From Isosphaeraceae bacterium EP7 (lineage in GTDB: Bacteria; Planctomycetota; Planctomycetia; Isosphaerales; Isosphaeraceae), in assembly GCA_038400315.1 (NCBI GenBank), contig CP151667.1, positions 3,607,174 to 3,671,173 on the forward strand: a DNA stretch of 64,000 bases, given 5' to 3'. How positions within the stretch are numbered: the first letter of the stretch is position 1; each line of letters opens with the position of its first letter. Both the position numbers and the translations under genes were made by a program. Positions 1 through 64,000 of the stretch are shown here, piece by piece. The notes beneath the pieces were generated by a model. That model was not told where the DNA came from, did not search any database, and was given only the letters and a program-made list of their open reading frames with translations.

Positions 1-699
1 GCCCGCGCCCGGCTTCAACAGTTGCTCGCTTCGGAGAGTCGGTTCGGCCTGCTGCCCTCCGCGAAGGACCAGGCTCAGGCCAAGGACCTAATCCTGTCCC
101 TTGTGCCAGACGATGTTGACACGCGTGTCAACCACGCCCACCAGTTGGCCAGAGCTCGCAAGCTCGACGAGGCGATCGCCTTATTCGACGAGATCATCGC
201 TGAGCAACCCAGGCATGTACACGCCCGCGCGTTGAGAGCCGGTTGCATGTTCAACCTGCGTCACCCGGGGACGGCTGAGGCCCTCGTCCGCGTCATCGAA
301 GACCCGCAGTTCGAACAGGTCTGCGCCTACGACCCACTTTCGCTTCGACTTTTCGACTACGCAGCTCGCACCCTGGGGAATGAGGGTCGCGAGTACGCCG
401 CCTTGCGTTACGCACGCAATGGCCTTCTCCTAGCTCAGGGGCAGGGCCAGCACGACAAGGATGGAATCAGGAAGGCCATGCGGGCCGAGATGAACTACTC
501 GGTCGCGAGGAGTCTGGATGTCGCAGCGAAGCTCAACCCGTCGCTTAGCGATCAGGTAGCCGGCTACCTGAATGAGGCACTACGCGATAATCCCAAGATC
601 CTTCTCGAAATGGAGGTCGACCCGGATGACGACTTCCCCAGGGCTCGCGAGCACTCAGGCCTGAATCTCGCCCGGATGCTGACCTCTACTCCCCGCTGA
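1..699 (+). CDS. TPR-like repeat protein, C-terminal part (5' end outside window)
   Basis: The reading frame is open to the first base of the window, so this is the C-terminal end of a longer protein. A TTG at 22 could serve as a start, but nothing supports it. The visible part is alpha-helical with a TPR-like stretch (for example ARARKLDEAIALFDEIIAEQ, followed by a second helix pair). In planctomycetes such C-terminal repeats often follow a Ser/Thr kinase or a sigma-factor-like domain, but that part is not visible and no function is assigned. A short inverted repeat lies just after the stop. The TPR reading is moderately secure; the rest is open. Confidence 0.6.
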   Translation, partial: ARARLQQLLASESRFGLLPSAKDQAQAKDLILSLVPDDVDTRVNHAHQLARARKLDEAIALFDEIIAEQPRHVHARALRAGCMFNLRHPGTAEALVRVIEDPQFEQVCAYDPLSLRLFDYAARTLGNEGREYAALRYARNGLLLAQGQGQHDKDGIRKAMRAEMNYSVARSLDVAAKLNPSLSDQVAGYLNEALRDNPKILLEMEVDPDDDFPRAREHSGLNLARMLTSTPR

Positions 700-702
700 A
701 CC

Positions 703-718
703 TCGGAATCGTTTCCGA
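703..718. repeat. Short inverted repeat after the TPR gene
   Basis: TCGGAA and TTCCGA face each other across a 4-nt loop, 3 nt after the stop codon at 697-699. It could be a weak terminator, but there is no T run. Confidence 0.3.
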
Positions 719-857
719 CTCGGCCTGCGGCGTCAGAGACGTCCCGGAAAAGATGAAGAGCCCTGCCGGACCCCCTGGGACGGGCGGGGTTGGAGCCGGC
801 AAGGCTCATCGATCGTCTCATAGAATCGGGCCGAGCATTCAGGTTATCCGGCCAATC

Positions 858-1130
858 TCAGCGGACGGGGCCGAACGGCGGCGGCGGGGGCAGTTCCTTC
901 GGAGTGTCGTAGGAGATGGTGCCGCTGACGGTCATCGACAGGCTCTGGGGGGCCGGGGCGAACTGGGCCGAGGTACCGGGGAAGCTGGCGGCGGGGTAGA
1001 GAGCGTAGGAGGACGGGCTCAGCTTGCGTTCCAGGGCTTCGGGGGCGAACTTCGGGTTGCGGAAGCGGTTCATCGATTCCATCTCCAGGTGCATGAGTCT
1101 TTTGAGTCTTCGTTTTTGAGTGGGCCACAT
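858..1130 (-). CDS. Small conserved-looking protein of unknown function (90 aa)
   Basis: This is a short basic protein starting MWPTQKRRLKRL, with a middle segment ALERKLSPSS and a proline-rich end. The LERxLSPS segment loosely recalls the LEPR-x-L motif found near the N-terminus of many planctomycete secreted proteins. The start at 1130 is supported by an AAGGA Shine-Dalgarno sequence (plus-strand 1138-1142) 7 nt upstream. The AT-richer DNA upstream would suit a promoter. No domain is recognised. It could be a small surface or regulatory peptide; only its being a gene is claimed. Confidence 0.5.
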   Translation of the reverse strand: MWPTQKRRLKRLMHLEMESMNRFRNPKFAPEALERKLSPSSYALYPAASFPGTSAQFAPAPQSLSMTVSGTISYDTPKELPPPPPFGPVR

Positions 1131-1462
1131 CGCCCGTCCTTAAGAGATAATCCCTTTTTCGGGATGTTTTCTCCCTAGTATTTCGGTGGAAATCCGAAGT
1201 TTGTTTTAAGTTCTTTGTTGGTAGACGTTTATGTCGTGAATTATTTTGGGAATTGTCGAGATCAGGGCGGGATGCCCGGTGGAGATGAGCCGGGAACGTC
1301 TCCGTGGGGCGGGGAACGTCCGGTCTGAGGCGGGGGATGACGGCCTAATCCCGTATGTGCAATATCGGGGTGTCGACGCGGATTCGGCCCGGGCGTCAGG
1401 GGGACGCCGGGCCGCGATGGATTTGGGATGGGAGGGTCAGGAAGAGAGGGGCGGGGCCTGGA
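1131..1462. other. Intergenic stretch with an AT-rich core
   Basis: The first 130 bases are clearly richer in A/T than the surroundings and lie directly upstream of the minus-strand gene ending at 1130, so a promoter is likely here. A small hairpin (ATCCC-GGGAT) sits near 1150-1165. The remainder up to 1462 shows no supported gene. Confidence 0.4.
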
Positions 1463-2137
1463 TCAGCGGCCGACGCCCGCGGGGCGGGCCTTCGCCGCGA
1501 TCAGGTCCTTGACGCCGCAGGAGCCGCAGCCCCCGCCCGTGCCGCAGCCGCCCTCGCCGCCGGAGGAGCCGCAGCCGCCCCCGCCGGAAGAGCCGCACGA
1601 GCCGCAGCCATGCGAATCGTCGTCGGGCTGGTGGTCGTCTTCGCGTTCATCCTCGGCGTTCACGTCGGCGCCGACGGCCTCGAGCCAGACGTCCAGGCCG
1701 CAGCGGACGAGGAACGCGTCGCGCAGGCCGGCGGCCTCGAGGTGGTGCGGGCCGAGGTAGTGGAGCACGGTCCGGTTGCCGTCGAGCAAGGGCTCGGCGT
1801 CGACCAACTCGATGGGCCAGACGCCTTCGGCGAGGACCGCCCGGCACGCCTCGAACCGCCCGGCGCGGTCGCGGTCGAGCGTCTCGGCCATCTCCAGGTC
1901 TTCGGCCCCCGCGAGCCTCAGCAGCCGGCCGGGCCCGCCCGGGGTCGGGGGTGGCGAGCCGTCGTCGGCCTCGGGCCGGCTGGATTCGAGGAGGATCCGG
2001 CCGAGTTCCAGGCCACGTCGGGTCCGGATCACGGCGTCCAGGCCGACGCAGGGGCCGGGGGCCATGCCGGGCTCGTCGGCGGTGAACCAGCCCGTGCGCC
2101 GTTCCAGGCCGTAGCGGATGAGGAAGCTGCGAGTCAT
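1463..2137 (-). CDS. PSP1-domain protein with Cys/Gly-rich C-terminus
   Basis: The protein (224 aa) matches the PSP1 C-terminal domain family (YaaT/RicT-like). RTRRGLELGRIL at about residues 38-49 and the block around IELVDAEPLLDGNRTVLHYL are typical. RicT-type proteins in Bacillus act with an Fe-S partner complex in RNA processing and development, and other members are uncharacterised. After about residue 170 the protein becomes acidic and then a Cys/Gly tail with repeated CGSCG and GGCG units, where many relatives have a short CxxxxxCC metal motif. The start is supported by GAGGGA 6-7 nt upstream. The gene is divergent from the metal ATPase. Family is fairly sure; role is unknown. Confidence 0.75.
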   Translation of the reverse strand: MTRSFLIRYGLERRTGWFTADEPGMAPGPCVGLDAVIRTRRGLELGRILLESSRPEADDGSPPPTPGGPGRLLRLAGAEDLEMAETLDRDRAGRFEACRAVLAEGVWPIELVDAEPLLDGNRTVLHYLGPHHLEAAGLRDAFLVRCGLDVWLEAVGADVNAEDEREDDHQPDDDSHGCGSCGSSGGGGCGSSGGEGGCGTGGGCGSCGVKDLIAAKARPAGVGR

Positions 2138-2347
2138 GCGATCCCTCGGCGCGATCCGAACCGGCCCGCAGCGTACTCGAAGAGGTCGGGCACGCGCGGG
2201 CCACTCCAGTCTAGCGGCCGGAAAAGGGCCCGGACAAGGCCGGCAAGACGCGACTGGCAGCTTCGTCTATAATCTTCGGTCAGGCTCGATGCCCGGCGAG
2301 ACAGGCGCGGACGTTGGCGCCGACCGGGGCCGAGGAGGGGGACCGCG

Positions 2348-4489
2348 ATGGCCCAGACCCGCTGTACGTTCAAGGTCCGGGGGCTGGACTGCCCGGTGGA
2401 AGCCGCCGAGCTTCGAAGGGCCCTGGAGGGGTTTCCCGGGGTCTTCGACCTGGGCTTCGACCTCCCGAGGGGGACCATGACCGTGCGGTATGACCCCTCG
2501 GCCACCGGCCCCCCGGCGCTGGTGGGCCGGGTGGCCGAGCACGCGGGAATGACGGCCGAGGCGGTCGGCGAGCCCGAGTCGGGCGAGGCCCCGACGCTGT
2601 CGTGGTGGGGCCGCAACGGCCGGCTCGCGGCCACCGTCGCGTCGGGCCTGCTGCTGGCGGTCGGCATGGCGGCATCCTGGTCGGGCCGCGAAAGCTGGTC
2701 GAGGGTGGCCTACGCCCTGGCGGCGGCGGCCGGCTCGCTGGACCTGCTGCCGCGAGCGCTCAGGGCCCTGCGCGATCGACGGCTCGACATCCACGTCCTG
2801 ATGGCCCTGGCGGTTGCGGGGGCGGCCTGGCTGGGGCAGTGGGACGAGGCCGCGACGGTCGCGTTCCTCTTCGGCCTCTCCGACCTGCTTGAGACCATGA
2901 GCCTGGAGCACGCCAGGCGCTCGATCCGGAGGCTGCTGGAAGTCGCCCCCGAGACCGCCGAGCTGGTGGGCGAAGGGGGCCAGGTCCGGATCGTGCCGGC
3001 GGCCGACCTGCGCACCGGCGACCTCGTCCGGGTCAGGGCCGGCGAGCGGGTGCCGATCGACGGCACGGTGGTCGAGGGGCGCTCGGGCGTCGACCAGAAG
3101 TCGGTGACCGGCGAGAGCGTGCCGATCGTCCGCGGGCCCGGCGACCGGGTCTATGCCGGGACGGTCAACGGCGAAGGGAGCCTGGAAGTGCGGGCCTCGG
3201 GCCCCCTGGGCGAGTCGGTGGTCACTCGCCTGATGGAGCGAGTCCGCGCCGCGCAGGCGGGCCGTGCGCCGGTCCAGCGCTCGGTCGAGCGGTTCGCGGC
3301 CGTCTATACGCCGGCCGTGGTCGGGGTCTCGCTGGCCACGGCGCTGGGCGGGCCGCTCGCCCGGCTGGGCATGGGCCTGACGCCGGACTGGGCCGACTGG
3401 TTCGGCCGATCCCTCATCGTCCTGGTGGCCGCCTGCCCGTGCGCCCTGGTCATCGCCACGCCGGTCGCCCTGGTGAGCGCCATGGCGGCGGCTGCCCGGC
3501 GCGGCGTGCTGGTGAAGGGGGGGCAGTTTCTGGAGGCGATCGGCCGGCTCAAGGTCCTGGCGTTCGACAAGACGGGGACGTTGACGCGGGGCGAGCCTGC
3601 GGTGGTCGACGTGGTGGCGGCCGAGGGTAACGCCGGCGACGACGTCCTGCGCATCGCCGCGGCGCTGGGGGACCGCGGCGGACATGTGCTGGGCCGGGCC
3701 ATCGCCCGCCACGCCCGGCACCTGCGGCTGGACGTCCCACCGGCCGACGAGTACCAGGCGGTCCCAGGCCTGGGGGCCACCGGGCGCGTCGACGCGCAGC
3801 GATATCACATGGGTAGCCACCGCTACATCGATGAGTCGGGGCAGTGCGAGGCGGGCTTCCACGAGCGATTGGCGCTTGCCGACGGCCCCGGCACGTCGGT
3901 GGCCCTGACCGACGGCCGACGCCCGATGGGGTGGATTACCCTGGCCGACGAGCCCAGGCCCGAGGCCGCCGCCGTCCTGGCCGAGCTGCGAGGCCTGGGG
4001 ATCGTCCCGGTGATGCTCACCGGCGACAACCAGGCCACGGCCGCCGCCATCGCCGCCCTCCTGGGCATGGTCGAGCTGCGTGCCGGCCTGCTGCCGGGCG
4101 CCAAGGCCGACATGATCGCCGAGCTGGAAGCGACCCGCGGGCCGACGGGCATGGTCGGCGACGGCGTCAATGACGCCCCCGCGCTGGCCGCCGCGAGGGT
4201 GGGCGTGGCCATGGGCGGGATCTCCAGCGCCGCGGCCCTGGAGACCGCCGACGTGGTCTTGATGGCCGACGACCTGACCGCCTTGCCCTGGCTCGTCCGC
4301 CACGGCCGGGCGACCCTGGCGCGGATCCGGCAGAATATCGCCCTCTCGCTCGGGACGAAAGCTATTGTTCTTGTGCTGGCCCTCTTCGGCATGGCAAGCC
4401 TGAGGATGGCCGTGATCACCGATGTCGGCACCAGCCTGCTCGTCACGGTCAACGCCCTGAGGCTGCTCCGGGCAGGAGACCGCCGCTGA
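2348..4489 (+). CDS. Heavy-metal translocating P-type ATPase (Zn/Cd/Pb type)
   Basis: A P1B-type ATPase of 713 aa that would pump soft or transition metal ions out of the cytoplasm. In order: an N-terminal HMA-like domain with GLDCPVEAAE (residues 12-21, a single Cys in the 'MDCPTEE' style rather than a CxxC pair), membrane segments, the actuator TGES (254-257), the metal-site CPC (363-365) in the membrane, the phosphorylation site DKTGT (407-411), TGD (558-560) and the hinge GDGVND (604-609). The CPC site and overall order fit the ZntA/CadA group. The usual SEHP-type motif reads GGHVL (His446-Val447). The start has a strong GAGGAGGGGG upstream. No metal regulator lies next to it. Confidence 0.93.
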   Translation: MAQTRCTFKVRGLDCPVEAAELRRALEGFPGVFDLGFDLPRGTMTVRYDPSATGPPALVGRVAEHAGMTAEAVGEPESGEAPTLSWWGRNGRLAATVASGLLLAVGMAASWSGRESWSRVAYALAAAAGSLDLLPRALRALRDRRLDIHVLMALAVAGAAWLGQWDEAATVAFLFGLSDLLETMSLEHARRSIRRLLEVAPETAELVGEGGQVRIVPAADLRTGDLVRVRAGERVPIDGTVVEGRSGVDQKSVTGESVPIVRGPGDRVYAGTVNGEGSLEVRASGPLGESVVTRLMERVRAAQAGRAPVQRSVERFAAVYTPAVVGVSLATALGGPLARLGMGLTPDWADWFGRSLIVLVAACPCALVIATPVALVSAMAAAARRGVLVKGGQFLEAIGRLKVLAFDKTGTLTRGEPAVVDVVAAEGNAGDDVLRIAAALGDRGGHVLGRAIARHARHLRLDVPPADEYQAVPGLGATGRVDAQRYHMGSHRYIDESGQCEAGFHERLALADGPGTSVALTDGRRPMGWITLADEPRPEAAAVLAELRGLGIVPVMLTGDNQATAAAIAALLGMVELRAGLLPGAKADMIAELEATRGPTGMVGDGVNDAPALAAARVGVAMGGISSAAALETADVVLMADDLTALPWLVRHGRATLARIRQNIALSLGTKAIVLVLALFGMASLRMAVITDVGTSLLVTVNALRLLRAGDRR

Positions 4490-4540
4490 GAATTGGCCGC
4501 CTGGAGGCGGACGGATCCGAACCTCTTGAGGAATCAACCG

Positions 4541-6652
4541 ATGCCGGATGCAGTCGTCAAGTTGCGGACGAAGGGCAAGCCCGGGCGCCGCTTCAGGCCG
4601 GCCCTGGCCGAGTTGGAGCCGCGCCTGCCGCTGGCCGGCGACCTGGCCGTACCGACCGCCGATGAGCAGTACATGCTCGAGCTGATCAACCGGATGCGCG
4701 CCAACCCGGCCGCCGAAGGCCAGCGGATGCTGGCCCAGGTTCGGGCCGACCCCGTGCTCCAGTCTGCCACCCGCAACTGGGACATGAACCAGTTCGTCCG
4801 GGTCATCTCGGCCTTCGCCGCGTCGCCCCCGCTGGCATTCAACACCCGGCTCATCGCCGCCGCCCGCGTGCAGAACGGCGCGATGCTGGCGATGAACAAC
4901 CAGGTCCACGCCCCCCAGGGATTTCTGACCGACCCGGCCGTGGCCAGGGCGGCCGACGGCCAGGCGTACTACCCGGTGAACAACCTCTCGTGGTCCACGG
5001 GCGAGAACATCTTCGCCTACTCGGAGGTCGTCCAGAAGACGCGCCTGCGTGACTACGTGGACTACCTCCACGCCGGCTTCGTCATCGACTGGGGCAACCC
5101 GGACTACGGTCACCTGCACAACCTGCTCGCCCCCGGCCCGTCGGGCACCACCTTCGGCACGATCGGGTTCAGCGAGATCGGCGTCGGCCTGCTCACCGGC
5201 GCCGTCCCGACCGCACCCTCGCCCAACAGCAACGACGTCGGCCCGGTGCTCGTCACCCAGGAGTTCGGCTGGCACACCGGCAACCCCTTCCTCACCGGGA
5301 CGTTCTACAAGGACACCGACGGAGACAATTTCTACTCCCCCGGCGAAGGGCTGGGCAGCGTGACGATCACCGCCACGCGTCGCGGCGGCGGCGGGACGTT
5401 CCAGGCCACCACCTGGGCCTCGGGCGGTTACTCGCTGGCGATCCCGTCGGGGATCTACGACGTGACGACCTCGGGCGCGGGGACCGACGGGCTGTCGACC
5501 GTCGTGACCATCGGCCAGGACAACGTCGGCTGGGGCGCCAAGGTCTCCGCGGTGTCCGTCACGCCTGCGGGGGATACGCCCATCCCGGGCGACTACGACG
5601 GCGACCACAAGGCCGACCGCGCCGTCTATCAGCCCTCGACGGCCCGCTGGTTCGTCCGCTCCAGCCTCAACGGATCGACGGCCGTCTACACCTGGGGCGT
5701 GGCCGGCTCGACCGACACCCCGGCTCCGGCCGACTACGACGGCGACGGCAAGACCGACCTGGCCATCTACCAGCCCAGCACCGGGCGCTGGCAGATCCGG
5801 ACCATGACCAGCACCCCGGGCACGCTCTCGGTCGTCTGGGGCCAGGCAGGCGCCGGCGACATCCCCGTGCCGGGCGACTACGACGGCGACGGCAAGGCCG
5901 ACATCGCCGTCTTCCGCCCCAGCACCGCGCAGTGGTTCATCCTCGGATCGGCCACGGGCCCGCGCGTCGTCACCTTCGGCCTCGCCGGCGTCGACCTCCC
6001 CGTGCCGGCCGACTACAGCGGCGACGGCAAGCTGGAGCTGGCCACCTATCGGCCGTCCACCGGCCAGTGGTTCCTGGGAACCGCCACGGGATCGGTGCTC
6101 ATCAACGGCCATGTCTGGGGCCAGGCCGGCAGCGCCGACGTCCCGGTTCCCGCCGACTACGACGGCGACGGCCGGGCCGACCTGGCCGTGTATCGGCCCG
6201 GCTCAGGCCAGTGGTTCCTGAATCTCGCCGGTGCCCCGCCGTTCACCTGGGGGGCCGCCGGCAGCACCGATCAGCCCGCCCCGGCCGACTACGACGGCGA
6301 CCGCAAGGCCGACCTGGCCGTCTATCGCCCCGAGAACGCCAACTGGTACACCTCGGGCTCGACCGCCGGCCAATCGGCCATCCTGTTCGGCCGCTCGGGC
6401 ACGGGCACCTCGACGGCGATGCTCGCCAGCCAGGGCGTCACGGCGATCGGCACCTTCACCGGCCGGACCTCGCTGGCCGCCGGATCGGCCGCGGGAATTC
6501 AGGCCAGTTCCGCGACTGCGACCAACTCCACGCGCACATCAAGGCCGAGACGTCCGGCGGTTCCCGGCGACGCCGTCCCGGCCCCATTCCCGGCGGGCCG
6601 GCGTCGTTGGGCGTCGTTCAAGGGGCGGGCTTGGGCGCGGGCTTCGGTTTGA
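4541..6652 (+). CDS. Secreted CAP-domain protein with SdrD-like and FG-GAP/VCBS repeats, LEPR-x-L N-terminus
   Basis: A surface or secreted protein of 703 aa. The N-terminus is basic and carries LEPRLPLAGD, the LEPR-x-L motif of planctomycete exported proteins. A CAP/SCP-type domain follows (from YMLELINRMRANP to about residue 250, with STGENIFAY). Next comes a calcium-binding SdrD/prealbumin-like segment (YKDTDGDNFYSPGEG), then six repeats of about 46 residues with the pattern PxPxDYDGDGKxDxAVYRPSTxxW, typical of FG-GAP/VCBS beta-propeller blades. The start at 4541 has GAGG about 9 nt upstream; an in-frame TTG at 4493 is less likely. The last 35 bases overlap the convergent esterase gene, and the final 40 residues are basic and without repeat character. 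Confidence 0.85.
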   Translation: MPDAVVKLRTKGKPGRRFRPALAELEPRLPLAGDLAVPTADEQYMLELINRMRANPAAEGQRMLAQVRADPVLQSATRNWDMNQFVRVISAFAASPPLAFNTRLIAAARVQNGAMLAMNNQVHAPQGFLTDPAVARAADGQAYYPVNNLSWSTGENIFAYSEVVQKTRLRDYVDYLHAGFVIDWGNPDYGHLHNLLAPGPSGTTFGTIGFSEIGVGLLTGAVPTAPSPNSNDVGPVLVTQEFGWHTGNPFLTGTFYKDTDGDNFYSPGEGLGSVTITATRRGGGGTFQATTWASGGYSLAIPSGIYDVTTSGAGTDGLSTVVTIGQDNVGWGAKVSAVSVTPAGDTPIPGDYDGDHKADRAVYQPSTARWFVRSSLNGSTAVYTWGVAGSTDTPAPADYDGDGKTDLAIYQPSTGRWQIRTMTSTPGTLSVVWGQAGAGDIPVPGDYDGDGKADIAVFRPSTAQWFILGSATGPRVVTFGLAGVDLPVPADYSGDGKLELATYRPSTGQWFLGTATGSVLINGHVWGQAGSADVPVPADYDGDGRADLAVYRPGSGQWFLNLAGAPPFTWGAAGSTDQPAPADYDGDRKADLAVYRPENANWYTSGSTAGQSAILFGRSGTGTSTAMLASQGVTAIGTFTGRTSLAAGSAAGIQASSATATNSTRTSRPRRPAVPGDAVPAPFPAGRRRWASFKGRAWARASV

Positions 6653-7541
6653 GGTGCTCGTCGAAGAAGGCATAGGTCTCGGCCAGGGTCCGCTCCATCT
6701 CGGCGCCGGCCCAGCCGTGGCCGGCCCCCTCCAGGATATCAACCCGGCCGCCGACGCCCAGCTTCGTCATCGCCTCACGCAGCTTGGTCGCCTGAGTCGC
6801 CGGCACCAGCTCGTCCTTGGTCCCCTGGAAGGTCAGGATCGGCGGGTCGTCCCGGGTCAGGAAGGTGAGCGGAGAGGCCTGCGCGGCGAGTTCGGGCTTC
6901 TTCACGGGGAGGCCCCCCAGGAAGTCGTGGACCATCACGCCCGAGACGATCGGGAGATCCCGCGCCGTCAGGTCCGTCGGCCCGAAGTAATTCACGATCG
7001 CCCGCACGCGGGTGCTCGGCGAGCCGGCCTCCGCATCCCCTTCCAACCCATCCTTGGCATCGGTCAATCCCAGCATCAGGGCCAGATGCCCGCCCGCCGA
7101 GAACCCGACCACGCCGACGCGTTCGGGGTCGATGCGGTACTCGGCTGCATGGGCCTTCACCCAGCGCACCGCGGCCTTCACGTCGTGCACCTGGGCCGGG
7201 AACGGGAACTCGGGGCAGAACCGATATTGCGGCGACACGGCCACGTAGCCGCGATGCACCAGCTGGTCCATCAGTGGGGCCACGTCCCCCTTCGACCCCC
7301 CGCGCCAGCCGCCGCCGTGGATCGCCAGCACGGCCGGGAATGGCCCCTCGCCCAGCGGCCGGGCCACGTCGAGCTTCAGGGGCGTGCCCGACGGGCTCGC
7401 ATAGACAACGTCCTTGTTCCGGACGATCGAGGGGTCATCGGCGGCGCAGGCGCGAACGCCCACGAAGCCCATCAACGCGAACGCGGCCAGGGCTGCCTTG
7501 CTGCCAGATCTCATCGGTTGCCGCCCTTTGTCTTGGTTCAT
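6618..7541 (-). CDS. Exported alpha/beta-hydrolase (carboxylesterase/lipase family)
   Basis: An esterase-like alpha/beta-hydrolase of 307 aa. An N-terminal signal sequence (hydrophobic run after MRSGSK, ending near ACAADD) predicts export. The oxyanion-hole motif HGGGW, the nucleophile elbow GFSAGGH, an Asp in GTKDELVP and a His in GAGHGW give a complete catalytic triad of the BD-FAE/acetyl-esterase type. The start at 7541 overlaps the elbB stop as ATGA, so the two are probably translated together; an internal ATG at 7514 directly before the signal peptide is the alternative. It ends tail-to-tail over the CAP-domain gene. The substrate cannot be told. Confidence 0.87.
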   Translation of the reverse strand: MNQDKGRQPMRSGSKAALAAFALMGFVGVRACAADDPSIVRNKDVVYASPSGTPLKLDVARPLGEGPFPAVLAIHGGGWRGGSKGDVAPLMDQLVHRGYVAVSPQYRFCPEFPFPAQVHDVKAAVRWVKAHAAEYRIDPERVGVVGFSAGGHLALMLGLTDAKDGLEGDAEAGSPSTRVRAIVNYFGPTDLTARDLPIVSGVMVHDFLGGLPVKKPELAAQASPLTFLTRDDPPILTFQGTKDELVPATQATKLREAMTKLGVGGRVDILEGAGHGWAGAEMERTLAETYAFFDEHLKPKPAPKPAP

Positions 7542-8218
7542 ACGGTCGGGACGGCGACCATTGCCAGCACCGAGTCGACGCACTTCCTGATCCCCTCGAA
7601 CACCTCGGCAGGCCCTTGCCCCAGCATATAAGCCGGAGTGCTCGCCACCTTGTGTTCAAGGTCGGTCACGGCCTCGGTGACGGCGGCCGCGCGGTGCGTG
7701 ACCCCCATTTGCTCCAGCGCCGCCGCCGTCCCCGTGTCGTCGCCGATGGTGAGCTTGACGTTCACCCCCGCGCGGCCCAGAACCCGGCCCAGCAACGCAG
7801 GGGCGATGCAGATGGCGCCGATCGGCTTCCCCTGCTTGTGCACCGCCTTGATGAACGCCTCGACGCCGGGGTCGACGCGGCAATCGGGCCCTGCCGCGGC
7901 GAAGTCGCACAGGTTCAGCGCCGCGCCAAATCCGCCCGGAATCACCAGCGCGTCGATCGAGTCGACGTCAACCTCCGAGACCCCGACGATCTTGCCGCGA
8001 GCGATCCGGGCCGATTCGGCAAGCACGTTTCGGCGCTGGGCCACCGGCTCGCCCGAGCGATGGTCGACCACCTTGGCCTGGTCGATATCCGGTGCGCAGC
8101 AGACCGCCTCGGCGCCCGCCTGGTCGAGCGCCAGCAGCGTCAAGACCGCCTCCTGAATCTCCGCTCCATCAAGATATCCGCAGCCGGACAGGCAGACGGC
8201 GACTCTGGGTCGGGACAT
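7538..8218 (-). CDS. elbB: Isoprenoid biosynthesis glyoxalase ElbB (DJ-1/PfpI superfamily)
   Basis: A 226-aa protein of the DJ-1/PfpI superfamily. It starts MSRPRVAVCLSGCGYLDGAE and has VIPGGFGAA and the nucleophile elbow GAICIAPA, the arrangement seen in ElbB. E. coli ElbB has weak glyoxalase III activity and was linked to early isoprenoid synthesis; its exact role is unsettled. Length is as usual for the family. It is first in a two-gene unit with the exported esterase, overlapping it by 4 nt. The longer reading frame upstream of 8218 has no homology and is not included. Confidence 0.88.
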   Translation of the reverse strand: MSRPRVAVCLSGCGYLDGAEIQEAVLTLLALDQAGAEAVCCAPDIDQAKVVDHRSGEPVAQRRNVLAESARIARGKIVGVSEVDVDSIDALVIPGGFGAALNLCDFAAAGPDCRVDPGVEAFIKAVHKQGKPIGAICIAPALLGRVLGRAGVNVKLTIGDDTGTAAALEQMGVTHRAAAVTEAVTDLEHKVASTPAYMLGQGPAEVFEGIRKCVDSVLAMVAVPTV

Positions 8219-8379
8219 GCGTTCGAAGCTCCGAGGTGATTCGGTCGGCGATCGCGGGTTCAGCCCGCACGTTTCACCTTGGATCATAACGGATGCCGGC
8301 CGCCAGCCAAGCGAGGGGGGGAAGGCCGCGGGGTGGGGCGCGGCCCGGTCTCGCCCGGTCGGTCGGACGTTCAACAACT

Positions 8380-8928
8380 TCAGGGCTGGCCGGCGGACTC
8401 GGCCGGGCGGCAGGCCTCGAACAGGAACCAGTTGCGGCGCTCGGCCTCGTCGATCCAGACTTCCAGCAGGCTGGCGGTCGCCACGTCCTTGTGCTCGTCG
8501 CAAAGCTCGTGGGCCTCGCGCATCCGGGCCACCGTCTGGAGGTTGTCCTCGCGCAGCTCGGCCAGCATGTCCAGCGGGGTCACGTAGTCGGCGTCGTTGT
8601 CCAGAACGCGCTGGAGCCGGTTGATGTGGCCGATCGACCGGATGGTCGTGCCGCCGAGCTTCCGCACTCGCTCGGCCAGGGGGTCGGTGGCGGCGAAGAT
8701 CTGGTCGGCTTGCTCGTCGAGCAGCAGGTGGTAGTCGCGGAAGTGCGAACCCGACATGTGCCAATGGAAGTTCTTCGTCTTCAGGTAGAGCGCGAAGAAG
8801 TCGGCCAGCAGGGCATTGAGCGATGCAGAGATGTCGTGAGTCGCGTCGGCCGACAGGTCGGTCGGAGTATCCAGCGGGGCCAGCTGCCGCCGCTTCGCAC
8901 CTTTGGCGTCCATCGTTCGAGGCTCCAT
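8380..8928 (-). CDS. dps: Dps-family ferritin-like protein
   Basis: A DNA-starvation/stationary-phase protein of 182 aa that would store iron and detoxify peroxide as a dodecamer in the cytoplasm. The ferroxidase residues line up with E. coli Dps at the same spacing: His55 (NFHWHM), His67 and Asp71 (DYHLLLDE), Asp82 and Glu86 (DPLAERV). The N-terminus carries an extra basic stretch (KGAKRR), which in some Dps proteins helps DNA binding. The start could also be the Met at residue 6. It stands alone; no OxyR-like regulator is beside it. Confidence 0.92.
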   Translation of the reverse strand: MEPRTMDAKGAKRRQLAPLDTPTDLSADATHDISASLNALLADFFALYLKTKNFHWHMSGSHFRDYHLLLDEQADQIFAATDPLAERVRKLGGTTIRSIGHINRLQRVLDNDADYVTPLDMLAELREDNLQTVARMREAHELCDEHKDVATASLLEVWIDEAERRNWFLFEACRPAESAGQP

Positions 8929-9165
8929 CTAAGGAAAAAGGGACCAGGCCAGTTGACCCGGTCGTCGTGTCTAACACCATGCTCGTCTCATCCCACGATC
9001 CTACGATCGAAAACCGGGCGATTCACGCGCCAAGATCCCGTTCATCGGTCGTGCGAGCATGCGAGCGAGCCTCGCCCTCGGGGGGTGCGAATCGCTCGCT
9101 CGGTCGGCCTCATTGTACGCTCCACCGTCAAGGCCGGTGAGGGGCCGCTCCTTCGTTGGCGTTTG

Positions 9166-10191
9166 TCAAAACCAGGAGGCCTTGTCCACCAGGTTCTCGG
9201 GCGGCTCCCCCGCGACGAACCGGCGGACATTCTCGCGCAAGGTGGCCAGGTGCCGGCCGGCGATGACCGGGGAGTAGCCCGCGGTATGCGGCGTGAGAAT
9301 CACATTCGGCAGCGACCAGAGCGGGTGGTTTCTCGGCAGTGGCTCGACCTCGAAGACGTCGAGCGCCGCCCCCGCCAATTGCCCCGCCTTCAACGCCGAG
9401 ACGAGATCATCCAGGACGACGATCGCACCCCGGCCGATGTTGATGAGATAGGAGCTCGGCCGCAGGTGGGCGAGGGTCTCGGCGTCGAACAGGCCCTCGG
9501 TCTCGGGCGTGTGAGGCGCCGCGATCACCGCGAAGTCGCTCCAGGCCAGCAGCGCGGGGAGGCCGTCCATCCCCTCGACGCCCTGCACATGCGGATCATC
9601 GCCGATCCGTTCGGGGTGGCGGTCAACGGCCCGGATGGTCAACCCGAAGGCGGCGGCCCGGCGCGCGATCTCGCGGCCGATCGCGCCATAGCCCACGATG
9701 CCCAGCGTCGCATCGGGCAGGTAGATCGTCGCCCGGTCCATGGCGTTGACTGTGCCGGGGCCCGCGGCAAAGCTGACCCGGGCGTCCTCGCCGCCGATCG
9801 GCTCATACTTGCATTCGGCCTGGTTGCGGATGTAAACATGCAAGTTGCGGGCGAAGCAGAGGATGTAGCCCATCACCTGGTCGGCGATCACGTCGCCGAA
9901 GAGACCCCGCATGTTCGACAAGGTGCAGGGGTGTGCGACAAGCTCCGGGAAGATGTAGTGCTCCAGGCTTGCCGTGAACGACTGGACCCATCGGAGTCTG
10001 TCCGCGCGTCCGAGCATCTCCGGCGTCACCTTGCCCAGCACCGCGTCGGCCCCCGGCATGGCGGCGCTCGCCTCGTCGTGGCCGGACGCGTTGACCCAGA
10101 TCGCCCCGGGCGCCTCGGCCTGGAGGACGGCGAGGCGGTCGGCGTCGATGGCCGGGTGGATGACGAATTTCGGATGTTCGAGCTTGCTCAT
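9166..10191 (-). CDS. D-isomer-specific 2-hydroxyacid dehydrogenase
   Basis: An NAD(P)-dependent dehydrogenase of 341 aa acting on 2-hydroxy acids or 2-oxo acids. It shows the nucleotide-binding GIVGYGAIG motif, the INIGRG segment, the Glu in DVFEVEPLP and the catalytic His in TPHTAG. Overall it resembles the GyaR/GhrA side of the family more than phosphoglycerate dehydrogenase, since it lacks an ACT domain. The start at 10191 overlaps the stop of the upstream glycosyltransferase as ATGA, which implies co-translation. The true substrate is unknown. Confidence 0.88.
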   Translation of the reverse strand: MSKLEHPKFVIHPAIDADRLAVLQAEAPGAIWVNASGHDEASAAMPGADAVLGKVTPEMLGRADRLRWVQSFTASLEHYIFPELVAHPCTLSNMRGLFGDVIADQVMGYILCFARNLHVYIRNQAECKYEPIGGEDARVSFAAGPGTVNAMDRATIYLPDATLGIVGYGAIGREIARRAAAFGLTIRAVDRHPERIGDDPHVQGVEGMDGLPALLAWSDFAVIAAPHTPETEGLFDAETLAHLRPSSYLINIGRGAIVVLDDLVSALKAGQLAGAALDVFEVEPLPRNHPLWSLPNVILTPHTAGYSPVIAGRHLATLRENVRRFVAGEPPENLVDKASWF

Positions 10192-11297
10192 CGATCCGTC
10201 TCCCCGCGGCAGACGGCCGTCAGATGGCCGGCCACGCGGTCGGCGCCGTCGGCCGGGAAGGGGGGCGGCCCCGGTTTCAGGGAGAACGCCCGATCCAGCG
10301 CACGCCCGAGCCGCAACTCGTTGAACTCCCGCTCGGTCGTCGGCACGCCGCCGCCCCATGCGGTCAGGGCCCGGTCGAGCGCCTCGTGCTCGGCGAACCC
10401 GACGCGCGGCGGGTAGATCATCGGGGTGCCGGCGGCCATCGCCTCGCAGGCGGTGCCGTAGCCCGCCTTCACCACCATCGCATCGGCGGACGCCGCCAGG
10501 TCTGCGCCGGTCCAGTGCTCCGGGGCGACGACATGCAGGTTGGGCAGGTCGTGCCCGGGCGCCGGGTGGAACGCGACGAAGTGGACCCCCGCAAACTCGG
10601 CCAGCCGGTGCCAATCCATGTCCGCCTGCCCGTAGCGGCCGACGTAGAAGTAAACGAGTTTGTCGGATGAAGACAATTTTAACAAGCCGCGAAGCTCCGC
10701 ACCCCGATCGACGCCAGCCGAGCAGACCATCCCCACCTCGATGATCGGAGCTACGTCCTCCATCGGCAGCGCGGGCTCGGCGCGGAACAGGGCGGTGGCA
10801 TCCTGGTAGGCACGATGCACCTCGGCCACGAACGCGGGGGCGTCCCCCCCCAGGTTGCGGGCGTGAGGCCCATAAATGTCGGCCCAGGTGAAGTTGGCCA
10901 GCAGGAATCCCGGAATTCCCGCCCGACGTGCCGCCACCAGCGGCAGCGGAGGCGCGTCGCAGAGCACGGCCGCCGCGCCCGAGGCCCGCAACGCCTCGGC
11001 CTCGGCATCCACTCGCCCGATCGACGTCTCATAGATCGAGCGGGCCGCGGCGATGGATGCGGGGCCATCGGTAGCCGCGCTATCCCCGGGCGGGTTGACG
11101 GCCCCCGAGTCCGAGACGTGCTCGTGCAGGCCGGCGTCGCGGACCAGCCGCTGGCGCCAGGCCTCGAACAGATTCGGGTGGCAATGGATGTCGACCGCCA
11201 CGTCGGCGGGCACCCGGTTCAGCACCGCCACCGTCCGATTCAGGTGCCCGAACCCGTGGCTCGTCACGTAGACGGCCAGCCCACCGCGTCGCCCCAT
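10188..11297 (-). CDS. Glycosyltransferase of the GT-B (MurG/UGT-like) fold
   Basis: A 369-aa protein with an N-terminal VTSHGFGHLNR segment and a C-terminal half with VVKAGYGTACEAMAAGTPM, a layout typical of GT-B glycosyltransferases and of the N-terminal part of some L-arabinokinases. It would transfer a sugar from a nucleotide donor. The start at 11297 is chosen because AGGA lies 8 nt upstream and the fold begins right after it; an in-frame start farther upstream is possible. It overlaps the dehydrogenase gene by 4 nt. Donor and acceptor are unknown. Confidence 0.75.
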   Translation of the reverse strand: MGRRGGLAVYVTSHGFGHLNRTVAVLNRVPADVAVDIHCHPNLFEAWRQRLVRDAGLHEHVSDSGAVNPPGDSAATDGPASIAAARSIYETSIGRVDAEAEALRASGAAAVLCDAPPLPLVAARRAGIPGFLLANFTWADIYGPHARNLGGDAPAFVAEVHRAYQDATALFRAEPALPMEDVAPIIEVGMVCSAGVDRGAELRGLLKLSSSDKLVYFYVGRYGQADMDWHRLAEFAGVHFVAFHPAPGHDLPNLHVVAPEHWTGADLAASADAMVVKAGYGTACEAMAAGTPMIYPPRVGFAEHEALDRALTAWGGGVPTTEREFNELRLGRALDRAFSLKPGPPPFPADGADRVAGHLTAVCRGETDR

Positions 11298-11461
11298 GCT
11301 CTGAGTCCTATTGGAGATCCAGCGTCCCCGTCGCGGGGAAGGGGGAGCATACTCAACGCCTGTTAGGGGGGGCAATCGGGAAAAAGCCGGGATGAGATGG
11401 CCTGACTGTTGTCATAGTGACGGGAGACGGGACCAACGCGGCAACGGGCGGGCGAGGACCG

Positions 11462-11977
11462 ATGGACGTCGAGCAACTCGGACGCCTGATCGACGGCCAT
11501 TCGGCCGCGCTTACCCTGTATGCCCGCCAGTGGTCGGGCGACCCCGAGGACGCGGTCCAGGACGCGTTCATGGCCCTGGCGGCGCTCCGCTCGCCGCCGG
11601 AAAACCCCGCCGCCTGGCTGTTCCGGGCGGTGCGAAACGCCTCGATCAACGCGGGGATCGCCGGCAAGCGAAGGCGGCGCCGCGAGGCCGAGGTCGCCTC
11701 TCACCTCCCCCCCTGGTTCGATCCCGACCCCGGGGGCCTGGCCGATTATCCGCTCGACCCCGACGAGGCGCAGGCCTCGCTGACCGCGCTGCCCGACCCG
11801 CAGCGCGAGGTGATCGTCGCCCGACTCTGGGGCGCCCTGACGTTCGAACAGATCGGCGAACTCATCGGTGTGTCGTCGAGCACCGCCCATCGCCTCTACC
11901 AAACCGGCCTCTCGACCCTGAGAGAACGCCTGGGGGTCCCATGCCGCCCGAGCCCGCCTCGCTCGACCCAGATCTGA
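11462..11977 (+). CDS. RNA polymerase sigma factor, ECF-like sigma-70 family
   Basis: A small two-domain sigma factor (171 aa). Region 2 covers DPEDAVQDAFMALAAL and PAAWLFRAVRNASIN (about residues 20-70); region 4 covers LTALPDPQREVIVARLWG and FEQIGELIGVSSSTAHR (about 105-155). The start at 11462 has GAGGA just upstream, although the spacing is short; a GTG at 11417 is the alternative. Its 3' end overlaps the next gene by 37 nt, and the downstream membrane protein is placed where an anti-sigma factor would be expected. It probably heads a four-gene envelope operon. Confidence 0.88.
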   Translation: MDVEQLGRLIDGHSAALTLYARQWSGDPEDAVQDAFMALAALRSPPENPAAWLFRAVRNASINAGIAGKRRRRREAEVASHLPPWFDPDPGGLADYPLDPDEAQASLTALPDPQREVIVARLWGALTFEQIGELIGVSSSTAHRLYQTGLSTLRERLGVPCRPSPPRSTQI

Positions 11978-12471
11978 ATGCCCTCGAATCCGGCCTCGCC
12001 GCGCTGCCGCCCTCGCGTCCGCGCCTCGACCGCGACCGCCTGATGTACGAGGCCGGCCGTGCCTCGGTCGGGCAAACCACGAACCGGCATGCGTGGCTCG
12101 CGGCGGCTTGCGTCACCGCACTGGCGGTGGTCGAGGGCGTCCTCCTGGTCAATCGGCCGGGACCACGGGTCGTCGAGCTTCTCGTCGTTGATGAGCCGGC
12201 CCGGGCCACGGTCCCCGCCGCGGTCAAGTCCAGGCCGGAGCCGATCCCCGCCCCCGTCAGATCCCGCCCTTCCTCGCCGCTCGTCGACGCGTTCCTCGGC
12301 GGCGAGACTCCTTACCAGCGACTGACCGGCCAGGTCCTCCGCTTCGGCCTCGACGGCCTGCCCCCCTCGCCCCCCGCGGCCTGGGCGGCTGTCGAAGACT
12401 CGCCGAAAACTCCACGCGAACAACTGCGAGACGAGCTGCGCCGAGCCCTCGAACCCGGAGACCGCTCATGA
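11941..12471 (+). CDS. Single-pass membrane protein, possible anti-sigma partner
   Basis: This 176-aa protein has about 45 N-terminal residues, one transmembrane segment (HAWLAAACVTALAVVEGVLL, about residues 46-65) and a proline-rich extracytoplasmic part. That layout matches anti-sigma factors and membrane regulators encoded after ECF sigma genes, but no zinc-binding HxxxCxxC motif is visible, so the role is inferred from position only. It overlaps the sigma gene by 37 nt in another frame and its stop overlaps the next start as ATGA. No RBS-based start test was decisive; the ATG at 11941 follows GGGGGTCCC. Confidence 0.6.
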   Translation: MPPEPASLDPDLNALESGLAALPPSRPRLDRDRLMYEAGRASVGQTTNRHAWLAAACVTALAVVEGVLLVNRPGPRVVELLVVDEPARATVPAAVKSRPEPIPAPVRSRPSSPLVDAFLGGETPYQRLTGQVLRFGLDGLPPSPPAAWAAVEDSPKTPREQLRDELRRALEPGDRS

Positions 12472-13922
12472 AACGGACCGTCGCCTTGATCCTGATGCTT
12501 GCGTTCCTGCCGCCGGGCCTGGCGATGGCGCAAGCCAAAACCATACCCGTCGAGCTGATTCTGCGCCCGGCCCCCCAGCCGGTGCCCGCCCTGAAATATC
12601 GGCTCGTTCCCGAGCCCCGAATCTTGATCCCTGGCAACGCCGCCGTGTTCTATCACCGGGGTATCTTGCTCCTCGCCCAGTCCAGCCTCGGCCAGGCCCG
12701 CGCCCCCGGCGCGAAGCCGCCCGACCCGGAGAACTCGCCCGAGATGCGCATCTCGCGATGGGCCACCGGCCCCATCGCCCAGCTCCCTCGGGAGGAGGCC
12801 CGCAAGCAGCTCGAAGCCTTCCAGGGCCCGCTGAAAGAGGCGGAGCTTGCGGCCATGCGGCAGACTTGCGACTGGGAATTCGACCGGCGGAAGGAGGGCT
12901 TCGACCTGTTGCTGCCGGAGATCCAGGAACTGCGCTCGCTGGCCCGGCTGATCGCCGTGAAGGCGAGGCTGGCGATCCTCGACGGCAAGATCGATGAGGC
13001 GATGCACTGGATCCAGGTCGGGATGGTGATGGGCCGGCATGCCGCCGAAGGGCCGACGCTCATCCAGGCCCTGGTCGGCGTCGCGATCGACAGCGTGATG
13101 GCAATCTGTCTGACCGACCTGATCCAGGCCCCGGGCACGCCGAGCCTCTTCTGGGCCCTGGCCGATCGACCGCGGCCATTCATCGACCTACGCCGGCCGA
13201 TGGAAGGCGAGCTGACCCTCTTCAACAAGGCCCTGCCAGAGCTGGAAGAGCTCGACCGGGGGCCGATGAGCCTGACGGAGGTGAGGCGGTTCGTCGAACA
13301 GATCCAGAAGAAAATCTACAGCCTGACCGGGAGCGCCCTGCCACCACCCGGCGGGATGGGGCAGCTCGGCATCGCCGCGATGGCCGTCAAGGTCTACCCC
13401 GAGGCCCGGAGCGGCCTGATCGCCGCCGGCCGGACCGAGACGGAGGTCGACGCCATGCCCGTGGTCCAGGTCTCGGTGCTCTATTCCATCAAGGAGTACG
13501 TGAAGCGACGGGACGAATCGTATAAGTGGATCAACGTGCCCTACTGGCAGTCGTATGACCGGGTTGACCCGCGGGGCGACCGGACGATGGAAGCGAAGCT
13601 GTCCAGCCCGCTGCTCACCCTCTTCGACTTGCTGACGCCCGCGATCAACTCGGCCCGCCTGGCGACGCTACGCCTCGAACGCCATCTCGACGCGATGCAA
13701 TGCATCGAGGCCATCCGACTGGACGCCTCACTGCACGGCGGGAAGCTCCCCGCCAGCCTGGAGGCCATCACCGAGGCCCCGACGCCGATCGACGTCATCA
13801 GCGGGAAGCCGTTCTCTTATGCGGTCAACGGCGACACGGCCACGCTCTCGGCCCCCGTCCCCCCCGGTGGCCCCAACCACCCGGCCTATTCGATCAATTA
13901 CCTGATCAAGCTGGCGAAGTGA
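12468..13922 (+). CDS. Secreted protein of unknown function (484 aa)
   Basis: The protein has a clear signal peptide (MKRTVALILMLAFLPPGLAM, cleavage near AQA) and no recognised Pfam-type motif. It is largely helical. Near the C-terminus there is IRLDASLHGGKLPASLEAI followed by a VISGKPFSYAVNG segment, a pattern I associate with a planctomycete family of exported proteins related to pseudopilin-like tails. It is translationally coupled (ATGA) to the membrane protein before it and 40 nt upstream of the DUF1559 gene, so it belongs to the sigma-factor operon. Function is unknown. Confidence 0.72.
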   Translation: MKRTVALILMLAFLPPGLAMAQAKTIPVELILRPAPQPVPALKYRLVPEPRILIPGNAAVFYHRGILLLAQSSLGQARAPGAKPPDPENSPEMRISRWATGPIAQLPREEARKQLEAFQGPLKEAELAAMRQTCDWEFDRRKEGFDLLLPEIQELRSLARLIAVKARLAILDGKIDEAMHWIQVGMVMGRHAAEGPTLIQALVGVAIDSVMAICLTDLIQAPGTPSLFWALADRPRPFIDLRRPMEGELTLFNKALPELEELDRGPMSLTEVRRFVEQIQKKIYSLTGSALPPPGGMGQLGIAAMAVKVYPEARSGLIAAGRTETEVDAMPVVQVSVLYSIKEYVKRRDESYKWINVPYWQSYDRVDPRGDRTMEAKLSSPLLTLFDLLTPAINSARLATLRLERHLDAMQCIEAIRLDASLHGGKLPASLEAITEAPTPIDVISGKPFSYAVNGDTATLSAPVPPGGPNHPAYSINYLIKLAK

Positions 13923-13962
13923 CCCGACCTTCACGCCCGGACCAGCCGGGTAGGAGCCTTGC

Positions 13963-15483
13963 ATGACCCTCTCATGGACCCTGGCCGCCTGCTTGCTCGT
14001 CGGCGCCCCCCCGCAAGGGGAGGGCGCCGGAGTCGTGTCACAACTCATCGGCGACGAGGTCGCCGCCGTGGCGAGGGTCAGCCTGACGGGCGGGACCTTC
14101 GAACGCTCGGTCCGCCAGATCCTCGGCGCGCATGCCGAGAGCCCCGAACTCGCCGGCGGCCTGAAGTCAGCGGGGGGACTGATCGGCGCGTTGGAGAAGG
14201 CCGGGGCCAAGGAGCTCGTCATCCTGCTCGATCCGGCCGACTTCCCCGGCTTTCCGGTCGTCGTCGTCCCGCTGACCGCCGGCGGCAACGCCGACGAGAT
14301 CAAGCGGCTTTTGACCACGGATGCGTCCGGCCTGCCGTTTCACTGGCCGGCCGCCGAGACGATCCGGGGCGCGGTCGTGGCGGGCAAGCCCGAGGCCCTC
14401 GCCCGGATCAAGCAGGCCAAGCCCGCGGCACGCCCCGACGTCGAAGCCGCCCTGGCCGCCTCCTCGAAGACCTCGGCCTTCCTGGCGATCGTGCCCAGCA
14501 CCGTCCAGCGGCGCGCCCTTGAGGAGTCGATGACCAACCTTCCCCCCGAGCTCGGCGGGGCGCCCCCGGAGATCATCACCAGGGGCCTGACCTGGGCCAC
14601 GCTCGCCATGACCGATGACGCCAAGCCCAAGCTTCGCGTGGTGCTCCAGGGGAAGGACGAGACCGCGGCCGTCGAGCTGCGCAAGGTCATGGCCCTGGCC
14701 ATCGCCCGCGGAATTCCTCCCCTCCTCGCAGAAAATCCCGCCCTCAAATTGGCCACAACCCTGGGAGCGACCGAGCGTGCCGAGGCCGGTGCTCGCACGA
14801 CGTATGAGCTGGACATGGCCGCCGTGGCCCAGGAGCTGAGCAAGCCCCTCATCTCGGCCCGGCTTGCCGCGCAGCGGTCCCAGAGCGTCAACAACCTGAA
14901 GCAGATCGGCCTGGCGATGCACAATTATCACGACGCGACGAAAGCGTTCCCGCCGGCCTATCTCGCCGCCAAGGACGGCAAGCCACTGCTGAGCTGGCGC
15001 GTCCTGATCCTCCCTTACCTCGACCAGGCCCCTCTCTTCAAGGAGTTCCACCTCGACGAGCCCTGGGACAGCGACCACAACCGCACGCTCATCTCCAAGA
15101 TGCCCAAGGTCTACGACGCCCCGGCCGCCACGCGAGCCCTGGCCGCCGAGGGGAAGACGACCTATCTCACCCCGCGCGGGGCGACGACGATGTTCCCGGG
15201 CGCCCAAGGCGTGAAGATCCAGGAGATCACCGACGGCACGTCCAACACCATCATGACCCTGGAAGCCGACGACCAGGCCGCCGTCATCTGGACCAAGCCC
15301 GACGACTGGGAGGTCAAGGCCCCGCTCGACTTGCAGGCCCTCTTCGGACGCTACCAGGGGGGAACGAGCTTCGGGTTCGCCGACGGATCGGTCCGCTTCC
15401 TGAAGAAGTCGATCAACCTGCAAGTCATGGATGCGCTGCTCACCAAGAGCGGCGGCGAAGTGATCAGCTCCGACGCGTACTGA
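13963..15483 (+). CDS. DUF1559-domain secreted protein
   Basis: A 506-aa exported protein with a short signal-like N-terminus. Residues 20-295 form a domain I do not recognise. From about residue 300 the sequence is DUF1559: [20 protein letters not shown] at 307-326, then [23 protein letters not shown] and, near the end, [17 protein letters not shown]1559 proteins are greatly expanded in planctomycetes and usually start with a type IV pilin-like methylation helix; that helix is absent here. It closes the sigma-factor operon and is followed by a GC-rich hairpin. Role: probably envelope-associated; the substrate is unknown. Confidence 0.85.
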
Positions 15484-15494
15484 GCCCAAGAAGG

Positions 15495-15522
15495 CGCGGG
15501 CCCGCAGATGGTCGGGCCCGCG
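15495..15522. terminator. GC-rich hairpin between convergent genes
   Basis: CGCGGGCCCG and CGGGCCCGCG form a perfect 10-bp stem with an 8-nt loop, 12 nt after the DUF1559 stop and 4 nt before the stop of the convergent DMT transporter. It could terminate both transcripts; there is no clear T tract. Confidence 0.65.
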
Positions 15523-15526
15523 TCAG

Positions 15527-16516
15527 TCAACGCACCGCCGACAGGCTCGCCCAGAGCGCACCGCCGACCGTCAAGGCGCCGCCCACGGCCAGGCTCGGCG
15601 TGAACGGGTCGTCGAAGAACCAGACGCCCCAGAGCACCGTCAGCACCGGGGCCACGTTGCCCACCGTCGTCACGTGGCTGGCATCCAGACGCCGGAGCGC
15701 CTGGTTCTGGAACGCCAGGCCGACCACGGTCACGATCAATGTCAGGTAGATCATCCCCTGCCAGGCTCGGGTCGAGATCCCCGCCAGGGGGGGCCACTCC
15801 GGCGTCGTGGCCAGGGCGATCGGGACCGTCAGCAGGCTCCCGGCCAGGAAGGTGGCCGCCAGCGACGGGATGGCCCCGTGGCGCGTCACCAGGGGCTTGC
15901 TCACCGTAACGTAGACGCCCCACGACGTCACCGCACCCACGAGAAAGAGGTCGCCCAGCAACACCCCCGGCGCCGAGACCCCGCCCGGTCGAGACGCCCC
16001 TTCCGCGATCACCGCCAGGCCGACGACACTGGCCAGCACGCCCAGCAAACGTCGGCGCGTCAAGCGTTCTTGCCCCAGGGCCGCGGCCAAGCCCAGCACC
16101 ACCAGCGGCAGGGCCGCGTAGATGAGCGCCGTGTGCGAGACCGGTGCCAGCTTCGTCCCGTTCAGGAAGAGGGCCTGGTTGATCGGCACGCAGAAGGCCG
16201 CCGCAATCAAGAGCCGCTTCCAGTCATTGCGGAACAGAGCGGCGAGCGCCCCACCTTTGCACGCCAGCGGCAGCAGGCAGAGCCCCGCGATGCCGAACCT
16301 GAGCACAGGCAGCAGGCCCACAGGCAGCCCGCGCAAGGCGAGCTTGGCCGCAGGGGCCGTGCCCGAACCGATCAGGACCATCAAGGTTAAACAGACGTAG
16401 GTGCGCCACCCCGTCGTCGCCCGGCGTCCCACACCCGGCACCAACTCCACCGCCAGCGTACTCAACGAACCGGCCTCCGCCTCGTCTTGAACCCACGACC
16501 TCGCCCCGCTCGCCAC
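15527..16516 (-). CDS. DMT/EamA-family transporter
   Basis: An inner-membrane protein of about 329 aa with ten predicted membrane segments in two EamA repeats, as in drug/metabolite transporters. Recognisable parts are LRFGIAGLCLLPLA in the first half and GVYVTVSKPLVTRHG and VAPVLTVLWGVWFFDDP in the second. Members export amino acids, nucleobases or other metabolites. The start given is a GTG; the first membrane segment begins near residue 40, so a later GTG or TTG is possible. It stands alone between convergent and divergent neighbours. Confidence 0.87.
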   Translation of the reverse strand: MASGARSWVQDEAEAGSLSTLAVELVPGVGRRATTGWRTYVCLTLMVLIGSGTAPAAKLALRGLPVGLLPVLRFGIAGLCLLPLACKGGALAALFRNDWKRLLIAAAFCVPINQALFLNGTKLAPVSHTALIYAALPLVVLGLAAALGQERLTRRRLLGVLASVVGLAVIAEGASRPGGVSAPGVLLGDLFLVGAVTSWGVYVTVSKPLVTRHGAIPSLAATFLAGSLLTVPIALATTPEWPPLAGISTRAWQGMIYLTLIVTVVGLAFQNQALRRLDASHVTTVGNVAPVLTVLWGVWFFDDPFTPSLAVGGALTVGGALWASLSAVR

Positions 16517-16700
16517 CCCGCACGCCCCATTGTGGAGGGGAGATCAAGCCCCTCGGTTCGCCCCGGGCAACATTCGGCGCTTGAAATGCCCGCGGCTTCG
16601 CCCCATGCTGGGCCCGTCTTGGAACCGAAGCGACGCACGGCGACGGAGGCCGGTCCTCCGGCCGACGCCCACGCGGGCCGCGCCCCGAGGAGCCACCGCG

Positions 16701-17177
16701 ATGACCTTGCCGGCCATAACCCCAGCCTATCGCCTGCTTTTCGCCCTGGTCCTGACCGTGGTCGTGGTCGCCTCGGGCCAGGACGTCGACCTCGACGTCA
16801 AGCCGGGCCTCAAGGACGACCCGGCGGCGAAGGCCATCCGCAAGGTCGTCGACGACAACTGCCTGGCCAGCCGCAACGAAGATTTACCCGCCGCCCTGCG
16901 CACGATCCACCCCAAGTCGCCCGGCTACGCCTACACCGAGCAGACCTCGCGGGCCCTCTTCGATAAGTACGACCTGGACTACAAGGTCATCCGCTTCACC
17001 TTCATCGGCCGGGACGACCCCTACGCCGTGGCCAGGGTTATCCTTCGCACGGCCAATCGCGGGACAACGTCGAAGTTCTCCAACAACACCACCGACTCGA
17101 TGATGACCTTCCGCCTCGACGGGCCGGCCTGGAAGCTCTGGACCCAGAGCACCCTGGAAGTTGATGAAGCTCCCTGA
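16701..17177 (+). CDS. Exported NTF2-like small protein
   Basis: A 158-aa protein with a signal peptide (hydrophobic LLFALVLTVVVVASG at about residues 12-26). The mature part looks like an NTF2/SnoaL-type alpha+beta barrel: a helix IRKVVDDNCLASRNEDLPA followed by beta strands ending in WKLWTQSTLEV. Such proteins occur widely in planctomycetes and no function is assigned. The start at 16701 has GAGGAG about 8 nt upstream. It is followed by a hairpin shared with the convergent FHA gene. Confidence 0.65.
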   Translation: MTLPAITPAYRLLFALVLTVVVVASGQDVDLDVKPGLKDDPAAKAIRKVVDDNCLASRNEDLPAALRTIHPKSPGYAYTEQTSRALFDKYDLDYKVIRFTFIGRDDPYAVARVILRTANRGTTSKFSNNTTDSMMTFRLDGPAWKLWTQSTLEVDEAP

Positions 17178-17192
17178 TCCGCGCACTCCCAC

Positions 17193-17212
17193 GACCGGGG
17201 CACTTCCCGGTC
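17193..17212. terminator. Hairpin between convergent genes
   Basis: GACCGGG and CCCGGTC pair over a 6-nt loop in the 38-nt gap between the NTF2-like gene and the FHA gene. Probably a bidirectional terminator. Confidence 0.5.
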
Positions 17213-17215
17213 CCG

Positions 17216-18565
17216 TCAGGTCCGCTCGCCCTTGACCGGCCTGCCCGACTGGCCGATCACCGAGTCGAACAGCTTGCGCCAGCGCCCCTGCTGCTCACCC
17301 TGGATCGTGTCGAATCGCTTCGCCAGCCAGTCCTGGATGTCGTCGACGCTCTGCGTCTTGGCATCCGCCGGCTGCGTTGCCTTCGCCTGGCGCGGGGGAG
17401 CAGGTTCGGCCGCCGGCTGCGGTGCCGGTTCGGGCGCGAAGTGGGGGTGCGGGGGCATGGGGGCGGCGGGCGGCGGGGCGACGGGCGGGGCAGGGCTCGG
17501 TGCGGCCTGGATGGCCTTCATCGCGTGAAGCTCGCGCACCAGATCGCGCAGCTGCTCGGTCTCGCCCTTCATCTGCGAGATCTGCCCCTGGTGCGCCTCC
17601 TGCTGGAACTTCATCATCGTCATCATGGCCTGGTAGAACTGGTCGAGCATCTGGCTCTGGATGGTGCCGAACTGCTCCAGCACCGCCCGGACGTCCAGCT
17701 CCTCCGCCGGCTCCATCCGCGCGGGTGTACGCGACACGGCGGGCTCGATGTAGGTCTGGAGCCCGTTGGAGGTCGCGGGGAAGGCCACTCGCCCGATCAG
17801 GGCCTGCGAGTCGCGACGTCGCAGCGCCTTGCCGACCACCCGGGGCGGGGGCGTATTGCTCGAGCCTTCCAGGATCCGAAGGTTGTGCGAGCCGATCCGC
17901 AGGACGTCATCGGCCATCAGTCGGGCGTGCCGCGTCAGCTCGCCGTTGACCCGCACACCGTCGCGGCCCAGCAGGTCGACCATCCAGAGCTGGTCCGACA
18001 CCGAGACCAAGGCGCAATGGAAGTTGGAGACGCTCGGGTGGTCGATCCGGACCCGGCACCCCGGCGCGCGGCCCACCAGCGTGATCGGCCGGTTGATCCG
18101 CTTGGGCGCGAAGGCTTCGCCCAGCTCAAGCGGCTCGATCCGCACCGAGAGCGGCGTCTCCGGGTCGTCGGCCTGGGCGGCCAGCGGCGTCCAGGCGGGC
18201 GGCTTGCCGTCATCCCGACCGTCCAGCCCATCGGCCACGCTGACCGTATGCGGGCCGAGCTGGAGCCCGCCCGGCACATCGGCCCAGCCGTGGGCCGCCA
18301 TCCCCGAGGCCCACTTCAGGCCCGCCCGGCTCCCCAGGTCGATCGCATAGATCCGCCCGGCAATCGCCTGGAAATAGACGTGCTTCTTGCTGACCAACCA
18401 GTGGTCGATCACCAGATCCGAATGGACGTCCCGCCCGACCACGGCGTAGGGCCGCTCGACGTAGTAGTCGTCCCGACTCGACGCCATCGCGTCGCTGATG
18501 CCGAACCGTAACGGGCCTCGGAACCGGCACGCGGCCGCGAAGGCTTCGGTGGGGGGATCTGTCAT
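17216..18565 (-). CDS. Protein with two FHA domains, coiled coil and Pro-rich region
   Basis: A 449-aa cytoplasmic protein. FHA domain 1 spans about residues 40-108 (AVVGRDVHSDLVID, then LVSKKHVYF) and FHA domain 2 about 161-232 (ITLVGRAPGCRVRIDH, then SVSNFHC). Both keep the GR...S..H core that reads phosphothreonine peptides. A glutamine-rich helical stretch near 290-345 should form a coiled coil, followed by a proline/alanine-rich linker and a short basic C-terminus with QDWLAKRFDTIQGEQQGRW. FHA proteins of planctomycetes often serve Ser/Thr kinase signalling or secretion complexes; no kinase is adjacent. The start at 18565 is chosen because the upstream frame has no FHA-like content. Confidence 0.85.
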   Translation of the reverse strand: MTDPPTEAFAAACRFRGPLRFGISDAMASSRDDYYVERPYAVVGRDVHSDLVIDHWLVSKKHVYFQAIAGRIYAIDLGSRAGLKWASGMAAHGWADVPGGLQLGPHTVSVADGLDGRDDGKPPAWTPLAAQADDPETPLSVRIEPLELGEAFAPKRINRPITLVGRAPGCRVRIDHPSVSNFHCALVSVSDQLWMVDLLGRDGVRVNGELTRHARLMADDVLRIGSHNLRILEGSSNTPPPRVVGKALRRRDSQALIGRVAFPATSNGLQTYIEPAVSRTPARMEPAEELDVRAVLEQFGTIQSQMLDQFYQAMMTMMKFQQEAHQGQISQMKGETEQLRDLVRELHAMKAIQAAPSPAPPVAPPPAAPMPPHPHFAPEPAPQPAAEPAPPRQAKATQPADAKTQSVDDIQDWLAKRFDTIQGEQQGRWRKLFDSVIGQSGRPVKGERT

Positions 18566-18899
18566 GATCAAGACCCTTCCGCGAAGGCCGGCATTCCGTC
18601 TCGAGTCGTTCCGCCCCAACTCGCTCGAATCTCGCGTGGCATGCCCCCAATCCAACCGATCATGGAGGCCCAATCCCGCAGCCGGCTTACATCGCCCCTA
18701 AGTCTAGGACAGAATCAAGGCAGGCAAATGACAAGCCGATGCGGTGATCTGGGAAGATTGTAGCATCGGCCGCGCCGCCCGCTTCAACAGACCAACGCAG
18801 GCGCGGTCATCCATCGTTGCATTCTTACCGATCAACGCTGCCGAGTCTTCCCGGTCGCCTCAGAGTGTTGCATTTGTGCAACATTCCAGGGCACGACGG
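18566..18899. other. Intergenic region with a small inverted repeat
   Basis: No supported gene. At 18866-18883 the perfect inverted repeat TGTTGCA-tttg-TGCAACA lies 17 nt after the stop of the GlmU-like gene; it could be a weak terminator or a regulator site for the FHA gene. Confidence 0.4.
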
Positions 18900-20207
18900 T
18901 CAACCGCCAGCCGAGGCTGCCGGACGTGGCTCGTCGCGGCGCCGATCGGCTTTCTGGTACGCCCGCTCGCGTTCCAGCCGGGTCCGCTCGAACAGGTCGA
19001 GGAGAAGACTGCGTTCTGACTCGCGAAAGTCGTGCCCATGCAAGGCCATCGCGGATCTCGCGGCCCCGAACAGTTCTTCAAGGTCGAACCCGGGTGCCAC
19101 GCCTCCGTGCGTCAATGACGCGAATGACGGGACGTGCCTCGGCACCGGCGAGCCGGCCGGTGCCAGGTTGCACATCACGCCGATGGACGTCCCCGAGTCC
19201 AGGACGCTCCCCGGCCCCATCCTCGAGTGGTCGCCCACGAAGCAGCCGACCCGGTCCTGGCCGGTGGCGATCGGGTCGCCGCACAGCGAGACGCTCAGCA
19301 TACCGTCACTGCTGGCCCCTCCGGAGGCGATTGGCCCCAGGTCGACCCATTCCCCCACGTAGGCGTGACCAAGCGTCCCCCCCGAATCCTTGCGGACCTG
19401 GCCGTGGAGGATCGACGCCTCGACGTCGCCCGACACCCGGCAGTCGGGCCCGATCGTCGTGCCGCCGCGGATCTCGGCGCGGGAGATGACGCTCCCGCGC
19501 CCGATGACGCAGGGGCCCTCAAGCCGCGTGAACGGCCGGATGATCGCCCCCGGGCCGACGATGATCGGACCCAACGTGGTGTCCAGGACTGTGTACGGGT
19601 CGATCTGCGCCGTCTCGTGCACGAACAGGCGGTCGACCGGGCCGACCAGGGCCAGGCGCGCCAGGTGGTGGTTGCTGACGCCGACGCGCCCCCCCTCTCG
19701 GAAGTCGCGTGCGATGTGCGGCCCGTTCTTCGTCACCAGGTCCCAGGGGCGGTCGATCCACTCTCCCCCGACGTCGAAGCCGTCCAGGCGGGCTGCCAGG
19801 TCTTCGAACCAGGGGCCGACGCGACCGGGCTCCAGACCCGGTGAGTCGCCCGGCCCGACCATCGCGAAGGCGGGCCGGCCGTCGCAAAGCCCGACCCAGG
19901 TACCGCCGGTCGCCGGGACTTCGAACCCAGAGGGCGGGACCCAGCGGCCGTTGGCCACCACCGTCGGGGCCTTGGCCAGCCAGTCGACCGAGTTCACCAC
20001 CGTCTGAGGATCGCGGGATCGGCGGATGTCCGCGAGATGAGGCCGAACGACGCACCCGCGCCGCGCCGGGCCCGGGCCGATGTCGAAGGCACGCGCCAGC
20101 TTGGCTTCCAGGGTCGTGGCCCCCAGCCGCAGGTCGAATGCGGGCCGGGTCAGCGTCAGCGGCTCGAGGCCTGAGACACCGCCATCCTCCACCAGGCAGA
20201 GTCGCAT
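18900..20207 (-). CDS. GlmU-like putative sugar nucleotidyltransferase/acetyltransferase
   Basis: A 435-aa protein of the 'alternative GlmU' group. The N-terminal third has the LEPLTLTRPAFDLRLGATTL segment of this group, replacing the usual nucleotidyltransferase loop. From about residue 200 to 345 it is a left-handed beta helix of hexapeptide repeats (VFVHETAQIDP, then IVGPGAIIRPFTRL) with the signature LGHAYVGEWVDLGP. It would form or modify a UDP-sugar such as UDP-GlcNAc for cell-surface polymers, but both activities are by family analogy only. The C-terminal 40 residues are charged and probably disordered. It may be cotranscribed with the phosphoesterase downstream of its promoter region on the same strand. 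Confidence 0.75.
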   Translation of the reverse strand: MRLCLVEDGGVSGLEPLTLTRPAFDLRLGATTLEAKLARAFDIGPGPARRGCVVRPHLADIRRSRDPQTVVNSVDWLAKAPTVVANGRWVPPSGFEVPATGGTWVGLCDGRPAFAMVGPGDSPGLEPGRVGPWFEDLAARLDGFDVGGEWIDRPWDLVTKNGPHIARDFREGGRVGVSNHHLARLALVGPVDRLFVHETAQIDPYTVLDTTLGPIIVGPGAIIRPFTRLEGPCVIGRGSVISRAEIRGGTTIGPDCRVSGDVEASILHGQVRKDSGGTLGHAYVGEWVDLGPIASGGASSDGMLSVSLCGDPIATGQDRVGCFVGDHSRMGPGSVLDSGTSIGVMCNLAPAGSPVPRHVPSFASLTHGGVAPGFDLEELFGAARSAMALHGHDFRESERSLLLDLFERTRLERERAYQKADRRRDEPRPAASAGG

Positions 20208-20324
20208 GGAAGCTCCTTCCTCGCATGCAGCATCCGACGGATCGTCCCGGATCCGGCGATCGGCCGGGACTATACCCAGTCCCCTGCAACGCGAGGAGGC
20301 CAGCTTCCGTTCCCTTTTCGACTC

Positions 20325-20807
20325 TCAGGCAAACAGGAACGAGGTCAGCTCTCCGGTCTCCAGATTCAGCAGAGCCGCGCGATAATCCTCGGCCCGATGT
20401 AGGGCTCCAGGGTTAATCCAGCGTGTTTTGCCGTGGAGTTCGTCGACCGCAACGTGGGTGTGGCCATAAAAAAGATAGTCCGGAGCGGAGACGCTCAGCC
20501 GACGGACCATGTGGCCCGAATGACCGTGCGTGATAGCCAGCCGCCGCCCGGCGATCTCGATCTCGCCGCCCAGACCCAGGCAGGTTCCGCCCGAGTCCTC
20601 GATGGCCTTGCGCAACCCCTTCTCGTCGTAGTCGTTATTGCCGAGCACGAAGTAGGCGGGAACGCCCACGCACCGCTCCACGGCGCCCGCTGTCGTCAGG
20701 TCTCCACAGTGGAGGAGCACCTCGGCCCCCTCATCGAGCAACCTACGCACGGCCATCTCGGTCCGGGCGAGCTTGTCGTGAGTATCCGAAATCAGGCCGA
20801 TCCGCAT
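20325..20807 (-). CDS. YfcE/MJ0936-type metallophosphoesterase
   Basis: A small phosphodiesterase of 160 aa. All motifs of the calcineurin-like fold are present: SDTHD (residues 7-11), GDLTTAG, GNNDYD, a His in ITHGHSGH and the metal pair in YGHTH. Such enzymes hydrolyse phosphodiesters with Mn2+ in vitro, and their physiological substrates are mostly unknown. The start at 20807 gives the canonical MRIGLISDTH; an ATG at 20828 would add 7 residues. Confidence 0.9.
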   Translation of the reverse strand: MRIGLISDTHDKLARTEMAVRRLLDEGAEVLLHCGDLTTAGAVERCVGVPAYFVLGNNDYDEKGLRKAIEDSGGTCLGLGGEIEIAGRRLAITHGHSGHMVRRLSVSAPDYLFYGHTHVAVDELHGKTRWINPGALHRAEDYRAALLNLETGELTSFLFA

Positions 20808-20960
20808 GGTGCCATCGTCCCTGTTCATTCGCCTGTTTGCTTCGCACCGTCCCAAATCGCCATGATCCGAGAATCCGGGGCCCCTCGACAAGCCCAAGCC
20901 AATTGTTCGCCCGGAACGTCGGCGGACAATGCCGACGAAAGATTTCCGCGCGGAGTTGAC

Positions 20961-20989
20961 TTGGAACGATTCGCCCGAGTCGTTAAGAT
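20961..20989 (+). promoter_or_regulatory. Candidate promoter for rplU
   Basis: TTGGAA (20961-20966) and TAAGAT (20984-20989) are separated by 17 nt, a good sigma-70-type layout. It would give a leader of about 165 nt before the rplU start, long enough for autoregulation by L21. Confidence 0.45.
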
Positions 20990-21159
20990 CTCAGTTTTCC
21001 GCGACGGTTCCCTCCGCCCACGGGCGTCGAGGGGTAGGACGCGCCGGGCCGGATCGCCCGATCGATCGCCGGGCCGCGCCAGGCCGATCGCTTTGAAACA
21101 CGCTCAAGCCATTGCAACGCCGGACTTTACGTGGCCGGCCCGCCGGGAGCTATCGACGG

Positions 21160-21477
21160 ATGTACGCGATCTTCGAGGATGGTAGTCATCAGTTCCGCGT
21201 CAGCCAGGGCGATCGCATCGTCGTGGACCTTCGCCCGGGCGAACTCGGCGACGAGGTCGTCTTCAACAAGGTCCTGCTGTTCGCCGGCGAAGGCAGCCCG
21301 GTGATCGGCCTGCCGGTCATCGAAGGGGCCACGGTCACCGCCAAGATCGTCGACCACTTCCGCGGCAAGAAAATTGTCATCCAGAAGTTCCGTCGCCGCA
21401 AAGATATGCGTCGCCGCAACGGTCACCGCCAGTCGCACACCACCGTTCAGATCACCGGCCTCGTCGCCCCGGTCTGA
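21160..21477 (+). CDS. rplU: 50S ribosomal protein bL21
   Basis: A full-length L21 (105 aa) beginning MYAIFEDGSHQFRVSQGD, with KIVDHFRGKKIVIQKFRRRK and a final HTTVQITGL, all typical of the family that binds 23S rRNA in the large subunit. The start at 21160 matches the family start. The usual partner rpmA (L27) is not downstream: a strong terminator follows within 40 nt, so the gene is monocistronic here. Confidence 0.97.
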   Translation: MYAIFEDGSHQFRVSQGDRIVVDLRPGELGDEVVFNKVLLFAGEGSPVIGLPVIEGATVTAKIVDHFRGKKIVIQKFRRRKDMRRRNGHRQSHTTVQITGLVAPV

Positions 21478-21516
21478 CGCTGGCCAGGGTTGGCCCGATG
21501 ACAATTCGATGAACGC

Positions 21517-21574
21517 AAGGCCGCGCCAGCCCTCGACTTGTTCGAGGTTGGAGCGGCCTTCTCATTTTCTTCTT
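21517..21574 (+). terminator. Intrinsic terminator of rplU
   Basis: The arms 21517-21536 (AAGGCCGC...CCTCGA) and 21542-21560 (TCGAGG...GCGGCCTT) pair with few mismatches and are followed by a T-rich tail (CTCATTTTCTTCTT). Confidence 0.85.
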
Positions 21575-21841
21575 GCGCCTTACACGGATTTCTGATAGGC
21601 GCTCGAAAACCGGAATAGGCGCCTTGGCCGTTTTCTCCTGCACCCTAGATTCTCCATTTCCTCCGTTTCCTCCAGTTTGGCGCCGATACAATAGCGTCGA
21701 ACACCATCGAAGCGGCCTGCTGACTGTCCAAGCTTTCTGACACTTGCTGTGAGAAGCCCTCGCCCAGGGGCCGTGTTGGACGGACGAGCCCGGTGGTTAC
21801 GAGGAATCGGCCGAGCTTGACCATTTGTCCAGATGTCCATA

Positions 21842-21870
21842 GTGACACACCTGAACAGATAGGATAGAAT
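21842..21870 (+). promoter_or_regulatory. Candidate promoter for nrdJ
   Basis: GTGACA (21842-21847) and TAGAAT (21865-21870) are 17 nt apart, five and four-to-five of six matches to the consensus. Transcription would begin about 50 nt before the nrdJ start. The 450-nt gap after rplU holds no gene, and I see no convincing cobalamin riboswitch in it. Confidence 0.5.
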
Positions 21871-21929
21871 CCGGCCGGTTCCGCAGGATGTGTGTGAACC
21901 AAGCGGACGACGTCAGGCGGAGAACGTCC

Positions 21930-24900
21930 ATGGCAACGGTCGAAGATCGGTCGGTTGGGGTCGCAACAGGACAGGTTCGCGCGGGGCGAGCACGAACCGG
22001 GATGGCAATCCCTCGCGTTTTCAGCGCGGAAGGGACCAGCCCCTATGACCTCATCGAGTGGGATCTCCGCTCTGCGGAGATCAAGGACGAGCGCGGCAAG
22101 GCGATCTTCCAGCAGCACAACTGCGAGATCCCCAAGTCCTGGAGCCAGCTGGCTACCAACGTCGTCGTCAGCAAGTACTTCTACGGCGAGGTCGACACCC
22201 CGGAGCGCGAGACCAGCGTCCGCGACCTGGTCGACCGGGTCACCCGAACCATCGCCGACTGGGGCAAGGCCGACGGCTATTTCGCCTCGGAAGAGGACGG
22301 CGAGCGGTTCTATGACGAGCTGACCTCACTCTGCCTGAATCAGTACGGGTCGTTCAACTCGCCCGTCTGGTTCAACGTCGGCCTGCACCACCGCTACGGC
22401 GTCAGCGGCCCGGCCAACAACTGGCGCTGGGACGAGGAGACGCGCGGCGTCGTCCAGGTCCACAACGCCTACGAGTATCCTCAGGGTGCCGCCTGTTTCA
22501 TCCAGGCCGTCTCTGACGACATGGCCGATATCATGCGCCTGGCCACGGCCGAGGCCATGCTCTTCAAGTTCGGATCGGGCACCGGCACCGACCTGTCCAC
22601 CTTGCGTTCCAGCAAGGAGAAGCTCTCCGGCGGCGGCCGCCCCTCGGGCCCCGTCAGCTTCATGCGCGTCTACGACGCCGTGGCCAGCGTCGTCAAGAGC
22701 GGCGGCAAGACCCGTCGCGCCGCCAAGATGCAGACCCTCAAGGTCCATCACCCCGACATCCTCGACTTCATCGAGTGCAAGACCAAGGAAGAGCGGAAGG
22801 CCCAGACCCTGATCCGTTCCGGGTACGAGGCCAACTTCAACGGCGAGGCGTACAGCTCTGTCCTCTTCCAGAACGCCAACCTCTCCGTCCGTGCCACCGA
22901 CGGCTTCCTCCGCGCCGTCGAAGTTGGGGGCGACTGGACCACCCGCGCCGTCACCACCGGCCGGCCCATGGACACCATGCCCGCCCTGGGCCTGATGGAC
23001 AAGATCGCCGAGGGGACCTGGCTCTGCGGCGACCCCGGCATGCAGTTCGAGGACACGATCCAGCGCTGGCACACCTGCCCCAACACCGCGCCGATCAACT
23101 CTTCGAACCCCTGCTCCGAGTACATGTTCATCGACGACAGCGCCTGCAACCTGTCCTCGATCAACCTGATGAAGTTCCGCCGCGAAGACGGCTCGTTCGA
23201 CGCCACGGCCTTCCGCGCCGCCTGCCGGATCTTCATCACCGCGCAGGAGATCCTGGTCGACCACGCCAGCTATCCGACCGATCGGATCGCCTCGAATAGC
23301 CACAAGTTCCGCCCCCTGGGCCTGGGCTACGCCAATCTCGGCAGCCTGATCATGGCCAGCGGCAAGCCGTATGACTCCCCCGAGGGTCGTGCCCTGGCCG
23401 GCTGCATCACCGCCCTGATGCACGGTCAGGCCTACCTGACCAGCTCCGAGCACGCCGCCCACCTCGGGCCGTTCGACGGCTTCGCCGTCAACCGCGAGCC
23501 CATGCTCCGGGTGATGGAGATGCACCGCGACTCGCTGGAGTCGATCGATCGCTCCGCCGTCCCCGAGCTGCTGGCCGAGGCCCGCATCGTCTGGGACGAG
23601 TGCGTCGAGTCGGGTCGCGAGCACGGCTATCGCAACAGCCAGGTGACGGTGCTGGCCCCCACCGGGACCATCGCGTTCATGATGGACTGCGACACCACCG
23701 GCATCGAGCCCGACATCGCCCTGGTCAAGTACAAGAGCCTGGCCGGTGGCGGCATGCTCAAGATCGTCAACCGGACCGTCCCGATGGCCCTGCGTGAGCT
23801 GGGCTACGACGAGCCGACCGTCGGCGGCGTGCTCGACTACATCGACAGCCACGACACGATCGAGGGGGCCCCGGGCCTGCTCGACGAACACCTCGCCGTC
23901 TTCGACTGTGCCTTCGCCCCGCCGCAGGGTGGCCGGAGCATCCACTACCGCGGCCATCTGCTGATGATGTCCGCCGTCCAGCCGTTCCTCTCGGGGGCCA
24001 TCTCCAAGACGGTCAACATGCCCACCGAGGCGACCGTCGAGGACATCCGCAACGCTTACCTCGAAGGCTGGCACCTCGGCCTCAAGGCCCTGGCCATCTA
24101 CCGAGACGGTTCCAAGGGGAGCCAGCCGGTGAACACCAAGTCGGAGGAGACCAAGGCCAGCGACGCCAGGGTCCTGGCCGAGTCACTTGCCCAGGTCGAG
24201 GCCGCCGTTGCTGCCGCCGCCGCCGCGGTCGTCGCCCCCGCCCCCGCCCCCGCCCCCATCCCGGTCGTCGCCGCCCCGACGGCCGTCGTCACCCAGCCCC
24301 GCCGCGAGCGCCTTCCCGACACCCGTCGGAGCATGACGCACAAGTTCGACATCCAGGGGCACGAGGGCTACGTCACCGTCGGCTTCTTCTCCGACGGCCG
24401 CCCCGGCGAGCTGTTCATCACGATGGCCAAAGAAGGCTCGACCATCGGCGGCCTGATGGACACCATCGGCACCCTGGTCTCGATGGGCCTCCAGTACGGC
24501 GTCCCGCTGTCGGTCTTCGTCAACAAGTTCGCCCACCAGCGGTTCGAGCCGGCCGGCTTCACCCGCAACCCCGACATCCCCATCGCCAAGAGCGTGACCG
24601 ACTACATCTTCCGCTGGCTGGGCATGGAGTTCCTCCCCGGCTACCGCGAGGCCAACGCCCCCAAGCGTGAGCCCGTCGAGGAAGTCTCGGCCCCTGTCGC
24701 CCCGGTCGTGAAGGTCAACGGCCACCGCTCGGCCACCCAGGACGACCTCGACCACGCCGAAGCCGTCGCCCATGTGACCCAGCCCGATCCGGCCCCCACG
24801 CCCGCCCCGGCCCCTGCCGCCGTGGACCAGCCGCCGGTCTACACGGTGGGCAATCAGCAGGAGCAGTTCGCTCACTTCCAGAGCGACGCCCCCGCCTGCG

Positions 24901-24980
24901 ACAACTGCGGCTCCCTGACGGTCCGCTGCGGCACCTGCTACCGCTGCTTCAACTGCGGAAACAGCATGGGCTGCTCCTGA
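21930..24980 (+). CDS. nrdJ: Vitamin B12-dependent (class II) ribonucleoside-diphosphate reductase
   Basis: A 1016-aa adenosylcobalamin-dependent ribonucleotide reductase that makes deoxynucleotides with or without oxygen. Visible parts: a first redox Cys in GAACFIQAVSDD, the active-site NPCSEY (residues 393-398), PTGTIAFMMDCDTTGIEP, an Ala/Pro linker near 745-795, a TSCPD domain starting at MTHKFDIQGHEGYV, and a C-terminal Cys-rich tail (CDNCG at 990, then CGTCYRCFNCG) that acts as the redox shuttle and zinc site. The start at 21930 is chosen because GGAGA lies 6 nt upstream; an ATG at 21888 has no proper ribosome site. It is transcribed alone and followed by a strong terminator. Confidence 0.95.
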   Translation: MATVEDRSVGVATGQVRAGRARTGMAIPRVFSAEGTSPYDLIEWDLRSAEIKDERGKAIFQQHNCEIPKSWSQLATNVVVSKYFYGEVDTPERETSVRDLVDRVTRTIADWGKADGYFASEEDGERFYDELTSLCLNQYGSFNSPVWFNVGLHHRYGVSGPANNWRWDEETRGVVQVHNAYEYPQGAACFIQAVSDDMADIMRLATAEAMLFKFGSGTGTDLSTLRSSKEKLSGGGRPSGPVSFMRVYDAVASVVKSGGKTRRAAKMQTLKVHHPDILDFIECKTKEERKAQTLIRSGYEANFNGEAYSSVLFQNANLSVRATDGFLRAVEVGGDWTTRAVTTGRPMDTMPALGLMDKIAEGTWLCGDPGMQFEDTIQRWHTCPNTAPINSSNPCSEYMFIDDSACNLSSINLMKFRREDGSFDATAFRAACRIFITAQEILVDHASYPTDRIASNSHKFRPLGLGYANLGSLIMASGKPYDSPEGRALAGCITALMHGQAYLTSSEHAAHLGPFDGFAVNREPMLRVMEMHRDSLESIDRSAVPELLAEARIVWDECVESGREHGYRNSQVTVLAPTGTIAFMMDCDTTGIEPDIALVKYKSLAGGGMLKIVNRTVPMALRELGYDEPTVGGVLDYIDSHDTIEGAPGLLDEHLAVFDCAFAPPQGGRSIHYRGHLLMMSAVQPFLSGAISKTVNMPTEATVEDIRNAYLEGWHLGLKALAIYRDGSKGSQPVNTKSEETKASDARVLAESLAQVEAAVAAAAAAVVAPAPAPAPIPVVAAPTAVVTQPRRERLPDTRRSMTHKFDIQGHEGYVTVGFFSDGRPGELFITMAKEGSTIGGLMDTIGTLVSMGLQYGVPLSVFVNKFAHQRFEPAGFTRNPDIPIAKSVTDYIFRWLGMEFLPGYREANAPKREPVEEVSAPVAPVVKVNGHRSATQDDLDHAEAVAHVTQPDPAPTPAPAPAAVDQPPVYTVGNQQEQFAHFQSDAPACDNCGSLTVRCGTCYRCFNCGNSMGCS

Positions 24981-25010
24981 CCCATCGCCGCCCGTATCCG
25001 ATCGGCATCC

Positions 25011-25053
25011 ACGCAAGGCCAGGACGACCCCCAGGGTCGACCTGGCCTTGCGT
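25011..25053 (+). terminator. Terminator of nrdJ
   Basis: A 19-bp stem with one mismatch (ACGCAAGGCCAGG... with ...CCTGGCCTTGCGT) and a 5-nt loop, 30 nt after the nrdJ stop and followed by CGTTCTC. Confidence 0.8.
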
Positions 25054-25682
25054 CGTTCTCCCATCGGCAATCAACTTGGGAATAGGCAACAGCTTGCCCG
25101 TTAATGTTCGTCTCGGACTGAAACTATTATGACGGCAATGCGTCTAACAAAGACTTGTTCCGACCTCAGACCTCGATTCCTACGCGAGATTTGTTTCGAA
25201 GATCGCCAAACGAAGCCACTGTCAGTCCCGATCGAAGCCATGATCGCGAGCCACAGGCAAATCTAGTTTCGGCTTAACTCCTTGAAATCAAGGGAATTGC
25301 GTCTCGCCTTCTTGGCTTCTTACGAATCGAAGCCATTGGGCCAATAACGAAACGAACCCAGGGCCATGGTTGCTGGACGACCTTTGAACAACCGGGGTCG
25401 ATCCGGTCGTAGGATGTTCGAGAACCGACGAGTCCGTCGAATTTCAGACTCGGGATCTCGGGGGTGGCATGGAACGCCGAAACTGAGTAGAACAGGTGTG
25501 TCCTCGACCGGACCCCGCCCCGCACCCCCGCCTTCCGCGACGTAGACCGTCGGCCCGACCTGCTCTCGCCCCGCTTCCCGAGCTCGCCAATCCCACGCCG
25601 CTGTCTCAGCCGTGGTCGGGCTCAGGCCCTCGCCAGACTTCCGCCGACCGCCCCGCCAACGATGCGCCGAGCCGGAGGAGAG
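25054..25682. other. Long intergenic region before the cytochrome operon
   Basis: Part of this stretch (about 25060-25330) is richer in A/T than its surroundings, as expected of a promoter region for the downstream operon. A short inverted repeat CCTTGA-aa-TCAAGG lies at 25280-25293. The reading frames seen have no coding character that I trust. Confidence 0.4.
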
Positions 25683-28013
25683 ATGATCCGACCCGCCCCC
25701 AATCCCGCCCGTCGTCGGCCGCAAGGTCTCATTCGTGGATCCTTGGTCGCGATCGCCCTGAGCGTTGGTGTCTACGCCCCCGCCGCCTTCGCCGCAGACG
25801 CGCCGCGGGTCTCGTTCAAGCAGGACATCGCCCCGCTGATGGCCCGCTATTGCGTCGACTGCCACGGCGGCGGCAAGAAGGCCAAGGGGGGTGTGGACGT
25901 CGCCTCGTTCGACTCCGAGGTGATCGCCCCCAAGGATCGTAAGGTCTGGGAGCGCATCGTCGAGAACATCGAGTCGGGCTCGATGCCGCCGGAAGACAAG
26001 CCGCAGATGACCGACCATGAGGTGGCCCGCATCGCCGACTGGGTGAAGGGCCAATTCGCCAGCCCCGACTGCGGCCTGATCGTCCCCGGCCGCGTCACCA
26101 TGCGGCGGCTCAACCGGGCCGAGTACAACAACACCACCCGCGACCTGCTGGGCGTCGACCTCCACCTCGCCGACGACTTCCCATCGGACGACGTGGGCTA
26201 CGGCTTCGACAACATCGGCGACGTGCTCACCCTGCCTCCGCTCCTGTTCGAACGGTACCTGGCGGCCGCCGAGCAGCTCTCCGAGGCCGCGATCGTCGCC
26301 CGGCGGATCGTGCCCGGCCCCGAATCGAAGCTCCTCGCCGGGAGTAAGGTCCTCGGCACGAACGGCGACGTCTCCGAGCCTTTCAGCGTCCCGAAGGCCG
26401 GTCAGTACATCGTCCGCGTCCGCGCCTACGGCCAGCAGGCCGGGAACGAGGCGGCGAAGATGGCCATCAGGCTCGACGGCAAGGATCTCGCCGTCGTCGA
26501 GGTGCAGGCCACCGAGGATGCTCAAGGCGTCTACGAAGTCAAGATCGACGCAAACCCTGGCCGTGTCACGGTCTCCGCAGCCTTCCTCAACGACTATTAC
26601 GTCCCGGCCAACTCGACCGAGCAGGCACAGGACCGGAACCTCTTCATCGAGTCGATCGAGGTCCAGGGGCCGGCCCAGGCCGCCATCTTGCCGGAGTCGC
26701 ACACCCGGATCTTCTTCCGCGACTCCTCGCCGGGCACGGAACGCGTGGCCGCCAAGGCGATCCTCGAACGCCTCATCGGCCGGGCCTATCGGCGGCCGGC
26801 TCGCGGCGAGGAGCTCGAGCGGCTCGTCCAGCTCGTCCTCCAGGTGCAGCAAGACGGCGAGACCTTCGAACGAGGGATCCAGCTTGCCCTGCAAGCCGTC
26901 CTCGCCTCGCCGAACTTCCTCTACCGGGTCGAGACCGAGCGGCGCAAGACCAGGCTGGGCGACCCGATCAAGCCGGGCGACGTCGAGGACCTGAACGACT
27001 ACGAGCTGGCCAGCCGGCTGTCGTACTTCCTCTGGAGCAGCATGCCCGACGACGAGCTGCTCTCGCTGGCCGCCGAAGGTACCCTGAAGTCGCCCGCCAC
27101 CCTCGAGTCGCAAGCCCGCCGGATGCTGAAGGATCCCAAGTCGCGATCCCTCGTCGAGGAGTTCGGCGGCCAGTGGCTTCAGCTCCGCAACCTCAAGACG
27201 ATCAACCCCGACCCAGCCCGATTTCCCGGCTTCGACGATGCCCTTCGCACCGCGATGAGGCGTGAGACCGAGCTCTTTTTCGAGTCGATCGTCCGCGACG
27301 ACCGCAGCCTGACCGAGTTCCTCGACTCCGACTACACCTACTTGAACGAGCGCCTCGCCAAACATTACGGCATCGACGGAGTGACCGGCGACGAGTTCCG
27401 CAAGGTGACGCTCACGGGCGATCGGCGCGGGGGCGTCCTGACGCATGCCAGCGTGTTGACCGTCACGTCGAACCCGACGCGGACCTCGCCGGTGAAGCGC
27501 GGCAAGTGGATCCTGGAGCAGATCCTCGGATCGCCGCCGCCTCCACCGCCGCCCGACGTACCCGAGCTGGGGGACGAGAAGGGCCAGCTCACCGGGTCGC
27601 TCAGGCAGCGGATGGAGCAGCACCGTGCCAACCCGAGCTGCGCCTCGTGCCACGCACGGATGGACCCGCTCGGCTTCGGCTTCGAGAATTACGACGCCGT
27701 GGGCGCCTGGCGCGACGTCGAGGGGCCATACAAGGTCGACGCCTCGGGCGAGCTGCCGTCGGGGCAGACCTTCGGCACGCCCAAAGAGCTGAAGGCCATC
27801 CTGATGGGCAAGCGGGACGCGTTCTCACGCTGCCTGGCCGAGAAGATGATGACCTACGCCACGGGACGAGGGCTCGACTACCGCGACCAGTGCATGGTCG
27901 ACCGGGTCGTGGCCGCCCTTTCCCAGGATGAGTATAAATTCTCTCGACTCGTCGTCGAGATCGTCAAAAGCGACCCCTTCCGGAGGCGGGGGGGGCAGGG
28001 GAGCGAGCCGTGA
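25683..28013 (+). CDS. DUF1592-family planctomycete cytochrome c protein
   Basis: An exported c-type cytochrome of 776 aa. A signal peptide ends near residue 39 (AAFAADA). Then follow a planctomycete cytochrome c site CVDCH (57-61), a DUF1587 block (LNRAEYNNTTRDLLGVDLHL), a carbohydrate-binding-like beta domain around residues 225-310 (VPKAGQYIVRVRAYG, KMAIRLDGKDL), DUF1595/DUF1592 (LASRLSYFLWSSMPDDELL), DUF1588 with a second heme-like site CASCH (653-657, in CASCHARMDPLG) and DUF1585 at the end. These proteins are abundant in planctomycetes and are thought to act in periplasmic oxidation of polymers or sugars. The start has GGAGGAGAG directly upstream. Its stop overlaps the DUF1552 start. 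Confidence 0.92.
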   Translation: MIRPAPNPARRRPQGLIRGSLVAIALSVGVYAPAAFAADAPRVSFKQDIAPLMARYCVDCHGGGKKAKGGVDVASFDSEVIAPKDRKVWERIVENIESGSMPPEDKPQMTDHEVARIADWVKGQFASPDCGLIVPGRVTMRRLNRAEYNNTTRDLLGVDLHLADDFPSDDVGYGFDNIGDVLTLPPLLFERYLAAAEQLSEAAIVARRIVPGPESKLLAGSKVLGTNGDVSEPFSVPKAGQYIVRVRAYGQQAGNEAAKMAIRLDGKDLAVVEVQATEDAQGVYEVKIDANPGRVTVSAAFLNDYYVPANSTEQAQDRNLFIESIEVQGPAQAAILPESHTRIFFRDSSPGTERVAAKAILERLIGRAYRRPARGEELERLVQLVLQVQQDGETFERGIQLALQAVLASPNFLYRVETERRKTRLGDPIKPGDVEDLNDYELASRLSYFLWSSMPDDELLSLAAEGTLKSPATLESQARRMLKDPKSRSLVEEFGGQWLQLRNLKTINPDPARFPGFDDALRTAMRRETELFFESIVRDDRSLTEFLDSDYTYLNERLAKHYGIDGVTGDEFRKVTLTGDRRGGVLTHASVLTVTSNPTRTSPVKRGKWILEQILGSPPPPPPPDVPELGDEKGQLTGSLRQRMEQHRANPSCASCHARMDPLGFGFENYDAVGAWRDVEGPYKVDASGELPSGQTFGTPKELKAILMGKRDAFSRCLAEKMMTYATGRGLDYRDQCMVDRVVAALSQDEYKFSRLVVEIVKSDPFRRRGGQGSEP

Positions 28014-29356
28014 TGAACAACGCAAGCCGCCTGTCTCGTCGTACGGTGCTCCGCGGCCTCGGGACCGCCATGGCGCTCCCCTGGCTCGAGGCAATGGCCC
28101 CGGCCACCGTCCGCGCCGCCGGAGCGGCCGTCGCCGGAGCCCCGCCCAAGCGGCTGGCCTTCCTGTACGTCCCCAACGGCGTCCGAATGGAAGCCTGGAC
28201 GCCCAAGTTCATCGGCAACGACTACGAGCTGCCGCCGATCCTGTCGCCCCTGGCCTCGCTGCGCAACGACGTCACGGTGCTGACCGGGCTGGCGCAGGAC
28301 AACGCCCATGCCAAGGGAGACGGCGGCGGCGACCACGCGCGGTCGCTGGCCAGCTTCCTCACCGGCACGCATCCGTTCAAGACTGACGGGGCCAACCTCA
28401 AGGCGGGCGTCTCCGTCGACCAGCTCGCGGCTCAGAAGATCGGCCAGACGACCCGGTTCGCCTCGCTGGAGATGGGCTGCGACCGCGGCGCCCAGTCGGG
28501 CGCCTGCGACACCGGCTACAGCTGCGCCTACTCGTCGAACATCTCCTGGAGGTCGGAATCGACGCCGGTCGCCAAGGAGATCAACCCTCGGCTCGTCTTC
28601 GAACGCCTCTTCGCCAGCGATGCCGGCGGGGCCGCGGGCCGCCGCAATCGCTATCGGGCCAGCATCCTCGACTTCGTCGCCGAGGACGCCCGCCAGCTCC
28701 AGACCAGGCTCGGCTCGGGCGACCGTCGCAAGCTCGACGAGTACTTCACCGGGGTCCGCGAAATCGAACGGCGGATCGCCGGAGCGGCGCTCCCCACGCC
28801 CGACGTGCCCGATGACTTCACCCGGCCCACCGGGGTGCCCAAGGACTATGCCGAGCACATCAGCCTGATGCTCGACCTGATGGTCCTGGCCTTCCAGGGG
28901 GACGTCACCCGCATCTCCACCTTCATGTACGCCAACGAGGGGAGCAACCGCAGCTACCCGTTCATCGGCGTGCCCGAGGGGCACCACGACATCTCGCACC
29001 ACGGTCGCGACCCGGTCAAGAACGCCAAGATTCAGGCGATCAACACCTTCCACGTCGCCCAGCTCGCCCGGTTCCTGTCGAAGCTCAAGGCCATCCCCGA
29101 GGGGGATTCGACCGTGCTGGACAACAGCATGATCGTCTACGGCAGCGGCATCGGCGACGGCGACCGCCACAATCACAACGACCTGCCCGTCCTGCTCGCC
29201 GGCGGCTCCAACCTGTCGATCCAGCCCGGCCGGCACCTCGTCTATCCCAAGGACACGCCGATGAACAACCTCTACCTGTCGATGCTCCGTCGCGTCGGGG
29301 TCGAGGCCGACCGCCTGGGAGACAGCACCGGTCACCTGAGCGGGTTGGAAGGCTGA
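28013..29356 (+). CDS. DUF1552-family exported protein (Tat signal)
   Basis: A 447-aa protein of the DUF1552 family, the regular partner of DUF1592 cytochromes. The N-terminus SRRTVLRGLGTAMALPWLEA is a twin-arginine signal, so it should cross the membrane folded. Typical family segments are LAFLYVPNGVRMEAW, LTGLAQDNAHAKGDGGGDHA, and the C-terminal MIVYGSGIGDGDRHNHNDLP. The sulfatase-like fold is suspected for this family, but its activity is unknown. The ATG at 28013 overlaps the TGA of the cytochrome gene by one base, so the two are an operon. Confidence 0.92.
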   Translation: MNNASRLSRRTVLRGLGTAMALPWLEAMAPATVRAAGAAVAGAPPKRLAFLYVPNGVRMEAWTPKFIGNDYELPPILSPLASLRNDVTVLTGLAQDNAHAKGDGGGDHARSLASFLTGTHPFKTDGANLKAGVSVDQLAAQKIGQTTRFASLEMGCDRGAQSGACDTGYSCAYSSNISWRSESTPVAKEINPRLVFERLFASDAGGAAGRRNRYRASILDFVAEDARQLQTRLGSGDRRKLDEYFTGVREIERRIAGAALPTPDVPDDFTRPTGVPKDYAEHISLMLDLMVLAFQGDVTRISTFMYANEGSNRSYPFIGVPEGHHDISHHGRDPVKNAKIQAINTFHVAQLARFLSKLKAIPEGDSTVLDNSMIVYGSGIGDGDRHNHNDLPVLLAGGSNLSIQPGRHLVYPKDTPMNNLYLSMLRRVGVEADRLGDSTGHLSGLEG

Positions 29357-29661
29357 GCTAAAGGCATAAGTCTGAGCCTGGAATCAAGAACCATCGATTG
29401 GGCGGCGGCCTCGGGCGAAGTCCGGGGCCGCCGCCTTCGTTTGCTCCTGGTCTTGACGAAGAAATACGGCGAAACGCGGCCCGAGCCTGGCGCGTGCTGA
29501 ATCGGCGACCACCCCCTGGCGGCCGCCCTCGGTCTGTGTATGCTGAATCGGATCCACCCTTCTTGTCGTCTCCGCCCGTACCGCAAACGCCGAGATCCAG
29601 CCGCCCCGGAGCCGGGCCCGCGCCCGCACGCGGCCGAGGATCGTCGATCGAGGGTCGCCCG
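29357..29661. other. Intergenic region
   Basis: No supported gene and no clear promoter or terminator. The motif TGCTGAATCGG occurs twice, 44 nt apart. Confidence 0.3.
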
Positions 29662-32600
29662 ATGCGAAGGATCTGCCCGCGAGGCTGCGCCGCCTGGCTG
29701 CCGATGTTGGCCATGCTGGCCTCACTTGCCGCCGATGCCACCCCAGCCCGGGCCGAGCCCCCTGCGCAGAAACGCGGGTCGGGCGCCGCGAGGCCGTCGG
29801 GTCGCCCGTTCGGCCTCGAGCGTCGCGTCCCCTGGACCACCTCGAACTTCTCCGGCACCCCCGAGCCGCCCGCACCTTATCTCGTCACGCCGGCGTTTCC
29901 CAAGCTGACGTTCCAGTCTCCGGTCGTCGTCGCCGCTGCCCCGGGGATTGACCGCCTGTTCGTCGGCCAGGTTCAGGGCAAGATCCTCTCGTTCCCCGTC
30001 GACCCGAACTGCGAGAAGGCCGACCTGGCGCTCGATCTGAAGACGGTCCGGCCCGGCCTGTCGAACTTCTACGGCCTGACGTTCCACCCCAAGTTTGCGC
30101 AGAATCATTACGTCTACGTCTGCTACGTCGAGAAGGATGCCGATCCCAACGGCACGCGTCTCTCTCGGTTCACGATGACGAAGACCGACCCGCCGCAGAT
30201 CGACCCCACCAGCGAGAAGTTGATCATCACCTGGCTTGGCGGCGGCCACAACGGCGCCTGCCTGGCATTCGGGCCCGACGGCTATCTCTACTTCTCCGCC
30301 GGCGACGCCGAGCGGCCCACGCCCGCCGACTCCCTGATGACGGGCCAGGACATCAGCGATCTTCTGTCCTCGGTCATGCGCATCGATGTTGATCATGAAG
30401 ACAAGGGCAAGCCCTATCGCGTGCCGCCCGACAACCCGTTCGTTGACCTGAAGGACGCCAGGCCCGAGGTCTGGGCCTACGGCATGCGCAACCCCTGGAA
30501 GATGAGCTTCGACCGCGAGACGGGTCAGCTCTGGGTGGGCGATGTCGGCTGGGAACTCTGGGAGATGATCTATCGGGTCGAGCGCGGCGGGAATTATGGC
30601 TGGAGCATCGTCGAGGGGCCTCAGCCCGTCCACGCCGAGGGGAAGCGCGGGCCGACGCCGATCTCGCCGCCGGCCGTCTCGCTGTCGCACTCCGAGGCGT
30701 CGTCGATCACCGGCGGATATGTCTACCGAGGCAAGGCACTGCCCGGACTGGTGGGCCTCTATGTTTACGGAGACTACCAGACGGGCACCGTGTGGGGCCT
30801 GAAGCACGACGGCACGAAGACGGTCAGCAACGAGGTAATCGCCAGCACGCCGCTGCAACTGGTTGCCTTCGGCGAGGACAACGCGGGCGAGTTGTACGCG
30901 CTCGACCATCAGCGGACCCAGCAATTGTACAAGTTCGTGCCCAACCCGGCCGCCGGCGCGACGGTCAAGTTCCCCAGGAAGCTGAGCCAGACCGGCCTGT
31001 TCTCGCAGACCAAGGAGCAGGTCCCCGCCCCCGGCGTCCTGCCCTACTCGATCAACGCCGAGTTCTGGGCCGACGGGGCCCACGGCAGTCGCTACCTGGC
31101 CCTGCCCGGCAAGGAGCAGATCGAGGTGAGTGACCGCGGCGGCTGGAATTTCCCCGACGGCACGGTTCTGGCCCGCACGGTCGGCCTGGAGCTGGAGAAG
31201 GGGAAGCCCGCCAGCCGCAAGAACATCGAGACGCAGGTCCTGCACCTGGAAGAGGGGAGCTGGCGCCCCTATTCGTATGTCTGGGATAGCCTCCAGGAAG
31301 ACGCGACCCTGGCCGATGCCGCCGGCACCAACCTCTCGTTCCAGGTGGTCGACGCGGATGCCCCCGGGGGGAAGCGGACCCAGGCCTATCGGGTCTCCAG
31401 CCGGGTCGAATGCCTGATCTGCCACAACCCATGGGTCGAGAAGAAGACGACGATCTTCGGCCGGCCGTCGGCCTCCCCCCTGGCGGTGTCGACCGGCCAG
31501 TGGAACAAGAGCCACGAGTTCAGCAAGGGGAAGGTCGACAATCAGCTTCGCACGTTTGAACATATCGGTCTGTTCAAGTCGCCGATCGGCGCGGTCGCGG
31601 GCAAACCCGGCCTGGCGAAGATGGCCGACCCCTACGACAAGAAAGCGAAGCTCGAGGACCGGGCGCGGTCGTACCTCCAGGTGAATTGCTCGCACTGCCA
31701 CCAGTTCGGCGCCGGCGGCTCGGCCAACATCGTGCTGTCGAACTCGGTGATGCTCGATCAGACCAACGCGATCGACGTCCGGCCGATTCAGGGGACGTTC
31801 AACCTCTCCGGCGCCAAGATCATCGCCGCGGGCGAGCCCGACAGCTCGGTGCTCTACTACCGGATCTGCAAGACGGGCGGCGGGCGGATGCCCCGCATGG
31901 GGTCGAACCTGGTCGACGAGCGGGGCGTCGCCCTGATCCACGACTGGATCGAGACGCTGCCGTCGAAGGGGAATGAGCCGCCCAAGGTGGCCAATCGCGG
32001 CTCGGCCGTGGAGACCAAGGCCCCGCCGATCGACACGCTCCTCGCCTCGACCAGCGGCGCCCTGGAATTGATGAGGTTGGTCGAAAACGACCGGCTCGAC
32101 GCGGCCGCCAAGCGACAGGCGATCGCCAAGGCGAGCGCATCGACGCAGGTCGAGATCCGCGACCTGTTCGAGCGATTCCTGCCCGAGGCCGATCGGGTGA
32201 AGCGCCTGGGCGACTCGATCGACCCTGCGGTGATCCTGGCCACGAAGGGGGATCCGGCCCGCGGCCTGGCCCTTTTCAAGGAGTCGGGCACGCAATGCAA
32301 GAGCTGTCACAAGCTCGACGGCGTGGGCCTGGACTTCGGCCCCGACCTGGCCAAGATCGGCGTCAAGTACACCCGCCCCGAGCTCCTGAGGCACATCATG
32401 GAGCCGTCGCATTCGGTCGACCCCAAATATGTGGGTTACTTGCTGGAAAGCAAGGACGGGCAGGTCCACACCGGGATGCTCGTCTCCAGGTCGGCCGACG
32501 AGGTCGTGATGCGGGGGCCGCAGGAGCAGACCATCCGCGTGCCGGCCGACCAGGTCGAGGAGTTCATCCCCCAGGCCAAGTCGCTGATGCCCGAGCTGCT

Positions 32601-32664
32601 GCTGAAGGACCTGACCGCGCAGCAGGCCGGCGACCTGCTCGACTTCCTGATGAGCCTGAAGTGA
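29662..32664 (+). CDS. PQQ-type glucose/sorbosone dehydrogenase-like protein fused to c-heme domains
   Basis: An exported 1000-aa protein. A signal peptide ends near ATPARAEP. Residues about 60-430 form a soluble glucose dehydrogenase-like beta propeller (NFYGLTFHPKFAQNHYVYV, GGGHNGACLAFGPDGYLY, VWAYGMRNPWKMSFDRETG, GGNYGW). The second half carries three CXXCH sites: CLICH (584-588), CSHCH (676-680) and CKSCH (879-883), the last in a planctomycete-type heme-binding domain ending in LLDFLMSLK. It would oxidise a sugar or another alcohol and pass electrons on directly through its hemes. PQQ dependence is by family only. No pqq genes are in the window. The start at 29662 is where the signal peptide begins. 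Confidence 0.88.
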   Translation: MRRICPRGCAAWLPMLAMLASLAADATPARAEPPAQKRGSGAARPSGRPFGLERRVPWTTSNFSGTPEPPAPYLVTPAFPKLTFQSPVVVAAAPGIDRLFVGQVQGKILSFPVDPNCEKADLALDLKTVRPGLSNFYGLTFHPKFAQNHYVYVCYVEKDADPNGTRLSRFTMTKTDPPQIDPTSEKLIITWLGGGHNGACLAFGPDGYLYFSAGDAERPTPADSLMTGQDISDLLSSVMRIDVDHEDKGKPYRVPPDNPFVDLKDARPEVWAYGMRNPWKMSFDRETGQLWVGDVGWELWEMIYRVERGGNYGWSIVEGPQPVHAEGKRGPTPISPPAVSLSHSEASSITGGYVYRGKALPGLVGLYVYGDYQTGTVWGLKHDGTKTVSNEVIASTPLQLVAFGEDNAGELYALDHQRTQQLYKFVPNPAAGATVKFPRKLSQTGLFSQTKEQVPAPGVLPYSINAEFWADGAHGSRYLALPGKEQIEVSDRGGWNFPDGTVLARTVGLELEKGKPASRKNIETQVLHLEEGSWRPYSYVWDSLQEDATLADAAGTNLSFQVVDADAPGGKRTQAYRVSSRVECLICHNPWVEKKTTIFGRPSASPLAVSTGQWNKSHEFSKGKVDNQLRTFEHIGLFKSPIGAVAGKPGLAKMADPYDKKAKLEDRARSYLQVNCSHCHQFGAGGSANIVLSNSVMLDQTNAIDVRPIQGTFNLSGAKIIAAGEPDSSVLYYRICKTGGGRMPRMGSNLVDERGVALIHDWIETLPSKGNEPPKVANRGSAVETKAPPIDTLLASTSGALELMRLVENDRLDAAAKRQAIAKASASTQVEIRDLFERFLPEADRVKRLGDSIDPAVILATKGDPARGLALFKESGTQCKSCHKLDGVGLDFGPDLAKIGVKYTRPELLRHIMEPSHSVDPKYVGYLLESKDGQVHTGMLVSRSADEVVMRGPQEQTIRVPADQVEEFIPQAKSLMPELLLKDLTAQQAGDLLDFLMSLK

Positions 32665-32668
32665 GCCG

Positions 32669-33445
32669 ATGATCGAATCCAAGTCTCGACGTGTGTTGCT
32701 GGAAGTTTGCATCGCCTCGGTCGACGACGCGAAGGTCGCCGAGGCGGGCGGGGCGGACAGGCTGGAACTCAACGCGGCGCTCGGCCTGGGGGGCCTGACC
32801 CCCTCGCTGGGCGCCCTCGTCGAGGTCCGCCGCGCAGTCCGCCTCCCCTTGATCCCCATGATCCGCCCGCGCCCCGGGGGCTTCTGCTACAGTACGGCCG
32901 ATTTCGATGTCATGAGGCGCGACCTGGACTTGGCCCTGGAGCACGGTGCCGACGGCTTCGCATTCGGTGTCCTTCATGAGTCGGGCGAGGTCGACCTTGA
33001 GCGTTGCCGGATCTTGATGGGCCAGGCGGCTGGCCGAGAGGCGGTCTTCCACCGGGCGTTCGACGTGGTTCCCGACCCGTTCCGGGCGCTGGAGCAGCTG
33101 ATCGACCTGGGCGTGCGGCGGGTGATGACCAGCGGCCAGGAGGAGACCGCCTACCAGGGTGCGGCCCTGATCTCGCGGCTGATCGAGCGTGCGGCGGGGC
33201 GGATCGAGATCCTGCCGGCGGGGGGGATTAACAAGTTCACGCTTGCGGATGTGCTGGAGCGTACGGACTGCGATCAGGTCCACGCGTCGTTGCGTGGGAG
33301 CCGGCCCGACCCGTCGACCTCGGCCCGGCCGGCGGTGAGCTTCGGCGGATCGTTCCGGCCGCCCGAGGACCGATTCGACGCGACCGATGCGTCGAAGGTG
33401 TCCGACCTGCGAGGGCGGCTGGATCTCAGCGAGGGACTGCGCTAG
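32669..33445 (+). CDS. cutC: CutC-family copper homeostasis protein
   Basis: A 258-aa TIM-barrel protein. The start LLEVCIASVDDAKVAEAGGA, then DRLELNAALGLGGLTPS, MIRPRPGGFCYS and VFHRAFDVVPDP are diagnostic of CutC. The family was linked to copper tolerance in E. coli, but that role is disputed. It begins 4 nt after the heme-fusion gene and is very likely cotranscribed with it, which would suit a role near metal or redox proteins. Its last 20 bases overlap the convergent outer-membrane protein gene. Confidence 0.95.
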   Translation: MIESKSRRVLLEVCIASVDDAKVAEAGGADRLELNAALGLGGLTPSLGALVEVRRAVRLPLIPMIRPRPGGFCYSTADFDVMRRDLDLALEHGADGFAFGVLHESGEVDLERCRILMGQAAGREAVFHRAFDVVPDPFRALEQLIDLGVRRVMTSGQEETAYQGAALISRLIERAAGRIEILPAGGINKFTLADVLERTDCDQVHASLRGSRPDPSTSARPAVSFGGSFRPPEDRFDATDASKVSDLRGRLDLSEGLR

Positions 33446-34949
33446 CGGGCTCGGGCTCGGCGGCCGGGAACGGGCCGGGCGTGGTGGTCTCGGGGGGCGG
33501 CTGCATTTCGGCGGGCGGGGCCGCCGGCGGGTTCTCGCCCAGTTGCACGCCGACCGCCTGCTCCAGACCGGCGAGCGACTGGCCGAGGTCGGCTTCAAGG
33601 CGGGCAAGCTGGAGCTGGACTTGCAACACTTCCTGGCGGGCAGTGTTCAGGGAGACGTAGTCGGTGTTGCCCGCGCGGTAGTCGCTGGCGGCCAGCTCCA
33701 GGGCCTGCTCGCGGCGTGAGAGGACCTCGTCGCGGAGAACGCGGGCGCTCTCCGACTGGCTCCTGGCCTGGGCGAAGAGGTCGGTGATCTCGCGGAACGT
33801 GCGGTCGCGGTCGGCCTCATACCGTCGAGCGTCGGCCATGGCGCGGGCCTGGGCCTCGCAGACGGCGGCCCGGTACTTCTTGCGGTAGATGGGCAGGTTG
33901 AAGCCGACGACGAAGCCGACGTTGTCGCGACCGTCGGCCATGGGGGACATGGCGTTGCGCCTGGTCATCAGGCTGTACGCGATGCCGAGATCGACCGTGG
34001 GGTAGAACTGCTTGCGGGCCAGGGCGACCTCGGTCTCGTCGCGGGCGAGGTCGGCCAGCCTGGTCTGGAGCTCGGGGCGGCTGGCCGCGGCGAGCTGATG
34101 CAGGCGGTCGAGCGCGGCCGGCGCGGCGGCCGGGACGGGCTCGGCGGGGGCGTCGAATGCGGTGCTCGGGTCGACATGGAGTTGCTCGGCCAGCGCGGCG
34201 CTCGACTCGGCCAGGCCGCGATCGATGTCGATTCGCTCGCGGTCGAGCTCGGCGACGGCGGCCTCGGCGCGGAGGACATCCTGCCGGCCCGAGTTGCCGG
34301 AGCGGTTGCGGACCCGGGCGATCTCGGCCACGTCTTCGGCGAGCGTCCGGTTGCGGGCCAGGATCGCGGCGGCCTGCCGGTTGTAGGCCAGCTCATAGTA
34401 GGATTGCTTGACCGAGGCGACGACTTCCAGCTGTCGGGTGGCCAGAGTGAACAGGGCCGATCGCACCTCTTGCCCGGCGGAGATGCCCCTGAGGCGGAGG
34501 GTGCCGAACCAGGGGAATTGCTGCGTGATCATGAGATCATAGGGCATGTAGCCCATCAGGCTGTACTGCGGGCCGTTGCTGGGGAAGGGGAAGATGGTGT
34601 TCTGCGTCATCGGGTCCATGAGCGCCGTGACCTGCGGGATGCGCTCCCTCAGGGCCAGTACGTCGGCCCGCGCGGCCTGCACCTCACGGTTCTCGGCCAG
34701 GGCGTGACGGATCAAGGTATCCAGCGAGGCCTTCGCCAGGCCGTCGCCGGCGGGGACCCCGGCGATCCGGGTGGCCATCGGCTGCGGGGGAGTGGTGGCT
34801 TCGGCGTCGAGGTGCGCGACCTGGACGACCTGGGCGTCGTCGCCGGCATGCTGCCAGAGCGTCGAGGCGCAGCCCGGGCCGGCCAGCGAGGCCAGCGGCA
34901 GCGCGGCCAGGGCCGCGCGTCGCCTGATCGATCGTGTCCGCTCCCGCAT
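33426..34949 (-). CDS. TolC-family outer-membrane efflux protein
   Basis: A 507-aa outer-membrane factor with two OEP repeats: the first ends in LRGISAGQEVRSALFTLATRQ and the second in LGQSLAGLEQAVG. Long helices and a signal sequence with a Cys near residue 29 (GPGCAS) suggest a lipoprotein, although the lipobox is poor. Such proteins form the exit duct of RND or ABC efflux or type I secretion; no pump or adaptor gene is next to it in the window. The N-terminal extension upstream of 34949 is not supported. Confidence 0.88.
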   Translation of the reverse strand: MRERTRSIRRRAALAALPLASLAGPGCASTLWQHAGDDAQVVQVAHLDAEATTPPQPMATRIAGVPAGDGLAKASLDTLIRHALAENREVQAARADVLALRERIPQVTALMDPMTQNTIFPFPSNGPQYSLMGYMPYDLMITQQFPWFGTLRLRGISAGQEVRSALFTLATRQLEVVASVKQSYYELAYNRQAAAILARNRTLAEDVAEIARVRNRSGNSGRQDVLRAEAAVAELDRERIDIDRGLAESSAALAEQLHVDPSTAFDAPAEPVPAAAPAALDRLHQLAAASRPELQTRLADLARDETEVALARKQFYPTVDLGIAYSLMTRRNAMSPMADGRDNVGFVVGFNLPIYRKKYRAAVCEAQARAMADARRYEADRDRTFREITDLFAQARSQSESARVLRDEVLSRREQALELAASDYRAGNTDYVSLNTARQEVLQVQLQLARLEADLGQSLAGLEQAVGVQLGENPPAAPPAEMQPPPETTTPGPFPAAEPEPASAVPR

Positions 34950-35083
34950 GGCGGGCCCTCGCTGGCTGCCGTCCTGGCGCAAGGGGTTACGCGGCCGGCG
35001 ACTCCGCGCCGGCAGTGTCCTTAGCCTCATCATCGGCACGACCGGGCGTCGAGCTTTGGATTGACTGCGGTTTGGGCCCTCGA

Positions 35084-36277
35084 TCATGGCGTCGGCTCGG
35101 CCTTGAGGGGCTTGTACCAGACGAGGTTATGCGTCTTTCCGCCGATGGCCACGACGTCGGGCGTGCCGTCGCCGTCGAGGTCCCCCCCGCGCAGGTCCTG
35201 GGCGGCGATGGCGGCGTCGACGACGGTTTTCGTCCAGGCCTTGCCGTCCCAGTCGTAGGCGAAGACGCTGGTTCCCTTGCCCCGGAAGCCGGCGAAAATC
35301 TCGTCATCACCGTCGCGGTCGACGTCGGCCACCCAGAGGGCGTGGCCGTCGACGAGGGACGCGTCGAGGACCTGCCGCTCGCCGAATCGGCCCGAGCCGG
35401 GCTCGGTCTCGGGGCAGATGACGACCTCGGTGCCGTGCCAGGGCTCGATGGTGGCCAGGAACCTGCGGCCCCCCTTCATCCGGCCGAGGTGGACCTCGCT
35501 GGAGCCGGTGCGCGGGGCCGACTGGGGGGCGCCGGGTGCCAGCTTGGTGACGATGAACTTGTCCTTGGCCGGGCGGTCGACCTGGACGCGGGACACGCCG
35601 CCCTGGCTGGCGGTGAGGATGTCGGATCGGCCGTCGCCGTTGTAGTCGATCACGTCGATGGCGTGCATCACCGGGAAGGCGGGCTCGAGCGTGCGGCCGG
35701 CCCATTCGACCTCGCCCTGACCCGGCCTGGGCCGGAAGAGCCTGAGCGTTGCGCCTTCCTGGTCGAAGGCCGGGCCTTTGGCCGATCGGCCGAAGATGGG
35801 TGCGACGACCAGGGTGGGGCCGGGGCCGTCGCCGAAGTTGCCCGAGCGCAGGCGGTGGATGCTCCCAAGGTCGGCCAGCTTGCGGAAGCTCCAGCCGCCG
35901 TCGGGCCCTTCCTTCTGGGTGGCCAGGCCGAGCTTGCCCCTGGTCGGGTCGTTCATCGAGAACTCATAGGCGATGGCGACCTCGGCGCGGCCATCGCCGT
36001 CGAGGTCGGCGGTGGCGGTGCTGATGATGCCCGGAGTCTGCGTGCCGGATGTGATGATGTGCTTCGTCCAGCTCGGATTTTCATACCAGGCGCTGGTTCC
36101 GCCACCCAGGCCGACGACGTCGGGCTTGCCGTCTCCGTTGACGTCGGCGACCTCGACCTGGTAGCCGTCGGGGATGGATTCGTCGAGGACGAACCGGTCG
36201 AATTTAAGGGAGCCGGCGAATGCCGGGCCGGCACCCATCAGGGCGAGCGCGAAGGCGGCGGCGAGTCGTCGGTTCAT
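35084..36277 (-). CDS. Secreted FG-GAP/VCBS repeat protein
   Basis: A 397-aa exported beta-propeller. A signal peptide (MNRRLAAAFALALMGAGPAF) is followed by repeats with the calcium-binding pattern VNGDGKPDVV, LDGDGRAEVAIA, YNGDGRSDILTA, DRDGDDEIFAG and LDGDGTPDVVAIG. In planctomycetes such proteins are common and probably bind ligands or act as lectin-like surface proteins. It is the second gene from the 3' end of a minus-strand run and lies 35 nt from the gene before it, so cotranscription is likely. Confidence 0.88.
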   Translation of the reverse strand: MNRRLAAAFALALMGAGPAFAGSLKFDRFVLDESIPDGYQVEVADVNGDGKPDVVGLGGGTSAWYENPSWTKHIITSGTQTPGIISTATADLDGDGRAEVAIAYEFSMNDPTRGKLGLATQKEGPDGGWSFRKLADLGSIHRLRSGNFGDGPGPTLVVAPIFGRSAKGPAFDQEGATLRLFRPRPGQGEVEWAGRTLEPAFPVMHAIDVIDYNGDGRSDILTASQGGVSRVQVDRPAKDKFIVTKLAPGAPQSAPRTGSSEVHLGRMKGGRRFLATIEPWHGTEVVICPETEPGSGRFGERQVLDASLVDGHALWVADVDRDGDDEIFAGFRGKGTSVFAYDWDGKAWTKTVVDAAIAAQDLRGGDLDGDGTPDVVAIGGKTHNLVWYKPLKAEPTP

Positions 36278-36312
36278 GCTGGGTTGCCTCGGACTAGGTC
36301 GGTCGAATTCGT

Positions 36313-37185
36313 TTATTCGAGGGTCTTGATGCCCCAGCCGGCGGGGGCCCCGGCGGTATCCTCGGGCTTGACGGCGAACTGGCTGATGTCGATGTCGTCG
36401 CGGATGTCGCCTTCCAGGCCCTTAAGGCGGTTCTCGAGCTGGGCGACCCGCTGCTCCAGGAGGATGATCCGGGCCTCGACCTCGTCGGCGCGGCGGGGTC
36501 GAGGGACCTCGGGGTAGCCGAGCTGGCGCTGGAGGGCCGAGAAGAGGTAGAGCGGATCTCGGCCGCGGTTGGCACGCGCGATCCGGCCTTCCTTCTCGCC
36601 GAAGAGGATGGGGAACTTGGGGATGTAGTCCGGGGTGCGGCGGAGGCAGTCCTTGACGTAAAGCTCGGACCGGACGTAGATGAGGTCGGCGAAGTCGACG
36701 TCGCCGAGCCGGGCGCGGAGCAGCCTGATGTAGTCGGACCACTCGGCCGAGTAGAACGGGTCGTCGGCCATGGCGGCCAGGCCGGGTCCGTAGCCCAGGC
36801 GGTTGCGGGAGAGGGCCTCGAACTGGTAGACGAACAGGCCGGGGGCCGAGGGACCGTCGGCGCGGTACTTGGACTCGCGCTGGAGGATGAGCAGGGCTTG
36901 ATCCATCGAGAACCGGCTGAAGTCGAGCTCGGCCTGGGCGATGACGTGCGTCTGGAAGGGGGCGAAGTAGTGGCCCAGGCGGGCCATCGCCGGGCTCATC
37001 AGGCCGCTCCCCTTGACCTCGCTGAGCAGGAACGAGACGGCCATGGGAAGCTTGGTGGTGGTCAGCAGCTCCTCGCCGATGCGCGCCAGGATGTCCTGCG
37101 AGGGAACCCCGTCGAGCATCCGCTCGCGGAAGGCCTCGAAGAAGTGGGCCTGCTCGATGTATTCCTCGCGGTCGAGAACCGGCAT
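36313..37185 (-). CDS. Conserved-looking protein of unknown function (290 aa)
   Basis: I do not recognise this protein. It is mainly helical and soluble, with the start MPVLDREEYIEQAHFF, a central block FAPFQTHVIAQAELDFSRFS, and EWSDYIRLLRARLGDVDFAD. Near the C-terminus a heptad-like stretch (VEARIILLEQRVAQLENRLK) predicts a coiled coil. The ATG at 37185 has GGGGGA 6-8 nt upstream; a GTG at 37200 is the alternative. It sits between the beta-grasp-like membrane protein and the FG-GAP protein, all on the same strand with short gaps. Confidence 0.7.
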   Translation of the reverse strand: MPVLDREEYIEQAHFFEAFRERMLDGVPSQDILARIGEELLTTTKLPMAVSFLLSEVKGSGLMSPAMARLGHYFAPFQTHVIAQAELDFSRFSMDQALLILQRESKYRADGPSAPGLFVYQFEALSRNRLGYGPGLAAMADDPFYSAEWSDYIRLLRARLGDVDFADLIYVRSELYVKDCLRRTPDYIPKFPILFGEKEGRIARANRGRDPLYLFSALQRQLGYPEVPRPRRADEVEARIILLEQRVAQLENRLKGLEGDIRDDIDISQFAVKPEDTAGAPAGWGIKTLE

Positions 37186-37263
37186 TCGGCCATCCCCCAC
37201 GTCTCGGCGCGGTGCCCGGCGGTCGCCGGCCCTTTGGTTCGATTGTAACCCGACGTCCTCGCT

Positions 37264-38346
37264 TCAGGCGACCGGCCGGGGGGGCTCCCAGAAGGCGTCG
37301 GCCGACCTGGGCCTGGACCGCGCGTAGAGCAGGGCCGCCGCGGCGAACAGGCCGACGGCCAGCAGCTCGGGCGAGAGCGACGAGGCGGCCGTGCGCAGGA
37401 GCCGGCCGTAGATCGAGAAGCCTTGCTCGGCCTGAGACTCGAAGTCGAGCCGGTAGAGCCGCAGCAGCGCCTGGCCGAACGGCAGGACCACCGCCAAGCT
37501 CGCCGCGACGATCGCCGCGCGAGGTCGCCGGACCTGGATTTGCAGCGGGATGGCCGCGAGCCGGACGCCCCCCTGGCGAATCACGACCTGGGCATGCTCG
37601 ATGTCGCCGACCACCTTCGGGGTGACCCAGAACGTGGCCTCGACGTCGCCGGCCTCGATCCGCAGGGGCATGCGCGGCGGGTAGCAGTCGCAACCGGGAA
37701 GGATCGGCTCGACCTCGACATCGGAGCCGATGGCGATGTCGAACGGGTCGGCGGTGCGCTGGTCGACCCCGGCGCGGTCGATGGCCTCGACGGGGTCCTT
37801 CGACACGATGACTCGCAGGGGGAAGAGGCGGTCGGGGTTCATCCGGCGGAAGTAGCGGACCGTCCCCAGGCGCCTGACCGCGGGGACTTCCGGGGCGGGC
37901 GGTTCGACCCGGATCTCGGGCGAGAGGCCCGAAGGCGGGAGCGGCGATGCGGGCGAGACGAGCATAGGGGGCGCGAGAAAGGGGGGCACGGCCGGCGCGG
38001 GCGGGCCTTGGAGCGGTGGGACACGGATCGGCCCACGGGCAGGGGGCGTGTCGGGGCGGTTGATCTCGGGACTGGGAAGGGGCTCGCCGCCGGGCCTGAT
38101 CCGGACGTCCAGCCGGATCAACTCCCAGTCGGCCGCGCCCGGGATGGCCCCGTCGACGGTCTGCCCCCAGTCGAGCACCTCGCGGCCGAACCGGACGACC
38201 CAGGCGGCGGTGTCCGGCCAGAGGCCGTGCTGCCTGAGGACTTCGCGCACGACCTCGTCGAGCCGCGCGGAGGCGGGCCTGGTCAGCCGTTCGGCGTAGG
38301 TCCGGCCTTCATACTCGACGACGACGTGCAGGCGGATCTCGGCCAT
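37264..38346 (-). CDS. Membrane protein with beta-grasp-like N-terminus and two C-terminal TM segments
   Basis: A 360-aa protein not assigned to a known family. Residues about 1-85 (EIRLHVVVEYEGRTYAERL, then RLDEVVREVLRQHGL) have the strand-strand-helix pattern of a ubiquitin-like/YukD-type beta-grasp fold. A proline-rich linker runs to about 160. Residues 165-295 look like beta-sandwich repeats (CDCYPPRMPLRIEAGDVEATFWV). Two membrane segments follow (AAIVAASLAVVLPFGQALL and PELLAVGLFAAAALLY). The fold readings are my own pattern reading and not certain. The start at 38346 fits the fold; an in-frame start 69 nt upstream is possible. Confidence 0.65.
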   Translation of the reverse strand: MAEIRLHVVVEYEGRTYAERLTRPASARLDEVVREVLRQHGLWPDTAAWVVRFGREVLDWGQTVDGAIPGAADWELIRLDVRIRPGGEPLPSPEINRPDTPPARGPIRVPPLQGPPAPAVPPFLAPPMLVSPASPLPPSGLSPEIRVEPPAPEVPAVRRLGTVRYFRRMNPDRLFPLRVIVSKDPVEAIDRAGVDQRTADPFDIAIGSDVEVEPILPGCDCYPPRMPLRIEAGDVEATFWVTPKVVGDIEHAQVVIRQGGVRLAAIPLQIQVRRPRAAIVAASLAVVLPFGQALLRLYRLDFESQAEQGFSIYGRLLRTAASSLSPELLAVGLFAAAALLYARSRPRSADAFWEPPRPVA

Positions 38347-38386
38347 CGACGGTTGGACCTCGTGGGAGGAAGCGTTGCGGGCCAGG

Positions 38387-39076
38387 TCACCAGTCGATCG
38401 TGGCGACCGGGGCATGGGCCAGGTCGGCGGCGGTCCAGTCGGCCTCGGAAAGCTGGTCGGCCTTAAAGGTGGTGGTCAGCCCCAGGCAGCGCATGCCGGC
38501 CGACTTGGCGGCGGCCACTCCGGCGATGGCATCTTCCACGACGAGGCAGTTGGCCGGCGGGAGATTCAGGCGGCGGGCGGCCTCAAGGAAGATGTCTGGG
38601 GCCGGCTTCTTGCGGGCGACTTGCAGCCCGTCAACCACCGCGTCGAATCGGTCCGGGGGCAGGCCGATCGCGGAGAGATTGGCGTTCACCTTGATGGCAT
38701 CTGCGCTGGAGGCCACGGCGATTGCCAGCCCTCGGCGACGGCACTCGGCGACGAAGTCGTGGACGCCGGGCAGCGGCCCGAGCTTCCCCTTGATCAGCTC
38801 GATGTAGATCGCGTAAGTCCGCGCCTTGTCGGCGACCGGGTCGAGCGGGATGCCCAGAGCCTCGGCCGGGCCGCCGATGAACCGATCCTCGCCCATCCCG
38901 ACGAACGGCCGATAAGCCTCATGGCCGACGGTGAAGCCCTTCTCGGCGAACATCCGCGAGGCGGCCTCGGCGATGAACGGCTCGGAGTCGACGAGTACCC
39001 CGTCCATGTCGAAGATCACCCCCCGCAGGAGTCGTAAGGTCGTCGGGGGGGCGTCGTGGGGAATGGTCGAGGTCAT
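38387..39076 (-). CDS. HAD-family phosphatase (beta-phosphoglucomutase-like)
   Basis: A 229-aa HAD hydrolase. Motif I reads FDMDGVLVDSEP with nucleophile Asp23 and acid Asp25, motif II is ASSAD, the lysine is in KKPAPDIFLEAA and motif IV is VVEDAIAG. The helical cap between motif I and II is the size of beta-phosphoglucomutase and of small sugar-phosphate phosphatases. The substrate is open. It begins the minus-strand run that continues through the beta-grasp membrane protein 40 nt downstream. Confidence 0.92.
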   Translation of the reverse strand: MTSTIPHDAPPTTLRLLRGVIFDMDGVLVDSEPFIAEAASRMFAEKGFTVGHEAYRPFVGMGEDRFIGGPAEALGIPLDPVADKARTYAIYIELIKGKLGPLPGVHDFVAECRRRGLAIAVASSADAIKVNANLSAIGLPPDRFDAVVDGLQVARKKPAPDIFLEAARRLNLPPANCLVVEDAIAGVAAAKSAGMRCLGLTTTFKADQLSEADWTAADLAHAPVATIDW

Positions 39077-39127
39077 CGTCGGTCCAGTGCATCGTTAGGT
39101 CGGTCATTCCGCCCTCGACAGAACCCT

Positions 39128-39206
39128 CGCGCCGAGTTGGGTTCGTTCCGCGCCGAGTTGGGTTCGTTCCGCGCCGAGTTGGGTTCGTTCCGCGCCGAGT
39201 TGGGTT
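39128..39206. repeat. 21-bp tandem repeat, about 3.8 copies
   Basis: The unit CGCGCCGAGTTGGGTTCGTTC is repeated perfectly at 39128, 39149 and 39170, with a truncated copy at 39191-39206. It lies upstream of the HAD gene in an otherwise unremarkable gap. The 21-bp period is two helical turns and keeps a reading frame on both strands. Confidence 0.9.
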
Positions 39207-39363
39207 TGATCTGGTGGTCCATGTGGGGCTTGAGATTACGTTGGTTTTCGACAAAGGCCCATTGAGATAGTCCTGAGGGATGAGGGTTTTGTCCTGCCTA
39301 TTTTGGGGATCGGCAAAAATAGGCTTGAATGGTGATTTCTGGCATCAAACCGGGTCTGGGGGT

Positions 39364-39951
39364 TCAGTTGACGAGGTTCGGGACAGGGAGGAGGGGGTAC
39401 TGGGCTTCGTCCAGGAGTGTGGTGGTGGTCAGGTGGGGGTAAGGGGTGAAGAAGCGGGCCGCCAGGCGGGGGGAGCCGAGGGTGCATTCCTTTTCGAGGA
39501 CGTAGTACTTGTTGTACTGGTCGATGAGGCGGTTGGCACGGTCGAGGTCGAGGGCGCGAAGGAAGGCGGACCAGCGGCGGTTGAAACGCTCCAGGCTGGC
39601 GATCAGCTCGGCGGCGATGGTCTGGATGCGCCTCGGCGAGAGGGGCTGATCGGCCCAACGGGGGGGCTCGGCGCCGGCGAGGGGCCAGAGTACTTCGATG
39701 GGGCGGTCGAAGGCGGCGGGCCAGGCTTCGGGGCCGGTCACGGCGCGGGACCACTGGCGGAGGCGGACCTGGACCATGTCGAGCATGCCGGCCCGCTCGC
39801 GGCGGCAGCGGTCGTGCAGGCGGGCCAGGACGTGTTCCAGCTCCTGGCCGCGGCGGGCGAAGGCTGGGGTGTCGAACAGGCCGACGAGCTGGCGCAGCTC
39901 GGTGTCGACGTTGCCCATCGGGGTCGAGTCGTATCCAGCGTCGTCGGACAT
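39364..39951 (-). CDS. Protein of unknown function (195 aa)
   Basis: A soluble, mostly helical protein with no motif I recognise. Notable segments are LVGLFDTPAFARRGQELEHV, RRIQTIAAELIASLERFNRR, and NRLIDQYNKYYVLEKECTLG. It begins 20 nt after the solute-binding lipoprotein gene, so both are likely one transcript. Members of planctomycete genomes appear to keep such a gene, but I infer that from general style only. Confidence 0.68.
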   Translation of the reverse strand: MSDDAGYDSTPMGNVDTELRQLVGLFDTPAFARRGQELEHVLARLHDRCRRERAGMLDMVQVRLRQWSRAVTGPEAWPAAFDRPIEVLWPLAGAEPPRWADQPLSPRRIQTIAAELIASLERFNRRWSAFLRALDLDRANRLIDQYNKYYVLEKECTLGSPRLAARFFTPYPHLTTTTLLDEAQYPLLPVPNLVN

Positions 39952-39971
39952 GATTGATCTCGCCCGTGAAC

Positions 39972-41516
39972 CTAGCGTGCGGGGGGCTGGGCGGCGGTTT
40001 CCAGGGTGTTCAGGGTCCGGCGGTAATGCCAGACCTGGCGGGCACGGCCGAGGAGGTCGGTGCGCCGATCCCAGGAGGCCGAGACCTCGGCCAGGGCCTT
40101 GTCGGCGGGCGTGCCGGCGAGGGCCGCGAGTCGGCCTTTGGTCAGGTCGGACAGGTAGCCGGCGGCGTCGTGAATGCGCAGGCCTGGGAGGACCCGAGGG
40201 GCCCGCAAGGTCTTCTCGACGGCCTCGGCCCACTGGCGGGCGTCGACGCCGGGGGCCGATCGTGGATTGGGCAACCCCTGGCGGAGCTGGGCGTTGCGGG
40301 TGGCGAGCTGGGGAGCGACGCGGTCGGCGCGGAGGCGATTGGTGGTGTCGGGGCCGGCCAGGAACAGGGCGAAGTCGAGCGCCGCAACGCGGGACGGGCC
40401 GTCGAGCTTCGCCGCCACCCCCACGAGCCAGCCCCCGCCGTCGGGCAGATAGCTGGCCTGGTTTGGGGACTCGGTCGATTCCCAGGCCTTGCGGGCGGGA
40501 TCGTAGACGCGGGACGAGCCGGGCAGGGGGGCGACTGCGATCGCGTTGGCGTCGCCCCATTCGGAAGCACGCTCGGCGCGGTCGACGAGCATCGCCACAT
40601 TGCCGGCCGCGAACGCCGCACGGGCGGCTTTGGCGTCGAATTTGTTCATGCCCGGCGGGCCCGATGGGGCGAGCTTGACGAGGGCAGCCATCGCTTCCAC
40701 GAACGGGGGGGACGCGACGCGCGGGACCATCGTGTCGGACTCGAACAGGTACGAATACTGGTCGCGATGCTGGCCCGCGGCGGCCGCTCGGGCGAGGAAG
40801 AGGGCGTCGGCGGTCCCCTCGGTGTCGTCGCCCAGGGCGAGCGCGATCCCGAAGTCGGGCTGGCCGTCACCGCTCCAGTCCTTGCCGTTGAGCGCGGCGG
40901 CCAGGGCGTCGAGCTGACTCCAGGTGGCGGGAGGGGCCAGCTCGACCTTGGCCGAGCTGGCGGCGGCCTTGCTGGCCTCGGAGTCGAGCGCCGCGCGATT
41001 CATGACGAGGACGAACCCGGTGCCGCCCAGCGGCAGGGCGAACCGATCGGCGCCGTAGTGGGTCACCTGGTCGCGATAGACGGGGATCAGGTCGCCGGCC
41101 TTGAAGGAGTCGGTCTCCTCGACTTTGGCCGGATCGGCCGTCGATTCGGATTCGGCCCTGGGTCTGGGCTTGAGAGCCAGGTCGGGGATGACGGCCAGGA
41201 CGCCGGCGTCGACGAGGTCGCCCAGGCGTTCGCCCGGGAAGATGAGGAGGTCGACGCCTCCGAGGACCTTGAGGTCCACGGGTTCCTGGCGGACGCTGAC
41301 CTCGGCTCCTCGGGTGGCCGCCCATTCGCCTCGCTGGCCTTCGACGGCCGATTTCAGGCCCTCGGCGCCGACCATCCCGACGACGAGCTTGACCCCCTTG
41401 AACGACGCGGCCTTGCCCACGCCCGGCTCGTCGGCCGCCGGCCCGCCGCAGCCCGATTCCAACACCAGGGCCAACAGCAGGCCCGACACCAAGGCGACTG
41501 ATCGCATACCCAGCAT
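39972..41516 (-). CDS. Extracellular solute-binding lipoprotein (ABC sugar-type)
   Basis: A 514-aa lipoprotein. The signal sequence ends in LALVLESGCGG, giving a lipid-modified Cys, although the -3 position is Glu instead of Leu. The mature part follows family-1 solute-binding proteins: VDLLIFPGERLGDLVDAGVL, ALPLGGTGFVLVMNRAAL, TWSQLDALAAALNG, FAAGNVAMLVDRAERASEWG, and a conserved GWLVGVAAKL. No permease or ATPase genes are nearby. The start at 41516 is preferred over upstream in-frame codons because the signal peptide begins here. Confidence 0.85.
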   Translation of the reverse strand: MLGMRSVALVSGLLLALVLESGCGGPAADEPGVGKAASFKGVKLVVGMVGAEGLKSAVEGQRGEWAATRGAEVSVRQEPVDLKVLGGVDLLIFPGERLGDLVDAGVLAVIPDLALKPRPRAESESTADPAKVEETDSFKAGDLIPVYRDQVTHYGADRFALPLGGTGFVLVMNRAALDSEASKAAASSAKVELAPPATWSQLDALAAALNGKDWSGDGQPDFGIALALGDDTEGTADALFLARAAAAGQHRDQYSYLFESDTMVPRVASPPFVEAMAALVKLAPSGPPGMNKFDAKAARAAFAAGNVAMLVDRAERASEWGDANAIAVAPLPGSSRVYDPARKAWESTESPNQASYLPDGGGWLVGVAAKLDGPSRVAALDFALFLAGPDTTNRLRADRVAPQLATRNAQLRQGLPNPRSAPGVDARQWAEAVEKTLRAPRVLPGLRIHDAAGYLSDLTKGRLAALAGTPADKALAEVSASWDRRTDLLGRARQVWHYRRTLNTLETAAQPPAR

Positions 41517-41742
41517 TCCGATCGAAGCTCCCGGGCCCGGAATCCGGAGGCCCCGGCCGATTCGCCATGCGACGAGTCGAGCGGGCCAGACCATGAGGAG
41601 ATGGTACGACGGCGGGGCTTGGCGGGTCAAATCGACGCGGGCGGGCGTCCCCAGGGCGCGCGACGGAGGCGGTGCGAGGGTGGCCATCGGGCCCGCCTCG
41701 TACCGCCTCGGTTGTCCCGTTAGGTTCTCGAAACGGGCCGGC

Positions 41743-42426
41743 TCAGACGTCGATGCCCAGGCGGTAACGCAGCTCCTCGAACTGGTCGCGGTAGACGTCG
41801 TCGGTCGAGTGGAGATGCTCGGCCTCGGAGATGAATTTGAGGGTGTCGTCCCGCTTCATCCCGTGGCTGAGGAGGATCTCCTCGAACGGGTCGAGGTCAT
41901 GGGCGTAGACGAAGAGGAGCTTGTGCTCGTCGAACTGCACTTCCATCGGGCCGCCGGGGTTCAGGGCGGCCAGGCCGGTGCAGCCGTCGTGCAGCAGCAG
42001 CTGCTCGTAGTCGTACAGGGTGCTCTTGAGGATCACCGTGTCCATGTGCTCGCGGTACATATCCGCGTGCGAGCCCGGCTCGCTCTGGTGGCTGGACTCC
42101 ATGACCACGTCGACCTCGTCGCCCAGGGGGTCGAGAAGGTCCATGAGCACGTCGAAGAGCTTGTCGGCCGAGACGCTGGCCGCCAGGACGGGCATGGTGC
42201 TGCCCGACTCGGGGTCGCGGTACACGTCGCGGCGATACCCTTCGCGGGGGATCACCTCGAGGCCGATGGACGGCCGGACGGCGTCGGTGAGCGTGAATTC
42301 GCCGTACTGCCCGACCTTCAGGTGGGCGTCGAGCTGATCCTGGCTCAGATCATCGAAGCTCGTCCGGGGCATGCGACCGGGATTATTACGCAAGACCCGC
42401 TCGAGGAATCGCTGAATAAAGCTCAT
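41743..42426 (-). CDS. Conserved-looking protein of unknown function (227 aa)
   Basis: A soluble acidic protein with no recognised domain. It starts MSFIQRFLERVLRNNPGR, has LTDAVRPSIGLEVIPREG, a segment VDVVMESSHQSEPGSHAD, and ends FEELRYRLGIDV. The start at 42426 is well supported by GGGAGGAGGGG upstream. It stands alone, divergent from a 1-kb gene-poor region. No function is assigned. Confidence 0.72.
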   Translation of the reverse strand: MSFIQRFLERVLRNNPGRMPRTSFDDLSQDQLDAHLKVGQYGEFTLTDAVRPSIGLEVIPREGYRRDVYRDPESGSTMPVLAASVSADKLFDVLMDLLDPLGDEVDVVMESSHQSEPGSHADMYREHMDTVILKSTLYDYEQLLLHDGCTGLAALNPGGPMEVQFDEHKLLFVYAHDLDPFEEILLSHGMKRDDTLKFISEAEHLHSTDDVYRDQFEELRYRLGIDV

Positions 42427-43473
42427 GGGAAAGGGTCCCCTCCTCCCGCAGACGATCATAGAAATAGATGAATGCGAACTGCTAACCTTGGTCGTCGTGT
42501 CGGGCCGCCATGGGAGGTTAAGTTCCCGTGACTTGGCCATCCTAGGCGGTTGCCTGACACTGCGTCCGAGGGAGTGAATACCCGCCGAGGGGACGGTTGC
42601 CTTCCCGTGGCAACATGACACTGCGGTACTTCTCTATATACCACGTCTGGCGTCGAAAATCTGACGAAGTTGCGAAACAGAGTGGAGCAAATCCGAGAGG
42701 CAGACCGACGCGCCAGAAGGCATCCGTTGATCCTCCCAGGAGGGCCGTCCGGACGGCTTGGCGTTCGACTCGGGAGAACTTGAGAGCAAAGTGCGTGCCT
42801 AAAGTCTCCCGGGGATGGGCGGCCGATAAATCGGCAGGTACCTGACAGGACTTGAGTCGAAAAATAAATTCAAGTTCGGGTTGCACTGCCCTGTGAGCAG
42901 TGACAAAAGTTCATCGGTTGCCCTCATTTCTTGTAACTATTTCCGGCGTCGATCGCGAGGATTGTGGCAATCCTGGGGTTCGTCCGTCGTGTCCCGTCAA
43001 CGTCCTCGTGTTTCGCCACTCGGGTCAGCAAGGCACTGCCCCGGCGGCGCCACGATTCGCCCTCGTCGAGCTGTCTGTTGAAGGGGTTGCGACGAGAGAT
43101 TGGATTTTTCGACGCGATCTGGGGAGATGATTGGTTTGCGGGGTTTATAGGGGAAAAATTCCGCGAGGCGAAGGCCCTTGATCCGGGTCGGAGGAGGGTT
43201 TGGCCGGGTCGGCCGTCGCCCGGCCGTCGGGGTCTGCTATACTCTCGGTCCGCCCGGGGTTAAGGTGCCGAGTCGGCCGCGTGCCGCTTGCCCAGCCCAA
43301 CGGCGATCGTGGCCCGCCTCGGCCCCTGGAGGCCGGCGGCCAACGGTTCGGCCGGATTAGGGGCGTGGTCGCCGCGGCCTTGAGCCCCGAGGGGCGAGAA
43401 GAACCCGGCCCTTTGACTTTGATAGGCATCGTCGCGTCGGCTCAAAGACGTCGAAGTGGAAGCGAAGGCCCCC
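42427..43473. other. Gene-poor region of about 1 kb
   Basis: No reading frame here has homology I recognise. The base composition is less GC-rich than in the neighbouring genes. A 10-bp direct repeat TGACACTGCG occurs at 42555-42564 and 42616-42625, and a hairpin GTTGCC-ttcccgt-GGCAAC lies between them (42596-42614). A TATA-rich spot is at about 42635. The last part must hold the serS promoter. It may be the site of a lost gene. Confidence 0.45.
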
Positions 43474-44766
43474 ATGCTCGACCTGAAATTCGTCCTGGCC
43501 AACCTCGACGCGGTCAAGAAAAACTGCCTCGACCGCAACGTGGCGCCCGATGTCGTGGGCGAGCTGGACCGGATCGTGGACCTCGACGGCCGGCACAAGG
43601 CCTTGCTCCAGCAGGTGGAAGGCATCCGCCGGCGGCAGAACGAGGTGGCGCAGGCCACCGGCCGCGAGAAGGACGGCCACGCGCGGTCCGAGCTGGTCCT
43701 CGAGGGGAAGCGGCTGAAGGCCGAGGTCGTCGGCTCGGAAGACGAGCTGAAGGGGCTGGACGCCGCGCTGAGAACGTCGCTGGGGCGCATCCCCAACATG
43801 ACCCACCCCGACACGCCCATCGGCGCGCTGGAAGGCGAGAGCGTCGAGTTGCGGAAGGTCGGCACGCCCCGCACGTTCGACTTCAAGCCGTTGGATCACG
43901 TGGAGATCGGCAAGCGGCTGGACCTGATCGACTTCGAGGCGGGGGCGAAGGTCTCGGGGCAGGGGTTCTACTTCCTCAAGAACGAGGCGGTGCTGCTGGA
44001 GCTGGCCCTCCAGCAATATGCGCTCAATATGCTGGTGAAGGCCGGGTTCACGCCGATCAGCACGCCCGACCTGGCGCGGGTGTCGATCCTCGAAGGGATC
44101 GGCTTCAACCCGCGCGGGGAGGAGACGCAGGTCTACTCGGTGGCCGACACGGATCTGTGCCTGATCGGGACGGCGGAGATCACCCTAGGGGGGATGCACG
44201 CCGACGAGATCCTGGACGAGGCGAAGCTCCCGCTGAAGTACGTCGGGCTGTCGCACTGCTTCAGGACCGAGGCGGGGGCGGCCGGCCGGGCGAGCAAGGG
44301 TCTCTATCGGGTCCACCAGTTCAGCAAGGTGGAGATGTTCGCGTTCACCACGCCCGAGCAGTCGGGGGCGATACACGCCGAGATCTTGCAGGCCGAGGAA
44401 GACTTCTTTGGCGGGCTGGGTATCCCGTATCGGGTCCTGGATATCTGCTCGGGCGACCTGGGGGGCCCGGCCTACCGCAAGTTCGACCTGGAAGCCTGGA
44501 TGCCGGGCCGGGGCGAGGCGGGCGAGTACGGCGAGGTGACCAGCACGTCGGACTGCACCGACTACCAGGCGCGTCGGCTGGGCATTCGCTACAAGCCGGC
44601 CGGCCAGAAGGGGACTCGGTTCGTGCACACGCTCAACGGCACGGCCGTGGCCCTGAGCCGTGCCCTGATCGTGATCCTGGAGAATTATCAGCGGGCCGAC
44701 GGCCTGGTGGACGTACCTGAAGTGCTGCGGCCGATCCTGGGCAGGGATGTGATCGGGCCGCGTTGA
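43474..44766 (+). CDS. serS: Seryl-tRNA synthetase
   Basis: A 430-aa class II synthetase that charges tRNA-Ser. The N-terminal helical arm (about residues 30-105, LQQVEGIRRRQNEVAQATGR) is the tRNA-binding coiled coil. Motif 2 is in GLSHCFRTEAGAAGRASKGL and motif 3 in LNGTAVALSRALIVILENYQ. The length is standard. The start at 43474 has GAAGG 6 nt upstream and matches the family (MLDLKFVLANLDAV); a GTG 18 nt upstream is less likely. Confidence 0.97.
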   Translation: MLDLKFVLANLDAVKKNCLDRNVAPDVVGELDRIVDLDGRHKALLQQVEGIRRRQNEVAQATGREKDGHARSELVLEGKRLKAEVVGSEDELKGLDAALRTSLGRIPNMTHPDTPIGALEGESVELRKVGTPRTFDFKPLDHVEIGKRLDLIDFEAGAKVSGQGFYFLKNEAVLLELALQQYALNMLVKAGFTPISTPDLARVSILEGIGFNPRGEETQVYSVADTDLCLIGTAEITLGGMHADEILDEAKLPLKYVGLSHCFRTEAGAAGRASKGLYRVHQFSKVEMFAFTTPEQSGAIHAEILQAEEDFFGGLGIPYRVLDICSGDLGGPAYRKFDLEAWMPGRGEAGEYGEVTSTSDCTDYQARRLGIRYKPAGQKGTRFVHTLNGTAVALSRALIVILENYQRADGLVDVPEVLRPILGRDVIGPR

Positions 44767-44806
44767 CGACGTCGCGGGCCCGCCGCGACACGGGGAGAGT
44801 GCCTTG

Positions 44807-46192
44807 ATGCTGCGGAATCCGCTGCTCGTGCCCGACCTGCGAGAGCTGCTGCAGGCCGGCGAGGACTCCGCGCTGCGCGAGTTCCTCGCCGAGTACCACC
44901 CGGCACGCGTCGCCGAGATCATCGAGGACCTCGACGAAGCCGAGGGGGACGCCCTCTACGCGCTGCTGCCCGGCCGCGAGCAGGCCGGCGTGATGAGCTA
45001 CCTGGACCACGAGCGCCAGGAGCGCCTGGTCTCGGCGATGACCCCGACGCAGGCCGCCGCGCTCCTGCACCTGATGAGCCACGACGACCGGGCCGACCTG
45101 GTCAACCGGCTCGACGAGGACCTGGTCGAGCAGATCCTGCCCCACCTGGCCCAGGCCGAGCGCGACGACATCCGCAGGCTGGCCAGCTACGAGCCCGGCA
45201 CCGCCGGCGCCGTGATGACCACCGACTATGTGACCCTGCCCCCCAGGCTGACGGTGCGCGAAGCCCTCGATCGGGTGCGGCAGGAGGCGCCCGACCGCGA
45301 GATGATCGACTACAGCTACGTCGTCGACACCAGGCGCAGGCTGTTGGGGTTCGTCTCGCTGAAGCGCCTGATTTTGGCCCGGCCGCATGCGATCATCGAA
45401 GACATCATGAAGCACGACGCGATCGTCGCGCGGGTGGACGAGGACCAGGAGGCCGTCGCCCGCACGATCGACCGCTACGACCTCTTCGCCGTGCCCGTGC
45501 TGGACGACTCGGACATGCTCGTCGGCATCGTCACCCACGACGACGCGATGGACATCCTCAGGCGCGAGCAGACCAAGGATATTCTGGCCTTCGGCGGCGT
45601 GACCAGCGACTCGGAAGGGACCGACGACCATCCCTACTGGCAGGGCAGCATCATCAACGCCGTCAGGCGCCGGATCGGCTGGCTGCTGATGCTCTTCTTC
45701 ACCGGCACCATCACCATCTTCGTCCTGCGTTCGTTCAAGTATGTCGACCAGAGGTTCGAGCACCTGAACTTCGACGTCTTCGTCCCCCTGCTCATCGGCA
45801 TCGGCGGCAACGCGGGCAGCCAGACCGTCGGCACGATCATCCGGGGCCTGGCCCTGGGCGAGATCTCCAAGGAGGACGGCTGGCGAGTCCTGGTGCGCGA
45901 GTGGCTGACCGGCACGATGATGGGCACGATGCTGGGCCTGATCGGCTTCTGCTTCGCCTGGCTGATGCACGGGCAGGTCCGATTCGCCGCCGTCATCGGC
46001 CTGACGATCCTGTGCATCTGCATGTGGGCCAACAGCGTGGGTGCCCTCGTCCCCCTGCTGGCCAGGCGCCTCGGCATCGACCCCGCGCTCGTCTCGGCCC
46101 CGCTCATCTCGACCCTGGTCGACGCGACCGGCCTGGTCATTTACTACCTGCTGGCCATCCTGATCCTGATCAATCTCCAGGCCTGGTTCTGA
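44807..46192 (+). CDS. mgtE: MgtE-family magnesium transporter
   Basis: A 461-aa Mg2+ channel. The cytoplasmic N-domain has ARVAEIIEDLDEAEGDALYA, the linker GTAGAVMTTDYVTL leads into two CBS domains (about residues 130-255), and five membrane segments follow with the conserved PLLIGIGGNAGSQTVGTIIR. Mg2+ bound to the N and CBS domains closes the channel in known members. The start at 44807 (MLRNPLLV) has GGGGAGAG upstream; a TTG at 44804 is possible. It begins 40 nt after serS. Confidence 0.96.
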   Translation: MLRNPLLVPDLRELLQAGEDSALREFLAEYHPARVAEIIEDLDEAEGDALYALLPGREQAGVMSYLDHERQERLVSAMTPTQAAALLHLMSHDDRADLVNRLDEDLVEQILPHLAQAERDDIRRLASYEPGTAGAVMTTDYVTLPPRLTVREALDRVRQEAPDREMIDYSYVVDTRRRLLGFVSLKRLILARPHAIIEDIMKHDAIVARVDEDQEAVARTIDRYDLFAVPVLDDSDMLVGIVTHDDAMDILRREQTKDILAFGGVTSDSEGTDDHPYWQGSIINAVRRRIGWLLMLFFTGTITIFVLRSFKYVDQRFEHLNFDVFVPLLIGIGGNAGSQTVGTIIRGLALGEISKEDGWRVLVREWLTGTMMGTMLGLIGFCFAWLMHGQVRFAAVIGLTILCICMWANSVGALVPLLARRLGIDPALVSAPLISTLVDATGLVIYYLLAILILINLQAWF

Positions 46193-46272
46193 ACGGCCCG
46201 CCTCTCCTCGCCGATCACCCCCGTCTCTCTCATCCCACCCCAATCCATCCCGCCCAGCGACGTGGAGCCGCC

Positions 46273-47022
46273 ATGAAATTCGCCGAGATGACCGCACCGG
46301 CCCTGCGCAAGGTGTCCCGCGAAGAGACCTTGATCGTGGCGCCGATCGCCGCCTGCGAGCAGCACAGCCGCCACTTGCCCGTCTTCACCGACGCGATCCT
46401 GGTGGGCGCCGTCGCCGACATCGCCGAAGCGGCCCTGCCCGGACAGGTCCTGATGCTCCCGGTGCTCTGGATGGGCGCCAGCGACCACCATCTCCCCTTC
46501 GGCGGCACGCTGACGGCCCCGCTGCCCGTCTATGAATCCATGCTCATCGAGCTGCTCCGTCCGCTCCTGAAGGACGGCTTCCGCCGGATCATGCTCCTGA
46601 ATGGCCACGGCGGCAACATCGACCCCTTGCACGTCGCGCTCCGCCGCCTGAACAACGACTACCCCGACGCCATCCTGACCGGTGCCGCCTACTGGGAGAT
46701 CGCCCAGGCCGAGATCGGTGCCCTCTGCGAAGGCCCGCGCAAAGTGATGGGCCACGCCTGCGAGATCGAGACCTCGATGATCATGCACCTCCGCCCCGAC
46801 CTGGTGCAGACCGCCGAAATCCTCGACGACCCCTGCCCCACCCCCGAAGGAATGACCGGCCTCTTCTGGGCCCGAGACTTCGCCCAGGCCACCGACCACG
46901 GGGCCGTCGGCTACCCCGAGCAAGCCAACGCCGCCCGAGGCGCCAAGATGCTGCAAGCCGCCGGCCAGGCCGTGGCCGCCGCCTGCAAGGCCGTGCTGGG
47001 GTTGCCTTTGCCGGGGAAGTGA
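46273..47022 (+). CDS. Creatininase-family metal-dependent amidohydrolase
   Basis: A 249-aa protein of the creatininase family. The metal-site residues are visible: Glu29 and His31 (ACEQHSRHLP), Asp40 (FTDA), the His in LNGHGGN and the Glu in GHACEIETS. Family members open cyclic amides (creatinine, or the MftE step of mycofactocin) and also act in riboflavin/F420-like pathways; the substrate here cannot be told. It follows mgtE by 80 nt on the same strand. Confidence 0.9.
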   Translation: MKFAEMTAPALRKVSREETLIVAPIAACEQHSRHLPVFTDAILVGAVADIAEAALPGQVLMLPVLWMGASDHHLPFGGTLTAPLPVYESMLIELLRPLLKDGFRRIMLLNGHGGNIDPLHVALRRLNNDYPDAILTGAAYWEIAQAEIGALCEGPRKVMGHACEIETSMIMHLRPDLVQTAEILDDPCPTPEGMTGLFWARDFAQATDHGAVGYPEQANAARGAKMLQAAGQAVAAACKAVLGLPLPGK

Positions 47023-47129
47023 ATCGCTGCGGGCCGAGGTTTTTCGGTCATTTGCCGCCCAGAGGCCAATCTCTCCTTGGCACCTGGGTTACGATATCGG
47101 AAGGATCGGCGGCGAAGGAGGGACGGGAG

Positions 47130-47372
47130 ATGGACCGGATCAACGTGCGGCTCGACCCGCACCTGAAAGAACAATTGGACCTGGCCGCGAGGGCCGAGGG
47201 TGTGAGCCCTTCGGAGGTTGTGCGGGCTGCGTTGAGGGAGCATCTCAAGGCGAAGGCGCCTCAGCCGGATTGCTTCGACCTCGCCCGCAAGCTCGGCATT
47301 CTCGGGTTGGCCAAGGGCTTGCCGACCGACCTCAGCACCAACCCAATCCATATGGAAGGATTCGGGGAGTGA
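47130..47372 (+). CDS. Ribbon-helix-helix (CopG-type) antitoxin-like protein
   Basis: An 80-aa DNA-binding protein. The start MDRINVRLDPHLKEQLDLAA and SPSEVVRAALREHLKA form a classic RHH fold. The C-terminus (KLGILGLAKGLPTDLS) looks like the toxin-contact tail of type II antitoxins. The nearest intact toxin gene belongs to another family pair downstream; the decayed PIN fragment at about 47966 could be its lost partner. The start has GAAGGAGGGACGGGAG upstream. Confidence 0.8.
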   Translation: MDRINVRLDPHLKEQLDLAARAEGVSPSEVVRAALREHLKAKAPQPDCFDLARKLGILGLAKGLPTDLSTNPIHMEGFGE

Positions 47373-47400
47373 ATGTCTGGAGAGCCCATGACTTCAGGAC

Positions 47401-47850
47401 ATGGCGATGATCTTCAGCAAAGGCCGGCCCATTCCCCCGTTGACAAGAGGGCTTCTGTCGACAGTTCCTTCGTATCTCAGGTGGTCTGGCTGGCTGAATA
47501 ACCAATGGAACGAGTCAGCCGTCGAACCGCTGTTGGCAACGAGATGTCAATCCACGGTTATCGAACTCTGGGAGGCAGCGTTACCAAATGCCTCTCACAT
47601 CGAGCCGATGCTTACGGCGATCGGCGATGAGATGATCTGGAAGTCTCCTCGCTTCATCCCTCAAGATGAGTGTTTTATTGCGATGAAACTCTGGTGGCAT
47701 GGCATCTCCGACTGTTGGGAGCGTGAGCGCTGCATGTGGGCGCTCGAGAGGATATGTGGGAAGAGGCCCCCGTCGTCGATCTTGCCTGATATTTCAGGCA
47801 TGACTCTCGGAGATTTGTTCGGACATTTCCTGGAGAAGCCTCATCAATGA
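47401..47850 (+). CDS. Unknown protein in a lower-GC patch (149 aa)
   Basis: I do not recognise this protein. It has a plausible globular composition (WLNNQWNESAVEP, LWEAALPNASHIEPML, MKLWWHGISDCWERERC, ISGMTLGDLFGHFL) and a base composition clearly less GC-rich than the surrounding genes, suggesting transfer. The ATG at 47401 has AGGAC only 2 nt upstream, so the start is weak. A second, short frame from an ATG at 47373 with a better ribosome site (GGGGAG) runs to 47501 and overlaps it, so the real start may be earlier and broken by a frameshift. Confidence 0.5.
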   Translation: MAMIFSKGRPIPPLTRGLLSTVPSYLRWSGWLNNQWNESAVEPLLATRCQSTVIELWEAALPNASHIEPMLTAIGDEMIWKSPRFIPQDECFIAMKLWWHGISDCWERERCMWALERICGKRPPSSILPDISGMTLGDLFGHFLEKPHQ

Positions 47851-47965
47851 GAACGCCTGTCAAGCCGATCGTTCGCTCTTGAGAATGGCCGCACCATTAA
47901 CAGCGCCCGGCCTTCGAGGCGGGCGAACTTCGGTCGGGGCTCGGGCGTCCACAAACGCTCCAAAA

Positions 47966-48046
47966 GCATTTGAAAGCGGGCTTTTCGCCTTCCTCCCACT
48001 CAACGCCGAAGACCTGCCCGAAATCGCGACAGTAATGAAACAGTAC
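47966..48046 (+). pseudogene. Remnant of a PIN-domain (VapC-type) toxin
   Basis: The plus-strand frame here reads AFESGLFAFLPLNAEDLPEI followed by ATVMKQY, which closely follows the middle of VapC-like PIN toxins (GxFxxLPLTPEDLxxIxxLMxxY). No start, no acidic N-terminal site and no C-terminal continuation match, so only a fragment remains. It lies between the unknown gene and the Phd antitoxin. The reading rests on family pattern memory and should be tested by search. Confidence 0.45.
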
Positions 48047-48132
48047 GAATGGATCGGACTCCTCACGGGCCGAGGTCCGGGTGAGATTTCTATCAAATAT
48101 CATTCTTTTCGAGTCGCTACGGAGGCGAGATC

Positions 48133-48420
48133 ATGGGCGCTGGCCGCGATGTCCATTCCCTGGTCGATTTCAAGAAGAACACCCCCGACTTCCTCAAGAA
48201 ATTGAAGGAAACGGGGACGCCCATCGTCCTGACCGCCAACGGCAAGTCGGAACTCGTGGTTCAGGATGCCGTGGCGTATCAGAAGCTGCTCGATGCCTTG
48301 GAAGACGCCAAGGTTGCCGAGGGTATCCGGCGGGGACTGGAGGACGTTGCGGCCGGGCGTTTGAGTAGCCTGAATGAGTTCGAGGCTCACGTGAAGTCAA
48401 CGCACGGGATTACGATCTGA
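48133..48420 (+). CDS. Phd/YefM-family antitoxin
   Basis: A 95-aa antitoxin. The block VDFKKNTPDFLKKLKETGTP with IVLTANGKSELVVQD and AYQKLLDALE is typical of the N-terminal DNA-binding half of Phd/YefM, and the acidic tail would wrap the toxin. A GGAGGCGAGA ribosome site lies just upstream of the ATG. Its stop overlaps the toxin start (TGATG). Together they form a type II toxin-antitoxin pair that would be autoregulated. Confidence 0.88.
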   Translation: MGAGRDVHSLVDFKKNTPDFLKKLKETGTPIVLTANGKSELVVQDAVAYQKLLDALEDAKVAEGIRRGLEDVAAGRLSSLNEFEAHVKSTHGITI

Positions 48421-48731
48421 TGGACAAAATCCAGATAGCGGCCCAGGCACTTGTTCAGGCGGACGAAGCGCATTCGTGGTTGAGCGAGCATCTCTCGAAG
48501 GAGGTGGCGGAGACGTGGTATGGGGAGCTTTTCAAGCAGATCGGCACGCTGACGCTCTTCCCGACCCGCTGCCCGGTCGCGCCCGAATCCGGCGGATCGT
48601 CCGAGGTCGTCCGTGAGCTGGCATTCGGGATACGCCGTCATCCCCACAACTATCGGATCTTGTTCGTCGTTCGCGATGAGGTAGTCGTCATCCTGCACGT
48701 CCACCGCACGTCGCCCAGGGTGGTCGACTGA
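48420..48731 (+). CDS. RelE/ParE-family toxin
   Basis: A 103-aa toxin of the RelE/ParE superfamily. It has the N-terminal helix pair (AQALVQADEAHSWLSEHLSK), LTLFPTRCPVAPES, and the C-terminal strands YRILFVVRDEVVVILHVHRT. RelE members cut mRNA on the ribosome, ParE members poison gyrase; the terminal His-Arg here does not settle which. It overlaps the antitoxin stop by one base, so the pair is cotranslated. Confidence 0.87.
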   Translation: MDKIQIAAQALVQADEAHSWLSEHLSKEVAETWYGELFKQIGTLTLFPTRCPVAPESGGSSEVVRELAFGIRRHPHNYRILFVVRDEVVVILHVHRTSPRVVD

Positions 48732-48745
48732 TCGGATGCGGAACG

Positions 48746-49801
48746 TCAGGCCCCCCATCGTGGCCGGTCGCTGATCCAGCCCAGGGCGGCGGCGTGGCGG
48801 CGGTAGAAGAGGCCGAGGATTCTCATGACGACGAGGGCCAGGTCAAGGGTGATGACCCAGCAGGCCCAGAGGCCGAGGGCGGCCGTGATCGGGTGGCTGG
48901 CGTTGAGGGCGAAGTCGAAGAGGCCGATGGAGAGGGTGGCGGCTGCGCCGGCGACGAGGCAGGGGATCAGGTAGCCCCAGCCGACCCGGTAGATGGCCTG
49001 GATGACCGTGATCGGGTTCGCGGCGAGCGGGCTTTCGTGGAGCAGGGCGGCCATCAGGGCCATGAGGGCGTAGATGGCCCCGAGGGTTCCCAGCTCAACA
49101 AAGATGATGCGGTCGAAGAGGTCGATGTCGCCGCAGTAAAGCCAGTAGACCATCATGGGCAGGCCCCCGACGGCCAGGCCGGCGAAAAGAGCGATGAACC
49201 AGCGGCCCAGGCCTCGGCGAATGTCGTCGCCGTCCCACTGCGGCCATCGCGGGTGCTGGACCTCGCCCTGCGCGCTGGCGACGAGCACCCGGCCCAGGTA
49301 GAGCAGCATGTAACCCCCAAGGGTGAGGGTCAGCAGGGCGAAGGGTAGGCCCAGGATGATCGCGGGGAGGGCGAAGCCGTGGCCCGAGTTGCCCGTCAGG
49401 AGCGGGGCAAACAGGACGATCGTGGGCAGGGTCGCGACCCAGAGGACGGGCGGGTAGAAGAGGAGCAAGGCCAGGCATTCCTCGCCCCAGAAGGGGTAGA
49501 GGAAGCTGCGGGCCAGGGTGGTCTCGGAAGTCGCGGGGGGCTTGAGGAAGCCCCGTGAGCGAGGGGCGGCGGCGGCCTTGGGGCGGAACCGGCGGGCGAT
49601 CGGCTGGTGGGGCTCGGGAGCCTTTTCGAGGGGAGCCGGGACGCGGACTTCGTGGGCCTCGGGGACCTGGAATCTCGCCCCGCAGGAGGGGCAGCGGCCA
49701 ACCCGGCCGGGGGTTGCTCCGGTCGTCTTGAGGGTCAGGCCGCAGGAACAGATCAAGGAGCCTGGTGGGTTCATGGCCGGCTTGGTGCTCGGGTTGGACA
49801 T
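48746..49801 (-). CDS. Membrane protein with N-terminal zinc ribbon
   Basis: A 351-aa protein. The N-terminus has a zinc-ribbon pattern ICSCGLTLK and RCPSCGARF, followed by a basic linker. From about residue 105 there are six membrane segments (ECLALLLFYPPVLWVATLP, FALPAIILGLPFALLTLTLG, WFIALFAGLAVGGLPMM, GAIYALMALMAALL, LIPCLVAGAAATLSIGLF, GLWACWVITLDLALVVM). Similar proteins with a cytoplasmic zinc ribbon and a DUF4013-like membrane part are frequent in planctomycetes, function unknown. The start at 49801 is preferred over an ATG 15 nt upstream. Confidence 0.75.
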   Translation of the reverse strand: MSNPSTKPAMNPPGSLICSCGLTLKTTGATPGRVGRCPSCGARFQVPEAHEVRVPAPLEKAPEPHQPIARRFRPKAAAAPRSRGFLKPPATSETTLARSFLYPFWGEECLALLLFYPPVLWVATLPTIVLFAPLLTGNSGHGFALPAIILGLPFALLTLTLGGYMLLYLGRVLVASAQGEVQHPRWPQWDGDDIRRGLGRWFIALFAGLAVGGLPMMVYWLYCGDIDLFDRIIFVELGTLGAIYALMALMAALLHESPLAANPITVIQAIYRVGWGYLIPCLVAGAAATLSIGLFDFALNASHPITAALGLWACWVITLDLALVVMRILGLFYRRHAAALGWISDRPRWGA

Positions 49802-49900
49802 TGCCGCACCTCTCAAACGGCCTCTGGTTAGGACAGGATGTGCTGGCAGGTGTCCATGACTACGGGCTTCGAAGCTTACGTCGCCCCGACATGCGCAAGA

Positions 49901-50383
49901 TCACGACCTCGCATCCGACTCGTGGGCCACGGCCATCTCCGTCGGGGCAAGGCGGTGAACCCGGCGCAGCTGACGAATAGAGTGGGCCGCCATGAGCGAC
50001 GAGATCGCGGCGGGGAAGGTCATCGAGAAGCCCAGCGACCATACCAGGTATCCGGTAACGAACCGGCATGAATTGAACGCGAAGCCGGGCGCGGAGAAGG
50101 AGCGGATCGTCTGGATCTTCGGTGCGAGGTTGGTTCGGGGGTTGACGATATATGGCCTGGGGAAGTCGGCGTCGAAGTCCGGCTCGCTGAAGAAATAGAC
50201 GCTGCCATCCAGGACCTGCACATACAGAATGCCCCGACCCCAACGGTCGTTGATCAATGCATAGCAATCTTTCGGCCAGTTCGAAAGGAACGACGCAACG
50301 AGGAGGGTGACGGACGCGAAGAGCACGCCGCACGAGAGGAGCAAGCCCCATTCCGCGAAGGATCGGCGCATCGGCTGAGCCAT
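49901..50383 (-). CDS. Small membrane protein of unknown function (160 aa)
   Basis: The protein has two predicted membrane segments, one near residues 12-30 (LLLSCGVLFASVTLLVASFL) and one near 115-135 (YLVWSLGFSMTFPAAISSLM), with a soluble loop between them (RGILYVQVLDGSVYFFSEPD). The C-terminus is basic. This layout is common in planctomycetes, but no domain is named. Composition is less GC-rich than its neighbours. The start at 50383 fits the first membrane segment; upstream in-frame codons are not supported. Confidence 0.65.
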   Translation of the reverse strand: MAQPMRRSFAEWGLLLSCGVLFASVTLLVASFLSNWPKDCYALINDRWGRGILYVQVLDGSVYFFSEPDFDADFPRPYIVNPRTNLAPKIQTIRSFSAPGFAFNSCRFVTGYLVWSLGFSMTFPAAISSLMAAHSIRQLRRVHRLAPTEMAVAHESDARS

Positions 50384-50584
50384 GCAGAAGTCCCGGGAAT
50401 TGATTGACTTGACTGATGAGCCGGTCTTACCAAATTCTCGTCGCCGAATGGAAGAGCTGGCTCGCACGCTTCGTGATCGAAGGATGGACGCGGCGGATGG
50501 GCCTTGCGGGGGAGGCGATTGCCCTCGGGCGTCATGCTTATGCGTCGCGAAAGCATGACGCCCGATCCGCCGTCCTGGTCCCTC

Positions 50585-51931
50585 CTAATTCGTCGTTCCA
50601 AGGTCGAGGGCGGCGATCTGCTCGATGGCCGGGGCTCGCAAGGTGCCGAGGAAGTCGAGGAGGCCCTGGCGTTCGGCGGGGGGCAGCTCGTCGAAGCGGC
50701 TGGCTGAGCCGACTGCCTCGCCTCCGTGGGCCTTGATGGCGTCTTCGAGGGTTTTCGAGCGGCCGTCGTGCATGTAAGGGCCCGAATCGGCCACCCCCCA
50801 GAGGGGCGGGGTCTTCCATTCCAGGGCCGATTGGGCCACGGCGCCGAAGGGAAGTGTGCCGGGCGGGAGGTCTCCGGGGGAGGGGGGTGGCGCCCCGTAG
50901 TAGCCCGTGCTGGAGGCCAGCTCGACGCCCATCTCGTGCAGGAGCAGGTCGGAATAGAGGCCGCTGGCCGAGCCGAGGTCGGGCGTGTGGCAGTCGGCAC
51001 AGCCGACCTTGGCGAAGGCGCGTTCGCCCAGCTCGACGCTCGACCGTGACGAGACGGGGACGACCGAGCGCGGGGCGGGAAGGGCCCGTACGTAGTCGGC
51101 CATCAACTCGCACTGGGCGTCGGTCAGGTCGGGCCTGGCGGATTTGGGCATGTGTGCGGGGCTGGCCAGCGAGATGGCCTGCGGGCGGCTGGGGTTGGAC
51201 AGGCCCAGCTCATTGGCGCAGGCGGCCCGGACGAAGTCGCCGAGGGTGGCGAATTCCCCCTTCCAGCCGAACCGGCCGATCCGGCCGTCGACGAGCCGGG
51301 CGACGCGGCCACGGACATTGGGGTCGAGGGCCCCGTTGAGGCCGACCAGCCGCGCGGCGGAGGAGTGTTCGCGCTGGTGGGCGATGATGGTCGAGTCGGT
51401 GACGGCGTCGATGATCCCGTCGCCGAAGAGGGCCGGCGTGTTGCGCTGGGTGATGAGGGCCGCGGCGGCGGACGCGGTGCCGGAGAGGTTCCGCGCATTG
51501 ACCTGCTCCAGGGGCATCCAGGGCTTGGAGGGCAGGGTGGGGTCAACCTGCGCCATCGTCTCCTGGAACTCATCGGAGACGGAGTGGCGGTGGATCACGC
51601 CGATGGGAGGGCGTGGGTCGCCGGGCTTGGGGGCGAGCAGGCCGTAGACGGTGACGTTCTTGTCGACCGTGCCGCCGCCGCCGGCCCCGCCCTGGAAGTG
51701 GCACTCGACGCATGAGCGGGCGTTGAAGACCGGCCCGAGGCCGTCGCCGCCGGTCAGCCGGTCGCCGGCGGTCCAGTCGCGGCGGAAGAGGATCGAGCCG
51801 GCGCGGGCGGAGTCGGCCCTCACCGTCTTGGGGCCGGGGGTCAAGCCCCACTCGGCCAGCTTAACGAACGGGGCCAGCCCCAGGACCAGGGCCACCCCGT
51901 GAACGGCGCGCAGGCGGACACGCACGGCCAT
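50585..51931 (-). CDS. DUF1111 di-heme oxidoreductase
   Basis: An exported c-type cytochrome of 448 aa in the di-heme oxidoreductase (thiol oxidoreductase-like) family. It has a short signal/anchor and heme sites CVECH (in GPVFNARSCVECHFQGGAG) and CADCH (in GCADCHTPDLGS), followed by the C-terminal block PLWGVADSGPYMHDGRSKTL, conserved in the family. The electron partner is unknown. It is 151 nt downstream of the BlaI gene on the same strand and might be cotranscribed with it; no BlaI-type operator was seen in that gap. Confidence 0.9.
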   Translation of the reverse strand: MAVRVRLRAVHGVALVLGLAPFVKLAEWGLTPGPKTVRADSARAGSILFRRDWTAGDRLTGGDGLGPVFNARSCVECHFQGGAGGGGTVDKNVTVYGLLAPKPGDPRPPIGVIHRHSVSDEFQETMAQVDPTLPSKPWMPLEQVNARNLSGTASAAAALITQRNTPALFGDGIIDAVTDSTIIAHQREHSSAARLVGLNGALDPNVRGRVARLVDGRIGRFGWKGEFATLGDFVRAACANELGLSNPSRPQAISLASPAHMPKSARPDLTDAQCELMADYVRALPAPRSVVPVSSRSSVELGERAFAKVGCADCHTPDLGSASGLYSDLLLHEMGVELASSTGYYGAPPPSPGDLPPGTLPFGAVAQSALEWKTPPLWGVADSGPYMHDGRSKTLEDAIKAHGGEAVGSASRFDELPPAERQGLLDFLGTLRAPAIEQIAALDLGTTN

Positions 51932-52082
51932 CGGTCGTCCTCCTCGTCTCGGATTCGTTCGGAAAAGCGGAAATACGCGGATGATGCGTCGAATCGATGG
52001 GCGAGATGGCTCCGCCGGGCGATCCATCGGGATCGGCCGGTCGGGGCGGGGCTTCCGTTGAAAGGGCAGTGGCTCGGGTCGA

Positions 52083-52505
52083 TCAGCCGGCCTTGGTGGG
52101 GCCCTTGGCGTCGTCGGACTGGCCGGAGCCGGTCATCTGCTCGAGCACGGCGCGGACCTCGCTGGCCTGGCTGGCGTCGAGCGGGTGCGACTTCAGGAGG
52201 TGCAGGACGAGCAGTCCGGGCTCACCCTGGTAGAGCTTGTCGACCAGGCTGTTGACCCGCTTCTGGCGGACTTCCTGGGCCTCGACGAGCGGCTTGTAGA
52301 CGAAGGCCAGCTCGCGGCGGTCGCTTGCAACGACCCCCTTGGTCTCCAACCGGTCGAGCAGCGTGGCGACGGTGGCGTAGGACCACTGCCTGCCGGCCGC
52401 CTTGAGGTCCTCGAGCGCCTCGCGCACGGTGGCCTGGCCGCGTTCCCAGAGGACCTTGAGGACGTCGAGTTCCGAGTCGGGGATGGTCGGCGGTCGCTTC
52501 GGCAT
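52083..52505 (-). CDS. BlaI/MecI/CopY-family repressor
   Basis: A 140-aa winged-helix repressor. The N-terminal domain (PTIPDSELDVLKVLWERGQA, TVREALEDLK, WSYATVATLLDRLETKGVV) is typical of BlaI/CopY and the C-terminal helix LLVLHLLKSHPLDASQ dimerises. These repressors leave DNA when cut by a sensor protease (BlaR1/MecR1) or when metal is exchanged (CopY). No Cys-x-Cys metal tail is present, so release by proteolysis is more likely. It is divergent from an M48 peptidase gene, across two candidate operators. Confidence 0.94.
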   Translation of the reverse strand: MPKRPPTIPDSELDVLKVLWERGQATVREALEDLKAAGRQWSYATVATLLDRLETKGVVASDRRELAFVYKPLVEAQEVRQKRVNSLVDKLYQGEPGLLVLHLLKSHPLDASQASEVRAVLEQMTGSGQSDDAKGPTKAG

Positions 52506-52584
52506 GTCCGGCTGTCCGTCGTCGGCGGGCTCGAGAACGCGGGGCGTAGCCCGGTCGAGCCCGGCGATTGGGTCGTGGGAAGGA

Positions 52585-52614
52585 TTGACCTTCGATCTTG
52601 ATGTCGGGTATCCT
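52585..52614 (+). promoter_or_regulatory. Candidate promoter of the M48 peptidase gene
   Basis: TTGACC (52585-52590) and TATCCT (52609-52614) with an 18-nt spacer. Transcription would start within operator 1 (52617-52626). Confidence 0.5.
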
Positions 52615-52638
52615 AAGACACTTGTCGCATGAGGTCAA
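52610..52638 (-). promoter_or_regulatory. Candidate promoter of the BlaI gene
   Basis: On the minus strand TTGACC (52638-52633) and TAGGAT (52615-52610) are 17 nt apart. Operator 1 lies inside the spacer. Confidence 0.55.
52617..52626. promoter_or_regulatory. BlaI/CopY-type operator 1
   Basis: GACACTTGTC fits the K-ACA-NN-TGT-M cop-box core exactly. It lies in the spacer of the BlaI promoter and at the start of the M48 transcript. Confidence 0.65.
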
Positions 52639-52648
52639 CCCTGCTTCG

Positions 52649-52658
52649 GACAGTTGTC
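52649..52658. promoter_or_regulatory. BlaI/CopY-type operator 2
   Basis: GACAGTTGTC, a second perfect K-ACA-NN-TGT-M site, 32 nt from operator 1 start to start (about three helical turns), so both sites face the same side of the DNA. Confidence 0.65.
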
Positions 52659-52718
52659 TGAAATTTCGGGCGGGTTGGTGCGCCGGTGTGGTTGGCCGTT
52701 GGTTCGAGGTGGTGGCCG

Positions 52719-53951
52719 ATGGGGCGAGCGGTCACCCCGCGCGGGCTGCCATGTCCGGCGTGCGGCGGGCTCCTTCTGCCGATCCCGGGCGGGTCGCCCG
52801 ACCGCCCCCGGCTGGCCTGCGCCGGCTGTGGAGAGTCGTTTCGCGCCCGCAGGCGAGGCGACCCCGCCGGTGCCCCCGTGGCGGTGCCCATCGGCCACCT
52901 CGGCCTGGTCTGGCGTGGCCTGGTCCTGCGGGGCCTGGAAATTTTCTATCGATTGGGGCTGTGCCTGGGTGGTCTGGTCTTGTTCGCCTGCGGCGGCTTC
53001 ATCCCGGTGCTGGGGGCCTGGCTGCGCGACGAGATCGACACATGGAGCGGCGCCGTGGAGGTCATGGGCGGGGTTCCGGTCGTCGCCGACGCGGCGCATG
53101 CCGACGCCGACCTCGGGCCGGTCCTTGCGCGTGCCGACGCGACTCCGCTGTTCGAGGTGGTCGCCGACGTGTCCAGGCAACTCGGGGCGCGGCCGCCCCG
53201 CGAGCTGAGGCTGACGTATCTGCCCTGCTGCGGGGTGCTCGCCTGGCGTCGGTCCGAGGCGATGGTGGTCGGCCTGCCGCTGCTAGACGTGCTTGACGTG
53301 GGCGAGCTGCGCGCGATGCTGGCCCACGAGCTCTCGCACCTGGCCAACGGCGACGCGACCCGCGCCGCGGCCTCGGCCCGGTTCGTCGAGGCCCTGGGCC
53401 GTTCCTTGCGCTCGGGGGGCCCGCGCCGGGGGCCGCTGGCCGCCTGGGCGCGAGCCTGTCATCGCCTGGCTTCCCGCCTGATCGGCCCGATCGCGCTGGG
53501 GCAGGAAGTGCGCGCCGACCGCGCCGCGGCGACGGTGGCCGGCGGGACCGCGGCGGCCTCGGCCCTGGTGAAGGTTGCCATCGTCCAGCCCCTCTTCCGC
53601 GAGGTCCTGGCCTACTACGATCCCGATCGCCCCGACTTGCCCGACCTCTACAGCTTCTTCAGGGCCTTCTGGCATCGCCTGCCCGAGCAGTCGAAGGCCG
53701 CCATGCGGGGGAATCTGATCGCACCGGCCCAGGGCGTGGCCCCCGACTCCGCCGACGACCCGACCCATCCGCCGCTGATCGACCGCCTTCGTCTCTTGCA
53801 GACCTATCCGGACACCCCGGGCAGCGAGGCCGACCACGCGCCGGCCGCCCTGACCATCGGCGACGCGGAGGCGCTGGGCCAGATGCTGCACAATCGCCTC
53901 TTCTCCCTGCCCGCCGTCGAGCCGACGGTGTACCACCGGGCCGGGTCATGA
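52719..53951 (+). CDS. M48-family metallopeptidase with N-terminal zinc ribbon
   Basis: A membrane-anchored peptidase of 410 aa. The N-terminus has a zinc ribbon with Cys12, Cys15, Cys34 and Cys37. A membrane segment follows at about 70-98 (LRGLEIFYRLGLCLGGLVLF). The catalytic HELSH is at 203-207 and the third zinc ligand is in QEVRADRAAA, as in M48 peptidases. The C-terminal half carries a PPLIDRLRLLQ segment also known from M48 proteins (the DxxHPPxxxRI region). The ATG at 52719 is chosen since the GTG at 52686 only adds unrelated residues. It is divergent from a BlaI repressor, so it could be the protease that inactivates it; this is inference. Confidence 0.87.
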   Translation: MGRAVTPRGLPCPACGGLLLPIPGGSPDRPRLACAGCGESFRARRRGDPAGAPVAVPIGHLGLVWRGLVLRGLEIFYRLGLCLGGLVLFACGGFIPVLGAWLRDEIDTWSGAVEVMGGVPVVADAAHADADLGPVLARADATPLFEVVADVSRQLGARPPRELRLTYLPCCGVLAWRRSEAMVVGLPLLDVLDVGELRAMLAHELSHLANGDATRAAASARFVEALGRSLRSGGPRRGPLAAWARACHRLASRLIGPIALGQEVRADRAAATVAGGTAAASALVKVAIVQPLFREVLAYYDPDRPDLPDLYSFFRAFWHRLPEQSKAAMRGNLIAPAQGVAPDSADDPTHPPLIDRLRLLQTYPDTPGSEADHAPAALTIGDAEALGQMLHNRLFSLPAVEPTVYHRAGS

Positions 53952-54042
53952 GCGGGCGACCCGCTGCGGGGCCTTGAACCGTGCTGAGCCCGCCAAAATG
54001 GCGAGGCCGGACTCTCTTGATGTCGAGGTCACCGGCACTTCC

Positions 54043-54056
54043 ACGCAACATTGCGT
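54043..54056. repeat. 14-nt palindromic site after the M48 gene
   Basis: ACGCAA-ca-TTGCGT is a perfect inverted repeat in the 254-nt gap before the next gene, in DNA that is locally less GC-rich. It may be an operator for the following gene or a weak terminator. Confidence 0.35.
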
Positions 54057-54205
54057 TGTGTTTCATCCCCGCTCATGTTGAATTTGAGACTGGGCTATGG
54101 CACCCCGTCGAAATCAGGCGTACAGTTCTGCGGCCGGGCCGAAGGCTCGTTGTGTGAGCCCCCTCGATTGACCGGATTTCATCCTGTTTTGCGGGGATAC
54201 GAGCG

Positions 54206-54631
54206 ATGAGGTTTGCGAGACGCGCCGCGCTGGCGGGCCTGGGTTCCCTGGGCCTGCTCTGCTTCCCCCTCTTCGCCCAGGAGCCCGCCCCCAAGCCGGC
54301 CGGGGAGACGTCGAAGACTGCGGTGCGCAAGTTCGACCCCGCCAGGCGCGTGCCCGACTACTTTGGCCAGATCGGCTTGACTCCCGATCAGCGCGAGATG
54401 ATCTACAAGGCCCGCGCCCCGCACATCGCCCGGATCGACGAGCTGGAGGCCCAGATCGTCGAGGCCCGCAAGGCCATGCAGCAGGAATGCGAGGCGGTGC
54501 TGACCCCCTCCCAGAAGCAGCTGCTGGATGAGCGTCGCCGGGCGGCGATCGAGAACCGGGCCAGCGCCAGGCTCGCCAAGGCCAAGGCCGCCGAGGTCAA
54601 GACCGACGGGGTGGCCGCCGGCGCGAAGTGA
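54206..54631 (+). CDS. Small exported protein with LTPxQ motifs (Spy/CpxP-like architecture)
   Basis: A 141-aa protein with a signal peptide (LGSLGLLCFPLFAQEP) and a helical mature part that contains IGLTPDQREMIYKARAPHIA and, 55 residues later, EAVLTPSQKQLLDERRR. Two LT-x-x-Q motifs in a helical hairpin resemble periplasmic Spy/CpxP-type proteins. The similarity is weak and the function unknown. It stands alone downstream of the M48 peptidase gene, so it may be cotranscribed with it, although the gap of 254 nt argues against that. Confidence 0.68.
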   Translation: MRFARRAALAGLGSLGLLCFPLFAQEPAPKPAGETSKTAVRKFDPARRVPDYFGQIGLTPDQREMIYKARAPHIARIDELEAQIVEARKAMQQECEAVLTPSQKQLLDERRRAAIENRASARLAKAKAAEVKTDGVAAGAK

Positions 54632-55389
54632 GCGAGATGGGGCGAGACAGTCCAACCGACCAATCGCCCGTCCATCCGATCAATCAGTCGGATCGGAGGA
54701 CTTTTGCAATCACGCTGGCCCGCCATTGATCGGCGGGCTAGGATGATTGCGGAGGAATCCGGAAGATCTGGCGATCGGCCGACCCGGCTCATCTCGACCG
54801 GGCGGGCGGCGTCGAGGAATTCCGGGGGCTCCGACGCCCGGACCCCGTGCGGGTCGGGCGGGCGGCCGGCCGATTGGAAACGGTCGGCCGCGGGAAGGCA
54901 TCCGGCCCCCGGTCACGGGCGGATCGGGCCTTCCGCGGTTTCTCCCGCGTTGCGCGGGGAGGTTCCCGATGTCGATCGCATCCCGTCCGAAGCGAACCAG
55001 CACCATCCAGGCCGTCAAGCCGGCCCCCAACAGCCCGCAGCCCACCCGGGCCACGCCACACAGTAGCGAAGCCCCTGACCGGGGCAGCATCAGCCGCGAG
55101 GCGCCCGAGGGGCGTTCGGGCTGCGTCGAAGGTGCGTTCTCGCACGGCCGGAGCCGGAGCTGAGCGGTCGGGCCAGGATCTGCTCCTGTGCCTCTGGAGG
55201 CCCGACCGCCCCGTTCTACCGGCCTTTGTGAGTGTCTCACGCGTCAAGACGCCGAAGACGCCCGTTTCCCGGCCGGTTTGATGGACCGATCGAGCGAGTG
55301 ATTGAACGCGACCCCGACCGTCCGCAACCTTGTGGGACGGCCGGGGTCGCCGCGTGTTGTGGTCGATGGCGCCGCCGTGCTTGCCCCGA
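54632..55389. other. Gap of about 750 bases with no supported gene
   Basis: Several overlapping reading frames are open because of high GC, but none has a ribosome site or recognisable sequence. A minus-strand frame from 55093 has one hydrophobic stretch and was not accepted. The 3' end contains the terminator of the lactate permease. Confidence 0.5.
55308..55350 (-). terminator. Terminator of the lactate permease gene
   Basis: GCGACCCCGACCGTCC (55308-55323) and its near-perfect complement at 55335-55350 form a 16-bp stem with one mismatch, 40 nt after the permease stop on the minus strand. Confidence 0.7.
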
Positions 55390-57066
55390 TCAGGGGAGGG
55401 CCGCGGCCGGCAAGGCGACGAGGCCGGGGGTCAGGTGGGCGAACGTCCAGACGATGGCGCCCACGAGTAGGGCCAATGCCAGGCTGTGCCAGAACACGGC
55501 CCGGAGCAGTTGGCCCTCATGGCCTTGCTCGCCCGTGGCCGCCGCGGCCACGACGATCGACTGGGCGTCGATCATCTTCCCCATCACGCCGCCCGTGGTG
55601 TTGGCCGCCGCCATCAGGATGGGCGAGAGGCCGAGCTTGCGCGCCGTGATCACCTGCAAGTTGCCGAAGAGGACGTTGCTCGCCGTGTCCGAGCCGGTCA
55701 GCGCCACCCCGAGCCAGCCGAGCAGGGTGCCGAATAGCGGGTAGAGCCAGACACCCGTCCGGGTGAAGGCCAGGCCGAGCACGGCGTCCATGCCCGAATA
55801 TTTCGTAACGAACCCCAGCGCGAGCATCGAGAAGATCGCGCCGAAGGCGGGCAGAAGCCGCCTCGTCGTGGCCGCGAGCATCAGGATCTGTCTGGCCGGC
55901 GAGACGCCGAGCAAGAGCCCGCTGAGGGTGGCCGAGAGGAACACGGCCGTGCCTGTGGCCGAGACCGGGACGATCTCGAGGATCGCTTTCTCGCCGTCGT
56001 CCCGAGTCGGGGACGCGGGCCCGCCGACGGCCGGTCCTTTGACCACAGCCTTGTGAAGGCCGGGCATTTCCAGGTTCCACGATGTCGTCCGGTCGATGGC
56101 CGACTTCACCGCAGGCGTCCCCCAGGCCAGGACTGCCACGGTCATCACGGCGAACGGCATCCAGGCCTTGAAGACCCGGGCGGCGGTCAAGGGATTATCG
56201 ATGCGAGACTGGGCATGGGGGGCGAGGCCGGTCTCGCCGTCGAATTGCCAGAGGTCCTTGGGGCGCCAGACCTTCAGGAGTATCACGCCGGCGGCGAGGC
56301 TGGCGACCGCCGAGACGATGTCGACGAGCTCGAAGCCGACGAAGTTGGACCAGGCGAACTGGACGAAGGCAAACGTGCCGCCGATGACGAGCAGGGCGGG
56401 CCAGATACCAAGGGCCCCCCGCCAGCCGGCGAGCGTGATGACCAGCCAGGCGGGGATGATGAGCGAGAGGGGAGGGAGGATCCTGCCCGAGGTGGCGCTG
56501 AGGGCCTCGATATCGAGCGCGGTCACCTGGGCGAGGGTCCGGATCGGGATTCCGACGGAGCCCCAGGCAACCGGCGCCGTGTTGGCGATCAGGCAGAGAA
56601 GCGCGGCCTTGGCCGGGGGGAAGCCGAGGCCGACGAGGAAGGCGGCCGAGATGGCCACCGGGGCGCCGAACCCGGCGGCCCCCTCGATGAAGGCGCCGAA
56701 GCAGAAGGCGACCAGGACCGCCTGAATCCGCCGGTCGCCGGAGAGTCCCGCGATGGACGACTCCATCACCGCGAACTGGCCGGTTGCCACGGCGATGTCA
56801 TAGAGAAACACGGCCGCGATAATAAGCCAGACGATGCGGAATAGGGCAAAGACCAGGCCGACCCCGGCGCTGGCCAGTGCCATCTGTGGCGGCATTCCGA
56901 AGGCACCGACGGCCAGTGCGGCGGCGGTCATGAGCCCAGCGAGGGCGGCCTTCCAGGCGGGGAGGTGGCCCCAGGCCAGCAGGCCTAGCAAGACCAGCAC
57001 CGGCAGCGCCGCGGCCAGGGTTGAGAGGGGCCAGAGCCCGAACGGGTCGTAGTTCTGCGTCCACAC
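55390..57066 (-). CDS. L-lactate permease family transporter
   Basis: An inner-membrane protein of 558 aa, the usual length for LldP/GlcA, which import lactate or glycolate with protons. The start VWTQNYDPFGLWPLSTLAAA equals the family start, and EGAAGFGAPVAISAAFLVG, TAPVAWGSVGIPI and the C-terminal TGSDTASNVLFGNLQV are diagnostic. A GTG at 57066 is used, with GGGAG about 11 nt upstream; longer forms are only due to the open GC-rich frame. No lactate dehydrogenase lies next to it. Confidence 0.95.
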   Translation of the reverse strand: MWTQNYDPFGLWPLSTLAAALPVLVLLGLLAWGHLPAWKAALAGLMTAAALAVGAFGMPPQMALASAGVGLVFALFRIVWLIIAAVFLYDIAVATGQFAVMESSIAGLSGDRRIQAVLVAFCFGAFIEGAAGFGAPVAISAAFLVGLGFPPAKAALLCLIANTAPVAWGSVGIPIRTLAQVTALDIEALSATSGRILPPLSLIIPAWLVITLAGWRGALGIWPALLVIGGTFAFVQFAWSNFVGFELVDIVSAVASLAAGVILLKVWRPKDLWQFDGETGLAPHAQSRIDNPLTAARVFKAWMPFAVMTVAVLAWGTPAVKSAIDRTTSWNLEMPGLHKAVVKGPAVGGPASPTRDDGEKAILEIVPVSATGTAVFLSATLSGLLLGVSPARQILMLAATTRRLLPAFGAIFSMLALGFVTKYSGMDAVLGLAFTRTGVWLYPLFGTLLGWLGVALTGSDTASNVLFGNLQVITARKLGLSPILMAAANTTGGVMGKMIDAQSIVVAAAATGEQGHEGQLLRAVFWHSLALALLVGAIVWTFAHLTPGLVALPAAALP

Positions 57067-57320
57067 GGGCGGGTCGCTCCCGGTTTCTGGGGGGCATCGG
57101 CGGTCGGGCCAGCCGGCCCTGGTCGGGCCGGCGAGGGGCGTCGAAGATACGGCAACGGCGGCGGTTGCGATAGGGCCGGGGCGGGCCGCCGAATCGCCGG
57201 CCGGGGGGGCGTCGGCCCCTTGACCGGGGTGTCGCCGGGGGGGTAGTCTTTGAATCACACAGGGCCTTGAAACCCCGGTGCAATCGCGGTGCGGCGCAGT
57301 CGCAGACAAGGAGCGGATGG

Positions 57321-57725
57321 GTGCACATCGAGATCTCGACACGCCACGGTAGCCTGACCCCGGGCCAGCTCGCCCATCTCCGCGAGAAGGCCGAGAAGCT
57401 GCCGAAATACTTCGGTCGCTTGATGGAGATCGAGGTGGCCGTCGACCAGGGGAAGCATTCCTGGAACATCGAAATCCTCTGCTCGGCCGAGCACAAGCAC
57501 GACTTCGTGGCGCACGAAGAGGCGCCAACGCCCGAGGCGGCGATGGACCAGTGTGTCCACAAGATCGAGAACCAGCTACGCAAATACAAAGAACGACTCC
57601 AGAACCATAAGGGCGACGTGGCCCTGGCCGACGCGGCCGCCGAGGCCGAAGAGGCCGACGCCGCTGCGTCCGAGTCCGAAGCCACGTCCGAGGCCGAGCT
57701 GTCGGATCCTCCCAGCTCGGTGTGA
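57321..57725 (+). CDS. hpf: Ribosome hibernation-promoting factor HPF/RaiA family
   Basis: A 134-aa factor that binds idle ribosomes. The fold is clear: VHIEISTRHGSLTPGQLAHL, KAEKLPKYFGRLMEIEVAVD, and MDQCVHKIENQLRKYKERLQ, followed by an Ala/Glu-rich acidic tail (about residues 98-134) instead of the long C-terminal dimerisation domain. It is therefore a short-type HPF with an extension. The GTG at 57321 is preceded by AAGGAG at 6 nt. It is first in the block hpf-ptsN-HPr-ptsI. Confidence 0.93.
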   Translation: MHIEISTRHGSLTPGQLAHLREKAEKLPKYFGRLMEIEVAVDQGKHSWNIEILCSAEHKHDFVAHEEAPTPEAAMDQCVHKIENQLRKYKERLQNHKGDVALADAAAEAEEADAAASESEATSEAELSDPPSSV

Positions 57726-57905
57726 CGAGCGTGCGGGCCGAGGGCGACGCCCCTCCGGCAGTGCCCGGTGCCTCCCGCGTCGGGATGGAGCCGGGAAGTT
57801 CTACACGCGACGTGTCGTCCCGGCCGCCCCTCTCGGCGTGCGGCGGGCCGATGCGAGCGACGTCTCGGGGGCGATTCGGCCCTACGAGGCGACGGGGAGG
57901 GTAGG

Positions 57906-58376
57906 ATGAAGCTTTCGGATTTCGTCGTCCGCGAGGCGATCTTGGTGGACCTGCAGGCGACCTCCAAAGAGGCCGCCATCCGCGAGATCGTCCAGAGCCT
58001 GCACGAGGCCGGGCGGATCGGGGCGGCCGACCTGGATAGCGTCTCCAGGGCGATCCTCAGCCGCGAGGAACTCGGCTCCACCGGAATCGGCCAGGGCGTG
58101 GCGGTTCCCCACACGAGGCACCCGACCGTCGATCGTCTCGTGGGGACGGTGGCCCTGTCGCGTCGCGGGGTCGACTTCGCCGCCCTCGACGGCGACCCGG
58201 TCGATATCCTGTTCCTGCTCGTCTCGCCGCCGAACATGCCGGGCGACCACCTGCGGGCGCTCGAGAACATCTCGAGGCACCTGAAGGACGAGCGGTTCGT
58301 CAGCTTCTTGCGGAATGCGAAGACCAAAGAAGACGTGATCGACCTGCTCGACGAGATCGATCTAGGCTCGCCGTGA
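57906..58376 (+). CDS. ptsN: PTS EIIA-Ntr (PtsN) family protein
   Basis: A 156-aa phosphoacceptor domain of the fructose/mannitol-Ntr class. The active His69 lies in GVAVPHTRHP, with the typical GRIGAADLDSVSRAILSREE and DGDPVDILFLLVSPPN. In known PTS-Ntr systems it takes phosphate from HPr-like proteins and regulates K+ transport or other functions instead of sugar uptake. The stop overlaps a possible GTG start of the HPr gene. No permease domain (EIIB/C) is nearby. Confidence 0.94.
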   Translation: MKLSDFVVREAILVDLQATSKEAAIREIVQSLHEAGRIGAADLDSVSRAILSREELGSTGIGQGVAVPHTRHPTVDRLVGTVALSRRGVDFAALDGDPVDILFLLVSPPNMPGDHLRALENISRHLKDERFVSFLRNAKTKEDVIDLLDEIDLGSP

Positions 58377-58456
58377 CCTCCGGCTCCGGGCCCGGCGGGG
58401 GTCCCCCGCCGGGTGATCAACGCCGCGCCAACCATCCCAGGCCGATCGAGCCGCCG

Positions 58457-58771
58457 ATGAGCCACGACGACCCCGTCGCCAGCCGCCAGGTCGAGATCAT
58501 CAACGAGTACGGCCTGCACCTCAGGCCGGCCGACAAGTTCGTGCGGCTGGCGCATCAATACCAGTCCGAGATCCTCGTGATTTATCAGGGGACTCAGTTC
58601 AACGGGAAGAGTATCCTAGACTTGACCAGTCTGGCCGCCGAGTGTGGCACCCAGATCGAGCTGGTCGCCCGGGGCGCCGACGCCCAGGCCGCCGTCGATG
58701 CGCTGGCGGATCTGATCTCGGCCCGATTCCACGAGCCCGAGGAGGGCAGCGACAAGGACGCCGCCTCATGA
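58457..58771 (+). CDS. HPr-family phosphocarrier protein
   Basis: A 104-aa HPr. The active His21 is in YGLHLRPADKF, and Ser52 in FNGKSILDLTSLA is exactly 31 residues further, as His15 and Ser46 are in standard HPr, so both the EI site and the HPr kinase site are kept. It therefore differs from NPr proteins that lack the Ser. The acidic C-terminal tail (EEGSDKDAAS) is extra. The start at 58457 gives the usual N-terminus; a GTG at 58373 overlapping ptsN would add 28 low-complexity residues. Its stop overlaps the ptsI start (ATGA). Confidence 0.9.
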   Translation: MSHDDPVASRQVEIINEYGLHLRPADKFVRLAHQYQSEILVIYQGTQFNGKSILDLTSLAAECGTQIELVARGADAQAAVDALADLISARFHEPEEGSDKDAAS

Positions 58772-60744
58772 GGCCCGTGGCCGCCCTCACGGCGGCCGCC
58801 CGCGCCCCGAGCGAGAGAGTCCGCGAGTCCCCCGCCCCCGCACTTGCCCCGACCGAGCGGGGCGCGGCGGCCCGGCTCGGCTCTTGCCGCGTCCCTACGT
58901 CGAAGCCGCAATCGATGCAGATCCTCCGAGGGGTCGCCGTCAGCCCGGGAATCGCCATCGGCCCGGCCCTCGTCCTGGGCCCGCGGGGCCTCCGCCCCCC
59001 CCGTCGGCCGATCGACGTCGGGGCCGTCGCCGACGAGATTGCCAGGCTGGGGCGCGGCCTCGCCGCAGCCCTGGCCGAGGCCCGGGCCGCCGAGACCGAC
59101 GCCAGGCAACGGATCGGCCCGCAATATGCCGACATCCTCGCCGCGCACGCCCGGATGATCGACGACCCCGTCCTGAGGAACGAGGCCGAGGCCCGGATCC
59201 GCCGCGATCAGGTCGACGCCGAGCACGCCGTCGACTCGATCCTCGACGGCTACGCGGCCCGGCTCGAATCGCTCAGCGACCGCCACCTGGCCGCTCGCGC
59301 CGCCGACGTCCGCGATATCCAGCGGCGCATCCTGGACCACCTTTCCGGCCGCGGCGCCGGCCCGCTGCACGCGAACCTTGGCCAGCCGGGCCTGGTGCTC
59401 ACCCACGACCTGTCCCCCAGCGAGACGGCCGAGCTGGACCCGACCCTGGTCCTGGGCTTCGCCACCGAGGCGGGCGGGATGGCCAGCCACACCGCCATCG
59501 TCGCCGCGGCGCTGGAGATCCCCGCCGTGGTCGGGCTCGGGCGCTTCCTCGACCGCGCCCAAGCGTCGCATTCCGCGATCATCGACGGTGACGAGGGCCT
59601 CGTCGTGCTCGACCCCGACGCGGAGACCCTGGGCCGATATCGGCGGGCCGCCGCCGAACGCGCCGCCCGGTTCGAGCGGCTGACCCGACTGTCCGACCTG
59701 CCGGCCGAGACGCTCGACGGCCACGTGGTCCACCTCGTCGGTAACATCGAGTTCCCCGCCGAGGCCGACGCCTGCCTGACGCGTGGCGCCGAGGGGATCG
59801 GCCTCTACCGGACCGACTTCCTCTACCTGAACGCCGAGCGACCCCCCACCGAGGAAGAACAGTACGTTAATTATGAGGCGGTGGTCCGGTCGATGCAGGG
59901 GCGGCCCGTCACGATCAGGACCCTGGACCTGGGGGCCGACAAAGTCGCCCGGTTCCGTGCCGGGCAGGGGGGAGACCCCGGAGGGCACGCCCGTCACCCG
60001 GCCCTGGGCCTGCGCAGCCTGCGCCTCTCGCTGCGCGAGCCCGAGCTGTTCCGGCCCCAGCTCCGCGCCATCCTCCGGGCCGCGGCGCTGGGCGACGTGC
60101 GGATCATGCTGCCGATGGTGACCACCCTGACCGAGTTCCGCCAGGCCCGGGCGTTGCTCAACAGCGTGGCCGTCGAGCTCGCCGCGGAGGGGGTGCCGGC
60201 CCGCGCCGACCTCCCGCTGGGGATCATGATCGAGGTGCCCGCGGCCGTCGTGATGGCGGACAAGATGGCCGAGGAGGTAGACTTCTTCTCGATCGGCACG
60301 AACGACCTGATCCAGTACGCCCTGGCCGTCGATCGGACCGACGAGACCGTGGCCGACCTGTACTCGGCGTCCGACCCCGCCGTGCTCCGGCTGATCGCGA
60401 TGGTCGTGGAGGCCGCCCGCCGTCGCGGCCTGGACGTGACCGTTTGCGGAGCGATGGGAGGCGACCCGCTGTACACGACCGTGCTGCTGGGCCTGGGCGT
60501 GGGCCACCTGAGCATGCCGCCGCACCAACTGCCCGAGGTCAAGCGAGTGGTCCGCGGATTGCGAATGAACGAGGCCCGGGCGCTGGCGCTCCGCGCCCTG
60601 GACCAGGACACGGCGCAGGCGGTGAACGTCCTGCTCCGCGCCTCGCTGGGCTCGACGCTGGCGGCGAGCCCGCAGCCCCCTTCGTCTTCGTCGTACCCGG
60701 CCGTCTCCCCCGACCTGGACCTACCCACCGGCCGAGGAGCCTGA
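58768..60744 (+). CDS. ptsI: Phosphoenolpyruvate-protein phosphotransferase (EI)
   Basis: Enzyme I moves phosphate from PEP to HPr. From the ATGA start it has 658 aa; the conserved EI start (MQILRGVAVSPGIAIGPA) is at residue 50, so an ATG at 58915 is an alternative start. The active His is in MASHTAIVAAALEIPA (His241), the PEP-binding core in GIGLYRTDFLYL, RTLDLGADK and GTNDLIQYALAVDR. The catalytic Cys560 lies in VTVCGAMGGDP, where family members have CGE; the Glu is Ala here. About 45 C-terminal residues are Ser/Pro-rich. It closes the hpf-ptsN-HPr-ptsI block. Confidence 0.93.
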   Translation: MRPVAALTAAARAPSERVRESPAPALAPTERGAAARLGSCRVPTSKPQSMQILRGVAVSPGIAIGPALVLGPRGLRPPRRPIDVGAVADEIARLGRGLAAALAEARAAETDARQRIGPQYADILAAHARMIDDPVLRNEAEARIRRDQVDAEHAVDSILDGYAARLESLSDRHLAARAADVRDIQRRILDHLSGRGAGPLHANLGQPGLVLTHDLSPSETAELDPTLVLGFATEAGGMASHTAIVAAALEIPAVVGLGRFLDRAQASHSAIIDGDEGLVVLDPDAETLGRYRRAAAERAARFERLTRLSDLPAETLDGHVVHLVGNIEFPAEADACLTRGAEGIGLYRTDFLYLNAERPPTEEEQYVNYEAVVRSMQGRPVTIRTLDLGADKVARFRAGQGGDPGGHARHPALGLRSLRLSLREPELFRPQLRAILRAAALGDVRIMLPMVTTLTEFRQARALLNSVAVELAAEGVPARADLPLGIMIEVPAAVVMADKMAEEVDFFSIGTNDLIQYALAVDRTDETVADLYSASDPAVLRLIAMVVEAARRRGLDVTVCGAMGGDPLYTTVLLGLGVGHLSMPPHQLPEVKRVVRGLRMNEARALALRALDQDTAQAVNVLLRASLGSTLAASPQPPSSSSYPAVSPDLDLPTGRGA

Positions 60745-61008
60745 CCCGTATTGCCGCCTCGCGAGGAGGCCCCGCGACCCGAAGGGACGCCGGCCCGGAT
60801 CGATTGCCCTTTTTCAACCACGTGACGCCCCCGCCCCGGGAACCCCCGGGCCCCCGCCGCGAACGGCCGGGCCCGGCCGCGACGCCGGCGGGCGCGACTC
60901 CCCCCGGCCGACGACCCGCCCCCGCGCGGGGCCCGGCCTCCCCTGTAGAAGAGACACGCCCCGGGCGACGCGACCGATCGCGACGCCGCGGGGCCCTGGA
61001 AGCCGCCC

Positions 61009-61770
61009 ATGTCGGTCCTCAGTCGGGTGCGACTCCGATTCGCCAAGCAAGGCGACCTCCGCCTGGTCAGCCATCATGACCTGATGCGCTGCCTGGAGCG
61101 CCTGGTGCGCCGCGCCGGCTTGCCGGTGGCCCAGTCGAAGGGATTCAACCCCCGGCCGAAGATCGCCTTCGCCCTGGCCCTGGCCCTGGGCATCGAGGGC
61201 CGCCGCGAAGTGGTCGACATCGACCTGGAAGAGCCCCTGGGGGCAGACCGGGTGCGCGAGCTGCTCGCCTCGGAGAGCCCCGACGGACTCGAATGGTTCG
61301 AGGCCCAGGACGTGCCTATCGGCAAGGCCGTCCAGATCTCCTCAGTTCGCTATGAGCTGCAAGTCCCCGCCGATCGCCGCGAGGTCGCCGCGCGGTCGGT
61401 CGAAGTTCTGCTGGCCAGCGACCGCTGGCCGTTCGTGCGCCGCAGGCCCGATCGCGACATCGAGGCCGACCTCCGACCGTTCGTCCTCGGGGCCGAGCTC
61501 GACCCCGAGGGGACCCTCCAGATCCACCTGAAGATGACCCCCAGCGGCTCCGCTCGGCCCGAGGAGGTGCTTGACGCCCTCGGCCTGCGCGACCTGCTAG
61601 GGTCCGGCGGCGTGCTGGTCCGCACCGACATGGACCTCGCGCCACCCACCGAGTCCGGGCCGACTCCGCCCGCCCCCCCGAAGCCGGCGCCGCCAAGCGC
61701 CGCCGGCGAGCCCCCCCCGACGCTCATCGTCGCCGGGGGCCGGGCCGTGGACGCGGAGAACCGCCCTTAA
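61009..61770 (+). CDS. DUF2344 (TIGR03936) protein, stand-alone
   Basis: A 253-aa protein of the DUF2344 family. The start VRLRFAKQGDLRLVSHHDLM and the block SKGFNPRPKIAFALALALGI are diagnostic. The family is usually encoded with, or fused to, a B12-binding radical SAM protein and sits before an RNase E/G gene; here the radical SAM part is absent upstream, where ptsI lies, but RNase E/G does follow 42 nt downstream. The C-terminus is a proline-rich tail of about 50 residues. It is probably involved in RNA modification or processing; exact role unknown. Confidence 0.9.
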   Translation: MSVLSRVRLRFAKQGDLRLVSHHDLMRCLERLVRRAGLPVAQSKGFNPRPKIAFALALALGIEGRREVVDIDLEEPLGADRVRELLASESPDGLEWFEAQDVPIGKAVQISSVRYELQVPADRREVAARSVEVLLASDRWPFVRRRPDRDIEADLRPFVLGAELDPEGTLQIHLKMTPSGSARPEEVLDALGLRDLLGSGGVLVRTDMDLAPPTESGPTPPAPPKPAPPSAAGEPPPTLIVAGGRAVDAENRP

Positions 61771-61812
61771 CCGCCACGAGATCAACCCGATCGTGCCAGA
61801 AAGATCGATCGC

Positions 61813-64000
61813 ATGAAGAAAGAAATGCTCATCAACGTCCTCCAGCCGGAGGAATGCCGGATCGCCATCGTCGAGGACGGTGTGCTCGAAGAGCTCTACG
61901 TCGAGCGGACCAGCCTCGAGAGCTTCACGGGCAACATCTATAAAGGCAAGATCGTCAACCTCGAGCCGGCCATCCAGGCGGCGTTCGTCGATTTCTCCGT
62001 GGGCCGCAACGGCTTCCTCCACGTCTCCGACGTCGAGCCCCAGTATTATCGCCGGCTCGACGACGACGCCCCCGCCCCGCCGCCGTCCCGCGAGCCCAGG
62101 CGCGACCGCGAGGCCGAAGATCGACTCGCCGGCCGGGTCGAGGAACGCCCCCCCTACGGCACTCCTCTGCCCGAAGAGCGGCCCCGCGAAGAACGCCCGC
62201 GCGGCGAGCGACCCCGGGGCGACCGGCCCCGCGGCCGCGATCGCGACCGGCCCGACCGCTCCGACCGCCGCCGGCCCGACCGCTCCGAGGTCCGCCGATT
62301 TGGCGAGGGGCTCGTCGACGACGAATGGACGCCGACGGCCCGGCCGCTCCAGCCCCCGCCCCCGCCGCAGGCCCCGGCCGCCCCGCCCGTGGCCGCCACG
62401 ACTGCCCCGGTCGTTGAGCCCGAACGCGTCGAGCCGCCGGCATTCGAAGAGCCGGAGCCGATCCCGTCGTGGTCTCGCGGCACCCCCCGCAGCCGGCCCC
62501 AGGCCCGCGAGCCTCGGCCAACTCCGCCGCCGGTGCCCACGCCCGACCGCGAGCCCGAGCCGCAGGCGCCCGCACGCGCCCGTGCCCCTCGCCCGCCCGA
62601 GCCGTCCGAGGCCGACCTGCCGCCGAGCCGGACCTTCAGGCGCGAGCCCGAGCCGTCCGAGGCCGACCTGCCGCCGAGCCGGACCAACCGCAACAGGCCC
62701 GAGGCGCCCGCCACCCCTCCTCCCTCGTCCCGGACGATCGACCCCGAGATCGAGGAGATGCTCCGCCCCCGGCCGGTGCGCGAGGCGTCCCACACGCCCG
62801 AGGATCGCGACCAGCCCGAGGCTCCCGCTTCGTCTCGCGAGCCCCGACGCGGCCGTGGCCGTGGCCGTGGCCGTTCGGCGCCCCTGCCCGAGCATGAAGA
62901 GGAAGTCCGCCCGCTGCCCGAGTTCTCGACCGAGCCGGCCTTCGAAGAAGCGGAGCTTCCCGCCGAGCCGCGTGAACCGCGCGAGCCTCGTCGCAGGGGA
63001 GGCCGCGACGCCATCCGCTCCCGTGGCGGCGAGCGCGAGGCATTGCCCGAGCGGGCCAGGCCTGCCGGCCTGCCCCCTGCCGCCGAACGGATCGAAGAGA
63101 TCCACACGCCGGCCGCCCCCGCCCGTGTCCGCCCCCCTGAGCCCGAACGGCCCCGCGAACGCGGTGGCCGCGATCGTGACCGCGATCGTGATCGCGAGGC
63201 GGCCCGCAAGCTGAGCGACCGCGCCGGCGAGCCCGGCTACGTCCCGCGCAGCATGCGATCGGCCCGCCCGCCCGAGCCCGCCTTCGAGCCGGCCCCCCCG
63301 CCGTTTGGCGGCTGGGCCGAGCAGGATGTCGAGCTGCCCGAAGGTCCCCTGGCCGAGGGGGACGAGGACCGCGAAGGGACCGATGAGGCCGGGGGCGATC
63401 GCGGCGAGGCCGGACGCCGCCGCCGTCGCCGCCGCGGACGTCGCCGCGAGCGGCCCCGCGACGAGCGCGAGACGCCCGCCGTCTCGAGGGGCGACGACGA
63501 GGACGCCGACCTCGACCTGGACCTGGAAGGGGACGACGACCTGAGTGAAGACCGCCCGCCGGTCATCACCCGCGGCGTCGCGCCCTCGCCCGACGACTTC
63601 GAGTTCGACGACGACCTGCCGATCGATGACGAGGATGACGACCTGCTGCTCGACGACGAGGTCGACGTCGCCGCCGTGGCGTCGCCCGACGACGAGATCG
63701 ACCCCGAGCTCGAGGAGGAGATCCGCCGCGAGATCGAGGAGATCGCCGAGCTGGAGCTGGAGATGGGCCTTCGCGGCACCGTCGAGGCCCGCCCGCGCGG
63801 CGGCGACCGAGGCGCCCCCGGCCCCGGCGGCCGCCCCGCACGCGGCCGTTCCAGCGACAAGCCGCCGCTCCAGGACATCTTCCGCAGGGGCGACGAGGTG
63901 CTCGTGCAGGTCATCAAGGAGAGCATCGGCACCAAGGGGCCGACCCTCTCGACCTACATCAGCATCCCCGGCCGCTACCTGGTGCTGATGCCAGGGCTGA
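61813..64000 (+). CDS. RNase E/G family ribonuclease, 5' part, with a giant insert in the S1 domain (partial)
   Basis: The gene runs past the end of the window; 729 codons are visible. Residues 1-81 (MLINVLQPEECRIAIVEDGV, FTGNIYKGKIVNLEPAIQAA, GRNGFLHVSDVEPQYYRR) are the N-terminus and first half of the S1 RNA-binding domain of RNase E/G. The S1 domain resumes only at residue 686 (LQDIFRRGDEVLVQV, then GPTLSTYISIPGRYLVLMPG). Between lie about 604 residues of low complexity: first Arg/Pro/Glu-rich, then Arg-rich (GRRRRRRRGRRRER) and at last highly acidic. The insert falls where E. coli RNase E has a loop of only a dozen or so residues. The start at 61813 follows the family. Confidence 0.9.
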   Translation, partial: MKKEMLINVLQPEECRIAIVEDGVLEELYVERTSLESFTGNIYKGKIVNLEPAIQAAFVDFSVGRNGFLHVSDVEPQYYRRLDDDAPAPPPSREPRRDREAEDRLAGRVEERPPYGTPLPEERPREERPRGERPRGDRPRGRDRDRPDRSDRRRPDRSEVRRFGEGLVDDEWTPTARPLQPPPPPQAPAAPPVAATTAPVVEPERVEPPAFEEPEPIPSWSRGTPRSRPQAREPRPTPPPVPTPDREPEPQAPARARAPRPPEPSEADLPPSRTFRREPEPSEADLPPSRTNRNRPEAPATPPPSSRTIDPEIEEMLRPRPVREASHTPEDRDQPEAPASSREPRRGRGRGRGRSAPLPEHEEEVRPLPEFSTEPAFEEAELPAEPREPREPRRRGGRDAIRSRGGEREALPERARPAGLPPAAERIEEIHTPAAPARVRPPEPERPRERGGRDRDRDRDREAARKLSDRAGEPGYVPRSMRSARPPEPAFEPAPPPFGGWAEQDVELPEGPLAEGDEDREGTDEAGGDRGEAGRRRRRRRGRRRERPRDERETPAVSRGDDEDADLDLDLEGDDDLSEDRPPVITRGVAPSPDDFEFDDDLPIDDEDDDLLLDDEVDVAAVASPDDEIDPELEEEIRREIEEIAELELEMGLRGTVEARPRGGDRGAPGPGGRPARGRSSDKPPLQDIFRRGDEVLVQVIKESIGTKGPTLSTYISIPGRYLVLMPGL
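62595..62685 (+). repeat. 40-bp direct repeat inside the RNase E/G insert
   Basis: Two identical 40-bp copies at 62595-62634 and 62646-62685, 51 bp apart (17 codons), encode PEPSEADLPPSRT twice. It shows that the insert grew at least partly by in-frame duplication. Confidence 0.9.

Follow-up and report, generated by a model that had tools for sequence, protein, structure and literature searches.

BlaI repressors are familiar chiefly from resistance to beta-lactams, in which they are inactivated by BlaR1 or MecR1. What, then, is the role of a BlaI-type repressor whose gene has no such partner and stands back to back with the gene of an M48 protease? This question is raised by an intergenic region in the genome (7.2 Mb) of an Isosphaeraceae planctomycete, found in the 64-kb stretch of DNA that was analysed as a whole and is called the window here. 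No M56 (BlaR1-like) gene is present at this locus, the nearest one being more than 400 kb away. We consider, with a probability of about 0.78, that the locus is a compact autoregulated divergon, in which BlaI would repress both its own gene and the M48 gene via shared operators. No description of such a BlaI-M48 arrangement was found in the open-access texts searched.

Two palindromes and two predicted promoters

The blaI and M48 genes are divergent, and the region between them holds two palindromes and two predicted promoters, as follows (window coordinates).

52083-52505, minus strand: blaI, BlaI/MecI-type winged-helix repressor of 140 aa (PF03965, E=1e-27)
52585-52590, plus strand: predicted M48 -35 box, TTGACC (promoter consensus scan; same offset in relatives)
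52609-52614, plus strand: predicted M48 -10 box, TATCCT (promoter consensus scan; overlaps the blaI -10 box of the opposite strand)
52610-52615, minus strand: predicted blaI -10 box, TAGGAT (promoter consensus scan and family conservation)
52617-52626, no strand: operator 1, GACACTTGTC, inside the blaI promoter spacer and covering the predicted M48 start point
52633-52638, minus strand: predicted blaI -35 box, TTGACC (promoter consensus scan and family conservation)
52649-52658, no strand: operator 2, GACAGTTGTC, just upstream of the blaI -35 box and in the predicted M48 leader
52719-53951, plus strand: M48-family metallopeptidase of 410 aa (PF01435, E=1.3e-9; start shared with relatives)

How are these elements fitted into such a short region? 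On the minus strand the blaI promoter reads TTGACC-N17-TAGGAT, and operator 1 fills much of its spacer. On the plus strand the M48 promoter reads TTGACC-N18-TATCCT, and operator 1 begins 2 nt past its -10 box; the predicted M48 start point, 6-8 nt past the -10 box, is therefore inside operator 1. Operator 2 is separated from the blaI -35 box by 10 bp on the upstream side and would occupy about nt 28-37 of the M48 transcript, and the predicted leaders are about 98 nt for both genes. The palindromes are flanked by TAA/GCA at operator 1 and by TCG/TGA at operator 2. The positions and sequences of both operators and their start-to-start spacing of 32 nt, as given in the first-pass annotation, proved exact when checked base by base. 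The two divergent promoters that it had placed here are also exactly the two sigma-70-like promoters returned by an independent consensus scan of 52400-52800, which gave 0.0 +/- 0.1 in shuffles. As for the start of M48, ATG 52719 is probably the one used rather than GTG 52686, because relatives have an MGRA-like start there. Directly downstream of blaI, at 50585-52027 on the minus strand, lies a di-haem oxidoreductase / cytochrome c peroxidase-like gene (PF06537), a relative of which is also found downstream of blaI in several other genera; it is possibly in the same operon as blaI.

Conservation in Isosphaeraceae

A blaI orthologue, one per genome and 50-85% identical, is found in 41 of 45 genomes of the family, Singulisphaera acidiphila, Paludisphaera soli, Aquisphaera insulae and Tautonia sociabilis being named relatives with the locus. 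Upstream of it, TTGAC-N7-GACANNTGTC-TTAGGAT occurs in 39 family genomes, operator 1 being exactly GACANNTGTC in 38 of these 39. If the 39 genomes are aligned on operator 1, the half-sites reach 1.98 bits on average, against 0.44 for the central NN, where nine different dinucleotides are used, and 0.14-0.26 for the flanks. TTAGGAT is nearly invariant (mean of 1.89 bits) and the TTGAC columns give 1.35-2.0 bits, while the seven bases between TTGAC and operator 1 are mostly variable. Such a column pattern is what one expects of an operator with two-fold symmetry that is bound by a dimer and kept at a set place within a promoter. Half-sites and both promoters are thus selectively conserved across the family, and the conservation of the layout in relatives makes it very likely that the regulation is real. 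The element travels with the blaI orthologue across 19 genera: of the 45 family genomes, 38 have GACANNTGTCTTANNNT, invariably at blaI; elsewhere it turns up at 6 places in total, versus 4 in a reversed control, and the full TTGAC-N7-operator-TTAGGAT pattern was seen in none of 293 other Planctomycetota sampled. It had been proposed that one operator serves two divergent promoters and that BlaI is the likely ligand; both proposals find support, operator 1 being conserved together with the -35 and -10 boxes in the 39 genomes.

Two kinds of exceptions were met in the family. In one genome (G040, locus L082), operator 1 upstream of blaI has degenerated to GACAAACGTC, operator 2 (GACAGTTGTC) being preserved; this natural variant is of use for weighing the share of each operator. 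Contigs of metagenome-assembled genomes titled Candidatus Kuenenia (L199-L201) group in the same family and carry a blaI about 50% identical, without the operator; the species title may be wrong for them.

Operator 2 is less widespread. Thirteen genomes carry it without a mismatch and 1 more with a single mismatch, at a spacing from operator 1 of 32 nt in 8 genomes, 33 nt in 4 and 34 nt in 2. Its distance to the blaI -35 box, 20-21 nt, is steadier than that to operator 1. The phasing of the two operators by three helical turns, which had been suggested from the 32-nt spacing, therefore holds for this genome and is approximate only in relatives with 32-34 nt, since a spacing of 34 nt would turn operator 2 by about 70 degrees relative to 32 nt.

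Does operator 2 have something to do with M48? It is to be noted that the M48 orthologue is found only in genomes having the blaI orthologue (36/36). Operator 2 is exact in 13 of the 21 genomes in which M48 is adjacent to blaI, versus 0 of the 16 in which M48 is further off or elsewhere, and, at an unchanged offset, 12 of the former 21 have the exact M48 -35 box, as do again none of the 16; neither gave any match at control offsets. TATCCT, present in 18/21 and 10/16, respectively, is not diagnostic alone and was dropped as evidence for the M48 promoter, being largely dictated by the blaI -10 box on the opposite strand. Relocated M48 genes have no ACANNTGT core within about 600 bp upstream, and control of M48 by BlaI would therefore be dispensable. 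The adjacency pattern, taken with these coreless relocated genes, speaks for the M48 promoter being genuine and for operator 2 taking part in its control. The shared control of M48 that had been claimed is supported in so far as operator 2 and the M48 -35 box are fixed where M48 adjoins, and it does not extend to a fixed property of the family, since a relocated M48 goes without the site. The link between operator 2 and adjacency represents a single evolutionary event, because adjacency changed only once on the BlaI+M48 tree; this one independent pair has no power to separate adjacency from ancestry. Operator 2 is also missing or degenerate in five M48-adjacent lineages (G014, G023/G024, G004, G011 and Singulisphaera G037/G038, degenerate in the last two genomes). 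Among the named relatives, Tautonia retains both operators, Singulisphaera acidiphila has a degenerate operator 2, and in Paludisphaera M48 has moved away.

The repressor, the protease and known systems

To what kind of BlaI does this repressor belong? It matches PF03965 (Penicillinase_R) with 97.2 bits (cut-off of 22.6) and, over its full length, the profile of S. aureus BlaI (1sd4/1xsd, E=3.8e-21) and also MecI (1okr/1sax). The structures 1xsd and 1sax are complexes with the operator; the repressor is homologous to proteins solved on TACA/TGTA operators, and the ACANNTGT core is present at its own promoter as in the BlaI/MecI/CopY family. It stays below the NCBIfam cut-offs for BlaI, MecI and CopY, scoring 69.8 bits with TIGR02698 (CopY/TcrY) against a cut-off of 121.95. 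There is no cysteine in its 140 aa; therefore it has no CXC metal motif and is not CopY.

BlaI-family genes number 11 in the genome. Of the ten others, nine are followed on their own strand, at no more than about 1 kb, by an M56 (BlaR1-like) gene, and ACANNTGT is absent from the 300 bp upstream of all ten. Judged from these sequences, the present BlaI, although of the same repressor family as those in the BlaI-M56 pairs, forms a lineage apart that lacks M56 and has an operator of its own, because 9/10 paralogues are paired with M56 and 0/10 carry the core. Its closest paralogue (L094, C1:1686725-1687126), 31% identical, is the only other one without M56 nearby; the 150 nt upstream of it contain TTGACTTCTCA-GACTGGTTGTC-TTAGCCT and, beyond this, GACAATCTGTC, an arrangement of promoter and operator resembling the present one, with a palindrome of 11 bp. 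The M56-paired genes (L095-L103) show diverse upstream palindromes, such as GCGTTCATTTGAACGC and GTAGTACTACTGTCCATAGTA, and this diversity suggests that each BlaI in the genome has its own operator.

The M48 protein matches PF01435 with 38.6 bits (cut-off of 20.3). It has a predicted active site, HELSH, with a conserved HExxH and a downstream Glu, and H203, E204, H207 and E263 are invariant in 22 relatives. Its N-terminus carries zinc-ribbon-like paired CxxC motifs, and one membrane helix is predicted from a hydropathy peak. Since the N-side of this single predicted helix is rich in arginine, the positive-inside rule implies that the catalytic domain may face outwards, away from the cytoplasm. 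A sequence search against solved structures gave no matches, and the NCBIfam cut-offs for HtpX were not reached. Its AlphaFold2 model (pLDDT 83.9) found no match under E 0.001 in Foldseek; by VIA-align, in which Z under about 8 is not telling, it best matched Ste24/ZMPSTE24, BepA and the metalloprotease part of BlaR1 with Z of 9-11. The fit to BlaR1 (8ext) has Z 9.3 and rmsd 3.7 over 182 residues, and Ste24 and BepA fit equally well or better. Thus the protein is like Ste24/ZMPSTE24, HtpX and BepA in its HExxH gluzincin core (PF01435), and Ste24/ZMPSTE24 and BepA are among its best fold matches; what is different is the extra N-terminal zinc-ribbon-like part and the single predicted membrane helix.

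Is the locus, then, a mec/bla divergon in a planctomycete? It resembles those divergons (mecA / mecR1-mecI, blaZ / blaR1-blaI, mecD) in the repressor family, in the ACANNTGT core, and in overlapping divergent sigma-70 promoters with an operator placed for one dimer to block both. For mecD of Macrococcus caseolyticus, it has been proposed that a single MecI dimer, bound to one operator in overlapping divergent promoters, represses in both directions (PMC5341023). In contrast to the mec/bla divergons, the locus lacks BlaR1/MecR1 as well as any beta-lactamase or PBP2a gene, and it is the gene of the repressor that stands divergent to that of an M48 protease. Compared with the mec/bla operator consensus, [A/G]NATTACA[A/T]NTGTA[A/G][T/G]NT (PMC5341023), the outer bases here are G...C and not T...A and there is no AT-rich extension, so that the full consensus is not matched. 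The locus is therefore not filed as a mec/bla divergon, because the three defining features tested are absent from it. With the CopR/CopY cop operators (PMC7253601) it shares the 10-bp core KACANNTGTM, and promoters with two operators occur there too. However, neither site here fits their 16-bp consensus RNYKACANNTGTMRNY (PMC7253601) and the repressor has no cysteine for a CXC copper motif; the cop-box label that the palindromes had received is therefore only partly apt. No copper-export gene was recognised among the neighbours examined. Hence the regulatory layout seems to be of a known type, and the M48 partner and the BlaR1-less locus would be new. What makes this worth attention is that nearly the whole family retains one BlaI orthologue with a strictly conserved self-operator, without BlaR1 in the locus and with M48 as a neighbour; it provides a well-defined regulator, operator and candidate target in planctomycetes, by which BlaR1-less induction of BlaI becomes directly testable.

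A proposed mechanism and its alternatives

How might such a divergon work? A BlaI dimer at operator 1 would block polymerase at the blaI promoter and at the M48 start point, and occupancy of this operator would keep both genes low. A second dimer at operator 2 would tighten the repression, mainly of M48. Both genes would then rise together on a signal whose last step is probably that BlaI is removed or released. That BlaI is the protein bound, that it represses by binding and that operator 2 contributes are steps that we infer from conservation and homology.

It is easy to postulate that the element autoregulates blaI only, with M48 expressed constitutively or from another promoter, whereas operator 2 and the promoter on the plus strand would be incidental or act for blaI alone. 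The persistence of operator 1 where M48 is gone, the relocated M48 genes without the site, the kept distance of operator 2 to the blaI -35 box, and a TATCCT partly forced by the opposite -10 box would all agree with this. Yet operator 2 would then hardly be confined to M48-adjacent genomes, nor would the M48-strand TTGACC stand exactly at 17-18 nt in 12 of them while failing in all 16 others and at all control offsets, and we hold this explanation to be unlikely. Another regulator might bind the palindromes, for example a BlaI paralogue, of which the genome offers many, or an unrelated repressor, since palindromes are used by many regulators. Against this, the element tracks the blaI orthologue over the 19 genera and is nearly absent elsewhere in the genomes, the ten other BlaI genes lack the core, and the core itself agrees with BlaI/MecI/CopY sites; such a regulator is quite improbable. 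Chance is still less credible, to the point of being negligible. KACANNTGTM matches only the two operators in the window against 0.85 expected, a count unremarkable in itself, as at least 2 matches were obtained in 21 of 100 window shuffles. However, half-sites invariant over 39 genomes amid random flanks contradict a chance origin. In pattern searches of the whole genome, moreover, the core has 48 sites, no two of which except the operator pair are within 4 kb, and a simple estimate gives about 0.01 chance pairs up to 40 bp apart.

The divergon favoured here could be extended by a BlaR1-like feedback, in which M48 would destroy BlaI on a signal and its derepression would be self-reinforcing. 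M48 is the neighbour that would be co-regulated, with no M56 partner near, its model can be superposed on the membrane and metalloprotease part of BlaR1, and M48 and blaI co-occur. On the other hand, its catalytic domain would probably face away from the cytoplasm, a relocated M48 escapes control by BlaI, and no sensor domain is seen in the protein, all of which leaves the extension doubtful. A somewhat broader idea, for which we would claim only a modest chance, is that Isosphaeraceae have a BlaR1-less BlaI system in which the place of the M56 sensor as co-repressed partner is taken by the membrane protease M48, with a signal and a route of BlaI removal unlike those of the beta-lactam pathway, possibly via M48.

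Does this BlaI have other targets? The first-pass annotation had called for a genome scan for the core near other genes. Among the 48 sites, TACAGTTGTA/TACAACTGTA accounts for 8 places, none of them at a BlaI gene. A wider regulon is not claimed, the composite operator/-10 pattern giving 6 extra places in 45 genomes versus 4 in the control. GACANTTGTC occurs at 14 places, of which 2 are the operators and at least 5 of the other 12 are inside plausible genes. Only one of these 12, C1:129039 (L046), has promoter-like surroundings: there, GACAATTGTC stands 17 nt after TTGACA, upstream of a prepilin-like DUF1559-type gene (named by eye from its N-terminus), which is a possible further target.
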